From NCBI RefSeq assembly GCF_013408795.1, contig NZ_JACCCC010000001.1, positions 5,518,001-5,582,000 of the forward strand: a stretch of 64,000 nucleotides of DNA, given 5' to 3'. A model generated the notes under the pieces. That model did not search any database and was not told the DNA's origin. It worked only from the letters and a program-made list of their open reading frames with translations. Position 1 is the first letter of the stretch, and every line of letters begins with the position of its first letter. Source of the stretch: Spinactinospora alkalitolerans. GTDB lineage: Bacteria > Actinomycetota > Actinomycetes > Streptosporangiales > Streptosporangiaceae. Shown piece after piece: positions 1 through 64,000 of this stretch. The position numbers and the translations under genes are program-made.

Positions 1-122
1 CGAGTCACGACGCACGGACCGGCCTTCAGGACCGTCACGGGCACGATCTTGCCCGCGTCGTCGAAGACCTGGGTCATGCCGAGCTTCTCGCCCAGAACTC
101 CCTTGATCTGCTTGGTGGCCAT
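1..122 (-). CDS. rplC: 50S ribosomal protein L3, N-terminal fragment (window edge)
   Basis: This is the first 40 codons of ribosomal protein L3, cut by the left edge of the window. The reading begins [20 protein letters not shown], the conserved L3 N-terminus that starts with the GxLGxKxGMTQ motif. L3 is an early-assembling 23S rRNA-binding protein of the large subunit, near the peptidyl transferase centre. The ATG lies 13 nt downstream of the rpsJ stop, with an AAGGGA ribosome-binding site in the gap. It is therefore the second gene of the S10 operon, transcribed leftwards out of the window. Confidence 0.95.
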
Positions 123-135
123 GTCTGTGCGTCCC

Positions 136-444
136 TTAAAGCTTGATCTCGATGTCGACACCGGCCGGCAGGTCGAGACGCATCAGCGAGTCGACGGTCT
201 TCGGCGTCGGGTCGATGATGTCGATCAGCCGCTTGTGTGTGCGCATCTCGAAGTGCTCGCGCGAGTCCTTGTACTTGTGCGGCGAACGGATGACGCAGTA
301 AACGTTCTTTTCCGTCGGCAACGGCACCGGGCCAGCGACCTGCGCGCCGGTCCGCGTCACAGTTTCGACGATCTTCTTCGCCGAGCTGTCGATGACCTCG
401 TGGTCATAGGCCTTGAGCCGAATGCGGATCTTCTGTCCCGCCAT
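136..444 (-). CDS. rpsJ: 30S ribosomal protein S10 (NusE)
   Basis: The product is 102 aa, the normal length for S10, beginning [20 protein letters not shown]10 belongs to the 30S head and also acts as NusE, the transcription antitermination partner of NusG, which is encoded at 21302-22129. The ATG is preceded by GAAGGA/AAGG purine runs at usual spacing. It is the first gene of the S10 operon and is followed 13 nt later by rplC. The 221-nt gap to tuf contains the tuf terminator hairpin (620-654), so rpsJ is probably transcribed from its own promoter in about 445-600. I could not pick a convincing -35/-10 pair there. Confidence 0.97.
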
Positions 445-619
445 GGTGGCCTTATCGTCCTTCGCTTCAGTGTCCGTAGAGGCACGGTGCCGTGATCCGG
501 CCCTGTGCCCTTCCGGGGCTGCCCTTTTCGCTTGAGGCTCTATTCACCTGAGAAACTGCTACAGGGCTGTCCCCTGAAGGTGCATCACCGCTACAGAGCC
601 CGATGACGTCGTTCATGGT

Positions 620-654
620 GTGGGCGGCCGAGCCGCGGGGGCTCGACCGCCCAC
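620..654 (-). terminator. Terminator hairpin after tuf
   Basis: Arms GTGGGCGG and CCGCCCAC pair perfectly. A further CGAGCC/GGCTCG stem, joined through one G-T wobble, gives about 15 bp around a 5-nt loop. It lies 12 nt downstream of the tuf stop and has no T-run, which is common for high-GC actinomycetes. It should separate the rpsL-rpsG-fusA-tuf unit from the S10 operon. Confidence 0.8.
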
Positions 655-665
655 ATACGGTCGTG

Positions 666-1859
666 CTACTTGGTGACCTTGGTGACGCGGCCCGCGCCGA
701 CGGTCCGGCCACCCTCGCGGATGGCGAACTGCAGGCCCTCCTCCATGGCGACCGGCTGGATCAGCTGGACGCTCATCTCGGTGTTGTCGCCCGGCATGAC
801 CATCTCGGTGCCCTCGGGCAGCGTGACGACGCCGGTGACGTCCGTGGTGCGGAAGTAGAACTGCGGCCGGTAGTTGTTGAAGAACGGCGTGTGGCGGCCA
901 CCCTCGTCCTTGGACAGGATGACGACCTGCGCCTCGAACTCGGTGTGCGGGGTGGTCGTGCCCGGCTTGATGATGACCTGGCCGCGCTCGACGTCCTCGC
1001 GCTTGGTGCCGCGCAGGAGCAGACCGACGTTGTCGCCGGCCTGGCCCTGGTCGAGCAGCTTGCGGAACATCTCGACACCGGTGACCGTGGTGGTCTGCTT
1101 CTCTTCCTTGATGCCGACGATGTCAACGGTCTCGTTGACGTTGATGACACCGCGCTCGATGCGGCCGGTGACGACCGTGCCGCGACCGGTGATCGAGAAG
1201 ACGTCCTCGATCGGCATCAGGAACGGCTTGTCGATGTCACGCTGCGGGTTCGGGATGTTCTCGTCGACGCTCTTCATGAGCTCGAGAACGGCGTTGCCCC
1301 ACTCCGCGTCGCCCTCAAGGGCCTTGAGCGCGGAGACCTTGGTGACCGGAACGTCGTCACCGGGGAACTCGTACTCGCTGAGGAGCTCGCGCACCTCAAG
1401 CTCGACGAGCTCGAAGATCTCCTCGTCGTCCACCATGTCGGCCTTGTTCAGGGCGACGCAGATGTAGGGGACGCCGACCTGGCGGGCCAGGAGGACGTGC
1501 TCCTTGGTCTGCGGCATCGGGCCGTCGGTGGCCGCGACCACCAGGATCGCGCCGTCCATCTGGGCGGCACCGGTGATCATGTTCTTCACGTAGTCCGCGT
1601 GACCCGGGCAGTCGACGTGGGCGTAGTGACGGGCCTCGGTCTGGTACTCGACGTGCGCGATCGAGATGGTGATGCCGCGCTCGCGCTCCTCGGGGGCCTT
1701 GTCGATGTCCTCGAAGGGCGTGTACGGGTTCAGTTCCGGGTACGCGTCGTGCAGCACCTTGGTGATCGCCGCGGTGAGCGTGGTCTTGCCGTGGTCAATG
1801 TGACCGATGGTGCCGATGTTTACGTGCGGCTTGGTCCGCTCGAACTTGGCCTTCGCCAC
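666..1859 (-). CDS. tuf: Translation elongation factor Tu
   Basis: The 397-aa GTPase delivers aminoacyl-tRNA to the ribosomal A site. The P-loop GHIDHGKTT lies near residues 18-26, followed by RGITI (switch I), [12 protein letters not shown] (G3) and NKAD (G4). The protein ends [10 protein letters not shown], as in bacterial EF-Tu. The start is GTG (GTG GCG AAG) with AGGAG 8 nt upstream. It follows fusA by 48 nt in the classic str operon order rpsL-rpsG-fusA-tuf. No departures were noticed at the residues usually linked to elfamycin resistance, though this was only an eye comparison. Confidence 0.98.
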
Positions 1860-1907
1860 TGGATTTCTCCTAGACGTACGAGTTTGCTAGCTGAACTGGT
1901 TACGCGG

Positions 1908-4022
1908 TTATTCGCCGCGGGCCTTCGCCACGATCTCCTGGGAGACGTTGGACGGGACCTCCGCGTAGGAGTCGAACACCATCGTGTACTGCGCTCGACC
2001 CTGCGTACGGCTGCGCAGGTCGCCCACGTAGCCGAACATTTCCGACAGGGGCACCTGGGCCTTGATGATCCTGGCCCCGGAGCGCTCCTCCATGCTCTGG
2101 ATCTGGCCCCGCCGGCTGTTCAGGTCGCCGATCACATCGCCCATGTAGTCCTCGGGCGTGGTGACCTCGACCGCCATGACCGGCTCAAGGAGAACCGGGC
2201 CGGCCCTGCGCGCGGCGTCCTTGAAGGCCATCGAACCGGCGACCTTGAAGGCGAGCTCGGAGGAGTCGACGTCGTGGTAGGCGCCGTCCTGCAGCGTCAC
2301 CTTGACACCCACCAGCGGGTAGCCCGCGAGGACGCCGAACTCGGCGGCCTCCTGGCAGCCGGCGTCCACCGACGGGATGTACTCCCGCGGGATGCGGCCA
2401 CCGGTGATGTTGTTGACGAACTCGTAACCGGCGCTGTCGCCGTCGCCGTCGACCACGAGCGGCTCGAGGTCGATGATGACGCGGCCGAACTGGCCGGAGC
2501 CACCCGTCTGCTTCTTGTGGGTGTACTCGACCTTCTCGATCTTCTTGCGAACGGTCTCGCGGTAGGCCACCTGCGGCTTACCGATGTTCGCCTCGACCTT
2601 GAACTCGTCGCGCATGCGGTGCACCAGCACGTCGAGGTGGAGCTCGCCCATGCCGGAGATGACCGTCTGCCCGGTCTCCTCGTCGGTGGCGACCCGGAAG
2701 GACGGGTCCTCCTCGGCGAGCCGCTGGATCGCGATGCCCAGCTTCTCCTGGTCGCTCTTCGTCTTCGGCTCGATGGCCACCTCGATGACCGGAGCCGGGA
2801 ACGTCATCGACTCCAGGACGATCGGCGACGAGGAGTCGCACAGCGTCTCACCGGTCGTGGTGTCCTTGAGACCCATGACGGCGACGATGTCACCGGCGCC
2901 GACCCGCGCGATCTCCTCGCGCTTGTTGGCGTGCATCCGGTAGATCTTGCCGATGCGCTCCTTGCGGCCCTTCAGGCTGTTCAGCACCTGCGTGCCGGCC
3001 TCCAGCACGCCGGAGTAGACGCGCAGGTAGGACAGCTTGCCCAGGTGCGGGTCGCTCATGATCTTGAAGACCAGGGCGGAGAAGGGCTCCTCCTCGCTCG
3101 GCTTGCGCTCGAGCTTGGTCTCCTCGGTCTCGTCCTTGGGGTCGTGGCCGACGATGTTCTCGACGTCCAGCGGCGAGGGCAGGTAGGCGACGACCGCGTC
3201 GAGCAGGGGCTGTACGCCCTTGTTCTTGAACGCGGTTCCGCACACCACCGGGATGGCGGTGCCGGCGATCGTGGCGCGGCGGATGGCCGGGACGATCTGC
3301 TCCACGGTGGGCTCCTGGCCCTCCAGGTAGAGCTCCATGATCTCGTCGTCGGCCTCGGCCAGGATCTCGATCAGCTTGTCGTGGCCCTCGCGAGCGGCCT
3401 CGGCGTGGGTGTCCGGGATCTCGATCGTCTCGTACATCTCGCCCTTGGCGGCCTCGTCGCTCCAGACGTAGGCCTTCATGCGGACGAGGTCGATGACGCC
3501 CTTGAAGTCGGACTCGGCACCGATCGGCATCTGGATGGGCAGCGGGTTGGCGCCCAGCCGGTCGGTGATCATGTCGACGCAGCGCTGGAACTCGGCGCCG
3601 ATCTTGTCCATCTTGTTGACGAAGCAGATCCGCGGCACGTTGTAGCGGTCGGCCTGGCGCCACACCTGCTCCGACTGGGGCTCCACGCCCTCCTTGCCGT
3701 CGAACACCGCGACCGCGCCGTCGAGGACGCGCAGCGACCGCTCGACCTCGACCGTGAAGTCGACGTGGCCGGGCGTGTCGATGATGTTGATCGTGTTGTC
3801 GTTCCAGTGAGTGGTGGTCGCGGCAGAGGTGATGGTGATGCCGCGCTCCTGCTCCTCCTTCATCCAGTCCATGGTGGCAGCGCCATCGTGGACCTCACCG
3901 AGCTTGTAGTTCACACCGGTGTAGAAGAGGATCCGCTCAGTCGTCGTGGTCTTGCCCGCGTCGATGTGCGCCATGATCCCGATGTTGCGGACCTTGGCAA
4001 GGTCAAGAGCAGTGGTAGCCAT
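1908..4022 (-). CDS. fusA: Translation elongation factor G
   Basis: The 704-aa ribosomal translocase GTPase has the expected length. The N-terminal G domain has AHIDAGKTT near residues 17-25, a RGITITSAA switch region, DTPGHVDF and NKMD. The C-terminal domain IV/V region includes GMGELHLDV and the conserved ISGMGE context. The start is ATG. Its ribosome-binding site is weak (GAGAAG and ACGAG), consistent with coupling to rpsG 46 nt upstream. It is the third gene of the str operon. Confidence 0.98.
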
Positions 4023-4068
4023 TTGGCTCGTCTTCTCTCGGTCTCTCGTATCGATGAAGCCGCGGGGA

Positions 4069-4539
4069 TTACCAGCGGTAGTGGGCGAAGGCCTTGTTCG
4101 ACTCCGCCATCTTGTGGGTGTCCTCGCGACGCTTGACGCTGGCGCCCAGACCGTTGCTGGCGTCGACCAGCTCGTTCATGAGGCGCTCGGTCATGGTCTT
4201 CTCGCGGCGCTGGCGCGAGTACTGCACCAGCCAGCGCAGGGCGAGCGTGGTGCTGCGCGACGAACGGACCTCGACCGGCACCTGGTAGGTGGCGCCACCG
4301 ACGCGGCGGCTGCGCACCTCAAGGGCGGGCTTCACGTTGTCGAGCCCGCGCTTCAGGATCACGAGCGGGTCCTGGCCGGTCTTCTCCCGAGCGCCCTCGA
4401 GGGCGTCGTAGACGATGCTCTGGGCGATGGAGCGCTTGCCGTCCAGCAGCACCTTGTTGATCAGTGCGGTGACCAGCGGCGAACCATAGACCGGGTCGGT
4501 GATCAGCTGACGCTTTGGCGCCGGTCCCTTGCGCGGCAT
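4069..4539 (-). CDS. rpsG: 30S ribosomal protein S7
   Basis: The 156-aa product begins [13 protein letters not shown] and is the normal S7 length. S7 nucleates assembly of the 30S head by binding the 3' major domain of 16S rRNA, and in E. coli it is the translational repressor of the str operon. The ATG lies only 2 nt after the rpsL stop. Its AAGGAG ribosome-binding site is embedded in the last rpsL codons, which indicates tight translational coupling. Confidence 0.98.
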
Positions 4540-4541
4540 GC

Positions 4542-4913
4542 TTACTTCTCCTTCTTAGCGCCGTAGCGGCTGCGCGCCTGCTTGCGGTTGCGGACGCCCT
4601 GGGTGTCGAGCGAACCCCGGACGACCTTGTAGCGAACGCCGGGCAGGTCCTTCACACGGCCACCGCGAACCAGCACGATGGAGTGCTCCTGCAGGTTGTG
4701 ACCGACACCGGGGATGTAGGCCGTGACCTCGATCCGGTTGCTCAGACGAACACGGGCGACCTTGCGCAGCGCGGAGTTCGGCTTCTTGGGCGTGGTGGTG
4801 TAGACACGCGTGCACACGCCGCGACGCTGCGGACTCCCCTTCAGCGCCGGGGTCTTGCTCTTCGCGACCTTGTTCTGACGGCCCTTACGGACCAGCTGCT
4901 GGATGGTGGGCAC
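4542..4913 (-). CDS. rpsL: 30S ribosomal protein S12
   Basis: S12 is a 123-aa decoding-centre protein. I chose the GTG at 4913 because it gives the conserved start [13 protein letters not shown] and the standard length. The same frame stays open 83 codons further upstream, but that part is unrelated leader sequence. [12 protein letters not shown] (K43 region) and [12 protein letters not shown] (K88 region) carry the lysines of streptomycin-sensitive S12. It is the first gene of the str operon, downstream of the promoter at 5171-5199. Confidence 0.97.
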
Positions 4914-5170
4914 CGCGTCTCCGTCTTCCTCGTGACCTACGCCGGTTCTTAGCCGTTTCGCTATTGACCTGCTGGATTTCCCGTTCTCCCCCGACCCACG
5001 TATCCGGGCGTGTCGCGCTCTGTCCCGAGCATGACGGGACCGATAACGCCCGACCTCGCGGTCGAATGTCTGGGAGGAGGTATCACGCGCCGCTTCGTCC
5101 GCCACCCGCTCATGAGGAGCAACCATAAAGCGCACACGTGTGACCCGCTGACTCACGGGCACGAAGTTAA

Positions 5171-5199
5171 AGAGTACCGAACGGCGACTACCTGGTCAA
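5171..5199 (-). promoter_or_regulatory. Vegetative sigma-A promoter of the str operon (rpsL)
   Basis: On the minus strand, TTGACC (5194-5199) is separated by exactly 17 nt from TACTCT (5171-5176), a near-consensus housekeeping promoter. Transcription would start near 5163-5165. That leaves a leader of about 250 nt before the rpsL GTG at 4913, long enough for regulation in the 5' UTR. No competing promoter of similar quality was seen upstream. Confidence 0.75.
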
Positions 5200-5370
5200 A
5201 ACGACGGTGGTCGCGTCGGGTACCCGTACTTCGCAGCCGCATGCTGCCGTAGGTCTGTCATCCAGTGTACGGCTCGTCAAGAGTGCTCGCGTTGATTTTC
5301 CCATACCACCGTCGTGAGGGTCGTCATCACCACGGTCGGCACCTGGCCCAGGAAATCTGTGCCTTCATCC

Positions 5371-5862
5371 CAGGGGGTCGTGAAGGCCCGCCTCAGGAGG
5401 GATGGTGCGCGGGTGGGCGATGCTCTCGCGTGGCCGAAGGCCCATAGACGGAAATCGCCCTCCCGCGCGCGAAGCGCACGCCGACACCATGGGCACAGAC
5501 CGACGCCGCGGTTTCGGCCCGGCGCCCAAGGGCGGCGGTGTGCGTTCAGTCTTTGGGTTGGGGTTCAACCCCCTGTGGCCGGTGTTTCACGCCCTCGGTG
5601 GCCGAGGCGAGCGGGCGCGGCGGCCCGCCGCCGTGGGCGCGCACCGAAACCCCGGTTGCGGCCTGGCACGCACGGTGGCGGCGTGGGCGGCGCGGCGCCG
5701 GTGCGATCCCTTGATGGGCCTTCGGCCGCGCGAGAGGATCGCCCGGTCACCGCGGATCCCACCTTCGGCTGAGGCTTCACGACCCCCTGAGGTTGGGGGT
5801 GGCGTGCACCGTCGCCCGGTCACCGCGGATCCCTCCTTCGGCTGAGGTTCACAACCCCCCAG
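5371..5862. repeat. Family A interspersed mosaic repeat (REP/BIME-like), copy R1
   Basis: This is non-coding sequence between the rpsL promoter and the end of the gene at 5953. It holds a hairpin core in + orientation at 5415-5460 (arms GGGCGAT and ATCGCCC around GGCCGAAGGCC) and an inverted core at 5701-5744. Between them is a spacer containing CGCGCGAAGCGCACGCC and a CACCGAAACC module. A conserved tail follows (GGTCACCGCGGATCCC then CACGACCCCC). A second tail copy lies at about 5812-5860. The same modules recur at 17181-17440, 31730-31895 and 38822-39082. Nothing in it looks coding. Confidence 0.8.
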
Positions 5863-5892
5863 TGGCTGATCCCTTCCCCTCTCAGACGCACT

Positions 5893-5928
5893 GCGGCCCG
5901 CCACGGGCGTTCTGCCGTGGCGGGCCGC
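5893..5928 (-). terminator. Terminator hairpin after the 1084-aa membrane protein gene
   Basis: A 14-bp perfect stem (GCGGCCCGCCACGG with its complement) surrounds an 8-nt loop and ends 25 nt downstream of the stop codon at 5953. Confidence 0.75.
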
Positions 5929-5952
5929 GGGATGCGGGGACCGGGGTCCTCG

Positions 5953-8900
5953 TCAGCCGGCGAGTGAGAGCCCGGCGAAGACCGCGATCTCGACGACGAA
6001 CAGCGCGATGCCGATCCACGCCGCGATCGTGCCGCCCTTCACCAGGTGCAGACCGTCCAGCTCACCCCGGGAGCGCTGGATGCTGCGCCTGGCCTTCGGG
6101 CCCAGGACCAGGGCGGTGACCGCGGTGAACAGGCCGATCACCGGGATCAGCGACGCGATGCCGAGCCACAGCGTGGTGGTCGCCAGGCCGTCGGTGTCGG
6201 GCCAGTGGTCGATGTTGTCGTAGCCCGGGTACTCGTCGCCGGGGGAACCGCCCAGCGGGCGGTCGCCGAAGCCCGGGAACTCCTCGGCCACGCGGTCGCG
6301 CCCGGACCGGCCGCGGCGCCCGCGGGACTCCTGCCGGGCCGGCGAGTCGCCGTAACCGTAGTCGTCACCGTAGTCGTCGTAGCCGTCGTGCTCGTCGTGG
6401 TCGTCGAAGCCGTCCTCGGCCACGCGGTCGCGGTGGCCGTCGAAGCCGTAGTCGCCCTCCGGCACCGGTCGCTCACCGGTGTACTCGCTGTACTCGCTGC
6501 CGTAGCCCCCGCCGAGGTCGCCGTCGAAGCGCTCGCCGTACCCCGGCTCGACCACCCGATTCGGGCGGTCGTCATAGCCGAGCTCGTCGTGGCCGTGAGC
6601 GGACCGGTCGTCGTAGCCGCCGAGTTCGTCGTAGCCGCGGTCGGACCGGGCATCGCGGCCCGGCCCGCCGTAACCGCGGTCGTCCGGACCCGGCTCGTCG
6701 TGGCGGTCGCGGCCCGGCGCCTCACCTGCCGCCCCCGGATCGCCGCCGATGGCGGACATGACCTGGGTGCCCTCGCCGGAGAAGGCCGAAGGACTCCGCC
6801 ACTCCTCCTGCCCCGGATCGCCGACGCGCCCGCCGTAACCGGGGCCGTCCCGGCCCGGCTCGTCGGAGGGCGCCGGGGCTCCGGTGTAGCCGAGCTCGTC
6901 ATAGGCCGGTTCACCTCCGCGGTCCCGCCGACGGCCGAGCTCGTCGCCGTCCCACCCGGCCGCACGGCCGTGGCGGTCGTCATGGCCGGACCCGTTGTGA
7001 CCGCGGTCGTCCGAGCCCAACTCGTCGTAGCCGCGATCGGAGCGGGCGCCGTAGCCGAGCCCGTCACGGCCGAGATCGTCCGGACCCGGCCCGCCGTAGT
7101 CCCGATCGGACCGGGCGACGTGGCCCGGCTCATCACGGCCGCGGTCGTCCGAGCCCAACTCGTCGTAGCCGCGGTCGGAGCGGGCGCCGTAACCGAGCCC
7201 GTCACGGCCGAGATCGTCCGGACCCGGCCCGCCGTAGTCCCGATCGGACCGGGCGACGTGATCCGGCTCATCACGGCCGCGGTCGTCCGAGCCCAACTCG
7301 TCGTAGCCGCGGTCGGGCCGGGCGCCGTAACCGAGCCCGTCACGGTCCGGACCGGGCCGGGCGCCGTAGCCGAGCCCGTCACGGCCGCGGTCGTCCGGAC
7401 CCAGCTCGTCGTAGCCGCGGTCGGGCCGGGCGCCGTAACCGAGTTCGTCGTAATCGCCGCGTCCGAACGGCCCCTCGGACGCGTCCGGGCCGCCGCCGAT
7501 GACGGGCATCTCGCCGGTGCCCTCGCCCGGGTCGGGGAGGTGGGGCGAGAGGTGCGGGCGGTGCCGCCACTCCTCCCCCGCTCCCTGCTCCGGCTCACGC
7601 GCGCGCGCCTGCTCTGCGGCGATCGCGGTCAGCGGGTCGTCGGCCGCCGGTTCGGTGGCGGGCCCGGCGGGGTCGGCGCCGCCGCTCCAGGATCGGAGGT
7701 CCTCCGGCCGCACCACCTGGGTGGTGTGCTCGGGTGAGCCGTCGCGCGACCTCCCGCGCTTCGCCTCGGCGTCCACGGGCTCGCTCCGGCTCTCCACGAG
7801 CTCCCGCACGCTCTCCGGCAGTCGCGGATCGTCCCGGCTGAACGCCCAGGTGTTGCCGCTGCCGGTCTCCTGCCCGGCGCCGAGGTCGGTACCGAGGCCG
7901 GAGCCGCCGGCCGGTGCGGACCGGTCATCCGATGGCGCCGGTCCGCCGTCGAGGGGGTCGCCGGCGCCGCGCGGGGAGCCGAACTCCTCGGCCTTGGGGG
8001 TGTAGGGGCGCGCGTAGTCGCCGAGCGGGTCGCCGGCCGAACGGGCGGGGGCCGCTGCCGGGTCACCGGCGGGCGCGTCCGCGGTCCCGAGCGGGTCCGC
8101 GCCCGCGCCGCGGGCGCTCGTTCCCCAACCGGGGTAGCCGCCGCTGTCGGCCTGCACCCCGCGGACGGGGTCGGCGCCGGCGGCCGGCGGGCCCACGGGG
8201 TGGCCGCCGGCCGGAACGCGGTACACGCTCTCGCGCTCGTCGTCGGAGGGCCCGGTCGGCTCCTGCCGGGCGGGGGTGGAAAAAGACGCCCCGGACGGCG
8301 CGGAGTAGGGGACGCCCGGTTCGCTCGGGGACCGTCCCGGGGACGGGGCGGCCTCGGGCGCACGGTCGCCGCCGTGGGATTCGCCCAGCGGAGGGTGCCC
8401 GGCGCCGGACGGCGCCTCCGGGCCCTGGAGGCGGTCCGGGACGCCGGTCCCCGGCCGGGACCACGGCGAGGAACCCGGGCCTGCGGGCTCGCCGAACGGC
8501 TGCGGCGGGTGCGGGCCGTCCAGCGGCGCCCGGTCGCCGCCGTAGGGGTCACCCGCCGGAGCGCCGTCCGCTGCCGGGGAGTAGCCCGACGCGAACGGCG
8601 GCACCGGATCGGGCGCGTGGTCCGGGGATCCCCCCGCGAACCCGCCCGGCGTCTCCCCCGCGAGCGCCGGACCGTGCGCGGAGCCTCCCGGCGTGCGGTC
8701 CCCGCCGGGCCCGCCGAGGGGGTCGCCGCCGAAGGGAGCGCCGTCGGCCGCCTCCCGCCCCAGGGGCAGCGGCTCCGTGGACGTGCTCCCGCTTCCGGTG
8801 CGGCGGTCGTCCGCCGCACCGGCCTCGGGGGCCGCGCCGCCGCCGAGACCGGTGCCCGGCTGCGAGCCGAGGTCACCGAGGGCCGACGGGTACGGCTCGA

Positions 8901-9207
8901 CCATGCCCGGGGAACCGCCGCCGTAGCCCAGCCCCGGGTAGCCCCCCGTGGCGCTCGGGTAGCCCCCCGTGCCGCCGGGGTGGAACTGCGAGCCGGCGGC
9001 CGAGGACCGCGCCCCCTGCCCCGGGTACCCGCTGTGGATCAGGTCGTCTCGGTCGTCCCGCTGCTGCTCCTCGTCGTACGGGTCCTCATACTGCGACTGC
9101 GTCCGATACCGGTCGTCAGTGGGCGTGAACCACGAGCCCGAATTCCGTTGCGGCGACTCGTGTTCCTCGTCCGACGGCCCGTACGGCCCTCCCCCGTGTT
9201 CCGTCAC
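5953..9207 (-). CDS. Large acidic Gly/Pro/Asp-rich protein with C-terminal DUF4190-like membrane anchor
   Basis: The 1084-aa protein is made of a very long disordered region rich in Gly, Pro, Asp, Ser and Arg, followed by a short globular membrane tail. Two hydrophobic segments near residues 1000-1035 and 1050-1080 (LWLGIASLIPVIGLFTAV and GGTIAAWIGIALFVVEI) flank a GPKARRSIQRSRG loop, typical of DUF4190-type membrane modules. Residues about 620-780 contain a 46-residue tandem repeat built on DRGYDELG, DDRGRD and DRDYGGPGPDD. The start is GTG (MTEHGGGPYGPSDEE) with GGGAG about 10 nt upstream. The gene sits alone between the rpoC terminator and R1. Function is unknown. The long charged N-terminus is predicted cytoplasmic or surface-exposed depending on topology, which I cannot decide. 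Confidence 0.85.
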   Translation of the reverse strand: MTEHGGGPYGPSDEEHESPQRNSGSWFTPTDDRYRTQSQYEDPYDEEQQRDDRDDLIHSGYPGQGARSSAAGSQFHPGGTGGYPSATGGYPGLGYGGGSPGMVEPYPSALGDLGSQPGTGLGGGAAPEAGAADDRRTGSGSTSTEPLPLGREAADGAPFGGDPLGGPGGDRTPGGSAHGPALAGETPGGFAGGSPDHAPDPVPPFASGYSPAADGAPAGDPYGGDRAPLDGPHPPQPFGEPAGPGSSPWSRPGTGVPDRLQGPEAPSGAGHPPLGESHGGDRAPEAAPSPGRSPSEPGVPYSAPSGASFSTPARQEPTGPSDDERESVYRVPAGGHPVGPPAAGADPVRGVQADSGGYPGWGTSARGAGADPLGTADAPAGDPAAAPARSAGDPLGDYARPYTPKAEEFGSPRGAGDPLDGGPAPSDDRSAPAGGSGLGTDLGAGQETGSGNTWAFSRDDPRLPESVRELVESRSEPVDAEAKRGRSRDGSPEHTTQVVRPEDLRSWSGGADPAGPATEPAADDPLTAIAAEQARAREPEQGAGEEWRHRPHLSPHLPDPGEGTGEMPVIGGGPDASEGPFGRGDYDELGYGARPDRGYDELGPDDRGRDGLGYGARPGPDRDGLGYGARPDRGYDELGSDDRGRDEPDHVARSDRDYGGPGPDDLGRDGLGYGARSDRGYDELGSDDRGRDEPGHVARSDRDYGGPGPDDLGRDGLGYGARSDRGYDELGSDDRGHNGSGHDDRHGRAAGWDGDELGRRRDRGGEPAYDELGYTGAPAPSDEPGRDGPGYGGRVGDPGQEEWRSPSAFSGEGTQVMSAIGGDPGAAGEAPGRDRHDEPGPDDRGYGGPGRDARSDRGYDELGGYDDRSAHGHDELGYDDRPNRVVEPGYGERFDGDLGGGYGSEYSEYTGERPVPEGDYGFDGHRDRVAEDGFDDHDEHDGYDDYGDDYGYGDSPARQESRGRRGRSGRDRVAEEFPGFGDRPLGGSPGDEYPGYDNIDHWPDTDGLATTTLWLGIASLIPVIGLFTAVTALVLGPKARRSIQRSRGELDGLHLVKGGTIAAWIGIALFVVEIAVFAGLSLAG
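7001..7350. repeat. 138-bp in-frame tandem repeat inside the 1084-aa gene
   Basis: The boundary sequence GTCCGAGCCCAA ends at 7020, 7158 and 7296, exactly 138 nt apart, so the unit is 46 codons. Two complete units plus partial flanking units are nearly identical at DNA level. The unit encodes RGYDELG, DDRGRDEP, HVARSDRDYGG and DDLGRDGLGYGAR. Confidence 0.85.
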
Positions 9208-9282
9208 TGTGTCCGATCTCCCGACCGCGCGTGGGCGCTCATCAAACTCGTCCCGTCCGAGTATGCCGACGGGTAAAGACGA

Positions 9283-9323
9283 ACGGCGGTAGTGCCACCC
9301 CTTCCGGAGTGGACTACCGCCGT
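9283..9323 (-). terminator. Terminator hairpin after rpoBC
   Basis: An 11-bp perfect outer stem (ACGGCGGTAGT with its complement) continues after one mismatch into CCAC/GTGG, around a TTCC-containing loop. It lies 40 nt downstream of the rpoC stop. Confidence 0.75.
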
Positions 9324-9363
9324 CGCCAGATCAACCAATCAATCTCACCGGTTGTCTCTCAGG

Positions 9364-13239
<3,876 letters not shown>

Positions 13240-13270
13240 TTAATTCGTCCCCTGCTCTTGGATCGCGGAA

Positions 13271-16738
<3,468 letters not shown>

Positions 16739-16942
16739 CAGGGGTCCTTCCGAAGGCTTGTGGCGGTTGATGCGCGCGCACGCCGGACGACCCTGAACTC
16801 TGAAGGACCGACAGACAGGGACGGTTCTTCACGACGGCTGAGAACGTATCGTGGGGCCCGGATCCAGCAGGATTTCAAGCAGAAAACGGGCACGAGGTAC
16901 GGGCTCTGGCACAGGAGTCGTCAAAGGGCAGCGCAAAAGGGC

Positions 16943-16972
16943 AGTGTAGCCGAATACTACACCGCTGTCCAA
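16943..16972 (-). promoter_or_regulatory. Sigma-A promoter of rpoBC
   Basis: On the minus strand, TTGGAC (16967-16972) or TGGACA (16966-16971) lies 18 or 17 nt from the strong -10 TACACT (16943-16948). Transcription should start near 16936, giving a leader of about 200 nt before the TTG start of rpoB. With the terminator at 17459-17486, this makes rpoBC at least partly independent of rplJL. Confidence 0.7.
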
Positions 16973-17180
16973 CAGCAACCCTCGGAGTCAGTCACGACAC
17001 CACGCAGCATCGCTCCAACAGGCGGATCCGTCAAGCCCAGATCCGACAGAACGCCCCATTCCCCCTCAGTGAGAGGACCCACAGGCCGGACAGGTGTGAG
17101 CCAGTCGACATCGGGGAAAGATGTTCCTTCCCGCATACAGCTCCTCCCTCTGATCCTGACCTTGAGATCCAACACCGGTT

Positions 17181-17440
17181 CCAGGGGGTCTTGAAGTTCG
17201 GCCATAGAAGGGATCCGCGGTGACCGGGCGATCCTCTCGTGCGCCGAAGGCCCCTCAAAGGATCGCCCCGGCGCCGCGCCCCCCGCGCCGCCACCGTGAT
17301 CGCCAGGCCGAAACCATGGTGTCGGCCTGTGCCGACGACGTCGGCGTGCGCTTCGCGCGTGTGAGGGCGATTTACCGTCCACGGGCCCGGCGGCCACGCG
17401 AGAGAATCGCCCGACCGCGCGCCTGTCCCATCCTGGGGTC
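17181..17440. repeat. Family A interspersed mosaic repeat, copy R2
   Basis: This is the same element as R1 in opposite overall orientation. It starts with the tail (CCAGGGGGTCTTGAAG, GGATCCGCGGTGACC), then a + core at 17226-17268, a spacer of 96 nt with GCGTGCGCTTCGCGCG, and an inverted core at 17365-17412. It lies between the rplL terminator and the rpoB promoter, so it should be little transcribed. Both cores keep 8-9-bp GGGCGAT-type arms. Confidence 0.8.
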
Positions 17441-17458
17441 GAGGTCAAAACCCAAAGA

Positions 17459-17486
17459 GGCGGCCGCCCCCGAAGGGACGACCGCC
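17459..17486 (-). terminator. Terminator after rplL
   Basis: A 12-bp stem with two G-T wobbles, closed by a TTCG tetraloop, is followed by TCTTTGGGTTTTG. It begins 21 nt after the rplL stop and separates rplJL from rpoBC. Confidence 0.8.
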
Positions 17487-17506
17487 CGCGCGCAGCCGGG
17501 TGACGA

Positions 17507-17893
17507 CTACTTGAGGGTGATGGTGGCGCCGGCGCCCTCGAGGGCCTCCTTGGCCTTGTCCGCGGTCTCCTTGTTGACGCCCTCGAGCAGCGGCTTGGGA
17601 GCGTTGTCGACCAGGTCCTTGGCCTCCTTGAGACCCAGGCTCGTGAGGCTGCGGACCTCCTTGATGACCTGGATCTTCTTGTCGCCGGCGGACTCCAGGA
17701 CGACGTCGAACTCGCTCTGCTCCTCCTCGGGGGCGGCCTCGCCGCCGCCACCACCCGGAGCGGCGACGACCGCGGCCGGGGCGGCGGCGGTGACGTCGAA
17801 CTTCTCCTCGAACTGCTTCACGAAGTCCGAGAGCTCCAGCAGGGTCATCTCCTCGAACGCGCCGAGCAGCTCTTCGGTGCTGAGCTTCGCCAT
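17507..17893 (-). CDS. rplL: 50S ribosomal protein L7/L12
   Basis: The 128-aa product is the acidic stalk protein that recruits translational GTPases. The N-terminal dimerisation domain starts [21 protein letters not shown]. An Ala/Gly-rich hinge lies near residues 40-55. The C-terminal domain includes [19 protein letters not shown] and ends [10 protein letters not shown] used the ATG at 17893, which gives the family length, and not the longer open frame upstream. It follows rplJ by 102 nt. Confidence 0.98.
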
Positions 17894-17995
17894 GGTTGCG
17901 ATCTCTCTTTCTCTTCCGGCGCGGCCGCCCCTTGGCGCCGCACCGAGGCTTTCGGGCACCGGCGCACGCGGCGCGCCGGCGGGGTTCTGGGGTTC

Positions 17996-18517
17996 TTAGG
18001 CTTCCGCTCGCTTGTCGTGCAGTGCCTGGGCCAGGCGCACGGTCTTGGACGGCAGCGCCTGGAACAGGGCAGCGGCCTGACCCTGCTTGCCCTTCAGCGC
18101 ACCGGCCAGCTTCGAGAGCAGAACCTCGCGGGACTCAAGGTCGGCCAGCCTGGTGATCTCCTCCGGCGTCATCGACCTGCCGTCGATCACACCGCCCTTG
18201 ATCACCAGCGGCGGGTTCGCCCTGGCGAAGTCACGCAGACCCTTGGCCGCCTCGACCACATCGCCCTTGACGAAGGTGATGGCGGAGGGGCCCTCGAACA
18301 GGTCCAGGACCTGCTCGTCCAGACCGGCCTCGTTGGCGGCGATCTTGGTCAGCGTGTTCTTCACGACGCGGAACCGCGCGTTCTGGCCGAGGCTGCGGCG
18401 CAGTTCGGTGACCTGCGCGACAGTGAGCCCACGGTACTCGGTCAGCACGGCACCCTCCGAGCTCTGGAATTCCTCCTTGAGCTCGGCGACCGCGGCTGCC
18501 TTATCCGGCCTCGCCAT
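17996..18517 (-). CDS. rplJ: 50S ribosomal protein L10
   Basis: The 173-aa base of the L10-(L12)n stalk begins [20 protein letters not shown]. The ATG at 18517 is preceded by GGAAGGAG at short spacing. The open frame continues upstream, but that part is leader. The C-terminal helix that binds L12 dimers ends ALHDKRAEA. The gene heads the rplJL operon. In many bacteria L10 represses this operon by binding its leader, and the leader here holds a strong hairpin (18577-18605). Confidence 0.97.
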
Positions 18518-18576
18518 GGGACTCCTTCCAACAGTGAACACCGGTCCAAGGAGCCATCCGAGTGGGCGCGCGCATG

Positions 18577-18605
18577 AAAAACGCCCCGGCGCAGGCGCAC
18601 GGGGC
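18577..18605 (-). promoter_or_regulatory. Terminator-like hairpin (candidate attenuator) in the rplJ leader
   Basis: On the minus strand, GCCCCG and CGGGGC arms, with an inner GCG/CGC pairing, are followed by GTTTTT. This is a textbook intrinsic terminator shape placed 60-90 nt upstream of the rplJ ATG, inside the transcribed leader. It cannot be the end of the upstream lipoprotein gene, which has its own terminator at 18799-18829. Attenuation of rplJL is therefore likely. Confidence 0.6.
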
Positions 18606-18798
18606 TCGACGGGATCACGTGCACGAGGGCACGCGTGATCGCAGCTCACTCCACACCTGCGCGGGCCGCCCATTCGCATGGGACCTTAGGTCACCCGACG
18701 GGTGACGACCGGCGGTCTTCGGCAGTTACCAATGTTAGCCGATGCCCGGGAGTGAGTGGGACGTGCACGGTCCGGTGGACCGGTGCGGGGGTCAGGTG

Positions 18799-18829
18799 GC
18801 CGGCGAACGCGCCGGATGCGTTCGCCGGC
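18799..18829 (-). terminator. Terminator after the lipoprotein gene
   Basis: A perfect 12-bp stem (GCCGGCGAACGC with its complement) surrounds a 7-nt loop, 17 nt downstream of the stop at 18847. Confidence 0.8.
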
Positions 18830-18846
18830 TTCCGGAGCGGGTGCCG

Positions 18847-19614
18847 CTAATTCATGTCGCCCATGTCGCCCAGGTCGCCCATGAGGTCGTCCATGTCGCC
18901 GATCTGGTCCGCGCTCGGGTACTCGATCTCGACGGGCTGGTTGAACTCCAGGAAGTCCATGGTGCTGGTGAAGTCACCGGCCTCGCTGCTCACCCTGCGC
19001 GGCAGGCCCTCGTCGTCCACCCACACCTCGAACGCCATCTCGCTGACGCCCGACTGGGAGTACAGCTGCTGCGCCGACTCCTTGGCGTCGGCGTCGTCGA
19101 TGTTCTCCAGTGCCTGGTCGACGCTGTAGGTCCCGGTGTACTTGGTCGTGGATACGCCGTTGACCTCCTCGGATCCGGCCTCCTCGATGCCCTCGCCGGC
19201 GAGCAGCTTCTCCAGTTCGGCCATCGGGTCCTGGGGCTGCTGGGTGCCCTCTGCCGCGCTCGACCGCAGCCACGCGGGGCCTCCCATGGAGGGGTCGCCC
19301 TCCACCAGGATCTCGTCACCGCGCATCAGCACCCTGCTGGTGCCGCTCGTGCCGAGGTCCATCGTTATCTCGTAGGTGGGCTCGGGGGTGCCGGAGTAGG
19401 TGATCTCCTGGGTCATCTCGGTGGCCTGCCCCTGCATGCTGCCCGACGTCGTCATCTCGGCACGGTAGCTCTCGACCTCGCGCGTCTGGCTCACCAGGTT
19501 GGAGAGCACCTCCGTGACGCTCGCACCGCCCGCCGCGCCGGGGAGGGCCGAACACCCCGCGACGACCATTGCCAAACCACTGCCCGCGACGGCGACGGCG
19601 AACTTTCGCAGCAT
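18847..19614 (-). CDS. LppX/LprG-like or LolA-like secreted lipoprotein
   Basis: The 255-aa protein has a signal peptide ending in the lipobox VVAGC, with lipidated Cys21. The mature part has the alternating Thr/Ser-rich beta pattern of LppX/LprG or DUF6612-like lipid-carrier lipoproteins (YRAEMTTSGSM, KYTGTYSVDQAL). The C-terminus ends in an odd Asp/Met-rich tail, GDMDDLMGDLGDMGDMN. ATG has GGAG upstream. As I recall, a lipoprotein gene between rplA and rplJ is a conserved feature of Streptomyces chromosomes, so this is a stable neighbour and not an insertion. A candidate ECF-type promoter lies at 19674-19699. Confidence 0.8.
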   Translation of the reverse strand: MLRKFAVAVAGSGLAMVVAGCSALPGAAGGASVTEVLSNLVSQTREVESYRAEMTTSGSMQGQATEMTQEITYSGTPEPTYEITMDLGTSGTSRVLMRGDEILVEGDPSMGGPAWLRSSAAEGTQQPQDPMAELEKLLAGEGIEEAGSEEVNGVSTTKYTGTYSVDQALENIDDADAKESAQQLYSQSGVSEMAFEVWVDDEGLPRRVSSEAGDFTSTMDFLEFNQPVEIEYPSADQIGDMDDLMGDLGDMGDMN

Positions 19615-19673
19615 CGATCAAACTCCAAAGACGTCTCGTTCGTGACCGGCCTGTTGACCTGCCCGAATCATGC

Positions 19674-19699
19674 GACGTGTCGCCCCGGGCAACGGTTCC
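19674..19699 (-). promoter_or_regulatory. Candidate ECF-sigma promoter of the lipoprotein gene
   Basis: On the minus strand, GGAAC (19695-19699), a 17-nt spacer and CGTC (19674-19677) match the GGAAC-N16/17-CGT pattern of SigE-type ECF promoters. The predicted start is about 50 nt before the ATG at 19614. A cell-envelope stress promoter would suit a secreted lipoprotein. The motif is short, so chance occurrence is possible. Confidence 0.35.
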
Positions 19700-19775
19700 A
19701 CCGCTTTTCGCCGGATCGGGCCGGGTGGACGGCGGGCGGGGGCATGCATGGAGGCCGCATGGAGGGCGCGGGCGC

Positions 19776-19818
19776 GAAAAAGGGCGCCCCGGCTCGGATC
19801 CTCCGAGCCGGGGCGCCC
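19776..19818 (-). terminator. Strong intrinsic terminator after rplKA
   Basis: A perfect 17-bp stem (19782-19798 with 19802-19818) and a 3-nt loop are followed on the minus strand by TTTTTC. This is the best intrinsic terminator in the window. It lies 45 nt downstream of the rplA stop. Confidence 0.92.
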
Positions 19819-19862
19819 CCGCTGCCCTCGATCGCCGCGCCGCGGCGCCGCGGACGCGCCGA

Positions 19863-20561
19863 CTAGGCGACGGCGCGCGCCGCGTTCGGGTCCACCGGGA
19901 TGCCGGGGCCCATCGTGGTGGTCAGCGTGGCCTTCTTGACGTAGCGGCCCTTGGCGGCCGACGGCTTGAGCCGCAGCACCTCGTCCAGGGCGGCCTGGTA
20001 GTTCTCGATGAGCTGCTGCTCGCCGAAGGAGGCCTTGCCGATGATGAAGTGCAGGTTGCCGTGCCGGTCGACCCGGAACTCGATCTTGCCGCCCTTGATG
20101 TCGCTGACGGCCTTGGCGACGTCGGGGGTGACGGTGCCGGTCTTGGGGTTGGGCATGAGGCCGCGCGGACCGAGCACCCGGCCCAGGCGACCGACCTTGC
20201 CCATCAGGTCCGGGGTGGCCACGACCGCGTCGAAGTCGAGGAAGCCCTTCTGGATCTCCTCGACGAGGTCGTCGTCGCCGACGTAGTCGGCGCCCGCGGC
20301 GCGGGCCTGCTCGGCACGGTCACCGGTGGCGAAGACCAGGACCCGAGCGGTCTTGCCGGTGCCGTGCGGCAGGTTGACGGTGCCGCGGACCATCTGGTCG
20401 GCCTTGCGCGGGTCGACGCCCAGGCGCAGGGCGATCTCGACGGTCGGGTCGAACTTGACGGAGATGGTCTCCTTGGCGAGCTTGACGGCCTCGACCGGCG
20501 CGTACAGCCGGTCGCGGTCCACCTGCTCGGAGGCCTTGCGGTGGTTCTTGCTGCGCTTCAC
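19863..20561 (-). CDS. rplA: 50S ribosomal protein L1
   Basis: The 232-aa protein forms the mobile L1 stalk at the E site. I chose the GTG at 20561 ([13 protein letters not shown]), which has AGGAG 7 nt upstream and gives the family length. The conserved [15 protein letters not shown] motif lies near residue 130. It is the second gene of the rplKA operon, 82 nt after rplK. In other bacteria L1 autoregulates this operon by binding its mRNA. Confidence 0.97.
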
Positions 20562-20643
20562 TGAAAACTCCTGTTTCAAGGGGCCTGTGGTGTGCGGGCC
20601 AGCGCCTGGCCCTGCCACGGAGGACGGACGGCGCCGCAGGGCG

Positions 20644-21072
20644 CTACTTGACCTCGATGCCCATGGAACGGGCGGTGCCGGCGACGATCTTCTCGGCGGA
20701 TTCGAGGTCACCGGTGTTGAGGTCGGGCAGCTTGGTCTGCGCGATCTCGCGCACCTGGTCGCGGGTGATGGAACCCGCGGTGCTGCGGCTCGGGGTCGTG
20801 GCGCCCTTGTCCAGGCCGGCGGCCTTGAGGATGAGCTTCGGGGCCGGCGGCGTCTTGGTGACGAAGCTGAACGACCGGTCCTCGAAGATGGTGATCTCTA
20901 CGGGGATGACGTTGCCGCGCTGGGCTTCGGTGGCAGCGTTGTACTGCTTGCAGAAGTCCATGATGTTGACGCCGTGCGGGCCGAGGGCGGTACCGACCGG
21001 CGGAGCCGGGGTGGCCTGTCCTGCGGGCAGTTGAACCTTGACGAGCGCCGCGATCTTCTTCTTCGGAGGCAT
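20644..21072 (-). CDS. rplK: 50S ribosomal protein L11
   Basis: The 142-aa protein of the GTPase-associated centre begins [20 protein letters not shown] and carries [19 protein letters not shown]. This is the proline-rich N-terminal region contacted by thiopeptide antibiotics. The C-terminal rRNA-binding domain follows. The ATG at 21072 has AAAGGA upstream. It is the first gene of rplKA, separated from nusG by terminator-like hairpins. Confidence 0.98.
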
Positions 21073-21230
21073 TTCGGGTCCTTTGCCGGATTTGCTGTGT
21101 GTTGTGGGTCCCTCGTCCCCGCGCCGCGGAGACGGCGCGGGTCCGGCCCGACCGGCAGGGAGTCGGACCGAGGTCCACCTACCACCTGCGTGGAGAGCCG
21201 CGCGTCCGCCGGGACCCGGGCGGATCGCGA

Positions 21231-21286
21231 ATAAGCCCCGCCGAGGGCGGGGCACGGTGGGTCGGCCCCGAAGGGCGGACCCACCA
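21231..21286 (-). terminator. Tandem terminator hairpins after nusG
   Basis: The first hairpin (21257-21286, arms GGTGGGTC and GACCCACC) starts 16 nt after the nusG stop. The second (21235-21253, GCCCCGCC/GGCGGGGC with a 3-nt loop) is followed by TTAT. Together they should end the secE-nusG transcript. Confidence 0.75.
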
Positions 21287-21301
21287 AGTCTACGCGCTGG
21301 A

Positions 21302-22129
21302 TCAGATCTTCGAGACCTGGTTGAACGCCAGCTCCACCGGGGTCTCACGGCCGAAGATCGAGACGAGCACCTTGAGCTTCTGGGTGTCGGGGTTGATCTC
21401 GCTGACCGTGGCGGGCAGCGTGGCGAACGGGCCCTCCATGACGGTCACGGACTCGCCGACCTCGTAGGCGACGTCGGAGCGGGCCTCGGTCTCCTTCTTC
21501 TTGGTCTGCTCGGCCTCTTCCTCCGGCTCCGGGGCGAGGAGGTCGGCGACCTCCTGGATGCTCAGCGGAGCGGGGCGGTTGGACAGACCGACGAAGCCGG
21601 TGACGCCGGGCGTGTTGCGGACCGCCGCCCAGGACTCGTCGATGAGGTCCATGCGCACCAGGACGTAGCCGGGCAGGACCTTCTCGGTGACCTGCTGGCG
21701 CTTGCCGCTCTTGACCTCGGTGACCTCCTGCGTGGGCACCTCGACCTGGAAGATGTAGTCCTCCATGTTGAGCGACTGGGTGCGGCTCTCGACGTTGGCC
21801 TTCACCCGGTTCTCGTAGCCCGCGTAGGTGTGCACCACGTACCAGTCGCCCGGCAGCATGCGCAGCTCGATCTTGAACTCTTCGACGGGGTCGAGCCTGG
21901 GGACCGCGTCCTCTTCGCTCTCCTCGGCCTCTTCGGCCTCGGCGTCCTCCGCCTGCTCGGCGTCCGCTTCGAGCTCGGTCTCCTCGGCACCGGCCGCCTC
22001 GGTCGTTTCGGGCGCCTCGGCCGCTTCAGCAGCATCCGCCTGCTCGGCTCGCGGGCCGGTCTCTTCCGCCGACGACTGATCCCGCTCCTCGGTGGGGAGG
22101 TCGCCAGAGGTCAGTGGGGAGTCGGACAC
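21302..22129 (-). CDS. nusG: Transcription termination/antitermination factor NusG
   Basis: The 275-aa protein has a long Glu/Ala-rich acidic N-terminal extension of about 90 residues, characteristic of actinobacterial NusG. The NGN domain follows ([19 protein letters not shown]) and then the KOW domain ([19 protein letters not shown]). NusG binds RNA polymerase and links it to Rho or to ribosomal S10. I chose the GTG at 22129 (VSDSPLTSG) with AAAGAG upstream. An open frame of 23 more codons exists but lacks a better start. It is followed by tandem terminators. Confidence 0.95.
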
Positions 22130-22279
22130 GGCTGCTCTTTCTCTCGTCGGATACACGCTCTCGGCTGGCACAACAATGAACACGGCCAGCGCCGGCAATG
22201 CCAGCTTACGGTCTTGGCCGACGAAATGTGACCAACGTGCCGCGATGACCCGGGCGTGGTCCCGGGGAGGCGGCTGCGA

Positions 22280-22534
22280 TCAGGAGGTGCCGGTGCCGGC
22301 GACGGTGGAGTAGAGCCAGGTGACCCCTTCACCGAAGCCGAAGTCGAGCAGCGAGATGTAGCCGACCATCATGACCACGAAGACCATGACCACGATCGTG
22401 TAGGTGATCAGCTCACGGCGGGTGGGCCAACGGACCTTTCGGAGCTCGCCGACGACCTGCTTGGTAAAGGTCACCGGACCGGTACGACGCTTGCGCTCCT
22501 TCTCGGGCTTGGCGTCGGCGTCAGTCTGTGTCAC
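22280..22534 (-). CDS. secE: Preprotein translocase subunit SecE
   Basis: The 84-aa subunit is of the short single-span type. The cytoplasmic KQVVGELRKVRWPTRREL motif precedes one membrane helix (TYTIVVMVFVVMMVGYISL). SecE clamps SecY in the Sec translocon. The GTG start has AAGGA 7 nt upstream. It lies between tRNA-Trp and nusG, the standard tRNA-Trp/secE/nusG order. Confidence 0.96.
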   Translation of the reverse strand: MTQTDADAKPEKERKRRTGPVTFTKQVVGELRKVRWPTRRELITYTIVVMVFVVMMVGYISLLDFGFGEGVTWLYSTVAGTGTS

Positions 22535-22649
22535 CTGAGGTCCTTAGGGATTCGACGGTCACTGGACGCTTCCGGGCGGACGGCCTCCTCAGCCGGGCGC
22601 TCATTCCACTCGCTCACTCGGACTTGCCGCGCACTCGGGAGTGCTCTTG

Positions 22650-22722
22650 CAGGGCAGGAGGGACTCGAACCCCCAACCGCCGGTTTTGGAGACCGGTGCT
22701 CTTCCAATTGAGCCACTGCCCT
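22650..22722 (-). tRNA. tRNA-Trp (CCA anticodon)
   Basis: The 73-nt cloverleaf has acceptor arms AGGGCAG and CTGCCCT, anticodon loop CTCCAAA (anticodon CCA) and T-loop GGTTCGAGTCC. The 3' CCA is not encoded. It is located upstream of secE. Confidence 0.95.
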
Positions 22723-22928
22723 TGGGTACCGCGTGGTTCCCACGATAGCCGGTTCCGGAGCGTGCTGCGCGCGAATAATCGGGCGGGCGGCCCGTTCCCG
22801 GTCCATCGACTGCCAGAGTCTATGCCCTATCCGCGTCCGGGACCAAGTCGCGGCGGGCTGTGTTCCCCGTTCCCCCTGTTCGCCCCCTTGACACAAATGT
22901 CTTGGCCCCACATGGAAACATGGGTCAC

Positions 22929-24137
22929 ATGACTGACCGACCCCGTATCTCCGCACGCATCGGCGGCATTTCCGAGTCAGCGACCCTGGCGGTGGACGCG
23001 AAGGCCAAGGCCATGAAGGCCGAAGGCCGGCCCGTCATCGGCTTCGGCGCCGGGGAGCCCGACTTCCCGACACCCGACTACATCGTCGAGGCCGCGGCGC
23101 AGGCGTGCCGCGAACCCCGCTTCCACCGGTACACGCCGGCGGGCGGCCTGCCCGAGCTGAAGGAGGCCATCGCGACCAAGACCCTGCGCGACTCCGGCTA
23201 CCGGGTGGAGCCGAGCCAGGTCCTGGTGACCAACGGCGGCAAGCAGGCCATCTACGAGGCGTTCGCCACACTGCTCGACCCGGGTGACGAGGTCATCGTC
23301 GTCGCGCCGTACTGGACGACCTACCCCGAGTCGATCAAGCTGGCCGGCGGCGTCCCGACCTACGTCGTCACCGACGAGTCCACCGGCTACCTCGCGAGCG
23401 TCGAGCAGTTGGAGGCCGCCCGCACCGAGCGCTCCAAGGTGCTGGTGTTCGTCTCCCCGTCCAACCCGACGGGCGCCGTCTACTCCCCGGAGCAGGTCCG
23501 CGAGATCGGCCGGTGGGCGGCCGAGAAGGGCCTGTGGGTCCTCACCGACGAGATCTACGAGCACCTGGTCTACGGCGACGCCCGGTTCGCCTCGATGCCG
23601 GCGGAGGTGCCCGAGATCGCCGACCGCACGATCGTGGTCAACGGCGTGGCCAAGACCTACGCGATGACCGGCTGGCGTGTGGGGTGGATCGTCGGCCCCA
23701 AGGACGTCGTCAAGGCGGCGGGCAACCTGCAGTCGCACGCCACGTCCAACGTCGCCAACGTCTCGCAGGTCGCGGCGCTGGCCGCCGTCTCAGGCGACCT
23801 CAGCGCCGTGGACGAGATGCGCACCGCCTTCGACCGCCGCCGCAGGACCATCGTCCGGATGCTCAACGAGATCCCCGGTGTGGTCTGCCCCGAGCCGCAG
23901 GGCGCGTTCTACGCCTACCCGTCGGTCAAGGACGTCATCGGCCGGGAGGTGCGCGGCCGGCGCCCGCAGAGCTCCACCGAACTGGCCGAGCTGATCCTGG
24001 AGCAGGCCGAGGTCGCCGTGGTTCCGGGCGAGGCGTTCGGCACCCCCGGCTACCTCCGGCTGTCCTACGCGCTGAGCGACGCCGACCTCACCGAGGGCGT
24101 GAGCCGCATCGCCAAGCTGCTGAGTGAGGCGCGGTAG
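22929..24137 (+). CDS. aspC: Aspartate/aromatic aminotransferase, class I
   Basis: The 402-aa PLP-dependent fold-type I transaminase probably acts on aspartate and 2-oxoglutarate. Features seen are [29 protein letters not shown], the PLP lysine in [14 protein letters not shown] near residue 240, and the carboxylate-binding Arg in [11 protein letters not shown] near residue 380. I chose the ATG at 22929. No clear ribosome-binding site precedes it. A perfect TTGACA at 22888-22893 sits about 36 nt upstream, so a leaderless or near-leaderless transcript is possible, although no good -10 was found. It is transcribed divergently from tRNA-Trp/secE and ends at a strong terminator. Confidence 0.92.
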
Positions 24138-24186
24138 CCGGATCCGGCCGGTCCCGCGCGCGAAGGACCGGTGCCCCTTCTCCGTT

Positions 24187-24228
24187 GCTCGCCCCGGCGT
24201 CCGCCCGACGCCGGGGCGAGCGGTTTTT
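24187..24228 (+). terminator. Intrinsic terminator after aspC
   Basis: A perfect 15-bp stem (24187-24201 with 24207-24221) and a 5-nt loop are followed by GGTTTTT. It lies 50 nt after the aspC stop. Confidence 0.92.
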
Positions 24229-24276
24229 CGCGGGACGGCTGACGACGGCGGGGCCGGTTTGCGGCACCCTTGTGTC

Positions 24277-25305
24277 ATGCAACGCCCGATCACCCTGCTG
24301 CCCAAGGCCCACCTCCACCTGCACTTCACCGGGTCGATGCGGCACTCCACCCTGGTGGAGCTCGCCGACCTGCGCGGAGTGCACCTCCCCCAGGCGCTCG
24401 TGGACGAGTGGCCGCCGAAGCTGAGAGCCGTCGACGAACGAGGCTGGTTCCGCTTCCAGCGGCTCTACGACATCGCCCGGTCGGTGCTGAAGACGCCCGA
24501 TGACATGTACCGGCTGCTGCTGGAGGCCGCACAGGACGAGCGCGCGGCCGGGTCGGGGTGGCTGGAGATCCAGGTGGACCCCAGCGGCTACGCCTCCCGG
24601 TTCGACGGGCTCACCGCGGCGCTGGAGCTCGTGCTGGACGCCGCCCGCAGCGCGGAGCGTGAGACGGGCGTGGGCATCGGGATCATGGTCGCGGCCAATC
24701 GCACCAAGCACCCGTTGGACGCCAAGGCGCTGGCCCGGCTCGCGTCCCAGTACGCGGGCAGGGGCGTCGTCTCGTTCGGGTTGAACAACGACGAGCGCCG
24801 CGGCCGGGCGCTGGAGTTCGAGGGCGCGTTCCGGATCGCCCGCCGGGCCGGTCTGCTGCTGGCGCCGCACGGCGGCGAGCTGGAGGGGCCGCGCAGCGTA
24901 CGGGAGTGCCTGGACATGCTGGAGGCCGACCGGATCGGCCACGGCGTGCGCGCGATCGAGGACCCCTACCTGGTGGAGCGGGTCGCCACCCAGGAGGTGA
25001 CCCTGGAGGTCTGCCCGAGCTCCAACGTCGGCCTGGGCGTCGTGCAGGACGTGTCGCACGTGCCGCTGCGCCGCCTGTTCGACGCCGGCGCCCCGATCGC
25101 CCTGGGCACCGACGACCCGCTGCTGTTCGGTCCCCGGCTGGCCGAGCAGTACGAGATCGCCAGGGACGTCTTCGGGTTCTCCGACGCCGAGCTCGCCGAG
25201 CTCGCGCGGATGTCGATCAGGGGCGCGGCAGCGCCCGACGGCCGCAAGAAGGAGCTGCTGGCCGGCGTGGACTCCTGGCTGACCACAGCGCCGGAGGACT
25301 TCTGA
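24277..25305 (+). CDS. Adenosine deaminase-like amidohydrolase
   Basis: This 342-aa metal-dependent deaminase belongs to the adenosine/AMP deaminase family. The HxH metal site is AHLHLHFTGS near residues 11-20. HGGE near residue 198 corresponds to the catalytic HAGE. RIGHG, CPSSNV and GTDDP (near residue 276) complete the metal and substrate site. The N-terminal site reads HFTGS where typical enzymes have HLDGA, so substrate preference is uncertain (adenosine or a related aminopurine). I chose the ATG at 24277, although the frame is open further upstream through the terminator. It has its own transcript between the aspC terminator and the convergent GDT1 gene. Confidence 0.85.
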   Translation: MQRPITLLPKAHLHLHFTGSMRHSTLVELADLRGVHLPQALVDEWPPKLRAVDERGWFRFQRLYDIARSVLKTPDDMYRLLLEAAQDERAAGSGWLEIQVDPSGYASRFDGLTAALELVLDAARSAERETGVGIGIMVAANRTKHPLDAKALARLASQYAGRGVVSFGLNNDERRGRALEFEGAFRIARRAGLLLAPHGGELEGPRSVRECLDMLEADRIGHGVRAIEDPYLVERVATQEVTLEVCPSSNVGLGVVQDVSHVPLRRLFDAGAPIALGTDDPLLFGPRLAEQYEIARDVFGFSDAELAELARMSIRGAAAPDGRKKELLAGVDSWLTTAPEDF

Positions 25306-25348
25306 GCCCGGCGGCCGGCGCCCCGCCGACCGCGGCGGCGGAGGGGCG

Positions 25349-25939
25349 TCAGAACGCCACCATCCGCACGCCCTGGAACACCATTGCGGCGCCGGCCAGG
25401 AAGAACAGCAGCGCCGCGCCGACCTGAACGGCACGTTCGGGGAGCTTCTTGCCCAGCGCGGCGCCCAGCGCGATCGCGATGCCGTCGGCGAGCACCATGC
25501 CGACGGTGGAGCCGACCCATACCGGGAGCCAGTCGTACCGGGTGCCGACGGTGATCGTGGCGAGCATCGTCTTGTCGCCCAGTTCGGCGACGAAGAAGAC
25601 CACGCAGACGGTCACGAAGGCGGAGCGGATGCGCCGGGAGGCGGCGCGCTCCTCGTCCTTGTCGGTGAGTTCGTCGCCGCGCAGGGTCCAGACGCCGAAG
25701 AGGACGAACGCGACACCGGCGGCCAGGGTCACCCAGTCGGTGGGGATGGCCATGCCCAGGACCTCGGCGATGAGCACGCTGAACCCGTGCACGACGAGGG
25801 TCGCGGCGGTGATGCCCAGCACGACGGTGAGCGCCCGGTAGCGGGTCGCCAGTGACATCGCCACGAGCTGGGTCTTGTCGCCCATCTCGGCGATGAAGAT
25901 GGCCGCCGCGCTGAAACCGAGCGCCGTGAGGAATTCCAC
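25349..25939 (-). CDS. TMEM165/GDT1 (UPF0016) family manganese exporter
   Basis: The 196-aa membrane protein has six predicted helices in two inverted halves, each with the family motif E-x-GDKT (EMGDKTQ near residue 18 and ELGDKTM near residue 118). These acidic residues bind the transported cation. I chose the GTG at 25939 (VEFLTALGF) with AGAGGA 7 nt upstream. The longer open frame upstream runs through the riboswitch. Family members export Mn2+ or Ca2+. The yybP-ykoY riboswitch at 25997-26130 points to manganese. Confidence 0.92.
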   Translation of the reverse strand: MEFLTALGFSAAAIFIAEMGDKTQLVAMSLATRYRALTVVLGITAATLVVHGFSVLIAEVLGMAIPTDWVTLAAGVAFVLFGVWTLRGDELTDKDEERAASRRIRSAFVTVCVVFFVAELGDKTMLATITVGTRYDWLPVWVGSTVGMVLADGIAIALGAALGKKLPERAVQVGAALLFFLAGAAMVFQGVRMVAF

Positions 25940-25996
25940 CGGATCCTCTGCCCTTCGAGTCGTCTTTTCGGACAGAAGCAAAAGGCGGACGCCACG

Positions 25997-26130
25997 CTTC
26001 GGCCCGATAGTCCCACCGGGCCGAAGGTCTCGTCCGCCTGAGAGGTTCGAGGCTCGTGTGACCGGGCTATCACCTGCACTGACAGGGGCCGGTCTGTCGA
26101 TCACACGAATTGGGGACTACTCCCCTTCGA
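25997..26130 (-). promoter_or_regulatory. yybP-ykoY manganese riboswitch with terminator-type expression platform
   Basis: On the minus strand the element starts CGAAGGGGAGTAG, the family 5' signature, and the aptamer closes with GACGAGACCTTCG. The ends pair as P1 (CGAAGG with CCTTCG). The CCTTCG strand also belongs to a competing 10-bp hairpin (arms CTTCGGCCCG and CGGGCCGAAG, 25997-26026), followed 10-15 nt later by CCTTTTG. Ligand-bound P1 would block this hairpin, giving an ON switch for the Mn exporter at 25349. Assignment rests on motif recognition and gene context, not a covariance search. Confidence 0.85.
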
Positions 26131-26331
26131 CGCGTCCGACTTTAGCAAAAAATCCAGAGAGCGCAATTCATTGATTAACCGATGAAATGCCGCAGAGATT
26201 CCGAATAAACGAGTTCGGCGCGCCTAAGAAAATGCGGAGGAACACCGAAAAGGGGGTCCGGACCGGTGACGGGGGCCGGGGGCCGTGGTCACAGTTCTTT
26301 CGTTCGCCCCTGGTGACCTGGGCAGGCTGCC

Positions 26332-26351
26332 GTCAGCGCCGGCGCGCTGAC
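26332..26351 (-). terminator. Hairpin downstream of murB
   Basis: GTCAGCGC and GCGCTGAC pair perfectly over 8 bp with a 4-nt loop, 70 nt after the murB stop. It is the only clear candidate terminator in the 292-nt gap between murB and the riboswitch. The rest of that gap (26131-26331) shows no gene. Confidence 0.5.
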
Positions 26352-26422
26352 AGCAGCGCCACCAGGCCCGCACGGGCCCGGCCAAGACCTGGAAACAGTC
26401 CCGGCCTTCTCCCGTCAGCGAC

Positions 26423-27493
26423 CTAGAGGCTGACGCCCACCATGACCGGTTCGTTGACCAGCGTCACGCCGAATGCCTCGGCCACCCCCGCCCGCACCTC
26501 GCGGGCCAGGTCCAGCAGGTCCGCGGCCGTGGCGCCGCCCGTGTTGGTCAGGGCCAGGGTGTGCTTGGTGGAGATGCGCGCCGGGCCCGTTCCGTGGCCC
26601 TTGGCGAAGCCGGCCCGGTCGATCAGCCACGCGGCCGAGGTCTTCACCCTGCCGTCGGCGTCGGGATAGGCCGGCGGTTCGACATCGGGCCCCAGCCGCT
26701 CGGCGACCCGCTTGCGGAACTCGGTGAACTCCGCGGGGCCGAGGACGGGGTTGGTGAAGAACGAGCCGGCGCTGCGGCTGTCGGGGTCGGCCGGGTCGAC
26801 GACCATGCCCTTGCCGCGGCGCAGTTCGAGCACGGCCCGGCGGGCGTCGGCCAGCGGCACCCGGTCGCCGACCTCGACGCCGAGCCTCCCGGCGAGTTCG
26901 GCGTAGCGCACGGGGCGGCTGAGGTCGGAGCGGGTCAGCTCGAACACGACCTCGCACACCACGTAGCGGTCGCCGCCCTTGAAGGCGCTGTCGCGGTAGG
27001 CGAAGCCGCAGTCGGCGTTGCCCAGCGTGCGGCGCTCGCCGCGCTCGCGGTCGTAGACCAGGACCTCGGTGACGGTCTGGCCGACCTCCTGGCCGTAGGC
27101 GCCGACGTTCTGGATCGGGGTGGAGCCCACCCGGCCGGGGATCCCGGACAGGCACTCGATCCCGCTCAGGCCGTCGGCGACGCAGCGCTCGACCAGCGGC
27201 TCCCACTCCACTCCGGCCTCGGCGCGGACCGCCACGGCGCCGTCGGCGCGGGGCTCCGGCACGACGCCCTGGGAGTCGACGTGCACGACCGTGCCGGGGA
27301 ACCCCGCATCGCCGATGACGAGGTTGCTGCCGCCGCCCAGGATCAGCAGCGGCTCCCCCGCGGCGTCGGCCGCGGTCACCGCGGCGACCAGTTCGTCGGT
27401 GGTGCGGGCGGTGGCGAACGTCGCGGCGGGACCGCCGAGCCCCAGTGTGGTGTAGTCGGCCAGCGAGACGTTGCGGACGGGAACAGCGGACAC
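26423..27493 (-). CDS. murB: UDP-N-acetylenolpyruvoylglucosamine reductase
   Basis: The 356-aa FAD enzyme makes UDP-MurNAc in peptidoglycan synthesis. FAD-binding motifs are GGGSNLVIGDAGF and GIPGRVGSTPIQNVGAYGQE. The catalytic Ser is in AGSFFTNPVL and the catalytic Glu in the C-terminal NEPVMVG. The tyrosine loop (FAYRDSAFKG) marks type I MurB. The start is MSAVPVRNVSLADYTTLG. It lies downstream of the two hot-dog genes in the rpmG-hadAB-murB arrangement common in actinomycetes. Confidence 0.95.
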   Translation of the reverse strand: MSAVPVRNVSLADYTTLGLGGPAATFATARTTDELVAAVTAADAAGEPLLILGGGSNLVIGDAGFPGTVVHVDSQGVVPEPRADGAVAVRAEAGVEWEPLVERCVADGLSGIECLSGIPGRVGSTPIQNVGAYGQEVGQTVTEVLVYDRERGERRTLGNADCGFAYRDSAFKGGDRYVVCEVVFELTRSDLSRPVRYAELAGRLGVEVGDRVPLADARRAVLELRRGKGMVVDPADPDSRSAGSFFTNPVLGPAEFTEFRKRVAERLGPDVEPPAYPDADGRVKTSAAWLIDRAGFAKGHGTGPARISTKHTLALTNTGGATAADLLDLAREVRAGVAEAFGVTLVNEPVMVGVSL

Positions 27494-27595
27494 GGCGTTA
27501 CCTCTGGTCGGACGGGAGACAGGGGGCCGCGGCCGTCCGGAGGGCGCCGACGGATCGCCGGCGGCCGCGTCCGGAGAGACCGGCGGCGGGGACGG

Positions 27596-28024
27596 TCAGG
27601 CCAGCCGGACGACGGCGCTGGAGCGGGCCAGGACCTTGGCGCCGCCCGAGCGGGCGGTGATGGCGACCACGACCTGGTTGTCGTCGCGCTTCTCGGAGAC
27701 GGCGCCGCTCACCACGATCTCGGCGCCGTTGTCGTCGTCGGGCACCACGACGGGCGCGGAGAAGCGCACCCCGTACTCCACGACCGCGCCGGGGTCGCCC
27801 ACCCAGTCGGTGACGAGCCGGCCGGCCTCCGCCATCGTGAACATGCCGTGCGCGATGACGTCGGGCAGGCCGACGGACTTGGCGACGCGCTCGTTCCAGT
27901 GGATCTCGTTGAAGTCGCCGGAGGCCCCGGCGTAGCGGACGAGGTCGAGGCGGCGGACCGGGTAGGTCTGCTCGGGCAGCTCGGTGCCCACCTCGACGTC
28001 GGCGTAACGGACGTTGGCGGTCAT
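27596..28024 (-). CDS. MaoC-like (R)-hydratase/dehydratase, HadB type
   Basis: The 142-aa hot-dog protein carries the catalytic hydratase motif GDFNEIHWN with the Asp and His of the MaoC/HadB active site, followed by AHGMFTMAEAG. It is probably the catalytic partner of the HadA-like protein encoded 19 nt upstream, dehydrating 3-hydroxyacyl-ACP/CoA. In mycobacteria the HadAB complex serves FAS-II. Here the exact substrate is not evident. Confidence 0.88.
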   Translation of the reverse strand: MTANVRYADVEVGTELPEQTYPVRRLDLVRYAGASGDFNEIHWNERVAKSVGLPDVIAHGMFTMAEAGRLVTDWVGDPGAVVEYGVRFSAPVVVPDDDNGAEIVVSGAVSEKRDDNQVVVAITARSGGAKVLARSSAVVRLA

Positions 28025-28043
28025 TCGGACGCTCCCCGCTTCC

Positions 28044-28505
28044 CTACTTCTCGGCCTTCTCGGCGCCGCCGCGCACCACGAGCATGTTGACGGCGGTGAC
28101 GACGTGCTCCCCCTCGACGGTGGAGACGTCGCTCTCCAGCGTCAGCATCTCGCTGCGCCCCAGGGCCCTGATCTGGGAGATCCTGGTCACCGCCGTGACG
28201 ACGTCGCCGGCCTGCAGCGGGCGGCTGTAGCGGAAGCTCTGGTCGCCGTGCACGACCATCGAGAAGTCCAGGCGCAGCTCGGGGTCGACGACGGCCTGGT
28301 GCATGCCCTCCGTGCCCACGATGACGGGGAACGTGGGCGGCGCGATGACGTCGGTGTAGCCCGCGGCCTTGGCCGCGGCGGTGTCCCGGTAGACGGGGTT
28401 GGGGTCGCGGATCGCGTCGGCGAACTCCCGGATCTTGCCCCGGGTCACCTCGTAGGGCTCGGGGGACTCGTACACCCGCCCCAGCAGGTCGTGGTTGATC
28501 GCCAT
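28044..28505 (-). CDS. HadA-like hot-dog protein (UPF0336 family)
   Basis: The 153-aa FAS1-like/MaoC-related subunit begins MAINHDLLGRVYESPEPYEV. At the place of the hydratase motif it has AIRDPNPVYRD, without the catalytic Asp/His pair, as expected for the non-catalytic HadA-type partner. ATG at 28505 has GAGGGAG upstream. It overlaps in function with the HadB-type gene downstream, and the pair probably forms a heterodimer. Its 5' UTR region is occupied by family B repeat copy B3. Confidence 0.88.
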   Translation of the reverse strand: MAINHDLLGRVYESPEPYEVTRGKIREFADAIRDPNPVYRDTAAAKAAGYTDVIAPPTFPVIVGTEGMHQAVVDPELRLDFSMVVHGDQSFRYSRPLQAGDVVTAVTRISQIRALGRSEMLTLESDVSTVEGEHVVTAVNMLVVRGGAEKAEK

Positions 28506-28520
28506 GGACTCCCTCTCATC

Positions 28521-28647
28521 GATGTCTGAGATCGGGCTCACACAGGGGGTCGGCCGTCGCGGTGCGCGCAAGCCACCGGCGGCACGGTGGATCCGAGCCC
28601 TGAAAGCCCCGCCTCGCCCCGCGGACCCGTCGGTCGGACATCAGTCG
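28521..28647. repeat. Family B 127-nt interspersed repeat, copy B3
   Basis: It begins GATGTCTGAGATCGGGCTCA and ends TCGGTCGGACATCAG, so the ends form an imperfect inverted repeat (GATGTCTGA with TCGGACATC). Its interior shares GTCGCGGTGCGCGCA, CCGGCGGCAC and TCCGAGCCCTG with the copies at 41008-41133 and 51736-51862, which lie in the opposite orientation. It lies 15 nt upstream of the hadA-like start codon. This copy is the most diverged. Confidence 0.65.
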
Positions 28648-28695
28648 GCTCCGTTGTCCCGCCACGCCGGGCCGCTCGACGGACCCTCACACAGT

Positions 28696-28732
28696 AATAG
28701 CCCAGCGAGCGGGAAGCGCTCACTGGGCTATT
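28696..28732 (-). terminator. Terminator after rpmG
   Basis: A 10-bp AATAGCCCAG/CTGGGCTATT stem and an inner 5-bp GAGCG/CGCTC stem are separated by one mismatch. The hairpin begins about 76 nt downstream of the rpmG stop. It isolates rpmG from the hadAB-murB unit. Confidence 0.75.
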
Positions 28733-28808
28733 CGCGCGGGCCGTGCGGCCCCGTGGTCCGTCGCCGCGCCGCGGCCGCCGCCGGTGTTCGCCCGAGGGGC
28801 GAAGGAGA

Positions 28809-28973
28809 CTAGCGGGTCTCCTTGTGGCCCCGGTGGGTGCGGCAGTTCGGGCAGTACTTCTTGATCTCAAGACGGTCGGGCGTGTTCCGACGGTTCTTAC
28901 GCGTGATGTAGTTACGGTGCTTGCACTCCTGGCAGGCCAGGGTGATCTTCGGCCTCACGTCGGTGGCAGCCAC
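28809..28973 (-). CDS. rpmG: 50S ribosomal protein L33, zinc-binding (C+) type
   Basis: The 54-aa protein begins at the GTG at 28973 ([17 protein letters not shown]). It has two CxxC pairs, CQEC and CPNC, the zinc ribbon of C+ L33. Many actinomycetes also carry a zinc-free paralog elsewhere, used in zinc starvation. It lies just downstream of tRNA-Met and tRNA-Thr and ends at the 28696-28732 terminator. Confidence 0.96.
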
Positions 28974-29061
28974 GTTGGAGTGCCTTTCTCGCTGACAACA
29001 TACGAACACTGAAAAAGACCCGCGTTGACCCCTGATGTGGAGCCAGGGGTCGCGCAGGTGG

Positions 29062-29134
29062 TAGCGGAGGCCGGACTTGAACCGACGACACAGCGATTAT
29101 GAGCCGCTTGCTCTACCGACTGAGCTACTCCGCC
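29062..29134 (-). tRNA. tRNA-Met (CAU anticodon), elongator type
   Basis: The 73-nt tRNA has acceptor GGCGGAG/CTCCGCT, including a normal first base pair as a G-T wobble, anticodon loop CTCATAA (CAU) and T-loop GGTTCAAGTCC. Lack of the initiator features (unpaired 1-72, three G-C pairs in the anticodon stem) suggests elongator Met. The 3' CCA is not encoded. Confidence 0.92.
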
Positions 29135-29243
29135 TGGAGCCGGGGTGCCGGACCTCTTCGAGAATACCGGAACCCGTTCAGACCGGCGAATGAGATTTCC
29201 GCCGGTCACCCACCTGAGTGGACCGGACGCCGTCAAGTGGTGG

Positions 29244-29316
29244 AGCCCCTTTACGGAATCGAACCGTAGACCTTCTCCTTACCATGGAGACGCTCTGCCG
29301 ACTGAGCTAAAGGGGC
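29244..29316 (-). tRNA. tRNA-Thr (GGU anticodon)
   Basis: The 73-nt tRNA has acceptor GCCCCTT/AAGGGGC, anticodon loop ATGGTAA (GGU) and T-loop GGTTCGATTCC. It is the first gene of the tRNA-Thr/tRNA-Met/rpmG cluster. Confidence 0.95.
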
Positions 29317-29367
29317 ACGCTCCTGCGGCTTCTCCCCTTCCGGGGTTCCGCCCTTCGCGTGTTCATG

Positions 29368-29398
29368 ACTATACAGGCCTCCGGGGGTGCACTGCCAA
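29368..29398 (-). promoter_or_regulatory. Promoter of tRNA-Thr (and likely tRNA-Met, rpmG)
   Basis: A strong -10 TATAGT (29368-29373) lies 52 nt before the mature tRNA 5' end, with a TTGGCA-like -35 (29393-29398) at 19-nt spacing. The spacer is slightly long. Confidence 0.5.
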
Positions 29399-29437
29399 AT
29401 CGAACGGCGGCCCGGGCGGACACGACCCGGGAACCCT

Positions 29438-31519
29438 TCAATCCGCGACCCAGACGTTGGACATCGCGTCGCGCTGGATCATGCGGATCCGCGCCGGCAG
29501 GCCCAGCCGCCGCAGCGCGTCGGGCAGCCGGGTGTCGTGGGTGAACACGATGAGCTGGCGGTGCCGGCCGACCTCGGCGAGCACGGCCGACAGCCCCTCC
29601 ACGGTCTCGGTGTCCATGGCCTGCACCGGATCGTCCAGGACCAGGAATCCGAAGGGATTGCCCGTGGCCAGGGTGCGCGGCAGGCAGATGGACAGCGCGA
29701 GCGCCTGGAACTCGCCCTGGCTGAGCAGCCCGGGCGCGTTGCCCGCGCCGTCGGCGCCGTCGACGCTGACGTCCACGGCCACCCGCCGCTGCGCGCCCCG
29801 GCCGACCAGCCGCAGGGCCTCCAGGTCGATGTGGCGTTCCTGACGCAGCCGCTGCCAGACCTTCTCCGCCTGGGAGGCCAGCGGGCGCAGCCGCTCCGCC
29901 CGGATCTCGCGGGCCAGCCCGGTGAACCAGTTCAGGGCCTGCTCGGCCGGGCGCAGGGTCTCGCGGGCGCGCACGGCCTGCCTGGCGTCCTCGACCCACG
30001 CGCCCACCTGCTCGGCGAGCTCCGCCCAGCCGTCCGTGGGATCGGCGAGCCGTTCGGTTGCGGCCTTGCGGGCCGCGATCGCGGTGGAGCGCAGTCGGCG
30101 GCCCACGTTCTCGATGTGGTCGGCGAGCTCGGTCGGGTCGGCCAGGTCCGAACCGGCGGCCCACTGCTCCCAGATCCGGCCGAGGTCGCTGTCGGGCGGG
30201 AGCCAGGAGGGCGGCGGCGCCATCAGGAACCGGGCCTGGTCCCTGGCGTTCTCGGCGCGGTCGTAGGCCGCCGCCGCGCTCGCGGCCACCGGCTCCAGCG
30301 CGGCGATCTCGGTGCGGGCGCGCCGCGCCCAGTCGGCCCCGAAGGCGTTCTCGGTCCCGCAGGCCGGGCAGGTGGACTCGGCCGGGTGGCGCTCGTGGTG
30401 CGCCATGGCCTGGCGCAGCAGTTCGACGACGCTGCGCGCCCGCGCGCCCTTGGTGCCCGAGGCCATCGCGATCTCCATGGCGGCGCCGCGCAGCTCGTTG
30501 ACGACGTCGGCCATGAGCGCGCGCTCGGGGACGGCGAGCCGCCGCAGCCGGCGCAGGACGACCTGCTGGGCCGGGTCGGCGGGCCCGTCGTCGGCGGCGA
30601 TGACGGCGAGCCGGTCGAGGTCGATGGAGGGGGCCTGCAGGATCTCCAGGGCGCGCCCGGCCCGCGGGTCGTCCCCGGCGCGCAACTGCTCGACGAGGTA
30701 GGGCAGGTCGCGGCTCGGGCGGCGCTCCTGCTTGGCCAGCCGGTCGCAGGCGCGGGCCAGCCTGCGCTCGGCCTCGGCCAGGTCGGTGAGGCCGAGCAGG
30801 GCGGTGAGCGTGTCGTAGAGCTCGGCCGCCCGGCCGGTGACGGTGCGCCCCAGCTCGTCGTAGGAGAGGAAGGGGCGGTAGCGCACGAGCTCCTCGCCCC
30901 ACCCCAGGTTGGCCAGCGAACCGGTCTCGCCGGAGGGCAGCTCCACCCGGCCCCGCGCCGAGCGCACGCTGTCGCCGGTCCAGGAGCGGGTGACGCGGGC
31001 GGTGTCGGTCTCACCGGAGAGCTGGAGTTCGACGGTGATCTCGGTGCGGTCGTCGAAGTGCAGGTTGCGCCATCCGTCGCGCCACGCCGTGGGCATGGCG
31101 TCCCAGCGCAGGTTGCGGCCGGTGAGCGCGGCCTCGACGGCCTCGGCGAAGCTGGACTTGCCCGAGCCGTTGCGGCCGACGATGACGGTCAGCCCCGGGC
31201 CCGGCGGGAACTCCAGGGACGCCGCGCGGCCGATGCCGCGGAAGCCCTGCACCTCGACGCGGCTGAGGTAGCAGCGCCGCGGCCGCGGGGCGGCGGGCGC
31301 CGGCTCGGCCGGCAGCGGCAGTTCGGGGTCGTCCCCCTGCACGCACACCGCCAGGGCGTCGTCACCGTGCAGGGCCGCGGCGACCCATTGCCGGGCCACC
31401 GGGTCCAGCGGCGAGCGCGCGAGGCGCTCCCACACCGAACCGGTCGGGGCGCTCCCGCCGCGCCGCCGCCGCGGAGCCTCTTCGGCGGACGCTGCGAACG
31501 CCTCATGGGCCGTCGTCAC
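29438..31519 (-). CDS. SbcC/Rad50-like AAA ATPase with a zinc-hook motif
   Basis: The 693-aa ABC-class ATPase has Walker A GRNGSGKSS near residues 115-123, preceded by an extra N-terminal region of about 80 residues. A single CPACG (CxxC) lies near residue 384 in the middle of a helical Ala/Arg/Glu-rich segment, like the Rad50 zinc hook. It is followed by signature LSQGE near residue 596, Walker B FLVLDDPVQAMD near residue 620 and an H-loop FTHD. The GTG start at 31519 has only a weak ribosome-binding site. No nuclease (SbcD/Mre11) is encoded nearby. The gene lies beside the jetC-like gene, separated by repeat R3. Function is unknown; DNA repair or defence is possible. Confidence 0.8.
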   Translation of the reverse strand: MTTAHEAFAASAEEAPRRRRGGSAPTGSVWERLARSPLDPVARQWVAAALHGDDALAVCVQGDDPELPLPAEPAPAAPRPRRCYLSRVEVQGFRGIGRAASLEFPPGPGLTVIVGRNGSGKSSFAEAVEAALTGRNLRWDAMPTAWRDGWRNLHFDDRTEITVELQLSGETDTARVTRSWTGDSVRSARGRVELPSGETGSLANLGWGEELVRYRPFLSYDELGRTVTGRAAELYDTLTALLGLTDLAEAERRLARACDRLAKQERRPSRDLPYLVEQLRAGDDPRAGRALEILQAPSIDLDRLAVIAADDGPADPAQQVVLRRLRRLAVPERALMADVVNELRGAAMEIAMASGTKGARARSVVELLRQAMAHHERHPAESTCPACGTENAFGADWARRARTEIAALEPVAASAAAAYDRAENARDQARFLMAPPPSWLPPDSDLGRIWEQWAAGSDLADPTELADHIENVGRRLRSTAIAARKAATERLADPTDGWAELAEQVGAWVEDARQAVRARETLRPAEQALNWFTGLAREIRAERLRPLASQAEKVWQRLRQERHIDLEALRLVGRGAQRRVAVDVSVDGADGAGNAPGLLSQGEFQALALSICLPRTLATGNPFGFLVLDDPVQAMDTETVEGLSAVLAEVGRHRQLIVFTHDTRLPDALRRLGLPARIRMIQRDAMSNVWVAD

Positions 31520-31729
31520 GTCGTCACCACACCCGCTTCATCGTCGACTTCGCCTCTGAGAGTAGGACAGGTCCGGCCGAACCAGATAGGGCGGCGTCCG
31601 AGATGGGCGGCCGCGGCCCAGGGGGTCGCATGGCCTCCCGCACCCCGGGGTGTCTTGGACCCCGCTCCCTTAGGGTGGCGGAAACCGTGGCCCAGGGGTT
31701 TTAAGGACCGCCCCAGGACGGAGCGGAGC

Positions 31730-31895
31730 CCCGCCTTGGGTGCGCACCGACACCGTGGTCTCGGTCTGGCGCGCAAAGTGGTGGCGTGGGTGGCGCGGCG
31801 CCAGGGCGACCCCTTCATGGGCCTGCGGCCACGCGAGAGGATCGCCCAGTCACCACGGGCTCCGGCCTCGGGCCGAGCTTCAAGACCCCCAATGG
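31730..31895. repeat. Family A interspersed repeat, copy R3 (half element)
   Basis: It contains the spacer module (GCGCACCGACACCGTGG, TGGTGGCGTGGG), one inverted core at 31804-31847 (arms GGGCGAC and ATCGCCC around GGGCCTGCGGCC) and the tail ending CAAGACCCCC. The + core is absent. It ends 12 nt from the jetC stop and fills, with 31520-31729 (no gene seen), the gap to the ATPase gene. Confidence 0.75.
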
Positions 31896-31906
31896 CCGGG
31901 GACGGA

Positions 31907-34900
31907 TCACACCCCCACCAGGCGGCGCCTGGTGCCGTCCCAGGTGAAGTGCAGGGTGGCGATGCCGGGTTCGGCCGGGTCGCGCAGGCATTCGTAGATG
32001 TGCAGGCTCGGGACGCTGGAGAAGCAGCCCCACAGGCGTTCGGAGGTGAGCACGAAGTCGAGGTCGAGTTCGACGAGCAGGCCGAGCAGCCGGCCGTGGG
32101 TGGGCTCGTCGACCTTCGCGAAGGCGTCGTCGAGCAGGATCAGCCTGGGGGCGTGCGGCGCGTGCTCGGCGAGCGCGCCGAACTGGGCCGCCGCGGCGGC
32201 GAACAGCACGAGGTAGGCGATGACGCGCTGCTCGCCCTGGCTGAGCGCGGTGCGGTGGGTGAGGCGGCGCTCGCGCTCCGGGTGCGCGGCGTCGGTGACG
32301 TAGACGCTGAACGCGAACCAGGACCGGTAGTCCAGCGCTGCGCGCAGTTGCGCGCCGCCGGTGGCGGTCGGGTCGAGCCGCCGGATCGCCTCGATGCAGC
32401 GGCGCAGCGCGTCGCGCAGCCGCGTGGTCTCGACGCGGGTCCGGTTCTCGGCCGGGCGGTCCAGCAGCGGTACGACGGCGCTGATGTCCTCGTCGGCGTC
32501 GGGGGCCAGCCGCCAGTCCAGCCGGACGCCGAGCCCCTGCGACGTGGTGACCTCGCCGAACACCTCGTTCATGGTGGAGATGAGCGCGCGGGCCTCGTTG
32601 ATCTGGCGGGACAGGTGCCCGGCGAGCTCGCCGAGGAGGTGGCGCTCGTAGGCCTCCTCCTCGCGCACCGCCGCGGTCTCCTCGGCCTCGGTGATGGCGC
32701 GCCGGAGGCGTTGGGCGTAGGCGGTGATGTCGTGGGAGCCGTCGTCGTCGTGGACGGTGACGCGTTTCACCCCGGCGGGTTCGGTGAGCTCGGTGCGCGC
32801 CCCCGCGGTGTCGCTCGCGGCCAGCAGCCGGTGCAGTTCCTCCCTGCGGCGCAGGATTCCGCTGTTGTCGACGTCGGCCTCCGGGTCGGGGTCCAGCCCG
32901 GTCTCGACCGCGGTGACGAGGGCGTCGAGCGTCTGGACGCGCTTGGCGAGCTCTCCCGCACCGTCCTCGGCGGCTTCGGCGGCGTCGTGGTCGGCGACGG
33001 GTCCCTCGTCGCCGGCGAGCGCGGCGAGGCCGGCGGCGTCGAGCAGGGCGGTGTCGACGCCGCCGTCGGCGTCGGCGAGCATGGCGCGCAGCGCCGCGCC
33101 GACCGCGAGCGCGCGGTGGGCCTGCTCGGCCCGTTCGCGCAGCGCGGTGTCGTGGCGGGTCTCGGCGGCGATCCGGTCGTCGCGGGCGCCGCGTGCCGCG
33201 CGCTCCAGCTCGGGGAGGCCGTCGTCGGCCGCCCGCGCCCTGGCGCGCACCTCGGTGACCGCGGTCTCGATCTGCTCGGGGGCCGCGGCCCGGGCCCGGT
33301 CGGTGAGCTCGGTCTCGCGGCGGACCGTGATCATGTCGCCGATCGCCGCGGTCCCCGCGTCCTCGGCGGCGACCCGGTCGGCGCGCGCCCGCTCCCACTC
33401 CCCTGCGTGCAGCCGGTAATCCTCCAGCAGCCCGGCGAGGACTTCGAGGTCCCGGTGGGCCGCCGCGATCCGCACGCGCAGCAGGCCCAGGGCGGTGCGG
33501 ACGGCTGCGAGCTCCTCCCGCCCGGTGGGCAGCGCGTGCTCCTGCGCGGGGCCGGTGAGGTCGGCCCGCAGCTCCAGGGTGGTGGCGCGGGCGGTTTCGG
33601 CGGCGCGCCGGGCCGCGGCGTGGTCGCGGTTGGCCGCGGCCAGCCATTCACGCGCATTGTCCAGGGCGGCCCAGGCCGCGATGAGGCCGGCGGCGGAGGG
33701 CACGGACCGGGCGATGCCGACCAGGGTCTCGTGCCGGCGTTCGATGTCGCCGCGCCGCTCGCCCGCCTCGGCGAGCAGGGCCTCGGCGATGGCGATGCGG
33801 CGGTCGATCTTGGCGCGGTGGCGTTCGCGGGTCTCGGCGCGGGCGGCCTCGCCGATGTACTCGGGAGCGGCCTTGCGGTGCGAACCGCTCGCGACGCCGA
33901 GGCGCCACCTGCCGTCGAGGCCGACCGAGCTCTCGGCGGGACGGGTGGTCCCGCCGCCGTGGAGCCGGGCCCCGGGTTCCTCGCCGGTGCGGGGCGGCTC
34001 CCCTGTGTGGGAGGGCTCCAGCCGGACCGAGGTGAGCAGGGCCGTCACGGCGCCGGAGTCGATCCCCGAGCCGGGCGGTCCGACCGGCTTGAGGACGTCG
34101 AGCAGGGTGCGGCCGCCGACGGGTTCGCCGGGGCTCAGCAGGAGGTCTCGGGTGGCGGGGTCGATGACGGCGCCGTCGGCCGTGAGCCACCCCGACAGCA
34201 GGCCGCCGGCCTCCAGCGCGGCTTCGAGGCCGGCGCGTTCGGCGGCGCCGAGGCCGTCGGCGAAGTCGACGGCGAGGTAGAACGGCGCGCCCGCCGCGGG
34301 GTCGCGCGGCGCGGTGGCCCACGGCTGCGGCGGGGCCGCGACGTGGTCGATGCCGCCGGCCTTGCGCTCGGAGAGCTCGTCGAGTTCGGCGGCGAGCTCG
34401 CGCTCCTCGCCGAGCGCGGTGTCGCGCCGGGCGCGCAGCTCCTCCAGCAGGGGGTCGACGACGGCGTGGGCGTCGCGGACGATCTCCGCGGGGGTCTCGG
34501 CGTCGACGACCCGCAGCGCGTCGTCCAGCGGAAGTTCGACGCGCTGCTCCAGCGCGTCGAGGGGGTCGGCGAGGTCCTCGGTCGGTGCGGCGGAGCGCAG
34601 CGAGCCGCACCATTCGCGGACCCGGGCGGCGTAGTCGGCGCTGGCCGCCCGGACCGCCTCGATGGCGGTGCGCTCGCGCTCGCGGGCGCGTTCGACGTGG
34701 CCGTCGCCCCACTCGGCCTCGTCGGCGAGTGCGGTCTCGCGGCGCTCGGCCGCTTCGAGCGCGAGGGCGCGGCCGTGGAGCGCCTCGACGGTGTGCTCGC
34801 GCTCGGCGGCCCGGTCGTCGGCGTGGCCGAGCCGGTCGTGCAGTCCGGCGAGCCGGGAGCGCAGGGCGGCGAGGTCGACGCCGGACACGGGTTCGCGCTC

Positions 34901-36292
34901 GACGGCCTGCTCCAGGCCTTCGAGGTTGACCCTGGTGACGCTCTCGCGCGGCGCCAGGGTGGTGGGGACGGGTTCGGGGACCTCGCCGAGGGCCGCGGTG
35001 CCGATGCCCGAGGCACGGGCGGAGGCGCTCGTCTGGGCGTGCAACTGCTGCAGGCCGGCGAGCCGGCGGTCGATGGCCGCGATGTCGGCGGCGAGCCGCT
35101 CCTCGGCGTGGCGTTCGGTGGTGAGGGCGTGCCCCGCCGCGGCCCAGGCCGCCTCGGCCGCGCGGATGTAGGCGGTGACGGCCGCGTAGCGGGCCTGCTG
35201 CTCGGAGTCGGCGGGGGCCGGTCCGCCGGGGTCGCCGGCGTCCAGCGTCGCGGCGTCGGAGGCGGCGGTGTCGCGGGTGCGGCGCAGCCGGTCGCGCTCC
35301 TCCTGGACGGCGCTCTCCGTGGCGACGAGGGTGTCGAGTTCGGTCTCCAGGCGCGCCACCTCGGCGTCGCGCCGGGCGTAGGCCTCGATCTGCTCGCGCA
35401 CGGCGCCGGCCTGGCCGCGCAGGGCGCCGTGCAGGTAGCGGCGGTAGTCGCCGAGGAAGTCCTCGACCTGGTCGCGGGCCGCGCGCAGGGCGGTGAGCCG
35501 GGCGCGGGCGGAGTCGAGGTCGGTGATGTTGCGGGCGACCTCGTCCAGGACGGCCTCGTCCATGGGGGGCAGCGCCTCGGCCAGGACGGACACGAGTTCA
35601 CCCGCCTCCAGGCGCTCGCCGATGGTGGGGCGGCGCAGCCGGTACAGCAGGTGGACGAGGTTGCGGTAGCGCACGGGGTCGTCGAGGCCGAACAGCTCCC
35701 GCATGACCCGGGTCCGGTAGGCGACGGCGGTGTCGTAGCAGTTGTCCGGGCCGACCTCGGCGCGCAGCCGTTCGATCGACAGCGGGCGGCCGTCGGTGAC
35801 GAGGTCGAGGTCGGTGCCGACCCTGCGCTCGGTGACGAAGAGGACGGAGCGGGCCTCGGCCGCGGAGACCGAGGCGGTGATGGCCGCTCCGAGGGTGCGC
35901 CACCGCTGCTCGCCGCCGTCGCCGCGCCCGGTGAACTCCACCCACAGGTAGCCGAGGACGGTGTCGGGGGCGGTCTCGTCGCCCTCGTCCGCGCCGCCGT
36001 CGGCCTCGGGCGCGGAGCGGCCCTCCAGCATCAGCCAGCGCAGGCTGGTGCGGCTGGTGCCGGTGGTGTCGAGGCGCCGGGAGTCGCCGTCGAGCAGGAA
36101 GGGCAGCAGCATCTCCAGCGCCTTGGACTTGCCCGCGCCGTTGCGGCCGCGCAGCAGCAGGCGGCCGTCGGCGAACTGGAAGACGTGGTCGTCGTACTGC
36201 CAGACGTTGTGGACGCCCGCGCGGTTCAGCCGGTAGCGGCTGGGGCGCGCGGGTTCGGGGGACGCGTCCGCGGTCTGCCCGGCGTCGGTCAT
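31907..36292 (-). CDS. Wadjet type II-like JetC, SMC/SbcC-like ATPase (TIGR02680 family)
   Basis: The 1461-aa protein begins MTDAGQTADASPEPARPSRY, followed by the family signature HNVWQYDDHVF and Walker A GRNGAGKSK near residues 49-57. Long Arg/Glu/Ala-rich coiled-coil stretches fill the middle. Signature ALSQGEQRVIAY lies near residue 1345 and Walker B LILLDDAFAKVD near residue 1385. ATG at 36292 has GGAGGAGG upstream; the frame is open further but that is not coding. JetC is the SMC motor of the anti-plasmid Wadjet complex, also called MksB. It appears intact. Partners are JetB and truncated JetA upstream; no JetD follows. Confidence 0.85.
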   Translation of the reverse strand: MTDAGQTADASPEPARPSRYRLNRAGVHNVWQYDDHVFQFADGRLLLRGRNGAGKSKALEMLLPFLLDGDSRRLDTTGTSRTSLRWLMLEGRSAPEADGGADEGDETAPDTVLGYLWVEFTGRGDGGEQRWRTLGAAITASVSAAEARSVLFVTERRVGTDLDLVTDGRPLSIERLRAEVGPDNCYDTAVAYRTRVMRELFGLDDPVRYRNLVHLLYRLRRPTIGERLEAGELVSVLAEALPPMDEAVLDEVARNITDLDSARARLTALRAARDQVEDFLGDYRRYLHGALRGQAGAVREQIEAYARRDAEVARLETELDTLVATESAVQEERDRLRRTRDTAASDAATLDAGDPGGPAPADSEQQARYAAVTAYIRAAEAAWAAAGHALTTERHAEERLAADIAAIDRRLAGLQQLHAQTSASARASGIGTAALGEVPEPVPTTLAPRESVTRVNLEGLEQAVEREPVSGVDLAALRSRLAGLHDRLGHADDRAAEREHTVEALHGRALALEAAERRETALADEAEWGDGHVERARERERTAIEAVRAASADYAARVREWCGSLRSAAPTEDLADPLDALEQRVELPLDDALRVVDAETPAEIVRDAHAVVDPLLEELRARRDTALGEERELAAELDELSERKAGGIDHVAAPPQPWATAPRDPAAGAPFYLAVDFADGLGAAERAGLEAALEAGGLLSGWLTADGAVIDPATRDLLLSPGEPVGGRTLLDVLKPVGPPGSGIDSGAVTALLTSVRLEPSHTGEPPRTGEEPGARLHGGGTTRPAESSVGLDGRWRLGVASGSHRKAAPEYIGEAARAETRERHRAKIDRRIAIAEALLAEAGERRGDIERRHETLVGIARSVPSAAGLIAAWAALDNAREWLAAANRDHAAARRAAETARATTLELRADLTGPAQEHALPTGREELAAVRTALGLLRVRIAAAHRDLEVLAGLLEDYRLHAGEWERARADRVAAEDAGTAAIGDMITVRRETELTDRARAAAPEQIETAVTEVRARARAADDGLPELERAARGARDDRIAAETRHDTALRERAEQAHRALAVGAALRAMLADADGGVDTALLDAAGLAALAGDEGPVADHDAAEAAEDGAGELAKRVQTLDALVTAVETGLDPDPEADVDNSGILRRREELHRLLAASDTAGARTELTEPAGVKRVTVHDDDGSHDITAYAQRLRRAITEAEETAAVREEEAYERHLLGELAGHLSRQINEARALISTMNEVFGEVTTSQGLGVRLDWRLAPDADEDISAVVPLLDRPAENRTRVETTRLRDALRRCIEAIRRLDPTATGGAQLRAALDYRSWFAFSVYVTDAAHPERERRLTHRTALSQGEQRVIAYLVLFAAAAAQFGALAEHAPHAPRLILLDDAFAKVDEPTHGRLLGLLVELDLDFVLTSERLWGCFSSVPSLHIYECLRDPAEPGIATLHFTWDGTRRRLVGV

Positions 36293-36455
36293 CGGCCCTC
36301 CTCCGCTGCGTGCCGCTCGTGGTCGTCGCCCCGCCGGGGGATCGCCCGCCGGCGGTCCTGCCATTCTCCCGGATCCCGGGGGTGCGCCGGGCCCCGTCCA
36401 CAGGCCGCGGACGGAGGGCCGCACCGGTGACCGGGGCGATCGGGCCGATCCCGGT

Positions 36456-37703
36456 TCACCGCCGCTCCTCTGAGCCGTCCCGCGCGCTCCCGCCGCCCGC
36501 GGCCGGCGCCGCGTACCGCGCCGCCGCGGCCAGCAGCCGCCAGCCCTCGAACGGCGCCCCCTCCCCCGGAGGACCGCCCCGGTCCATGAGCCGGGTGCGC
36601 AGGAGCAGGTCCAGGACCCGATCGGCGAGGTCCTCGGCGTCGGGCAGATGGCTGAGGGCGGTGCGCGACCAGCGGCGCTGCGCGTCCGCGCCGGCGACCT
36701 CGGCCAGCTCGGCGCCGAGGAGGTCGGCGGGGACGTCCACCGCGTGGGCCGGGCCCGCGGAGGGGCCGAGCTCGGCGGCGAGCCGCCCGATGAGCACCAG
36801 GGCGGTCCGGCCGACGGGGTCGGCGCTGGGGAACGCAGCGGGGCGGTCGGCGCCGCGGGCGTCGGAGGCGCCGTCGTCGGGCATGACCAGGGCGACGCCC
36901 TCGGCCCGGATCTCGGCGTCGCAGCCGAGCAGTTCGCCCAGCTCGGCGACCGCCCGCCACTGGTGGTGGCCGAGCCGCTCGCGCCGCCGCTCGTCGAGAT
37001 CGGCCCGGTAGACGACGGCGGTCTCGGCGAGCAGCCTGCGGACGGTGAGCTCGGCGGCGCCCGCGTCGTCGGAGGCGGTGTCGCCCCGCACGGCCGCGGT
37101 GAAGGCGGGAGGATCCGGGGCCGAGTGCGGGGGATGGGCGAGGACGAGGCGGGCGACCTCGTGGTCGACGCCGAACCACACCTCTTCGGCGGGGTCGGTG
37201 ACGTAGTCGGCGAGGGCGCCCCCGCGCTCGGTGATCGCACCCCACCGGATCAGGTGGCGCAGTGCCGCGACGAACCCGCGGCGTTCGCTCATCCGGTCCC
37301 GCGGATCGAGGTCCAGGCCGGCCTCCTCCGCCGCCGCCCGCACGTCCTCGGCGAGCCTCGACAGCGGCAGCCGCGCCGGCGCCTCGGCGAGGGCGGCCAG
37401 GGCGAGGGCGAGGTAGGTGTAGGCCCGCGGGGTGAAGTGGGCCCCGCTGGCGCGGGTCAGGGGGGTCGCGACGGCGTCGACCAGTCCCGTCTTGACCAGC
37501 CTGGCGTGGTCTGCGGCCACGGTGAGGCGGTAGCCGAGGACCCGCTGGAAGCGCTGGACCAGCCAGTCGGAGTGCGTGCGGACCAGCGCGAAGTCCTCGG
37601 GGTGGCTGCGGGCGGTGACGAGCGGGTCGGCGAGGAGCCGCCGGGCCGCCGCCTGCCGTTCCACGGTGAGCGCGATGTCCTCGTTTCCGGACCTGACCGC
37701 CAT
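36456..37703 (-). CDS. Wadjet type II-like JetB (DUF2398 / TIGR02678 family)
   Basis: The 415-aa product resembles the DUF2398 family. It begins MAVRSGNEDIALTVERQAAA and contains PEDFALVRTHSDWLVQRFQR and the winged-helix-like ALRHLIRWGAITERGG. Members are kleisin-accessory (MksE/JetB-like) subunits that dock on the SMC protein. Length is normal, so it looks intact. It lies 163 nt upstream of jetC and 108 nt downstream of the jetA-like fragment. Family assignment is from memory of the sequence pattern. Confidence 0.78.
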   Translation of the reverse strand: MAVRSGNEDIALTVERQAAARRLLADPLVTARSHPEDFALVRTHSDWLVQRFQRVLGYRLTVAADHARLVKTGLVDAVATPLTRASGAHFTPRAYTYLALALAALAEAPARLPLSRLAEDVRAAAEEAGLDLDPRDRMSERRGFVAALRHLIRWGAITERGGALADYVTDPAEEVWFGVDHEVARLVLAHPPHSAPDPPAFTAAVRGDTASDDAGAAELTVRRLLAETAVVYRADLDERRRERLGHHQWRAVAELGELLGCDAEIRAEGVALVMPDDGASDARGADRPAAFPSADPVGRTALVLIGRLAAELGPSAGPAHAVDVPADLLGAELAEVAGADAQRRWSRTALSHLPDAEDLADRVLDLLLRTRLMDRGGPPGEGAPFEGWRLLAAAARYAAPAAGGGSARDGSEERR

Positions 37704-37811
37704 GGGTGTGCGTCACCTCCCTGGGCTCGCGGGGGTCGTCGATCGCCGGGTCGTCGTCCTATGGTGCCGGGGCGGCACCGCGCGCGGCCACCGGAGGGGC
37801 TCGGTGCGTCG

Positions 37812-38588
37812 TCATGCCGGGCGCACCAGCCGGAGCCCGGAGTGCCGTCCGGCCGGGTCGGGGCCGGAGAGGAGGTCGGCGCCGGCCGGCGCTCCGTCCT
37901 CGGGGGCCGGCTCCTGCCGGGCGTAGGACGTCACCTGCAGGCGCAGCCCCTCCAGCACGAGGTCCCCGCCGGACTCGCTCAAGGTGATCGACGCGTCGGG
38001 GACGCGCCGGACGTGCAGTCGGATGTCGAGTTCGAGGTCGCCGGCCGAGACGGCGTCGGTGATGGCGTCGCCGGAGCCGAGGGCCGCGGTGAGCAGTTCC
38101 ATGAGCACCTGCAGCGCGGCGTCGGACAGGTGCAGGCGGTCGTCGCCGCCGGTGGGTTCGGCGAGCAGGCGGCGCACCTCCTGCGCCGCGGAGCGGCGCC
38201 AGTGGGCCGCGGCCTCCGCGGCGTCGCGCAGCCGGGCCTGCTGCTCGCTGTGGTCATCGACGGGGGCGACCGACCCCGCGCCGACCGGGTGCGCGGCCGC
38301 CGCGCCGACCGCGGGCGCGTCCCACCAACTGGCGGTCGCGGCGACGGCCTCCTCGCCCGTGCCGCTCAGGTGCCGGGCCGGGTGTACGGCGAACGCGGCG
38401 GTGAAGACCTCGTGCGCCGACGCCGCGTCGGCGCCCTCGAACCAGGCGGCCAGGCGCAGCAGCGCGGCCCGGCCGTGCCGGGGCACCGGCCGCTCCGCGC
38501 CGTCCGCGGCACCGGCCGCGAACGCGGCACGGGCCGTCTCGGGTCGGCCGGGACGGGCCGCCGTCGCCTGGTTCGCTGAATCACCCAC
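37812..38588 (-). CDS. JetA-like protein (DUF2397 / TIGR02677), N-terminally truncated
   Basis: The 258-aa protein matches the C-terminal half of DUF2397: ALLRLAAWFEGADAASAHE, AFAVHPARHLSGTG, ASWWDAPAV and VDDHSEQQARL are typical landmarks. Full-length members are about 490-500 aa, with an N-terminal winged-helix half that is missing here. The GTG start (38588) has no good ribosome-binding site. Upstream sequence (38589-38820) shows no trace of the missing half and leads into repeat R4. Deletion is the likely cause. Alternatively this lineage uses a short JetA. The frame is intact, so I call it a CDS. Confidence 0.65.
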   Translation of the reverse strand: MGDSANQATAARPGRPETARAAFAAGAADGAERPVPRHGRAALLRLAAWFEGADAASAHEVFTAAFAVHPARHLSGTGEEAVAATASWWDAPAVGAAAAHPVGAGSVAPVDDHSEQQARLRDAAEAAAHWRRSAAQEVRRLLAEPTGGDDRLHLSDAALQVLMELLTAALGSGDAITDAVSAGDLELDIRLHVRRVPDASITLSESGGDLVLEGLRLQVTSYARQEPAPEDGAPAGADLLSGPDPAGRHSGLRLVRPA

Positions 38589-38821
38589 AACTCAGCAGAC
38601 TAAAGACCCCGCGCCGCTCCCGTGCCCAAAATCGGGCGACAGCGCCCGGCCCGCACCCTTGAAGACACCGGATGAACTGCGGTTTCTCCCCGCGCCCCGG
38701 GTTTTGATTCACTCCCGACCGAGTCGGGGCCGCACCGGGGGCCGGGGCGTGCGCGGCCTCGGCCACCGGGAGATGTCAGGCCAGCCCCAGAAGGGCGTGA
38801 AGAGAGCATTGACCGGGTTTT

Positions 38822-39082
38822 GAACCCCCCGACTCCGGAGGGGGTTCGCGCGGGTGCGGTTCTCTCGCGCGGCCGAAGGCTCATTGAGGTGAACGTCGCA
38901 CCCGTGCGCGAAGCGGACCCGTCGCCTTGGGCGCGCACCGACACCGCGGTTTCGGTCTGGAGCACAAGGGCATCCGGTGTGCTTCACGCGGAGCCGGGGA
39001 CCTCGAGGACACGGGCCTGCGGCCACACGGCGGGCCGCCCGTTCACCGCGGACCCTTGCGGCCGAGGTTCACGGCCCCCGAT
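38822..39082. repeat. Family A interspersed repeat, copy R4 (diverged)
   Basis: The + core at 38852-38903 keeps CTCTCGCGCGGCCGAAGG, but its arms are GGGTGCG and CGCACCC instead of GGGCGAT/ATCGCCC, so both sides changed together. The spacer has GGGCGCGCACCGACACC and GGTTTCGGTCTGG. The inverted core is degenerate (GGGCCTGCGGCCACACGG near 39013). The tail ends TTCACGGCCCCC. The 230 nt between it and the jetA fragment show nothing recognisable. Confidence 0.7.
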
Positions 39083-39141
39083 GGCCGAGGCGAGCGGGTG
39101 AGGCGGTCCGGCCGCCGCGGGCGGCAGGGCGCCACACGCCC

Positions 39142-39729
39142 CTACGACCCCTGGGGCAGGATGAGCCGGCCGCCGTCGGAGCGCTCCATCTTCTCGCGCA
39201 TCTCCTCCGGCAGCTCCCCCGACCCGCCCACGGTGTACTCGGTGAAGTAGAGCCTGCCGTCGACCTCCTCGGGCTCGTCGAGCGTGACGGTCACCTCGTA
39301 GGGGTCCTCCCCGCAGTCCGGCAGGCACCAGGTGCCCGACAGGTCCCCCCGCGCCGTCGCCGACTCCCGTTCCCAGGAGCGCCACTCCAGGTCGTTGAAC
39401 GTGGTGAACTCCGAGGCGACCAGCCCTTCGGGCCTCCTGTCGTCCTCGCCCCGCTCGTTGCCGTGGGTGTTGTAGACGAAGACCTCGGCCGCGGCGCCGT
39501 CCGCTCCGCCTGCCGCGTCCTCCTGCCCGTCCTCCTCGGCGCCCCCGCCGTCCTCCTCGGTGCCTTCGGTGGTGCCGTCCTCCGCGTCCGCCGTGGCGGA
39601 GCCGCCGGGGTCGGGGCTCGCGGGCGGGGACTCCTCCATCGATCCGGAGCGCGATTCGTCGTCCTGCCCGCCGCAGCCCGCGAGCAGGACGAGCGAGCAG
39701 AGCACTCCGGCGACGTGCGTCGATCTCAT
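39142..39729 (-). CDS. Small secreted lipoprotein of unknown function
   Basis: The 195-aa lipoprotein has a signal peptide MRSTHVAGVLCSLVLLAGC with lipidated Cys19. A Glu/Asp/Gly-rich low-complexity linker covers about residues 25-85. A compact C-terminal domain includes EVFVYNTHGN, LSGTWCLPDCGEDPYEVTV (one CxxxC pair) and YFTEYTVGGSGELP. The ATG at 39729 has an excellent AGGGAGGT site. The frame runs 46 codons further upstream without a better start. It stands alone between R4 and the secreted-peptide operon terminator. Confidence 0.75.
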   Translation of the reverse strand: MRSTHVAGVLCSLVLLAGCGGQDDESRSGSMEESPPASPDPGGSATADAEDGTTEGTEEDGGGAEEDGQEDAAGGADGAAAEVFVYNTHGNERGEDDRRPEGLVASEFTTFNDLEWRSWERESATARGDLSGTWCLPDCGEDPYEVTVTLDEPEEVDGRLYFTEYTVGGSGELPEEMREKMERSDGGRLILPQGS

Positions 39730-39855
39730 GGTGACCTCCCTTGGTGATGAACCGCCCGAGCCGGCCGATATCACTGTGAGCAACCCTAGGCAGGAGTCGA
39801 CCGCCCGCAGGAGAACGACGCGCGCACCACCTGGGCATTCCTCCGACACGGAAGA

Positions 39856-39896
39856 ATCCCCCGGCACCGTCGTTTCACACGACGGTGCCGGGGGAT
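39856..39896 (-). terminator. Terminator after the secreted cysteine-pair operon
   Basis: An 18-bp stem (ATCCCCCGGCACCGTCGT with its complement) surrounds a 5-nt loop, 72 nt downstream of the stop at 39969. Confidence 0.88.
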
Positions 39897-39968
39897 CCCC
39901 GAACAGGCCGGTCGGTCTTTCGCGCCGGGACGGCGACGGGTCAGCGGCGCCGTCCCGGGCTCCGCCGA

Positions 39969-40298
39969 TCAGCGGCCGCGGTGGTGGCCGTAGCCGTCCG
40001 GTTCCTCGTCCTCCCCGTCGTCCTCCGGGTCGTCCGCCCCCTTGCCGCCGTCCCTCTCGGGGACGGCGTCCATCGCCTCATCGGAGCTGAGGCTCATGTC
40101 GGGGCCGTTGACGCATTCCCCGGTGGTCTGCGGCGACAGGGCCGGTACGGCGACGATCTCGGCGTTGCAGACCTGAACCGGAGCGATCTGCAGGTTCTGG
40201 TCGAACGGCTGCTCGTGGGCCTGCGCCGGAGCAGCCGTGAGCACCAGGCCCAGCACGGCGCCGGCGATCAGTCCGGCGGCGGTCGGCTCGCGCGGCAT
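39969..40298 (-). CDS. Small secreted protein with a conserved cysteine pair, longer paralog
   Basis: The 109-aa product has a signal peptide (MPREPTAAGLIAGAVLGLVL, cleavage after AQA), then NLQIAPVQVCNAEIVAVPAL and a second Cys in TGECVNGP. A Asp/Glu/Gly-rich charged tail ends HHRGR. The core is nearly identical to the upstream protein. Two cysteines about 20 residues apart recall short chaplins (surface amyloids), but the chaplin consensus is not met. AGGAG overlaps the stop codon of the upstream gene, so translation is coupled. Confidence 0.75.
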   Translation of the reverse strand: MPREPTAAGLIAGAVLGLVLTAAPAQAHEQPFDQNLQIAPVQVCNAEIVAVPALSPQTTGECVNGPDMSLSSDEAMDAVPERDGGKGADDPEDDGEDEEPDGYGHHRGR

Positions 40299-40309
40299 CA
40301 GGGCGGCTC

Positions 40310-40528
40310 CTAGTCGAGGTTGGTGTTGACCGGGCCGTTGTTGCAGTCGCCGGTGCTCTGCGGCGACAGGGCCGGTACGGCGACGATCTCGGCGTTGCAG
40401 ACCTGGACCGGAGCGCCCTGCACGTTCTGGTTGAACTGCTGGTCGGCGGCCTGGGCCGGACCGGCTATGAGCGCCGCGCCCAGGGCGGCACCGGCGATGA
40501 GACCGACAGCGGTCAGCTTCTTGAGCAT
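40310..40528 (-). CDS. Small secreted protein with a conserved cysteine pair, short paralog
   Basis: The 72-aa product begins MLKKLTAVGLIAGAALGAAL with a signal peptide ending GPAQA. The mature peptide is about 47 residues with VQVCNAEIVAVPALSPQ and TGDCNNGP. I chose the ATG at 40528, with GGGGGA upstream. It is the first gene of a two-gene operon; its TAG stop forms part of the next ribosome-binding site. A disulfide and surface function are plausible. Function is not known. Confidence 0.78.
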   Translation of the reverse strand: MLKKLTAVGLIAGAALGAALIAGPAQAADQQFNQNVQGAPVQVCNAEIVAVPALSPQSTGDCNNGPVNTNLD

Positions 40529-40555
40529 AATTTCCCCCGGGAAATCAAATGGCAA

Positions 40556-41007
40556 GATTCAACATTGACGCAGACTGACGCCAATGCCCGCGGTGGACTG
40601 CGTCGATCATCGACGGCACACCGATTTCTGTCAACGCCGGAACGGAAAGAAATCAGTATGTCCACTTCGCCCGCTGCGACATTCCGGATAATGCGGCACC
40701 GAATGGCGATTGAACGTATTCGGGGATTTCCCGCCATTGCCGAGACCCGCAGAAGCCGCGTTGGGCCGGTCCGCCGGTGCGGATGCGGCGGATCCGGCCC
40801 CCTGCCCGCCGATCTTGGCCTTGTGGACCCTAAAGACATTGCAATAATCCCGACAAGGCCGAGATCGCCGAGAGAAGCACCGCAAGACGGACATCGTGTG
40901 CGCCCGCCCGGATCCGCCGCCGCTTTAAGGACCACCCGTCGTCCGGCAGCGAGCAGGGCCGCACAGCAGACAGCAGCCGCCTGCCGGCCCGCCCGATTTC
41001 TGCGGAC
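40556..41007. other. Gene-free region, lower GC than surroundings
   Basis: About 450 nt with noticeably more A+T than neighbouring sequence (for example GGAAAGAAATCAGTATG at 40638-40654). An ATG at 40652 opens a 125-codon frame, but its codon third positions do not show the strong GC bias of real genes here and it has no recognisable motifs. I see no supported gene. It is the upstream region of the secreted-peptide operon and may hold its promoter. Confidence 0.4.
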
Positions 41008-41133
41008 CTCATCGAGCTTCGACTACTGAGTTCGCGGGATGAGAAGGATTCTCCGGGCTTGGACCTACTGTGCCGCCGGCGCTACGCGCACTGCGACGGC
41101 CAACCCTCTGCGCGAACCCGATCGTCAGACATC
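41008..41133. repeat. Family B 126-nt interspersed repeat, copy B1
   Basis: Read on the minus strand it starts GATGTCTGACGATCGGGTTC, passes through GCCGTCGCAGTGCGCG and GCCGGCGGCACAGTAGGTCC, and ends AGCTCGATGAG. GTTCGCG near one end pairs with CGCGAAC near the other. It is about 80-85 per cent identical to the copy at 51736-51862 by eye. Confidence 0.75.
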
Positions 41134-41224
41134 AGTCGGTACTCCGGGGCCGATGCGGATGTCGTCCCGCGCCGGATCACGTCACCGGGGCGACGGCGGC
41201 GGCCGGAGGAACCGGAGAGACGCG

Positions 41225-41264
41225 AACGGCCCCGCGCAGCGTTCTCGCCGGGCGCGGGGCCGTT
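41225..41264 (-). terminator. Terminator after tRNA-Tyr
   Basis: A perfect 13-bp stem (AACGGCCCCGCGC with its complement) and a 14-nt loop begin 5 nt past the tRNA 3' end. Confidence 0.8.
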
Positions 41265-41268
41265 GGTG

Positions 41269-41350
41269 TGGCAGGTCAAGGATTCGAACCTTGGAAGGCT
41301 GAGCCGGCGGATTTACAGTCCGCTCCCTTTGGCCACTCGGGCAACCTGCC
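41269..41350 (-). tRNA. tRNA-Tyr (GUA anticodon)
   Basis: The 82-nt class II tRNA has acceptor GGCAGGT/ACCTGCC, anticodon loop CTGTAAA (GUA), a long variable arm (CCGGCTCAGCCTT region) and T-loop GGTTCGAATCC. The discriminator A is followed by CACCA, so CCA is not directly encoded. Confidence 0.94.
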
Positions 41351-41611
41351 TGGATCGCGGCGACGTGGTGTCGGCGCATGAACGAGGATAGCGGACATCG
41401 GGCCCCGACACGAAATCGATTGTCCCGGACCCCCTGATCAGGCTCTGAGCAGGGAGTCCGCGCCGATCACGGCCGGGGAGGCGGGCACTTGGCTAAGCTC
41501 TGTCTCTGCCGCGGCCGCACCGCTCCTCCGGCGGCGGGCCGGCCGCGCCGACATCAGCCGACGACCGCCCCGGCAGGGGCGGTCCCTGAACCGCTTCGGG
41601 GGTACGAGCAC

Positions 41612-42109
41612 GTGGCAGCCGAATCCAGTTTTGACGTCGTGTCCAAGCTTGACCGGCAGGAGGTCGACAACGCGCTGAACCAGACGGCCAAGGAGCTCTC
41701 CCAACGCTTCGACTTCAAGGGCACCGGCTCCTCCATCGCGTGGTCCGGTGAGCAGGGCGTGGAGATCAAGGCGAACTCCGAGGGGCGAGCCAAAGCGGCC
41801 CTTGAGGTCTTCAAGGAGAAGCTGATCAAGCGCAACGTGTCGCTGAAGGCCATCGACCCCGCCGACGAGCCCAGGGTCTCGGGCAAGGAGTACCGCCTCC
41901 CGATCGCGCTGAAGGAGGGCATCTCCACCGAGGACGCCAAGAAGATCTCCAAGATCGTCCGCGACGCCTACCCCAAGGGCGTCAAGGCCCAGGTTCAGGG
42001 CGACGAACTGCGGGTCAGCTCCAAGAAGAAGGACGAGCTGCAGGCCATCATCGCGATGCTCAAGGAGAAGGACCTCGACATCGCGCTGCAGTTCGTCAAC
42101 TTCCGGTAG
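41612..42109 (+). CDS. yajQ: YajQ family nucleotide-binding protein (UPF0234)
   Basis: The 165-aa protein begins at GTG 41612 ([20 protein letters not shown]), the conserved family start. It contains [12 protein letters not shown] and ends [10 protein letters not shown], the usual C-terminus. YajQ proteins bind RNA/nucleotides, and a Xanthomonas homolog binds cyclic di-GMP. A GGGGGT purine run precedes the start. The longer upstream frame is non-coding. It is convergent with htpX, with a GC-rich hairpin (about 42125-42159) in the 63-nt gap. Confidence 0.93.
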
Positions 42110-42172
42110 GTCCTCGCGACGGGCCCGGGCGCCGGCGGGGACCGCCGCGGCCCCGGGCGCCCTCGTCCCCGG

Positions 42173-43036
42173 TCAGCCCAGGTCCCAGCGGTCCGCCGTC
42201 TCGCGGAGCCGACGGATGCGCTCGGTGGTGGGCGGGTGCGCGGCGAACAGCCGGCCCATCCCCTGGCAGGGGAACGGGTGGGCGATCATCAGGTGGGCCG
42301 AGGTGAGTAGGCCGCGTTCGGCGGGCAGCGGGTGGATCCGGGTGCCCACCTCGATCTTGCGCAGCGCGCCGGCCAGGCCGATCGGGTCGCCGGTGAGTCG
42401 CGCCGCGGCGTCGTCGGCCCGGAACTCACGGGTCCGGCCCACTCCCAGGTGGATCACCATGGCCGCCAGCGGGCCGACGGCCAGGAACAGCAGCCCGCTG
42501 AGCAGGCTCGGCACGTCCTCGTCCTCGGAGTCGCCCAGCGGCAGCAGCAGCGCCAGCGCCGTCAGCGACGTGATGATCATGGCGAGCATGGCCGCGACCG
42601 AGGAGACGAGGGTGTCGCCCTTGCGGATGTGCGCCAGTTCGTGCGCCAGGACGCCGCGCAGTTCGCGCTCGCTGAGCAGGCGCAGCAGGCCCGTGGTGCA
42701 GCAGACGACGGCGCGGCGCTGGCTGCGGCCGGTGGCGAACGCGTTGGGCGCCGACGTGGGCGACAGGTACAGCCTCGGCATGGGTTGGCGGGCCTCGGTG
42801 GCCAGCTCCCGCACGATCCGGTACAGCTCGGGCTGCTCGATCTCGCTGACGGGACGGGCGTGCATGGCCCTTAGGGTCATGGTGTCGCCGAAGAAGTAGA
42901 CCAGCCCGTTGACGGCGATCGCCGCGACCACGCCCAACTTCAGGCCCGCCGGGCCGCCGCACAGCCAGCAGACCAGCACGAGCACTCCCGAGAGTCCGGT
43001 GAGGAGGCCCACTGTGCGGAGCGTGTTGCGGTGCAC
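42173..43036 (-). CDS. htpX: Membrane zinc metalloprotease HtpX (M48 family)
   Basis: The 287-aa protein has two N-terminal membrane helices (TVGLLTGLSGVLVLVCWLCG and LGVVAAIAVNGLVYFFG). The zinc motif HELAH in GVLAHELAHIRKGD lies near residue 130 and the third ligand Glu in EFRADDAAA near residue 200, with two more helices between. HtpX degrades damaged membrane proteins. GTG start at 43036. It is transcribed away from the korAB leader region. Confidence 0.93.
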   Translation of the reverse strand: MHRNTLRTVGLLTGLSGVLVLVCWLCGGPAGLKLGVVAAIAVNGLVYFFGDTMTLRAMHARPVSEIEQPELYRIVRELATEARQPMPRLYLSPTSAPNAFATGRSQRRAVVCCTTGLLRLLSERELRGVLAHELAHIRKGDTLVSSVAAMLAMIITSLTALALLLPLGDSEDEDVPSLLSGLLFLAVGPLAAMVIHLGVGRTREFRADDAAARLTGDPIGLAGALRKIEVGTRIHPLPAERGLLTSAHLMIAHPFPCQGMGRLFAAHPPTTERIRRLRETADRWDLG

Positions 43037-43208
43037 GGCTGCTCACGGCCTCCCTCGTCGCCGGTGCCCTCTGCGGGCCTGTCCATGGATACAAACGTCC
43101 GGATCGGGGTCGTGCGTTCCCGAAGTGCGGCGATGAAGTTCACCGGATCATCGGATCACGGAGTGTGATATGCCCCACCCGTGCCGTACTCCGCATCGGA
43201 GCACAACC

Positions 43209-43214
43209 TATAGT
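43209..43214 (+). promoter_or_regulatory. -10 element for the leader peptide/korAB transcript
   Basis: TATAGT ends 7 nt before the GTG at 43222, so the transcript would start at or next to that codon (leaderless). No convincing -35 was seen. Confidence 0.5.
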
Positions 43215-43221
43215 TGCAAGG

Positions 43222-43320
43222 GTGGCCGCTATCACCTCGACCGGAACGCCTGGCGCCCTGCTCGTCGGCAGGCGGCACGTGGACCTCGCTCGGATCGCCA
43301 GCGCGCTGTGTAGCCGCTGA
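43222..43320 (+). CDS. Putative 32-aa leader peptide upstream of korAB
   Basis: The short ORF encodes a peptide ending in RRHVDLARIASALCSR. The HVDLxRxxSAxC ending matches the actinobacterial putative leader peptides that I recall upstream of sulfur-related and some other genes, where a C-terminal Cys codon senses cysteine supply. It starts at GTG directly after a TATAGT -10 box, hence probably leaderless. Between its stop and korA lie 254 nt that could hold an attenuator. A poor 42-codon hydrophobic frame there (43363-43489) was not accepted as a gene. KorAB contains Cys-ligated Fe-S clusters, which gives a rationale for cysteine sensing (inference). Confidence 0.6.
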   Translation: MAAITSTGTPGALLVGRRHVDLARIASALCSR

Positions 43321-43574
43321 CGCGTTCGGTGATCACGTCGGCCCGGCCGCCCCCACGGGAGTGCCTCGATTTGCGGGCGTGATAATCCTGTTCATCATTA
43401 TTCTATTCATCCGCGGCGATCCCCCTGCGCCCGCGGGCGCAGGAGACGCCCACCGCAACCCCGAAACCCGCCTCACGGCCGAACCCTGACCGGCCGCTCG
43501 CCCCGCGGCGAGGCCGAGGCAGTTCCACGAGCCGTCCCGCGCATGGCGGCTTCCCTAGGAGGTCGGCGATCTCA

Positions 43575-45417
<1,843 letters not shown>

Positions 45418-45428
<11 letters not shown>

Positions 45429-46485
45429 GAACGGATTCAATCCCGAGGAAGGGTTCCGCGGGCTGAAGCTGGTGCCGCGCAGCGACACCGCCTACAAGAT
45501 GAAGGACTTCAAGTCCGACCAGGAGGTCCGCTGGTGCCCGGGATGCGGTGACTACGCGGTCCTGGCGGCGTTCCAGGGGTTCCTGCCCGAGCTGGGCGTG
45601 CCGCGGGAGAACATCGTCATCATCTCCGGCATCGGCTGCTCGTCCCGGTTCCCCTACTACCTGAGCACCTACGGCATGCACTCGATCCACGGGCGCGCGC
45701 CGGCGATCGCGACGGGCCTGGCGGCGAGCCGGCCGGACCTGTCGGTGTGGGTGGTCACGGGTGACGGCGACGGGCTGTCCATCGGCGGCAACCACCTGAT
45801 CCACGCGCTGCGGCGCAACGTCAACATCAACGTGCTGCTGTTCAACAACCGCATCTACGGGTTGACGAAGGGGCAGTACTCGCCGACGTCGGAGCCGGGC
45901 AAGGTCACCAAGTCCTCGCCGATGGGGTCGCTGGACTCCCCGTTCAACCCGGTGTCGCTGGCGCTGGGCGCCGAGGCCGGGTTCGTGGCGCGCACCGTCG
46001 ACTCCGACCGCAAGCACCTGACCGGCGTGCTGCGCGCGGCGGCCGACCACCAGGGCGCCTCTTTCGTCGAGATCTACCAGAACTGCCCGATCTTCAACGA
46101 CGACGCGTTCGAGCCGCTGAAGGACCCGGCCGAACGCGACATGCGGGTGCTGCGGATGGAGCACGGCGAACCGCTGCGCCTGGGCGGCGACCGCGGGATC
46201 GTGCAGGGCGAGTACGGCGAGCTGACCGTGGCCGACGTCGCGGAGGCTGGCGAGGACCGGCTGGTCCGCCACGACGCGCACCGCGCCGACCCCGGCTACG
46301 CGTTCGCGCTGTCCCGGCTGGACTACCCGGCGTTCGACCACGTCCCGATCGGCGTCTTCCGCTCCGTCGAGCGGCCCAGCTACGACGAGCTGATGGCCGA
46401 GCAGGTCACCGAGGCGGAGACGGTCCAGGGCCGCGGTGACCTGGCGGCGCTGCTCGCCAGCGGCGACACCTGGACGGTGGACTGA
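45418..46485 (+). CDS. korB: 2-oxoglutarate:ferredoxin oxidoreductase, beta subunit
   Basis: The 355-aa thiamine diphosphate-binding subunit has the Fe-S and TPP motifs expected: WCPGCGDYAVL near residue 39, GIGCSSRFPYY near residue 70, and GDGDGLSIGGNHLIHALRRN near residue 115 followed by NNRIYGLTKGQ. A further Cys is in YQNCPIF. The GTG start lies inside the end of korA (11-nt overlap), so translation is coupled. The operon ends at the 46508-46549 hairpin. Confidence 0.95.
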
Positions 46486-46507
46486 GCCGACCGCCACGGC
46501 CACGGCA

Positions 46508-46549
46508 CCGGCGGCCGCGCACCGGGAGTCCCGGGTGCGCGGCCGCCGG
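46508..46549 (+). terminator. Terminator after korAB
   Basis: A 16-bp stem (46508-46523 with 46534-46549) rich in CGGCCGC and a 10-nt loop lie 23 nt after the korB stop. Confidence 0.82.
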
Positions 46550-46723
46550 CGTCCGCGGGCCCGGGTCCGGCGCCGCGCCGTCCGCCCGGACCGCGGCTCG
46601 TCCGCCCGGGCCGCTCCGGGCACGTCACCGGATCGCTCCTGGCCCATCACGGGGCCGCGCGACTAGGTTGTGATGTGCATCGGGTCACACGCCCGCGTGG
46701 CCCGCGACTCAGGGGAGGCGTGC

Positions 46724-48274
46724 ATGGGTGCTGGGGTTCCGGGGGTGGTGACGGCGAGCACCGTCGACGGTGTCGTGCGCAGATCGGCGGGGCGCACTCC
46801 GGACCGGACCGCGCTGCGGTTCGGCGACCGCGAGTGGACCTACGCCGAGCTCGACGCGGGCGTGAGCCGGGTCGCGGCGTGGCTGCTGGGATTGGGCCTG
46901 GGCAAGGGCGACCGCGTCGCGGCCTACGGGTACAACTCCGACGCGTTCCTGCTGTCCTTCCTCGGCTGCGCCCGCGCCGGGCTGGTACACGTCCCGATCA
47001 ACTACAACCTGGGCGGCGGCGAGCTGGTCTACCTGCTGGAGCAGTCCGGCAGCACCGTGGTGCTGACCGACCCCAAGCTCGCCGGCAGGGTCGAGGACAT
47101 CCGCTCCGAGATCCCGGCGCGCGAGGTGCTGGCGCTGCGCGGGGCCCCGGAGTCGGTGCTGGAGGTCGCGCGCGACCCGTCAGCGCCCGACCTGGTGCCG
47201 ACCGAGGTCACCGACACCGACCTGGTGCAGCTCCTCTACACGTCGGGCACCACCTCCAGGCCCAAGGGCGCGATGATGAGCCACCGGGCGCTGGTGCACG
47301 AGTACCTGAGCTGCGTCCAGGCCCTGGACATCACCGGCGCGGACCGCCCGCTGCACGCGCTCCCGCTGTACCACTCCGCGCAGATGCACGTCTTCCTGAT
47401 GCCGAGCCTGGCGGTGGGCGCCGTCAACGACCTGGTGGAGATTCCCGAGCCGGGCGACCTGCTGCGGCGCATCGAGGCCGACGGCATCACCTCCTTCTTC
47501 GCCGCGCCGACGGTGTGGGTGGGGCTGACCAACTCGGCGGAGTTCGCGGCGCGCGACCTGTCGGGGCTGCGCAAGGCCTACTACGGCGCGGCGATCATGC
47601 CGGTTCCGGTGCTGCGGCGGATCCAGGAGCGCTACCCCGGCATCGGCTTCTACAACTGCTTCGGCCAGAGCGAGATCGGCCCGCTGGCCACCGTCCTGCG
47701 CCCGGAGGAGCACGTGGAGGGCCGGATGGACTCCTGCGGCAGGCCCGCGCTGTTCGTCGAGGCCCGGCTGGTCGACGAGACCGGCGCGGACGTGGGCGTG
47801 GGCGAGCCGGGCGAGGTGGTCTACCGCTCCCCGCAGCTCTGCGACGGCTACTGGGACAAGCCGGAGGAGACCGCGGCGGCGTTCCGCGACGGCTGGTTCC
47901 ACTCCGGCGACATGGCCCGCCGCGACGCCGACGGCTACTTCACCATCGTCGACCGGCTGAAGGACGTCATCAACACCGGCGGCGTGCTGGTGGCCTCCCG
48001 GGAGGTCGAGGACGCCCTCTACCTGCACCCCTCGGTGGCCGAGGTCGCCGTGATCGCGCTGCCCGACGACACGTGGGGCGAGGCCGTGACCGCCGTGGCC
48101 GTGCTGAAGGGCCCGGCGACGGAGGACGAGCTGATCGGCTTCGTCCGGGAGCGCCTCGCCGGGTTCAAGGTCCCCAAACGGGTGCACCTCGCCGAGGAAC
48201 TCCCCCGCAACGCCAGCGGCAAGCTCCTCAAGCGCGTCCTCCGCGACGAGTTCACCGAGCGGATCAGGGGATGA
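46724..48274 (+). CDS. Acyl-CoA synthetase / AMP-dependent ligase
   Basis: The 516-aa ANL-superfamily enzyme has the P-loop LLYTSGTTSRPKGAMMSH near residues 170-187, YNCFGQSEIGP near residue 310, GWFHSGDMARRD and RLKDVINTGG in the hinge, and the catalytic Lys in NASGKLLKRVLR near residue 500. It activates a carboxylic acid as acyl-AMP and then acyl-CoA; long- or medium-chain fatty acid is the likely substrate, but specificity cannot be read. ATG at 46724 has AGGGGAGG upstream. It is monocistronic. Confidence 0.92.
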   Translation: MGAGVPGVVTASTVDGVVRRSAGRTPDRTALRFGDREWTYAELDAGVSRVAAWLLGLGLGKGDRVAAYGYNSDAFLLSFLGCARAGLVHVPINYNLGGGELVYLLEQSGSTVVLTDPKLAGRVEDIRSEIPAREVLALRGAPESVLEVARDPSAPDLVPTEVTDTDLVQLLYTSGTTSRPKGAMMSHRALVHEYLSCVQALDITGADRPLHALPLYHSAQMHVFLMPSLAVGAVNDLVEIPEPGDLLRRIEADGITSFFAAPTVWVGLTNSAEFAARDLSGLRKAYYGAAIMPVPVLRRIQERYPGIGFYNCFGQSEIGPLATVLRPEEHVEGRMDSCGRPALFVEARLVDETGADVGVGEPGEVVYRSPQLCDGYWDKPEETAAAFRDGWFHSGDMARRDADGYFTIVDRLKDVINTGGVLVASREVEDALYLHPSVAEVAVIALPDDTWGEAVTAVAVLKGPATEDELIGFVRERLAGFKVPKRVHLAEELPRNASGKLLKRVLRDEFTERIRG

Positions 48275-48428
48275 TCCGGCGCCGGCGGAGATCGCCGAAG
48301 ACGCCGGTGAACACGGCCTCGGCGTCGACGTACTCGTGGACCCCGAACCGGCGCGCCTCGGAGCCGTCGACGAACATGTCGTAGTCCCAGGAGAAGACGG
48401 AGTCGCCGACGTCGTCGTCCCGGCCCAC
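48264..48428 (-). pseudogene. C-terminal remnant of an unidentified protein
   Basis: A 54-codon minus-strand frame reads SVFSWDYDMFVDGSEA, RRFGVHEYVDAEAVFTG and ends FGDLRRRRIIP. It has protein-like composition and strong GC at third positions, but starts abruptly with no ribosome-binding site. It overlaps the end of the acyl-CoA synthetase gene by 11 nt. I do not recognise the family. A gene cut off at its 5' end is the likeliest explanation; a genuine small gene is possible. Confidence 0.4.
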
Positions 48429-48516
48429 GTCCGCCGCCGGTTCGGCCCGCTCACCGCCCCCCCGACACGGCGGCCGCCGTTGCGAGCGGATCGGAGTGAA
48501 CGCATAGCCTGCCGGT

Positions 48517-49179
48517 ATGCGTATCGTCATCGCCGGAGGGCACGGCAAGATCGCACTGCGCCTGGAACGACTCCTGGCGGAGCGCGGTGACACGCCCGTG
48601 GGCCTCATCCGCAACCCCGACCACGCCGACGACCTGCGCGCCGTCGGCGCCGAGCCCGTGCTGATCGACCTCGAGACGGCCACCGTCACCGAACTGACCG
48701 AGAAGGTGATGGGGGCCGACGCGGTGGTCTTCGCCGCGGGGGCCGGGCCGGGCAGCGGGGTCCCGCGCAAGGACACCGTGGACCGCGCCGCCGCCGGGCT
48801 GCTCGCCGACGCCGCGTCGCTGGCGGGCGTGCGCCGCTACCTCATGGTGTCGGCCATCAGCGTGGACGACGGGCCCGCGCCCGACGCCGAGCCGGTGTGG
48901 GCCGCCTACGTCCGGGCGAAGAAGGCCGCCGACGACGACCTGCGGGAGCGGAGCCTGACGGCGGACTGGACGATCCTGCGTCCGGGCCGCCTCACCGACG
49001 AGCCGGGGACCGGCAGGGTCTGGCTCGCCCCCAAGGCCGAGCACGGCGACGTCAGCCGCGAGGACGTCGCCGCGGTGCTGGTGGCGCTGCTGGACTCCCC
49101 GGCCACGATCGGCCACGTGCTGGAGCTGGTCGGCGGGAACACGCCGATCGCCGAGGCCGTCGCATCGATCGGAGGATAG
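48517..49179 (+). CDS. NAD(P)-binding atypical SDR protein (NmrA/YwnB-like)
   Basis: The 220-aa Rossmann-fold protein starts MRIVIAGGHGKIALRLERLL, with the GGxGxxx nucleotide-binding loop at residues 7-13. VVFAAGAGPGSG (strand 4 loop) and a YVRAKKAADDDL segment (YxxxK-like) follow, then WTILRPGRLTDEPGTG. This is the pattern of atypical short-chain dehydrogenases related to NAD-dependent epimerases. Substrate unknown. A monocistronic gene with a start at the first ATG. Confidence 0.88.
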   Translation: MRIVIAGGHGKIALRLERLLAERGDTPVGLIRNPDHADDLRAVGAEPVLIDLETATVTELTEKVMGADAVVFAAGAGPGSGVPRKDTVDRAAAGLLADAASLAGVRRYLMVSAISVDDGPAPDAEPVWAAYVRAKKAADDDLRERSLTADWTILRPGRLTDEPGTGRVWLAPKAEHGDVSREDVAAVLVALLDSPATIGHVLELVGGNTPIAEAVASIGG

Positions 49180-49330
49180 AGTTCCCGGGCTCAGGTGGCC
49201 CGGACGGGACCATAGGGGGCATCATGGGTGGGAACGCCCGGCGGTGCTCCTCCGCGACCAACGCGGACGAACGGCAACGCCCAATGGGCAGGAAAAAGCG
49301 CCGCACAGGGCAGATGGGTACGGTTGACAC

Positions 49331-49852
49331 ATGAGCGTCACGCAGGTCGTGAGGGACAGCACCGTCGTCGAGCACGCCAAGGTCGCCGCGCAGCAGAAGC
49401 GCAAGATGTTCGTCGTGCAGTTGCGCGTCAACACCTATGACGACGCTTCCAGCAGTGTCCGGCCGGGGCTGACCCGGATTCTCGAAGGCATCGAAGAGGC
49501 CGGCTGGCGGCTGGAGCAGACCTCCTACAGCCAGGGCGACAACGGTGAACCGGCGCAGCTCTTCGTCTTCCGGCCCGACTCCCCGGAGTCGGGGCAGTCC
49601 GGGCCAGCGGAGGCCAAGCAGGAGCAGCACGACCAGCCTTCCGGGCAGCAGCAGGCCTACCAGTACCCCACCGGGGCGCAGCCGCAGGACCCCTACGCCG
49701 GGTACCAGTACCCGACCGGCCAGCAGTACGGCCAGCAGGGGTACCCGCAGCAGCCGGGCTACGGCTACGGGCAGCAGCAGCCGGGCTACGGCCAGCAGCA
49801 GTACCCGGGGTACGGCCAGCAGTACCCCGGCTACGGGCAGCAGCAGTGGTAG
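49331..49852 (+). CDS. Conserved actinobacterial protein with a prion-like Gln/Gly/Tyr/Pro-rich tail
   Basis: The 173-aa protein has two parts. A globular N-terminal domain of about 85 residues (KMFVVQLRVNTYDDASSSVR, GWRLEQTSYSQGDN) looks conserved but I cannot name it. The tail is low complexity, built on repeats of GYGQQ, YPTGQQYGQQ and QYPGY, and ends GQQQW. Such Q/Y/G-rich tails resemble phase-separating domains. No membrane segment. The gene is flanked by a strong terminator at 49869-49910. Confidence 0.78.
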   Translation: MSVTQVVRDSTVVEHAKVAAQQKRKMFVVQLRVNTYDDASSSVRPGLTRILEGIEEAGWRLEQTSYSQGDNGEPAQLFVFRPDSPESGQSGPAEAKQEQHDQPSGQQQAYQYPTGAQPQDPYAGYQYPTGQQYGQQGYPQQPGYGYGQQQPGYGQQQYPGYGQQYPGYGQQQW

Positions 49853-49868
49853 CCCGATCGTGAGAGCG

Positions 49869-49910
49869 ACGGCTGCGGCCCCCGTGCGATCGCGCGGGGG
49901 CCGCAGCCGT
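49869..49910 (+). terminator. Terminator after the low-complexity protein gene
   Basis: A 16-bp perfect stem (ACGGCTGCGGCCCCCG with its complement) surrounds a loop containing CGATCG, 17 nt after the stop. Confidence 0.85.
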
Positions 49911-50107
49911 GTCCGGGCCGGTTCCGTACCCGCCGCGTGGGCCCCGCGGCCCGCAGGAGGCGCCACCGGGTCACCGGGGACGCGGACGCGGCGCGGTCCG
50001 CGGGCGTGCTCGCGCCTCTCCCCGTCCGGCGTTAGGGTCACGGCAGCACGCTCCGATCCGACGGGAGGCACGTTCCGATTCCCGCGCGCACCGTCCCCGC
50101 CGGCCCC

Positions 50108-50587
50108 GTGGTCCGCCCTGCCCGTCCCGATGACGGACCCGTCCTCGCCGTGATCGACCACGACACCTGGTCGTGGCGGGTGGCGCCGGTGCCCCGCTGG
50201 CCGGTCGACGCGGTGTTCTTCGACGACGAGGCCGAGGTCGCCGACACCCTCGTCGCCGAGGTCGACGGTGCGGTCGCCGGCTACGTCCAGGTGTCCCGGG
50301 CGATGGCGCTGGCGAGCGCGGCGCACGTCCAGGAGGTCAAGGGGCTCGCCGTGGCGCCGAAGGCCCAGGGGCGCGGGGTCGGCCGCGCGCTGCTGGAGGC
50401 CGCCCGCGCCGTGGCGGCCGAGCGCGGCGCCCGCAAGCTCACTCTGCGCGTCCTGGCGGGCAACCTCGAGGCCATGGCCCTGTACCGGTCCTTCGGCTTC
50501 GAGGTCGAAGGGGTGCTGAAGGAGTACTTCCTCCTGGACGGACGCTACGTCGACGACGTCCTGATGGCCCTCCCCCTCACCCGCTGA
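50108..50587 (+). CDS. GNAT family N-acetyltransferase
   Basis: The 159-aa acetyltransferase carries the acetyl-CoA-binding motif A, VKGLAVAPKAQGRGVGRALL, and the motif B region NLEAMALYRSFGFEVEG. The acceptor substrate is unknown. The GTG at 50108 gives the usual N-terminus VVRPARPDDG but lacks a ribosome-binding site. A good GGGAGG at 50063-50068 points to an in-frame ATT at 50078 (9-nt spacing), which would add ten residues. The start is therefore uncertain. Confidence 0.85.
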   Translation: MVRPARPDDGPVLAVIDHDTWSWRVAPVPRWPVDAVFFDDEAEVADTLVAEVDGAVAGYVQVSRAMALASAAHVQEVKGLAVAPKAQGRGVGRALLEAARAVAAERGARKLTLRVLAGNLEAMALYRSFGFEVEGVLKEYFLLDGRYVDDVLMALPLTR

Positions 50588-50718
50588 CCCCGGCGCTCCT
50601 CGCCGGGGAACGCGAACGGAGCACATTCACTCCTTACACTCATGGCGATAAAGCAATTACGCTAAGTTACAGGCGGTGGGCGTCGCCCTCCATGAGTCAT
50701 CTCCCGAAAGGAATCGCG

Positions 50719-50928
50719 ATGAAGCGCATCGCCGCCGTCTCCGGTCTGCTCGCCACCGCGGCCCTCGCCTTCGGGGCGTTCGCCGCCCCGGCGCACGCCG
50801 ACAACAACGCCGGGGCCCAGAAGGTCACGGTCCCCGTCTGCGCCGACGTGTTCCAGTCGTCGAGCATCGCCCCCGAAGGCTGCTCCACCCTCGACGTCGA
50901 CAGCGAGAGGGGCCTGGGCGACATCTAG
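50719..50928 (+). CDS. Small secreted protein with a cysteine pair
   Basis: The 69-aa product has a signal peptide MKRIAAVSGLLATAALAFGA ending PAHA, and a mature part of about 40 residues with VTVPVCADVFQSSSIAPEGC. Two cysteines lie 14 residues apart. The design (short signal protein, VxVC then a second Cys) resembles the tandem pair at 39969-40528, although sequence similarity is low. ATG with AAAGGA 7 nt upstream. The AT-rich stretch 50626-50680 probably holds its promoter. Confidence 0.75.
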   Translation: MKRIAAVSGLLATAALAFGAFAAPAHADNNAGAQKVTVPVCADVFQSSSIAPEGCSTLDVDSERGLGDI

Positions 50929-51108
50929 GCCGCCCGGCGCTCGAAGAGCAGCGGGGCTCCGGCCGCCACCGCACCGGAGCCCCGCCCGCGCCCCGCGCTC
51001 TCTCCACGTCATCGGGAAACCGCCCTCGCTCCGCCCGGATCCTGTGGATACCCACCTGTAGCGGCCGCGGACCCGTGATACTGGTCCTCATGCGCGATGG
51101 GAGGCAGT

Positions 51109-51708
51109 ATGGCTGTTATGAGCATCGGACAGACGGAACCGCAGCACCGGCCGATGACCGTCGACGACCTGCAACGGCTGCCCGACGACGGCGGCCGCTA
51201 CGAGCTGGTCGACGGGAGGCTTGACGTGTCGCCCGCACCGGTGTCCGTGCACACGCTGATCGAGTCACGGCTGAGCTTCCACCTGACCAACGTGGCTCCT
51301 GACGACTTCATGGTCCTGACCGGACCCGGCGTGAACTTCAACGCCGACCGGACCCACCACCGCATCCCCGATGTCGCGGTGATCCGCGCGGAGGACTTCG
51401 AGCGCCCCTATCTCACCCGGCCGCCGCTGCTGGCGGTCGAGGTGGTCTCGCCCGAGAGCGTCTTCCGCGACCACCACACCAAGAAGCGCGAGTACGCGGC
51501 CTTCGGAATCGGGTCCTACTGGATCATCAATCCCTCGACCGACAAGCCGGGGATCGCGGAGCTGCGGCTCGACAACGGCGAGTACCGTGAGGCCGCCCAG
51601 GTCTTCGGCGAGGAGACCTTCGAGACCGACCTCCCCTTCCCCGTCACGCTGGTGCCGCACTGGCTGATCGCCGACGGCGCGTGGAAGTCCGGTATCGCCG
51701 GCGGCTGA
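51109..51708 (+). CDS. Uma2 family (DUF820) putative PD-(D/E)XK nuclease
   Basis: The 199-aa protein has the Uma2 pattern: RPMTVDDLQRLPDDGGRYEL and VDGRLDVSPAP at the N-terminus, IPDVAVI (catalytic Asp), LLAVEVVSPES (Glu) and a KKREYAAFGIGSYWIINP (Lys) block. The fold is that of restriction endonuclease-like nucleases, with unproven cellular roles and frequent multiplication in actinomycetes. I used the ATG at 51109 because GGGAGG lies 5 nt upstream. Repeat B2 begins 28 nt after its stop. Confidence 0.9.
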   Translation: MAVMSIGQTEPQHRPMTVDDLQRLPDDGGRYELVDGRLDVSPAPVSVHTLIESRLSFHLTNVAPDDFMVLTGPGVNFNADRTHHRIPDVAVIRAEDFERPYLTRPPLLAVEVVSPESVFRDHHTKKREYAAFGIGSYWIINPSTDKPGIAELRLDNGEYREAAQVFGEETFETDLPFPVTLVPHWLIADGAWKSGIAGG

Positions 51709-51735
51709 GACCGTCCGGGTGTTCGTCCGTCCCTT

Positions 51736-51862
51736 CTCATCGGACTCCGACTGCCGCGTTCGCGGGGTGGAGCGGGATTCCCAGGGCTCGGACCTGCTGT
51801 GCCGCCGGCACTGCGCGCACCGCGACAGCCGGCCCCCTGCGCGAACGCGGTCATCGGACATC
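51736..51862. repeat. Family B 127-nt interspersed repeat, copy B2
   Basis: This is the best-preserved copy. On the minus strand it starts GATGTCCGATGACCGCGTTC and ends GGAGTCCGATGAG. CCGCGTTCGCG near the 5' end and CGCGAACGCGG near the 3' end form an 11-bp inverted repeat, so the whole element can fold as a long hairpin. The rest of the gap (51863-52121) shows only a short hydrophobic frame without a start, not accepted as a gene. Confidence 0.75.
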
Positions 51863-52121
51863 GGTCAGACGCCGCCCCTTCGATTCCTCGTCCTCGCCGG
51901 AGCCTGCGGTGGCGCCGCCGTCACCTACCTCGTCCTGCGCCGCCGACGGCCGGACGGACCGACGGTGCTCGCCGACGTCCCCGACCTGCGGACGGATCCG
52001 GATGGTGGTGCCGACACCACCCGAGAGGGCAGTGAGTGGCGCTGATTCGCGCCCGCCGCGTCTCTAGCGTCGTATTCCAGACGGGACCACCCGGGTCCCC
52101 GGAGTACGAGGAGACGGCGCC

Positions 52122-52850
52122 GTGTCACCACGAACACGATCCGCACTCGCCCTCGGCGCGACGACGGCGCTGGCCGACTACGTCCGCGACAACCGGCCGG
52201 ACCGCGTCTACGCGCCCGGGGAGTTCGTCGCCTACTCCAACTACGGCTACAGCCTGGCCGGACTGATGGTCGAGGAGTTCCCGGCCGAGTTCGCCGGCAT
52301 CGGGCGGAATCCGGACCTGTCGACCGCCGCGGAGGACTTTCCGCTGGAGCGCTATGCGGGCACCTACACCGCGACCCGGGGCAGCCGCAGCGGTCCCGCC
52401 GCGGTGGTGGCCGCGATGGCCCAGATGACGGTCTCCGTCACCGGCGACGCCAGGCTGCGCGTCTCCGGCCCGGTGCTGGGCGGCCAGGTGTGGACGCCGG
52501 TGGAGCCGGGCGTGTTCCGCTCCGAGGAGGGCGACCGGCTCGCGTTCGCGGAGCGGGACGGCGAGGTCACCGGCCTCGCGCTGGAAACCGTCGCGTCGCA
52601 GAACTACGAGCGGGTCCCGTGGTGCGGCAGCCCCAGCCTGCACCTCCTCGCGGCCGGGGCCTCGCTGCTGATCATGGTGACCGCGCTGGCGTGGCCGGTG
52701 ACCGCGCTCGTGCGCAGGCTGCGCGACCGGAGCGCGCCCGCGGCCGCCCGCTCGGCCGTCCCCCGCGGCGGTCCGGCCCGGGGCGTCAGGTCCTCGCGGC
52801 ACCGTGCAGGGGACCGTAGCGGACCTCCCCCGTCCGCGGGTCCGCCGTGA
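52122..52850 (+). pseudogene. Degenerate serine hydrolase (class C beta-lactamase family) with internal deletions
   Basis: The frame starts at GTG with GAGGAG 9 nt upstream and a signal-like N-terminus, then jumps to the middle of the family sequence: DYVRDNRPDRVYAPGEFVAY followed by SNYGYSLAGLMVE, the YxN region. The upstream SxxK catalytic motif is missing. A second jump leads to the C-terminal domain (PLERYAGTYTATRG, WTPVEPGVFRSEEGDRLAF) and one membrane helix (LLIMVTALAWPVTALV). The other C-terminal helices of such proteins are absent. The reading frame survives, yet catalysis is impossible. Its end overlaps the 79-aa gene at 52786 on the other strand. Confidence 0.7.
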
Positions 52851-53021
52851 GGAAGGCGTGGGCACCGGCGTTCTCGGGCGTCAGGACAGCCGGTCTGCCG
52901 ATCGCTTCGGCCGGGAGCCGCAGAAGGTCCGGCCTGAGGCTCCCGTCGGCCTCGAACGCCTCGGCGCACCCGGCCGGGGTGAGGCCGTCCGGCGTCCCTT
53001 CCGCCGGCGGGTGCGCCGGGT

Positions 53022-53025
<4 letters not shown>
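52786..53025 (-). CDS. Hypothetical 79-aa protein translationally coupled to msrA
   Basis: The start GTG ([20 protein letters not shown]) overlaps the msrA stop as GTGA, a standard sign of coupling. The body includes [20 protein letters not shown] and ends [15 protein letters not shown]. No domain recognised. Codon usage is GC-rich at third positions. It overlaps the convergent serine hydrolase remnant by 65 nt. Confidence 0.5.
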
Positions 53026-53690
<665 letters not shown>

Positions 53691-53830
53691 GCCTTCAGGC
53701 TATCCGGACCGCGAAACGCCGCCCAGTGCCCTGCCGTTTCCCCGCCGCCGTCCCCGCACCGGGGCGCCTCCAGGCGGAGCTAAACAGCAGGGTTAAGCAT
53801 TATTAATTATTCAACGGGCAATTCTTCCAA

Positions 53831-53836
53831 TAATCT
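53831..53836 (+). promoter_or_regulatory. Probable -10 box for a leaderless rarD mRNA
   Basis: TAATCT lies 7 nt before the rarD GTG (53844) in an unusually AT-rich stretch (53790-53840). No ribosome-binding site precedes the GTG, so a leaderless transcript is likely. No clear -35 was found. Confidence 0.4.
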
Positions 53837-53843
53837 GAAACGC

Positions 53844-54797
53844 GTGTCCGAGTTGAATCGAGGCACCGTCTACGGTGCCGGCGCGTATCTGCTCTGGGGG
53901 CTGCTCCCCCTCTACTGGCCGCTCGTCGCACCGCCGTCGGGGTCGATGGAGATCCTCGCTCATCGGATGATGTGGTCTCTGCTGGCCGTCCTGCTCATCC
54001 TCCTGGCCCGACGGCACTGGCGCTGGATGGCCGGCGTCCTGCGCAGCCCGCGCCAACTCCTGCTCCTGGCCGGCGCCGCCATGGTCATCTCGGTGAACTG
54101 GGGGGTGTTCATCTTCACCGTCAACGCCGGGCACACCCTGCAGGCCGCGCTCGGCTACTTCATCAACCCGCTGGTGAGCGTGGCGCTCGGCGTCATCGTC
54201 TTCTCCGAGCGGCTGCGCAGGGTGCAGTGGGCCGCGGTCGCCCTCGGCGCGCTCGCCGTCGTCGTCCTGGCCTTCGACTACGGCGCCCCGCCGTGGATGG
54301 CGCTGGCGATGGCGTTCTCGTTCGCCGCCTACGGCCTGCTGAAGAAGTTCGTCAAGCTGGACGGGCTGGAGAGCCTGACCATCGAGACCATGGTCATGTT
54401 CCTGCCGGCCCTGGGCTTCGTGGTCGCGCTGGAGGTCATGGGCACGGGGACGTTCGGCCACGTGTCGGTGCCGCACGCACTGCTGCTGGTCGGATCGGGA
54501 CTGGTCACCGCGGTTCCGCTGCTGCTGTTCGGCGCCGCGGCGTTCCGCATCCCGCTGAGCATGATCGGACTGCTGCAGTTCATCGCCCCGGTGCTGCAGT
54601 TCCTGGTGGCCTGGCTGGTCTTCGGCGAGGAGATGCCGGTGGGCCGCTGGATCGGGTTCGCCGTCGTGTGGGCCGCCCTGGCGCTCTTCGCCTTCGACAT
54701 GGTGCGCAACGCCCGGCGCGGCGCCCGGCTGCGCGCGGCCGCGGCGGGCGAACCGGTCACCGAGGAGCCGCCCGAGCTCATGGCCGAACGCGGGTAG
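53844..54797 (+). CDS. rarD: EamA/RarD family transporter
   Basis: The 317-aa DMT-superfamily permease has about ten membrane helices. The RarD hallmark starts GTVYGAGAYLLWGLLPLYWP and continues MEILAHRMMWSLL, then NWGVFIFTVNAGHTLQAALG and GYFINPLVSVALG. The substrate is unknown (E. coli RarD is named for chloramphenicol sensitivity). It is convergent with the PRC-barrel gene, with only 15 nt between stops. Confidence 0.92.
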   Translation: MSELNRGTVYGAGAYLLWGLLPLYWPLVAPPSGSMEILAHRMMWSLLAVLLILLARRHWRWMAGVLRSPRQLLLLAGAAMVISVNWGVFIFTVNAGHTLQAALGYFINPLVSVALGVIVFSERLRRVQWAAVALGALAVVVLAFDYGAPPWMALAMAFSFAAYGLLKKFVKLDGLESLTIETMVMFLPALGFVVALEVMGTGTFGHVSVPHALLLVGSGLVTAVPLLLFGAAAFRIPLSMIGLLQFIAPVLQFLVAWLVFGEEMPVGRWIGFAVVWAALALFAFDMVRNARRGARLRAAAAGEPVTEEPPELMAERG

Positions 54798-54812
54798 CGG
54801 CGACGGCTCCGC

Positions 54813-55211
54813 TCACGACGCCTCGGGGCCGTCGTGGGCGGCCGGCCTGGCGTGCCGGCCGCGGATGAAACCGGGCTCCTCCCTCGGCCCGGGCACGGTC
54901 GGCCGCAGCCCGTAGTGCCAGTAGACCCGTTCCTCCTCGGCCACCGAGAGGTGCCGCCCCGCGTCGAGGACCGGGCCGTGCCTGATCAGTTCGCCGCGGA
55001 ACGGCACCTGCAGGCCCTCGTCGGTCGCGCGGGCGCCCTGGAGCGGGACGAAGCGCTCGTTCGCACCGAAGAGGCCGGTGCGGACCGCCACCCACTTGGG
55101 GGTGTCGGTCCGGTCGTCGAAGTAGACCTGACCGATCCTGCCGATGCGGTTGCCGTCGCGGTCCAACAGGCGGCGCCCGATCAGCCGCTGCGCTCCCAGC
55201 CGTGATGCCAC
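54813..55211 (-). CDS. PRC-barrel domain protein, short paralog
   Basis: The 132-aa protein has a PRC-barrel: QRLIGRRLLDRDGNRIGRIG, VYFDDRTDTPKWVAVRTGLF and FVPLQGARATDEGLQVPF, then an EEERVYWHYGL segment and a proline-rich tail. PRC-barrels occur in RimM and photosystem proteins and in stress-linked cytoplasmic proteins. It is paralogous to the next gene upstream (55422-56279) over about 110 residues. The ATG start is the first in frame. Confidence 0.82.
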   Translation of the reverse strand: MASRLGAQRLIGRRLLDRDGNRIGRIGQVYFDDRTDTPKWVAVRTGLFGANERFVPLQGARATDEGLQVPFRGELIRHGPVLDAGRHLSVAEEERVYWHYGLRPTVPGPREEPGFIRGRHARPAAHDGPEAS

Positions 55212-55421
55212 GCTGACGTCCTCTCCCCCGGTTCCCTCCGCCGTCGACGTCCGGGACCGCCGCGCCCGGCGGGCCCGTCCGGTCGGGGGGCTACCCGCGG
55301 GCCCGGCCGGGATGCCGCCTTTTGCCCGATCCGCACCGAGAACGGGGCATCCCGTGACCCCGCCGGACGCGAAGAGGGACCGCGCACCGGCACGGCCCCT
55401 CCCCCGTCGCTCCGGCGGGCG

Positions 55422-56279
55422 TCAGCCGATGGGGCCGGGGCCCTTGCGTCCGCCCTTCCCGCGCTCCCCGCCGCGGCCCTCACGTCGGCCTTCGCGCATG
55501 CCGTCGTCGCCGTCGACGTCGACGCGCTCCTTCTGCCGCTCGCCGTGCACGCGCTGCTCCTCGGAGACCTCCTCCTTGGTCACCCGCACCTTCTCCACCG
55601 GCACGCTCTCCTTGGAGACCACCGGGTGCTCCTCGTGCAGGACGAACTCCTGCTCGGTGTCCTCCATCCGCGGCTCGCCCGCGGCCCTGTCGGCTTCGGT
55701 GACGGGCTCGCGGGTGACCCGGAGCTCCTCATGGCTCACCGGGACGTTCTCGTCGAACTCCTCCGCCTCCACGGACTTGTGCAGCCTGGCCCGGCCGCTC
55801 TCCTGGCGTTCGACGCCGACGTGGACCTGCTCCTCGGAGCGGATCGCCGAGCCCTCCTCACGACCGGTCTCCGTGCCCGGCCGCGTCCTCCCCTCGGCGG
55901 TCGCGGCCTCGCCGCGGGAGTGGCGGCCCACGTCGCCGGAGTCGCCCGGCCGCTGGCCCGGAATCCCCGGCCGCATGCCGAAGTAGCGGTAGACCTCGGT
56001 CTCCTCCTCGGCCGAGATGTGCCGGTCGGTGTCGAAGGACGGCGCGTGCTTGATGGTGTCCTTGTCGTAGGGCACCTGGAGGTCGTCCTTGACGGCCCGC
56101 GCCCCCTGGAACGGGATGAAGCTCTCGTTGCTCCCCAGCATTCCGGTGCGGACGGTGATCCACTTGGGGGTGTTCGTCTGGTCGTCGAAGTAGACCTGAC
56201 TGATCTTGCCGACGCTGTTCCCGTCCCCGTCCAGCAGGCGGTGCCCGATCAGCTCCTGTGCTTTCGGCTGCGGTGCCAC
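55422..56279 (-). CDS. PRC-barrel and DUF2382 (YsnF/AvaK-type) stress protein
   Basis: The 285-aa protein has an N-terminal PRC-barrel (residues about 5-95: QELIGHRLLDGDGNSVGKIS, VYFDDQTNTPKWITVRTGML) and a C-terminal DUF2382 domain (residues about 150-260: IRSEEQVHVGVERQESGRAR and VPVSHEELRVTREPV). The tail is Gly/Arg/Lys-rich. DUF2382 proteins are general stress proteins; in Bacillus YsnF is sigma-B controlled. It precedes the shorter paralog by 210 nt in the same direction, so the pair arose by tandem duplication. Confidence 0.85.
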   Translation of the reverse strand: MAPQPKAQELIGHRLLDGDGNSVGKISQVYFDDQTNTPKWITVRTGMLGSNESFIPFQGARAVKDDLQVPYDKDTIKHAPSFDTDRHISAEEETEVYRYFGMRPGIPGQRPGDSGDVGRHSRGEAATAEGRTRPGTETGREEGSAIRSEEQVHVGVERQESGRARLHKSVEAEEFDENVPVSHEELRVTREPVTEADRAAGEPRMEDTEQEFVLHEEHPVVSKESVPVEKVRVTKEEVSEEQRVHGERQKERVDVDGDDGMREGRREGRGGERGKGGRKGPGPIG

Positions 56280-56466
56280 GGCGAATCACTCTCCCCGAAT
56301 CGATTGCTCGCCGACGGCGGTTCCACGGGAACGGCCACTATTCGTGACCGTGGAATCACCTGAATCAGCAGATCTACCCGATCGGTCGGGGGCGATGCGG
56401 GTTTTGCCCGGTTCATACGAAGATCGGGTGCGTCAGTGACCTGCTGTTATACAACGGGCGGCACTG

Positions 56467-56490
56467 CGGGCCGCTGCGCGCCGCGGCCCG
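56467..56490 (-). terminator. Terminator after the polyprenyl synthase gene
   Basis: CGGGCCGC and GCGGCCCG pair over 8 bp with an 8-nt loop, beginning 10 nt after the stop at 56500. The remaining 187 nt up to 56280 show no gene. Confidence 0.65.
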
Positions 56491-56499
56491 TTCGGGGAC

Positions 56500-57504
56500 T
56501 CAGCCGCTGCGCTCCACCACGTAGTCGCAGAGCGCCTCGAACGCGGCGCGCGCGGGACCGGCCGGGAGCGTGGCGAGTTCGGCGCGGGCGCGGTCGGCCC
56601 AGGCGTCGAGGTCGGCGCGGGCCGCGTCCATCGCGGGGTGGGCGCGCAGCAGCCGCAGCGCCTCATCGGTCTCGGCGTCGTCCAAGGGGCGCCCCAGCAG
56701 GTCGCGCAGGTGCGCGTGCTCGGGCTCGGCGCCGCGCAGAGCGTGGAACATCGGCAGGGTGAGCACGCCCTCGCGCAGGTCGGTGCCTGGCGTCTTGCCG
56801 GACTGGTCGGTCTCGCTGGCGACGTCGAGAATGTCGTCGGAGAGCTGGAACGCCATGCCCAGCGCGTCGCAGGCCCGGGTGATCGTCTCGATGACCTTGG
56901 GGTCGGCGCCGCTGAACATCGCGCCGAAGCGGGCCGAGGAGGCGATCAGCGAGGCGGTCTTGTCCGCGATGACCTGGAGGTAGTGCTCCAGCGGGTCGAC
57001 GCCCTCGCGCGGGCCGGAGGTCTCCAGGATCTGGCCCTGCACGAGGCGGCCGAAGGTCTGGGCCTGCAGCCGGACCGCGTCGGTGCCGAGGTCGGCGAGC
57101 ATCTCCGATGCGCGGGCGAACACGAAGTCGCCGGTGAGGATCGCGACCGAGTTGCCCCAGCGCTGGTTGGCGCTGAGCTCGCCGCGGCGCAGCTCGGCCT
57201 CGTCCATCACGTCGTCGTGGTACAGCGTCGCGACGTGGGTGAGCTCCACCACGGCTGCGGCGGGGGTCAGCTCGGGGGCTTCGGGGTCGCCGAACCGGGC
57301 GGCCAGCAGCACCAGCGTGGCCCGGAACCGCTTGCCGCCCGCTGACAGCAGGTGGGTGGCGGCCGCGGTCAGCAGCGGGTCGCTGGCCGCCACCGACTCC
57401 CGCAGCCTCTCCTCGACGCGGTCCAGGCCGGCCTGGACCTCCCGGGCGAGGGCCTCGTCGATACCCGGCAGAGCGAGGAAACCGCTCGGGACAGAACCGC
57501 TCAC
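56500..57504 (-). CDS. Long-chain polyprenyl diphosphate synthase (menaquinone side chain)
   Basis: The 334-aa trans-isoprenyl diphosphate synthase has both aspartate-rich motifs: LYHDDVMDEAE near residue 96 (FARM) and QLSDDILDVAS near residue 219 (SARM), plus GGKRFRATLVLLAARFG. The residue before the first motif is small or polar, as in long-chain (hepta- to nonaprenyl) enzymes. The GTG at 57504 (VSGSVPSGFLALPG) has GGAG upstream. It follows nuoN by 139 nt, which fits a menaquinone role with complex I; the same neighbourhood is common in actinomycetes. Confidence 0.9.
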   Translation of the reverse strand: MSGSVPSGFLALPGIDEALAREVQAGLDRVEERLRESVAASDPLLTAAATHLLSAGGKRFRATLVLLAARFGDPEAPELTPAAAVVELTHVATLYHDDVMDEAELRRGELSANQRWGNSVAILTGDFVFARASEMLADLGTDAVRLQAQTFGRLVQGQILETSGPREGVDPLEHYLQVIADKTASLIASSARFGAMFSGADPKVIETITRACDALGMAFQLSDDILDVASETDQSGKTPGTDLREGVLTLPMFHALRGAEPEHAHLRDLLGRPLDDAETDEALRLLRAHPAMDAARADLDAWADRARAELATLPAGPARAAFEALCDYVVERSG

Positions 57505-57643
57505 CTGAAAGCTCCACGTGTCAGCAGGGCGCGCGATACCCCCATATGGGACGTACCGCGCGCTCTCGGGATGAACACCAACCGCTCTAGAAGTTATCCG
57601 ACCCGGGGTGAACCGCCAAAGCCGCACACCGGATCGGTCCGGC

Positions 57644-59305
57644 TCACCGGACGAACATGTCGATCGGGGCCACGCCGGCCTCGGCCTGCCCGGCCGACTC
57701 CGTCGGCTGCGGCAGCAGGTGGTCCAGGACCGGACCGGGGAAGACGCCGAGCACGATGGTCGCGGCGGCGCCGATGCCGATGACCGATCCGGTCAGACCG
57801 CCGGGCCTGAGCACCCGCGGCCCCTGCTCGGCAGGGTCCGAGAAGAACATCAGCACGATGATCCGGACGTAGAAGAACGCGGTCACCGCGCTGCTCAGCA
57901 CGCCGACGACGACCAACGGGGTCGCGCCCGCGGCCACGGCCGCCTCGAACACCGCGAACTTGCCGATGAAGCCGCTGGTCAGCGGGATACCGGCGAAGGC
58001 GAGCAGAAACAGCGCGAGCGCCCCCGCCAGGAGGGGCGAGGTCCGCCCCAGACCGGCCCACTGCGACAGCTCCCCCGCCTCGGCGCCGCCCTCGTGGGTG
58101 CGCACCAGGGTGACGACCGCGAACGCGCCGATCGTGGTGAACCCGTAGGCCGCGAGGTAGAACATCGCCCCGGCCAGGCCCTCGGGGCTGGCCGCCACCA
58201 CGGCGGTCAGGATGAATCCGGCGTGCACCACCGAGGAGTAGGCGAGCAGCCGCTTGATGTCGCGCTGCGTCACGGCGATGACCGCGGCGACCACCATCGT
58301 CAGGACGGCCACGACCCACATCATCGGCCGCCAGTCCCACACCGCCCCGCCGAAGGCCACGTAGAACACCCGCAGCAGCGCGCCGAACGCCGCGACCAGG
58401 GTGCACGAGGCCATCAGCGCCGTGATCGGGGTGGGCGCGCCCTGGTAGACGTCGGGCTTCCAGTTGTGGAACGGCACGGCGCCGACCTTGAAGAGCAGCC
58501 CCACGCCGACCATCGCGATGCCGAGCAGCAGCAGCGGCTCGCCGTTCTCGACCACGCCCGCGCCGTTGCCGCCGACCGCCTCGAAGATCGCGCCGAACTG
58601 CACCGAGCCGGCGTAGCCGTAGATCATCGCGATGCCGAACAGGAAGAACGCCGAGGAGAACGCGCCGAGCAGGAAGTACTTGACCGCGGCCTCCTGGGAG
58701 AACAGCCGGCGCCGCCGCGCCAGCCCGCACAGCAGGTACAGCGGCAGGCTCATCACCTCGAGGGCGATGAACATGGTGAGGAAGTCGTTGGCCGCCGGGA
58801 ACAACTGCATGCCCAGCACCGCGAACATCACCAGCGGGTAGACCTCGGTGTGCTGCGAGCCCGCGATGACGTGCTCGCGCTCCTCCTCGCTGCCGGGGAC
58901 CGCCGCGGCCTGCGCGGCGAACGCGCTCTCGTTCTGCCGGTTCTCGGCGATGAGCAGCAGGCTGATGAACGCCAGCACCAGGATCGTGCCCTGGATGAAC
59001 AGGGTGGGCCGGTCGACGGCCACGGTCGCGAACGCCACGCCCACGCCCGCCCCGCCGGTGGGCAGCAGGCCCACCTGGGCCACGGTCAGCACGAACGCCG
59101 CGCCCACGCCGACCAGCGCCAGCGCGAGCTGGACCGCCCGCCGGCGGGGGCGCGGCACGAACGCCTCGACCAGCACCCCGAGGACGCCCGCGGCGAAGAC
59201 CGCGATCATCGGGGAGAGCAGCCCGTAGTCGAGGTCGGGCGCCTGCTCGACGGGGGCGGATGCGGCGAGCGGCGCCACGAGCGCCGGGAGGCTCAGGGGA
59301 CTCAC
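57644..59305 (-). CDS. nuoN: NADH-quinone oxidoreductase subunit N
   Basis: The 553-aa antiporter-like proton channel subunit of complex I has about 14 helices. Conserved parts include VMSLPLYLLCGLARR and KVGAVPFHNWKPDVYQGAP, with the functional Lys/Glu residues in the channel. It begins at GTG overlapping the nuoM stop by 4 nt (GTGA) with AAGGAG upstream. It is the last nuo gene of the operon. Confidence 0.96.
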   Translation of the reverse strand: MSPLSLPALVAPLAASAPVEQAPDLDYGLLSPMIAVFAAGVLGVLVEAFVPRPRRRAVQLALALVGVGAAFVLTVAQVGLLPTGGAGVGVAFATVAVDRPTLFIQGTILVLAFISLLLIAENRQNESAFAAQAAAVPGSEEEREHVIAGSQHTEVYPLVMFAVLGMQLFPAANDFLTMFIALEVMSLPLYLLCGLARRRRLFSQEAAVKYFLLGAFSSAFFLFGIAMIYGYAGSVQFGAIFEAVGGNGAGVVENGEPLLLLGIAMVGVGLLFKVGAVPFHNWKPDVYQGAPTPITALMASCTLVAAFGALLRVFYVAFGGAVWDWRPMMWVVAVLTMVVAAVIAVTQRDIKRLLAYSSVVHAGFILTAVVAASPEGLAGAMFYLAAYGFTTIGAFAVVTLVRTHEGGAEAGELSQWAGLGRTSPLLAGALALFLLAFAGIPLTSGFIGKFAVFEAAVAAGATPLVVVGVLSSAVTAFFYVRIIVLMFFSDPAEQGPRVLRPGGLTGSVIGIGAAATIVLGVFPGPVLDHLLPQPTESAGQAEAGVAPIDMFVR

Positions 59306-60870
59306 TCGCTCGCTCCTTCCTGGCCGTGGGCGGCCTGGTCAACGGCGTCGATCTCCGGGGCGGGATCGGTCGCCTCGATCTGCTGCATGGTCTGCTCCAC
59401 CGCCGGGTTGATGACGTCCAGCAGCGGCTTGGGGTAGACCCCGAAGACGACGATGAGCGCGATGAGCGGGGCCACCGCCCACATCTCGCGTCCGGACAGA
59501 TCGCGCAGCCGGGACAGCGCCTCGGGGAGCGGGCCGGTCATGGTGCGCTGGTACATCCACAGGATGTAGAGCGCGGCGAGCACCACCCCGGCGGTGGCGA
59601 TGATCGCGGGGACCGGGTGGAAGGCGAACGCGCCGATGAACACCAGGAACTCGCTGACGAACGGGGACAGCCCCGGCAGCGCGAGGCTGGACAGCCCCGC
59701 CACCAGGAACGTCCCTGCGAGCAGCGGCGCGACCTTCTGCACGCCCTGGTAGTCCGAGATCGCCGCGGAGTTGTTGCGGGCGATCAGGAATCCGGCGATG
59801 AGGAACAGCGCTCCGGTGGAGAACCCGTGGTTGACCATGTAGAGCGCCGCGCCGGACTGGCCCGGCGTGGTCATCGCGAAGATGCCCAGGGTGATGAAGC
59901 CGAAGTGCGACACCGAGGTGTAGGCGATGAGCCGCAGCATGTCGCTCTGCCCGATCGCCACGACCGCGCCGTAGACGATGCTGACCAGGCTGAGCACCAC
60001 CACCGGCCAGACGAAGAACCGGCCGGCGTCGGGGAACAGCTCCAGGCAGTAGCGCAGCATGCCGTAGGTGCCGACCTTGTCCAGCACGCCGACCAGCAGC
60101 ACCGCCGTGCCCGGCCGGGAGCTGCCGGCCGCCGACGGCAGCCAGGTGTGCACCGGCCACATCGGGGCCTTGATCGCGAAGGCGACGAAGAACCCGAGGA
60201 AGAGCCAGCGGGCCGTGGCCGGGTCCAGGCCGGCGAGCAGCCCCTCGGAGCCGGCCAGGTCGGCCCACAGGAACGTGCCCTGGCCGGCCCGGGCGCTCAG
60301 CGTGTAGACGCCGATCACCGCGACCAGCATCAGCAGGCCGCCGAAGAGGCTGTAGAGCAGGAACTTCACCGAGGCGCGGCGCCGCTCCTCACCCCGCCCG
60401 TAGCGCCCGATCATGAAGTAGACCGGGATCAGCATGGCCTCGAAGAAGACGTAGAACAGGAAGACGTCGGTGGCCGCGAAGACCCCGATCATCATCGCCT
60501 CGAGGACCAGGATGAGGGCGAAGTAGCCCGTGCCGCGGTCCGGCGCCGCGTCGTTCTCCTTCCACGCGGCCAGCACCACCAGCGGCACCAGTACCGCCGA
60601 CAGCGCGATCAGCACCAGCGCGATGCCGTCCACGCCGACCGCGTAGTGCACGCCGAAGCGCGGGATCCACGGGTGGGTCTCGGTGAACTGGAAGCGCGGA
60701 CCCGACGGGTCGAAGTTCAGCGCCATCGCGACGACCAGCACGAGCGTGGCCAGGGTGACGCCCAGCGCCGCCCGCTTGGCGGTCTCGGCCCTGTCACGGG
60801 GCAGCAGCGCCACGCCCAGCCCGCCGAGCGCGGGCAGCGCGATGGCCAGTGTCAGCCAGGGGATGGTCAT
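59302..60870 (-). CDS. nuoM: NADH-quinone oxidoreductase subunit M
   Basis: The 522-aa antiporter-like subunit has conserved helices FYVFFEAMLIPVYFMIGRYG (Glu of the channel), KAPMWPVHTWLPSA and YTSVSHFGFITLGIFAM. The ATG has GAGGAATTAA upstream. It lies 55 nt after nuoL and overlaps nuoN by 4 nt. Confidence 0.96.
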   Translation of the reverse strand: MTIPWLTLAIALPALGGLGVALLPRDRAETAKRAALGVTLATLVLVVAMALNFDPSGPRFQFTETHPWIPRFGVHYAVGVDGIALVLIALSAVLVPLVVLAAWKENDAAPDRGTGYFALILVLEAMMIGVFAATDVFLFYVFFEAMLIPVYFMIGRYGRGEERRRASVKFLLYSLFGGLLMLVAVIGVYTLSARAGQGTFLWADLAGSEGLLAGLDPATARWLFLGFFVAFAIKAPMWPVHTWLPSAAGSSRPGTAVLLVGVLDKVGTYGMLRYCLELFPDAGRFFVWPVVVLSLVSIVYGAVVAIGQSDMLRLIAYTSVSHFGFITLGIFAMTTPGQSGAALYMVNHGFSTGALFLIAGFLIARNNSAAISDYQGVQKVAPLLAGTFLVAGLSSLALPGLSPFVSEFLVFIGAFAFHPVPAIIATAGVVLAALYILWMYQRTMTGPLPEALSRLRDLSGREMWAVAPLIALIVVFGVYPKPLLDVINPAVEQTMQQIEATDPAPEIDAVDQAAHGQEGASE

Positions 60871-60925
60871 TTAATTCCTCACCTGCCGGTCAGGGGTTTC
60901 TCGCCGGATTGCCTGATGACGGTCG

Positions 60926-62920
60926 CTAAGCAATACCGACCCCCAGCATGGTGGCGACCACGACGGTGGCGCCGAAGAGCATCGTCAGCGCGTAGGTGCG
61001 GGCGAAGCCGGTCTGCGTCCGGCGCAGCCCCTCGGAGCTCTCCCGCACGCTCGCCGCGATCCGGTTGACCAGGCCGTCGACCACCGTGGTGTCGAAGGCG
61101 ACGGCGGCCTTGGTCAGGGCCTGGCCGGGCCGCATGAACAGGCTCTCGTTGACGGCGTTGCCGTAGAGCTCGTTGCTCGCCGCCACGGTGACGGGGTTGC
61201 CCCGGGGGGCGGTGCGCGGCACCTTCACCCGGCCGTAGCGCAGCCAGGCGTAGCCGACGCCGGCGACCATCAGCCCGAGGGCGGCGATGCTGGACCAGCT
61301 CGTCAGCATGTGCGCGAGGCTGAACTCGTGGCCTTCCTCGGCGCCGACGACGGGTTCGAGGAAGTGCGCGAACCGGTAGCCGAACACCAGGATCGCGCCG
61401 AGCCCCACCGAGCCGACCGCCAGCACGACCATCGGGACCGTCATGGAGGCCGGGGACTCGTGCGGGTGCGCCGCGTCGTCCCAGCGCTTCTCGCCGAAGA
61501 ACGTCATGAACATCATCCGGGACATGTAGAACGCGGTCAGCCCCGCGCCCAGCAGCGCGGCCCAGCCCAGGATCTGGCCGGTCACGCCGCCCGAGGCGAA
61601 CGCGGCCTCGATGATGCCCTCCTTGGTCCACCAGCCCGAGAGGAAGGGGAACCCGATGATGGCGAGGTAGCCGAGGCCGAACGTCGCGTAGGTGATCGGC
61701 ATGGCCTTGCGCAGCGCGCCGTACTTGCGCATGTCGACCTCGTCGTTCATGCCGTGCATGACCGACCCGGCGCCGAGGAACAGTCCGGCCTTGAAGAAGC
61801 CGTGCGTGACGAGGTGGGCGATGGCCGCCGCGTAGCCGATCGGGCCCAGGCCCGCGGCCAGCGTCATGTAGCCGATCTGACTCATGGTCGAACCGGCCAG
61901 CGCCTTCTTGATGTCGTCCTTGGCGCAGCCGATGATCGCACCGGCGAGCAGCGTGGCCGCGCCGACGATCGTGACGACGAGCTGGGCGGTGGGCGCCAGC
62001 TCGAAGATCGGGCCGGAGCGCACGATGAGGTAGACGCCGGCCGTGACCATGGTGGCCGCGTGGATCAGCGCCGAGACCGGGGTCGGGCCCTCCATCGCGT
62101 CCAGGAGCCACGCCTGCAGCGGAAGCTGCGCGGACTTGCCGCACGCGCCGAGCAGGAGCAGCAGGCCCACCGCGGTCATGACCGGGCTGCCGGCCTGGTC
62201 GGAGGCGTTGAACACCGGGTTGAAGGCGACCGTGCCGAACGTGGTGAACAGCAGCATGATCGCGATCAGCAGGCCGATGTCGCCGACCCGGTTGATCAGG
62301 AACGCCTTCTTGGCCGCGACCGCCGCCGACGACTTGTGCTGCCAGAATCCGATGAGCAGGTAGGACGCGAGACCCACGCCCTCCCAGCCCAGGAACAGCA
62401 GCGCGTAGTTGTCGGCGAGGACCAGCACCAGCATGGCGGCCACGAACAGGTTCAGGTAGGCGAAGAAGCGCCGCCTGTTCTCGTCGTGCGCCATGTAGCC
62501 CACCGAGTAGATGTGGATCAGTGAGCCCACACCGGTGATGAGCAGCGCGAAGGTGATCGACAGCGGGTCCAGCAGCAGGCTGACGTCGGCCCGGAAGTCA
62601 CCGGCGGCGATCCACTCGTAGACCGGCACCGAGCGGCTGCGCTCCTCGGGGGCGTACCCCAGCAGCCGGACGAGGGCGAGCACGGCCCAGGCGAAGCTCG
62701 CCAGCGACATCGCCACGGCGAGCCAGTGGCCCCACGCGTCGGTGCGTCTGCCGCCCAGCAGCAGGATCGCGGCCCCGGCGAGCGGGAGCGCGATCAGCAG
62801 CCAGGCGTAGGAGTGGATCGCCCCGTCGGCGGCCGCGGTGACCGCGTGCGCCTCGGCGGCGAGGTGCCCCGGAGACATCGGGGGCACGCCTGCCATAGAA
62901 GACATGAAAGACACTGCCAC
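60926..62920 (-). CDS. nuoL: NADH-quinone oxidoreductase subunit L
   Basis: The 664-aa distal proton channel subunit contains [18 protein letters not shown] and [20 protein letters not shown]. The C-terminal lateral helix region (residues about 520-600) follows. GTG at 62920 has GAGGG upstream, 8 nt after the nuoK stop. An alternative Met is at position 15 of the protein. Confidence 0.96.
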
Positions 62921-62928
62921 GCCGCCCT

Positions 62929-63228
62929 CTAATGCTTCAGCAGGTTGGCGTCATCCACCGACGCCGACCTGCGGGTCCGGAAGATCTGCATGATGATCGC
63001 CAGGCCCACGACGACCTCCGCGGCGGCGACCACCATCACGAAGAAGGCGATGACCTGGCCCTCGATGCCGCCGTGCATCCGTGCGAAGGCGACGAACGCG
63101 AGGTTGCACGCGTTGAGCATCAGCTCCACGCACATGAAGACGATGATCGCGTTGCGCCGCACCAGGACGCCGACGGCGCCGATGCTGAACAGGATCGCCG
63201 CGAGGACGATGTAGTTCATCGGGTCCAT
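62929..63228 (-). CDS. nuoK: NADH-quinone oxidoreductase subunit K
   Basis: The 99-aa three-helix subunit contains [20 protein letters not shown] with the proton-path Glu and [17 protein letters not shown] at 63228 with GGGAGG upstream overlaps the end of nuoJ by 13 nt, indicating coupled translation. Start at Met4 is possible. Confidence 0.97.
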
Positions 63229-64000
63229 GAGCGGTCCGCCTCCCGTCCGCCGTTCTCACCGTCGTCGTCGCCGTTGTCGCCGGGAGCGCCGTCGTCACCG
63301 GCCTCGTGCCCCTCCTTGGACCACGCCGAGTCCGACGCGCCTCCGGGGACCGCGCCCGTGCCCAGTCGGATGTCCCTGGGGACCTGCGACTGGTCCCGCG
63401 GGTCGCGCGCCGCGAGCACCGGGTTGAGCGACAGCTCCGAGACCGACCCGTCGGGCAGCAGCGCCGGCATGTCGATCGCGTTGTGCCGCGCGTAGGTGCC
63501 GGGGCCGGGCAGCGGCGTGGGGTGGTCGCCGCGGATGCGCTCCTTGGACATCTCCTTCTGGGTGCGCTTGCGCCGGACGCGCTCGGTGTGCGCCATCACC
63601 AGCCCGCCGAGGACGGCGGTGATGAGCAGCGCGCCGGTGGCCTCGAAGGCGATGATGTAGCGGTAGATGATCTCGCCGGCGATCCACGGGATGCTGCCGC
63701 CCGCCGCGGCGACCCCCGCGTCCAGGCCGACCGGGTCGGCCAGCGTGATGCGGGTCATGCCGGTGGCCACGGCGCCGAGGAAGCAGATGGCGACGACGGC
63801 GGCGAGCAGCCGCTGCCCCTTGATCGTCTCGACGAGGGAGTCCGACGAGGTGACGCCCACGAGCATGAGGACGAACAGGAACAGCATCAGCACCGCGCCG
63901 GTGTAGACGACGATCTGGACGACCATCAGAAACGGCGCCTGGTTGATGCCGTAGAAGACCGCCAGGCCGATCATGACGACGGCCATCATCAGCGCGGAGT
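63216..64000 (-). CDS. nuoJ: NADH-quinone oxidoreductase subunit J, C-terminal part (window edge)
   Basis: The gene is cut by the right edge; the first visible residues are [20 protein letters not shown], which lies near the start of NuoJ. Membrane helices ([20 protein letters not shown] and [20 protein letters not shown]) follow, then a long charged C-terminal tail rich in Asp, Glu, Gly and Arg, longer than in E. coli NuoJ (184 aa). It is upstream of nuoK with 13-nt overlap. Confidence 0.95.

Follow-up and report, generated by a model that had tools for sequence, protein, structure and literature searches.

Why should korAB, the genes of a 2-oxoacid:ferredoxin oxidoreductase, be preceded by a short ORF whose peptide resembles those found in front of sulfur-related genes, and what could a single cysteine codon in this ORF mean for an enzyme of central metabolism? 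Below, we examine the leader ORF, its spread among relatives, the selection acting on it and its other targets, and we propose a mechanism and weigh it against the alternatives.

Results and discussion

A predicted leaderless leader ORF upstream of korAB

In the window, that is, the whole 64-kb stretch of DNA analysed, the GTG codon at 43222-43224 lies 7 nt 3' of a TATAGT element and opens an ORF of 32 codons (complete translation VAAITSTGTPGALLVGRRHVDLARIASALCSR) that ends in RRHVDLARIASALCSR and closes with a TGA whose last nucleotide is 43320; the leader stop is separated by 254 nt from korA, which starts with GTG at 43575 (Table 1). On all these points, a direct reading of the sequence agrees with the earlier note. 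The ORF contains one Cys codon, TGT at 43309-43311. The korA product scores 661.9 bits against TIGR03710 (cut-off 482.75), and the korB product, in which a TPP domain was found, scores 250.1 bits against TIGR02177, slightly below the cut-off of 261.9. A scan for leader-type ORFs, defined as TAnnnT followed at 5-9 nt by a start codon that opens a short ORF loosely matching RxHVDLxR..C, picked out a single instance in the window itself and no instance in 60 windows simulated with a first-order Markov model, so that a chance presence of the leader is rejected. Between the leader and korA, at 43380-43443, an AT-rich stretch gives way to a perfect GC palindrome of 20 nt (43424-43443) that lacks a U-tract. 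The GC hairpin adjoining the korA ribosome-binding site is also present, as judged by eye, in group A relatives (defined below) among the alignment rows listed.

Table 1. Features of the leader and korAB locus in the window
Feature	Coordinates	Strand	Basis
-10 element TATAGT of the leader promoter (P1)	43209..43214	+	read from sequence
Leader peptide ORF, 32 codons, GTG start, predicted leaderless	43222..43320	+	sequence; NF042934 34.5 bits
Conserved core RRHVDLARIASALC	43270..43311	+	HMM match residues 13-30; pN/pS
Core Cys codon TGT, candidate sensor codon	43309..43311	+	TGT constant in korA and sirA leaders
Spacer between leader and korA, C > G	43321..43574	+	no U-tract terminator found; folding not unusual
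GC hairpin (AGCCG..CGGCT) immediately 5' of the korA ribosome-binding site	43529..43551	+	alignment by eye
korA Shine-Dalgarno AGGAGG	43557..43562	+	read from sequence
korA, 2-oxoacid:ferredoxin oxidoreductase alpha subunit	43575..45428	+	TIGR03710; POR, POR_N
korB, beta subunit, overlapping the korA end	45418..46485	+	TIGR02177 just below cut-off; TPP_enzyme_C

A known kind of leader with a new target

The leader peptide matches the NCBIfam family NF042934, 'putative leader peptide', with 34.5 bits (E 1e-8), over the cut-off of 27, and the same family is matched at E<=0.01 by 37 of the 40 korA leaders described in the next section. The likeness to NF042934 (cis_reg_atten) comprises the core HVDLxR..LC, the shortness of the ORF and its place in front of an operon, codirectional with korA and 113-381 nt upstream of it in the 40 loci; these features recur in the sirA leaders found in the same genomes. 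The difference lies in the target, which here is a 2-oxoacid:ferredoxin oxidoreductase, neither a sulfur enzyme nor a transporter; the text of the family entry mentions neither a target nor UGU.

The leaderless polycysteine sORFs Ms4527A and Ms5788A of mycobacteria (Canestrari et al. 2020, as presented in the available parts of PMC9031893, PMC9094748 and PMC13236596) share with the korA leader a predicted leaderless start, Cys near the stop codon and an association with cysteine-linked operons. They differ in their target and in their runs of Cys codons, which are absent from the window leader with its single TGT, and the scores of the latter against the mycobacterial polycysteine families NF042936 (23.2 bits) and NF042933 (18.4 bits) fall below the cut-off of 45 bits in both cases. 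For M. smegmatis, the accessible text of PMC9031893 describes attenuation that is set by the speed of the ribosome at Cys codons. Earlier still, Seliverstov et al. 2005 predicted Cys leader peptides before cys operons, without evident terminators, and suggested the involvement of Rho (PMC1262725, in the part available). These predictions resemble the present case in the leader ORF, the Cys near the stop, the lack of an evident terminator and the idea of Rho, and differ from it in the Cys codon runs of the leaders in Mycobacterium, P. acnes and B. longum; the available part of that paper does not mention korA. The leader family and cysteine attenuation are thus already known (PMC4633059, PMC1262725, PMC9031893 and PMC13236596, in the parts available). 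In a literature search over titles and the openings of abstracts, with few subscription papers covered, none of the papers found dealt with a leader of korA or with the constant UGU discussed below. Therefore, the leader kind itself is known, and what is new is korA as its target together with the constancy of UGU, which we did not find described.

Conservation of the leader upstream of korA

We sought korA in 100 genomes, including that of the window, and obtained matches in 96 at E<=0.001; with a weak partial match (G013) and weaker second matches elsewhere left aside, the upstream DNA was read at 96 loci in 95 genomes. A leader precedes korA at 40 of these loci, 54 are without one, and at 2 the available sequence is too short. 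All 40 leaders belong to the window's own family, each in another genus, so that among the 60 family genomes read, 40 loci carry the leader, 19 lack it and one is too short; in other families, 35 loci lack it, one is too short and none carries it. The start codon is GTG in 40/40, and the -10 element, 6-8 nt from the GTG in every case, is TATAGT in 37 and another TAnnnT in 3, whereas the leader-finding script had demanded some TAnnnT at 5-9 nt and not TATAGT as such. Four leaders were added by hand to 36 found by pattern, namely, L024 and L033, in which the motif is degenerate, L032, where Tyr replaces Cys, and L109. By their peptides, the leaders were sorted into groups A (18) and B (22), with L048 (G036) in group B though KorA places it elsewhere. 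The sequence GGAGGTCGGCGATC serves as the korA Shine-Dalgarno at 12/18 group A loci and at 0/22 group B loci. Among the korA upstreams that lack the leader or are too short (56), a scan for leaderless ORFs found nothing; a looser search for the bare motif hit 3 of them, and 2 of the 29 examined in named records, where the motif stood in long open frames that no such promoter preceded.

In a KorA tree of 70 rows (38 with the leader, 31 without, one undecided), from which G048 and G051, where korA is in pieces, and 23 leaderless out-of-family loci were omitted, the leader occupies two supported clades (21 rows; 16 rows plus the undecided one) and one genus of a third. This distribution implies at least 3 changes, compared to a mean of 22.9 upon shuffling, and none of 500 shuffles was as low. 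Among 80 named korA records, many from genomes that are also in the genome set, the pattern gave 24 matches, of which 23 are real leaders and one (L246, without promoter or HVDL) is spurious. The carriers include Thermobifida fusca (L180), Streptomonospora, Actinorugispora, Allonocardiopsis, Microbispora, Nonomuraea and Sphaerisporangium; Actinomadura logoneensis (L208) adds one korA leader located farther upstream, and no korA leader was seen in the records of Streptomyces, Kitasatospora, Embleya, Catenulispora and Geodermatophilus among those listed.

Nocardiopsis presents another facet of this history. The HVDL peptide has been lost from 26 named korA upstreams of this genus (among L190-L226; N. 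alba, L202, is one of them), of which 23 keep TATAGT-GTG and 12 keep a short ORF ending in Cys-Arg, with TGT for the Cys; further Nocardiopsis records have the full korA leader. These 26 upstreams form a natural loss series for the leader peptide. Two korA leaders, L032 and L187, which may come from one genome, combine an intact promoter with a HIDLCR core in which Tyr (TAT in L032) stands for the core Cys, a natural Cys-less leader. The outcome that the earlier note named as refuting, a peptide not conserved before korA in sister species, did not occur, albeit with reservations: 40/60 family loci carry the leader, 19/60 are without it, and the HVDL peptide has disappeared from the 26 Nocardiopsis records.

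Could the leader be a chance or vestigial feature, with korAB driven by a promoter nearer to korA? Such a scenario would accommodate the loss of the peptide in many Nocardiopsis and the TAnnnT boxes that lie 63-84 nt before korA in 21/22 group B and 9/18 group A loci (17/54 leaderless loci have one at 60-85 nt); these boxes may represent a second promoter (P2) that bypasses the leader, most clearly in group B. It runs, however, against the conservation of the leader across 40 genomes of 40 genera and the protein-level constraint on it, and in the window there is no TAnnnT at the 63-84 nt place, so that we consider it very unlikely. In the group B upstreams L034-L058 and L071, a block GGATCTAGCATG, 63-84 nt before korA, resembles the -10 of a second, leader-free promoter.

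Selection on the peptide

The leader core yields pN/pS values of 0.53 in group A (15 sequences, without L024, L032 and L033) and 0.22 in group B (21 sequences, without L048), compared to 0.75 for the group A segment upstream of the core and 0.89-2.72 for the core read in shifted frames. In the HVDLxR of group B, H, V, D and R are constant (22/22) and L nearly so (21/22) while the codons vary; group A is looser, and the sirA leaders resemble group B, save for an L/F exchange. Because the core is conserved as residues with varying codons and low pN/pS, the amino acids matter: as judged from these alignments, the leader is constrained as a peptide and not as RNA alone. Thus, the proposal of the earlier note, a predicted leaderless, Cys-bearing leader tied to korA, is well supported from four sides, that is, the match to NF042934, the spacing between -10 and GTG, the conserved place and the protein-level constraint.

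Retention of HVDLxR as amino acids despite synonymous change is not needed by plain hungry-codon attenuators and would be natural for an arrest peptide that senses thiol, sulfide or the redox state via the exit tunnel, with UGU required for the geometry of arrest. We hold this to be improbable given that 12 of the 26 Nocardiopsis loci without HVDL keep the short ORF ending in Cys(UGU)-Arg, which implies that HVDL and Cys(UGU) are separable.

A constant UGU codon

The core Cys codon is TGT in 39/39 Cys-bearing korA leaders, the 40th (L032) having TAT for Tyr, and in 59/59 Cys-bearing sirA leaders, in which the first Cys follows the His by 8-13 residues and of which the 60th (G034) has lost the Cys. 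In that upstream (L163), from an incomplete genome, RRHVDFLRIRSAI is kept and the core Cys is replaced, either in reality or through a sequence error. TGT also occupies this place in three other leaders of the window genome and in all 30 leaders read from 37 matches in 6 of the same genomes, in front of various genes, with 8 of the 30 being korA or sirA leaders already counted. By contrast, non-core Cys codons are mostly TGC (TGC 20 : TGT 4 in the korA leaders, TGC 27 : TGT 10 in or near the sirA leaders), and so are those of the korA coding region (TGC 30 : TGT 1), where third positions are 95% GC. Fisher tests of TGT constancy gave 8e-13 and 7e-16, kinship being ignored. A hungry-codon sensor would be expected to place just such a Cys codon, rare and wobble-read, where cysteine is sensed. 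The trpL and leuL attenuators likewise contain a sensor codon that is read by the ribosome within a leader ORF, with a rare codon for sensitivity, and the rare Leu codons of leuL offer a direct parallel; they differ in their intrinsic terminator, of which none was found at the korA leader.

Other targets of the same leader

Searched with NF042934, the window genome gives 3 matches above the cut-off and a further 2, of lower score, at E<=0.01. Besides korA, its leaders precede sirA-cysH-cbiX (domains NIR_SIR, PAPS_reduct and CbiX), a rhodanese-type sulfurtransferase, an SsuE-like FMN reductase that adjoins a class-V aminotransferase, and an SDF-family symporter, with 2 of these 4 leaders scoring below the cut-off. 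The statement in the earlier note that HVDLxRxxSAxC peptides precede sulfur-related genes is borne out by these copies in the genome itself. The nearest solved structure to SirA, 1zj8, was deposited as a probable ferredoxin-dependent nitrite reductase, NirA; because cysH and cbiX adjoin sirA, the reductase probably acts on sulfite. In relatives, further leaders precede TauD, NMT1-type binding proteins, a Cys/Met PLP enzyme and an ABC permease, and, in one case, a helicase-like ORF. Among the targets that can be named, korAB is the sole enzyme of central metabolism.

A sirA leader with Cys is present at 59 of 60 loci read, drawn from 86 matched genomes and including 40 chosen for having a korA leader; the 59 include four from genomes outside the family whose korA has no leader (G061, G067, G076 and G081). 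Given this wider spread of the sirA leader, korA seems to have recruited its leader later.

KorAB-type enzymes contain Fe-S clusters, and the earlier note saw in the cysteine requirement of these clusters the reason for the control of korAB, a possible reason that would rather predict lowered korAB at cysteine shortage. The same cysteine-sensing leader would then match an Fe-S enzyme to the supply of cysteine. One target is unexpected for a switch that responds to starvation: in a relative, an HVDL leader lies 36 nt upstream of a cysteine dioxygenase-like gene (CDO_I; L318:1501-2091), which indicates that some targets are unlike starvation genes and would be compatible with this purpose. However, the targets in the window genome include sulfite reduction and sulfur transfer, expected to rise at cysteine shortage, and the M. 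smegmatis precedent, as far as PMC9031893 is available, is attenuation by ribosome speed at Cys codons; we regard the Fe-S purpose as rather unlikely. About 1 kb further along L318 there is another leader match, of lower score.

The step downstream of the leader

A simple consensus scan of 43050-43700 for intrinsic terminators gave 0 terminator-like sites, and the palindrome at 43424-43443 is ruled out as a terminator by its lack of a U-tract. An Rfam search of 43100-43700 at E<=1 yielded no match, and a known riboswitch is rejected on this account. Folding of the region between leader and korA, a check proposed in the earlier note with alternative hairpins in mind, did not reveal unusual structure: the leader mRNA has a z of -0.60, and 31/100 shuffles fold as well. 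In a thermodynamic model applied to 40 sequences, the exposure of the korA Shine-Dalgarno with the leader free, with a ribosome at Cys and with a ribosome at the stop is 0.23/0.24/0.25 in group A and 0.29/0.32/0.30 in group B; that is, a ribosome at Cys or at the stop causes no consistent shift in the model, with single loci varying both ways. The distance from Cys to the stop is 2-16 codons in 39/40 leaders (at most 9 in 38; 53 in L109), and due to this short distance, stalling and finishing positions are nearly alike for simple hairpin models. Two further candidates were rejected. A pairing of leader blocks GACCTC and GATCGCC with the korA site GGAGGTCGGCGATC, noticed by eye, has the blocks wrongly ordered for one helix and showed no consistent effect in the mask model. 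An iron box near korA, an idea that came from AAGGTAAGCCTAA-like stretches in L032, L048 and L109, was found at 0/40 loci (19-mer with <=7 mismatches to an iron-box consensus).

What does distinguish the spacers is their composition: C exceeds G over the leader loci (0.387 vs 0.304) and in the window (0.407 vs 0.294), and the difference of C minus G is 0.085 in leader spacers compared to 0.002 in leaderless korA upstreams and 0.035 in the DNA 5' of the same loci's promoters. The excess of C over G is a hint of Rho, and the Rho-dependent leaders of the TnaC type would be alike in a possible stall near the stop and a possible Rho site downstream. The C-rich spacer and the absence of a specific RNA structure would also suit a leader that is mainly a translated 5' segment coupling RNA polymerase and ribosome on C-rich RNA, thereby relieving polarity, with cysteine a weak modulator. 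This alternative leaves unexplained the UGU that is constant in 98/98 Cys-bearing korA and sirA leaders, as well as the constrained HVDLxR core, and has, in our view, a low probability.

A putative cysteine attenuator for korAB

Combining these observations, we find it probable that the korA leader is a leaderless attenuator in which korAB expression rises while a ribosome waits at UGU for its Cys-tRNA, perhaps to supply reduced ferredoxin for the reduction of sulfite. The ORF, its family, its conserved place, the constraint on the peptide, the constant UGU and the leader shared with sirA are observations; we infer the leaderless start, the pausing, the cysteine signal, the direction of the response, the part of Rho and the ferredoxin logic. 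The korAB mRNA would begin with the start codon of the ORF, which would thus be translated from the very 5' end as a leader peptide gene acting in cis. At low levels of Cys-tRNA, the ribosome would wait at UGU near the end of the ORF, with HVDLxR, located 6-11 residues behind the awaited Cys and hence inside the exit tunnel, possibly strengthening the pause, and korAB would be expressed. With ample Cys-tRNA, the ribosome would finish and leave the C-rich stretch bare, whereupon transcription or translation of korAB would be reduced, perhaps via Rho. In this manner, korAB would join the cysteine regulon along with sulfite reductase.

The probable purpose of such an arrangement is the oxidation of 2-oxoglutarate to provide reduced ferredoxin for sulfite reduction. 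Each sulfite costs a sulfite reductase of the ferredoxin type six electrons, drawn from ferredoxin, which in turn is reduced by KorAB-type enzymes. Given that korA and sirA carry the same leader, electron supply appears to be the simplest reason for the control of korAB, and, because the logic of an attenuator raises korAB at low Cys-tRNA, ferredoxin supply fits better than the Fe-S reason. More tentatively, and with greater doubt, HVDLxR and the single UGU could together constitute a nascent-chain-assisted, one-codon sensor of Cys-tRNA that was ancestrally recruited to korAB in Streptosporangiaceae/Nocardiopsidaceae, which we take, from the genera of the named records, to be the leader-bearing group, and that, at cysteine shortage, diverts 2-oxoglutarate oxidation to reduced ferredoxin for sulfite reductase.

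Implications

If this scheme is valid, one cis element would place sulfite reductase and a ferredoxin-reducing enzyme of central carbon metabolism under the control of sulfur supply, a direct link between sulfur status and a step of the TCA cycle, of which many Nocardiopsis species would be natural loss mutants. The constant UGU and the tunnel-placed HVDLxR make one-codon sensing of Cys-tRNA a testable proposition for a family so far annotated only as 'putative', and korAB would become a concrete candidate for the source of electrons for actinobacterial sulfite reductase.
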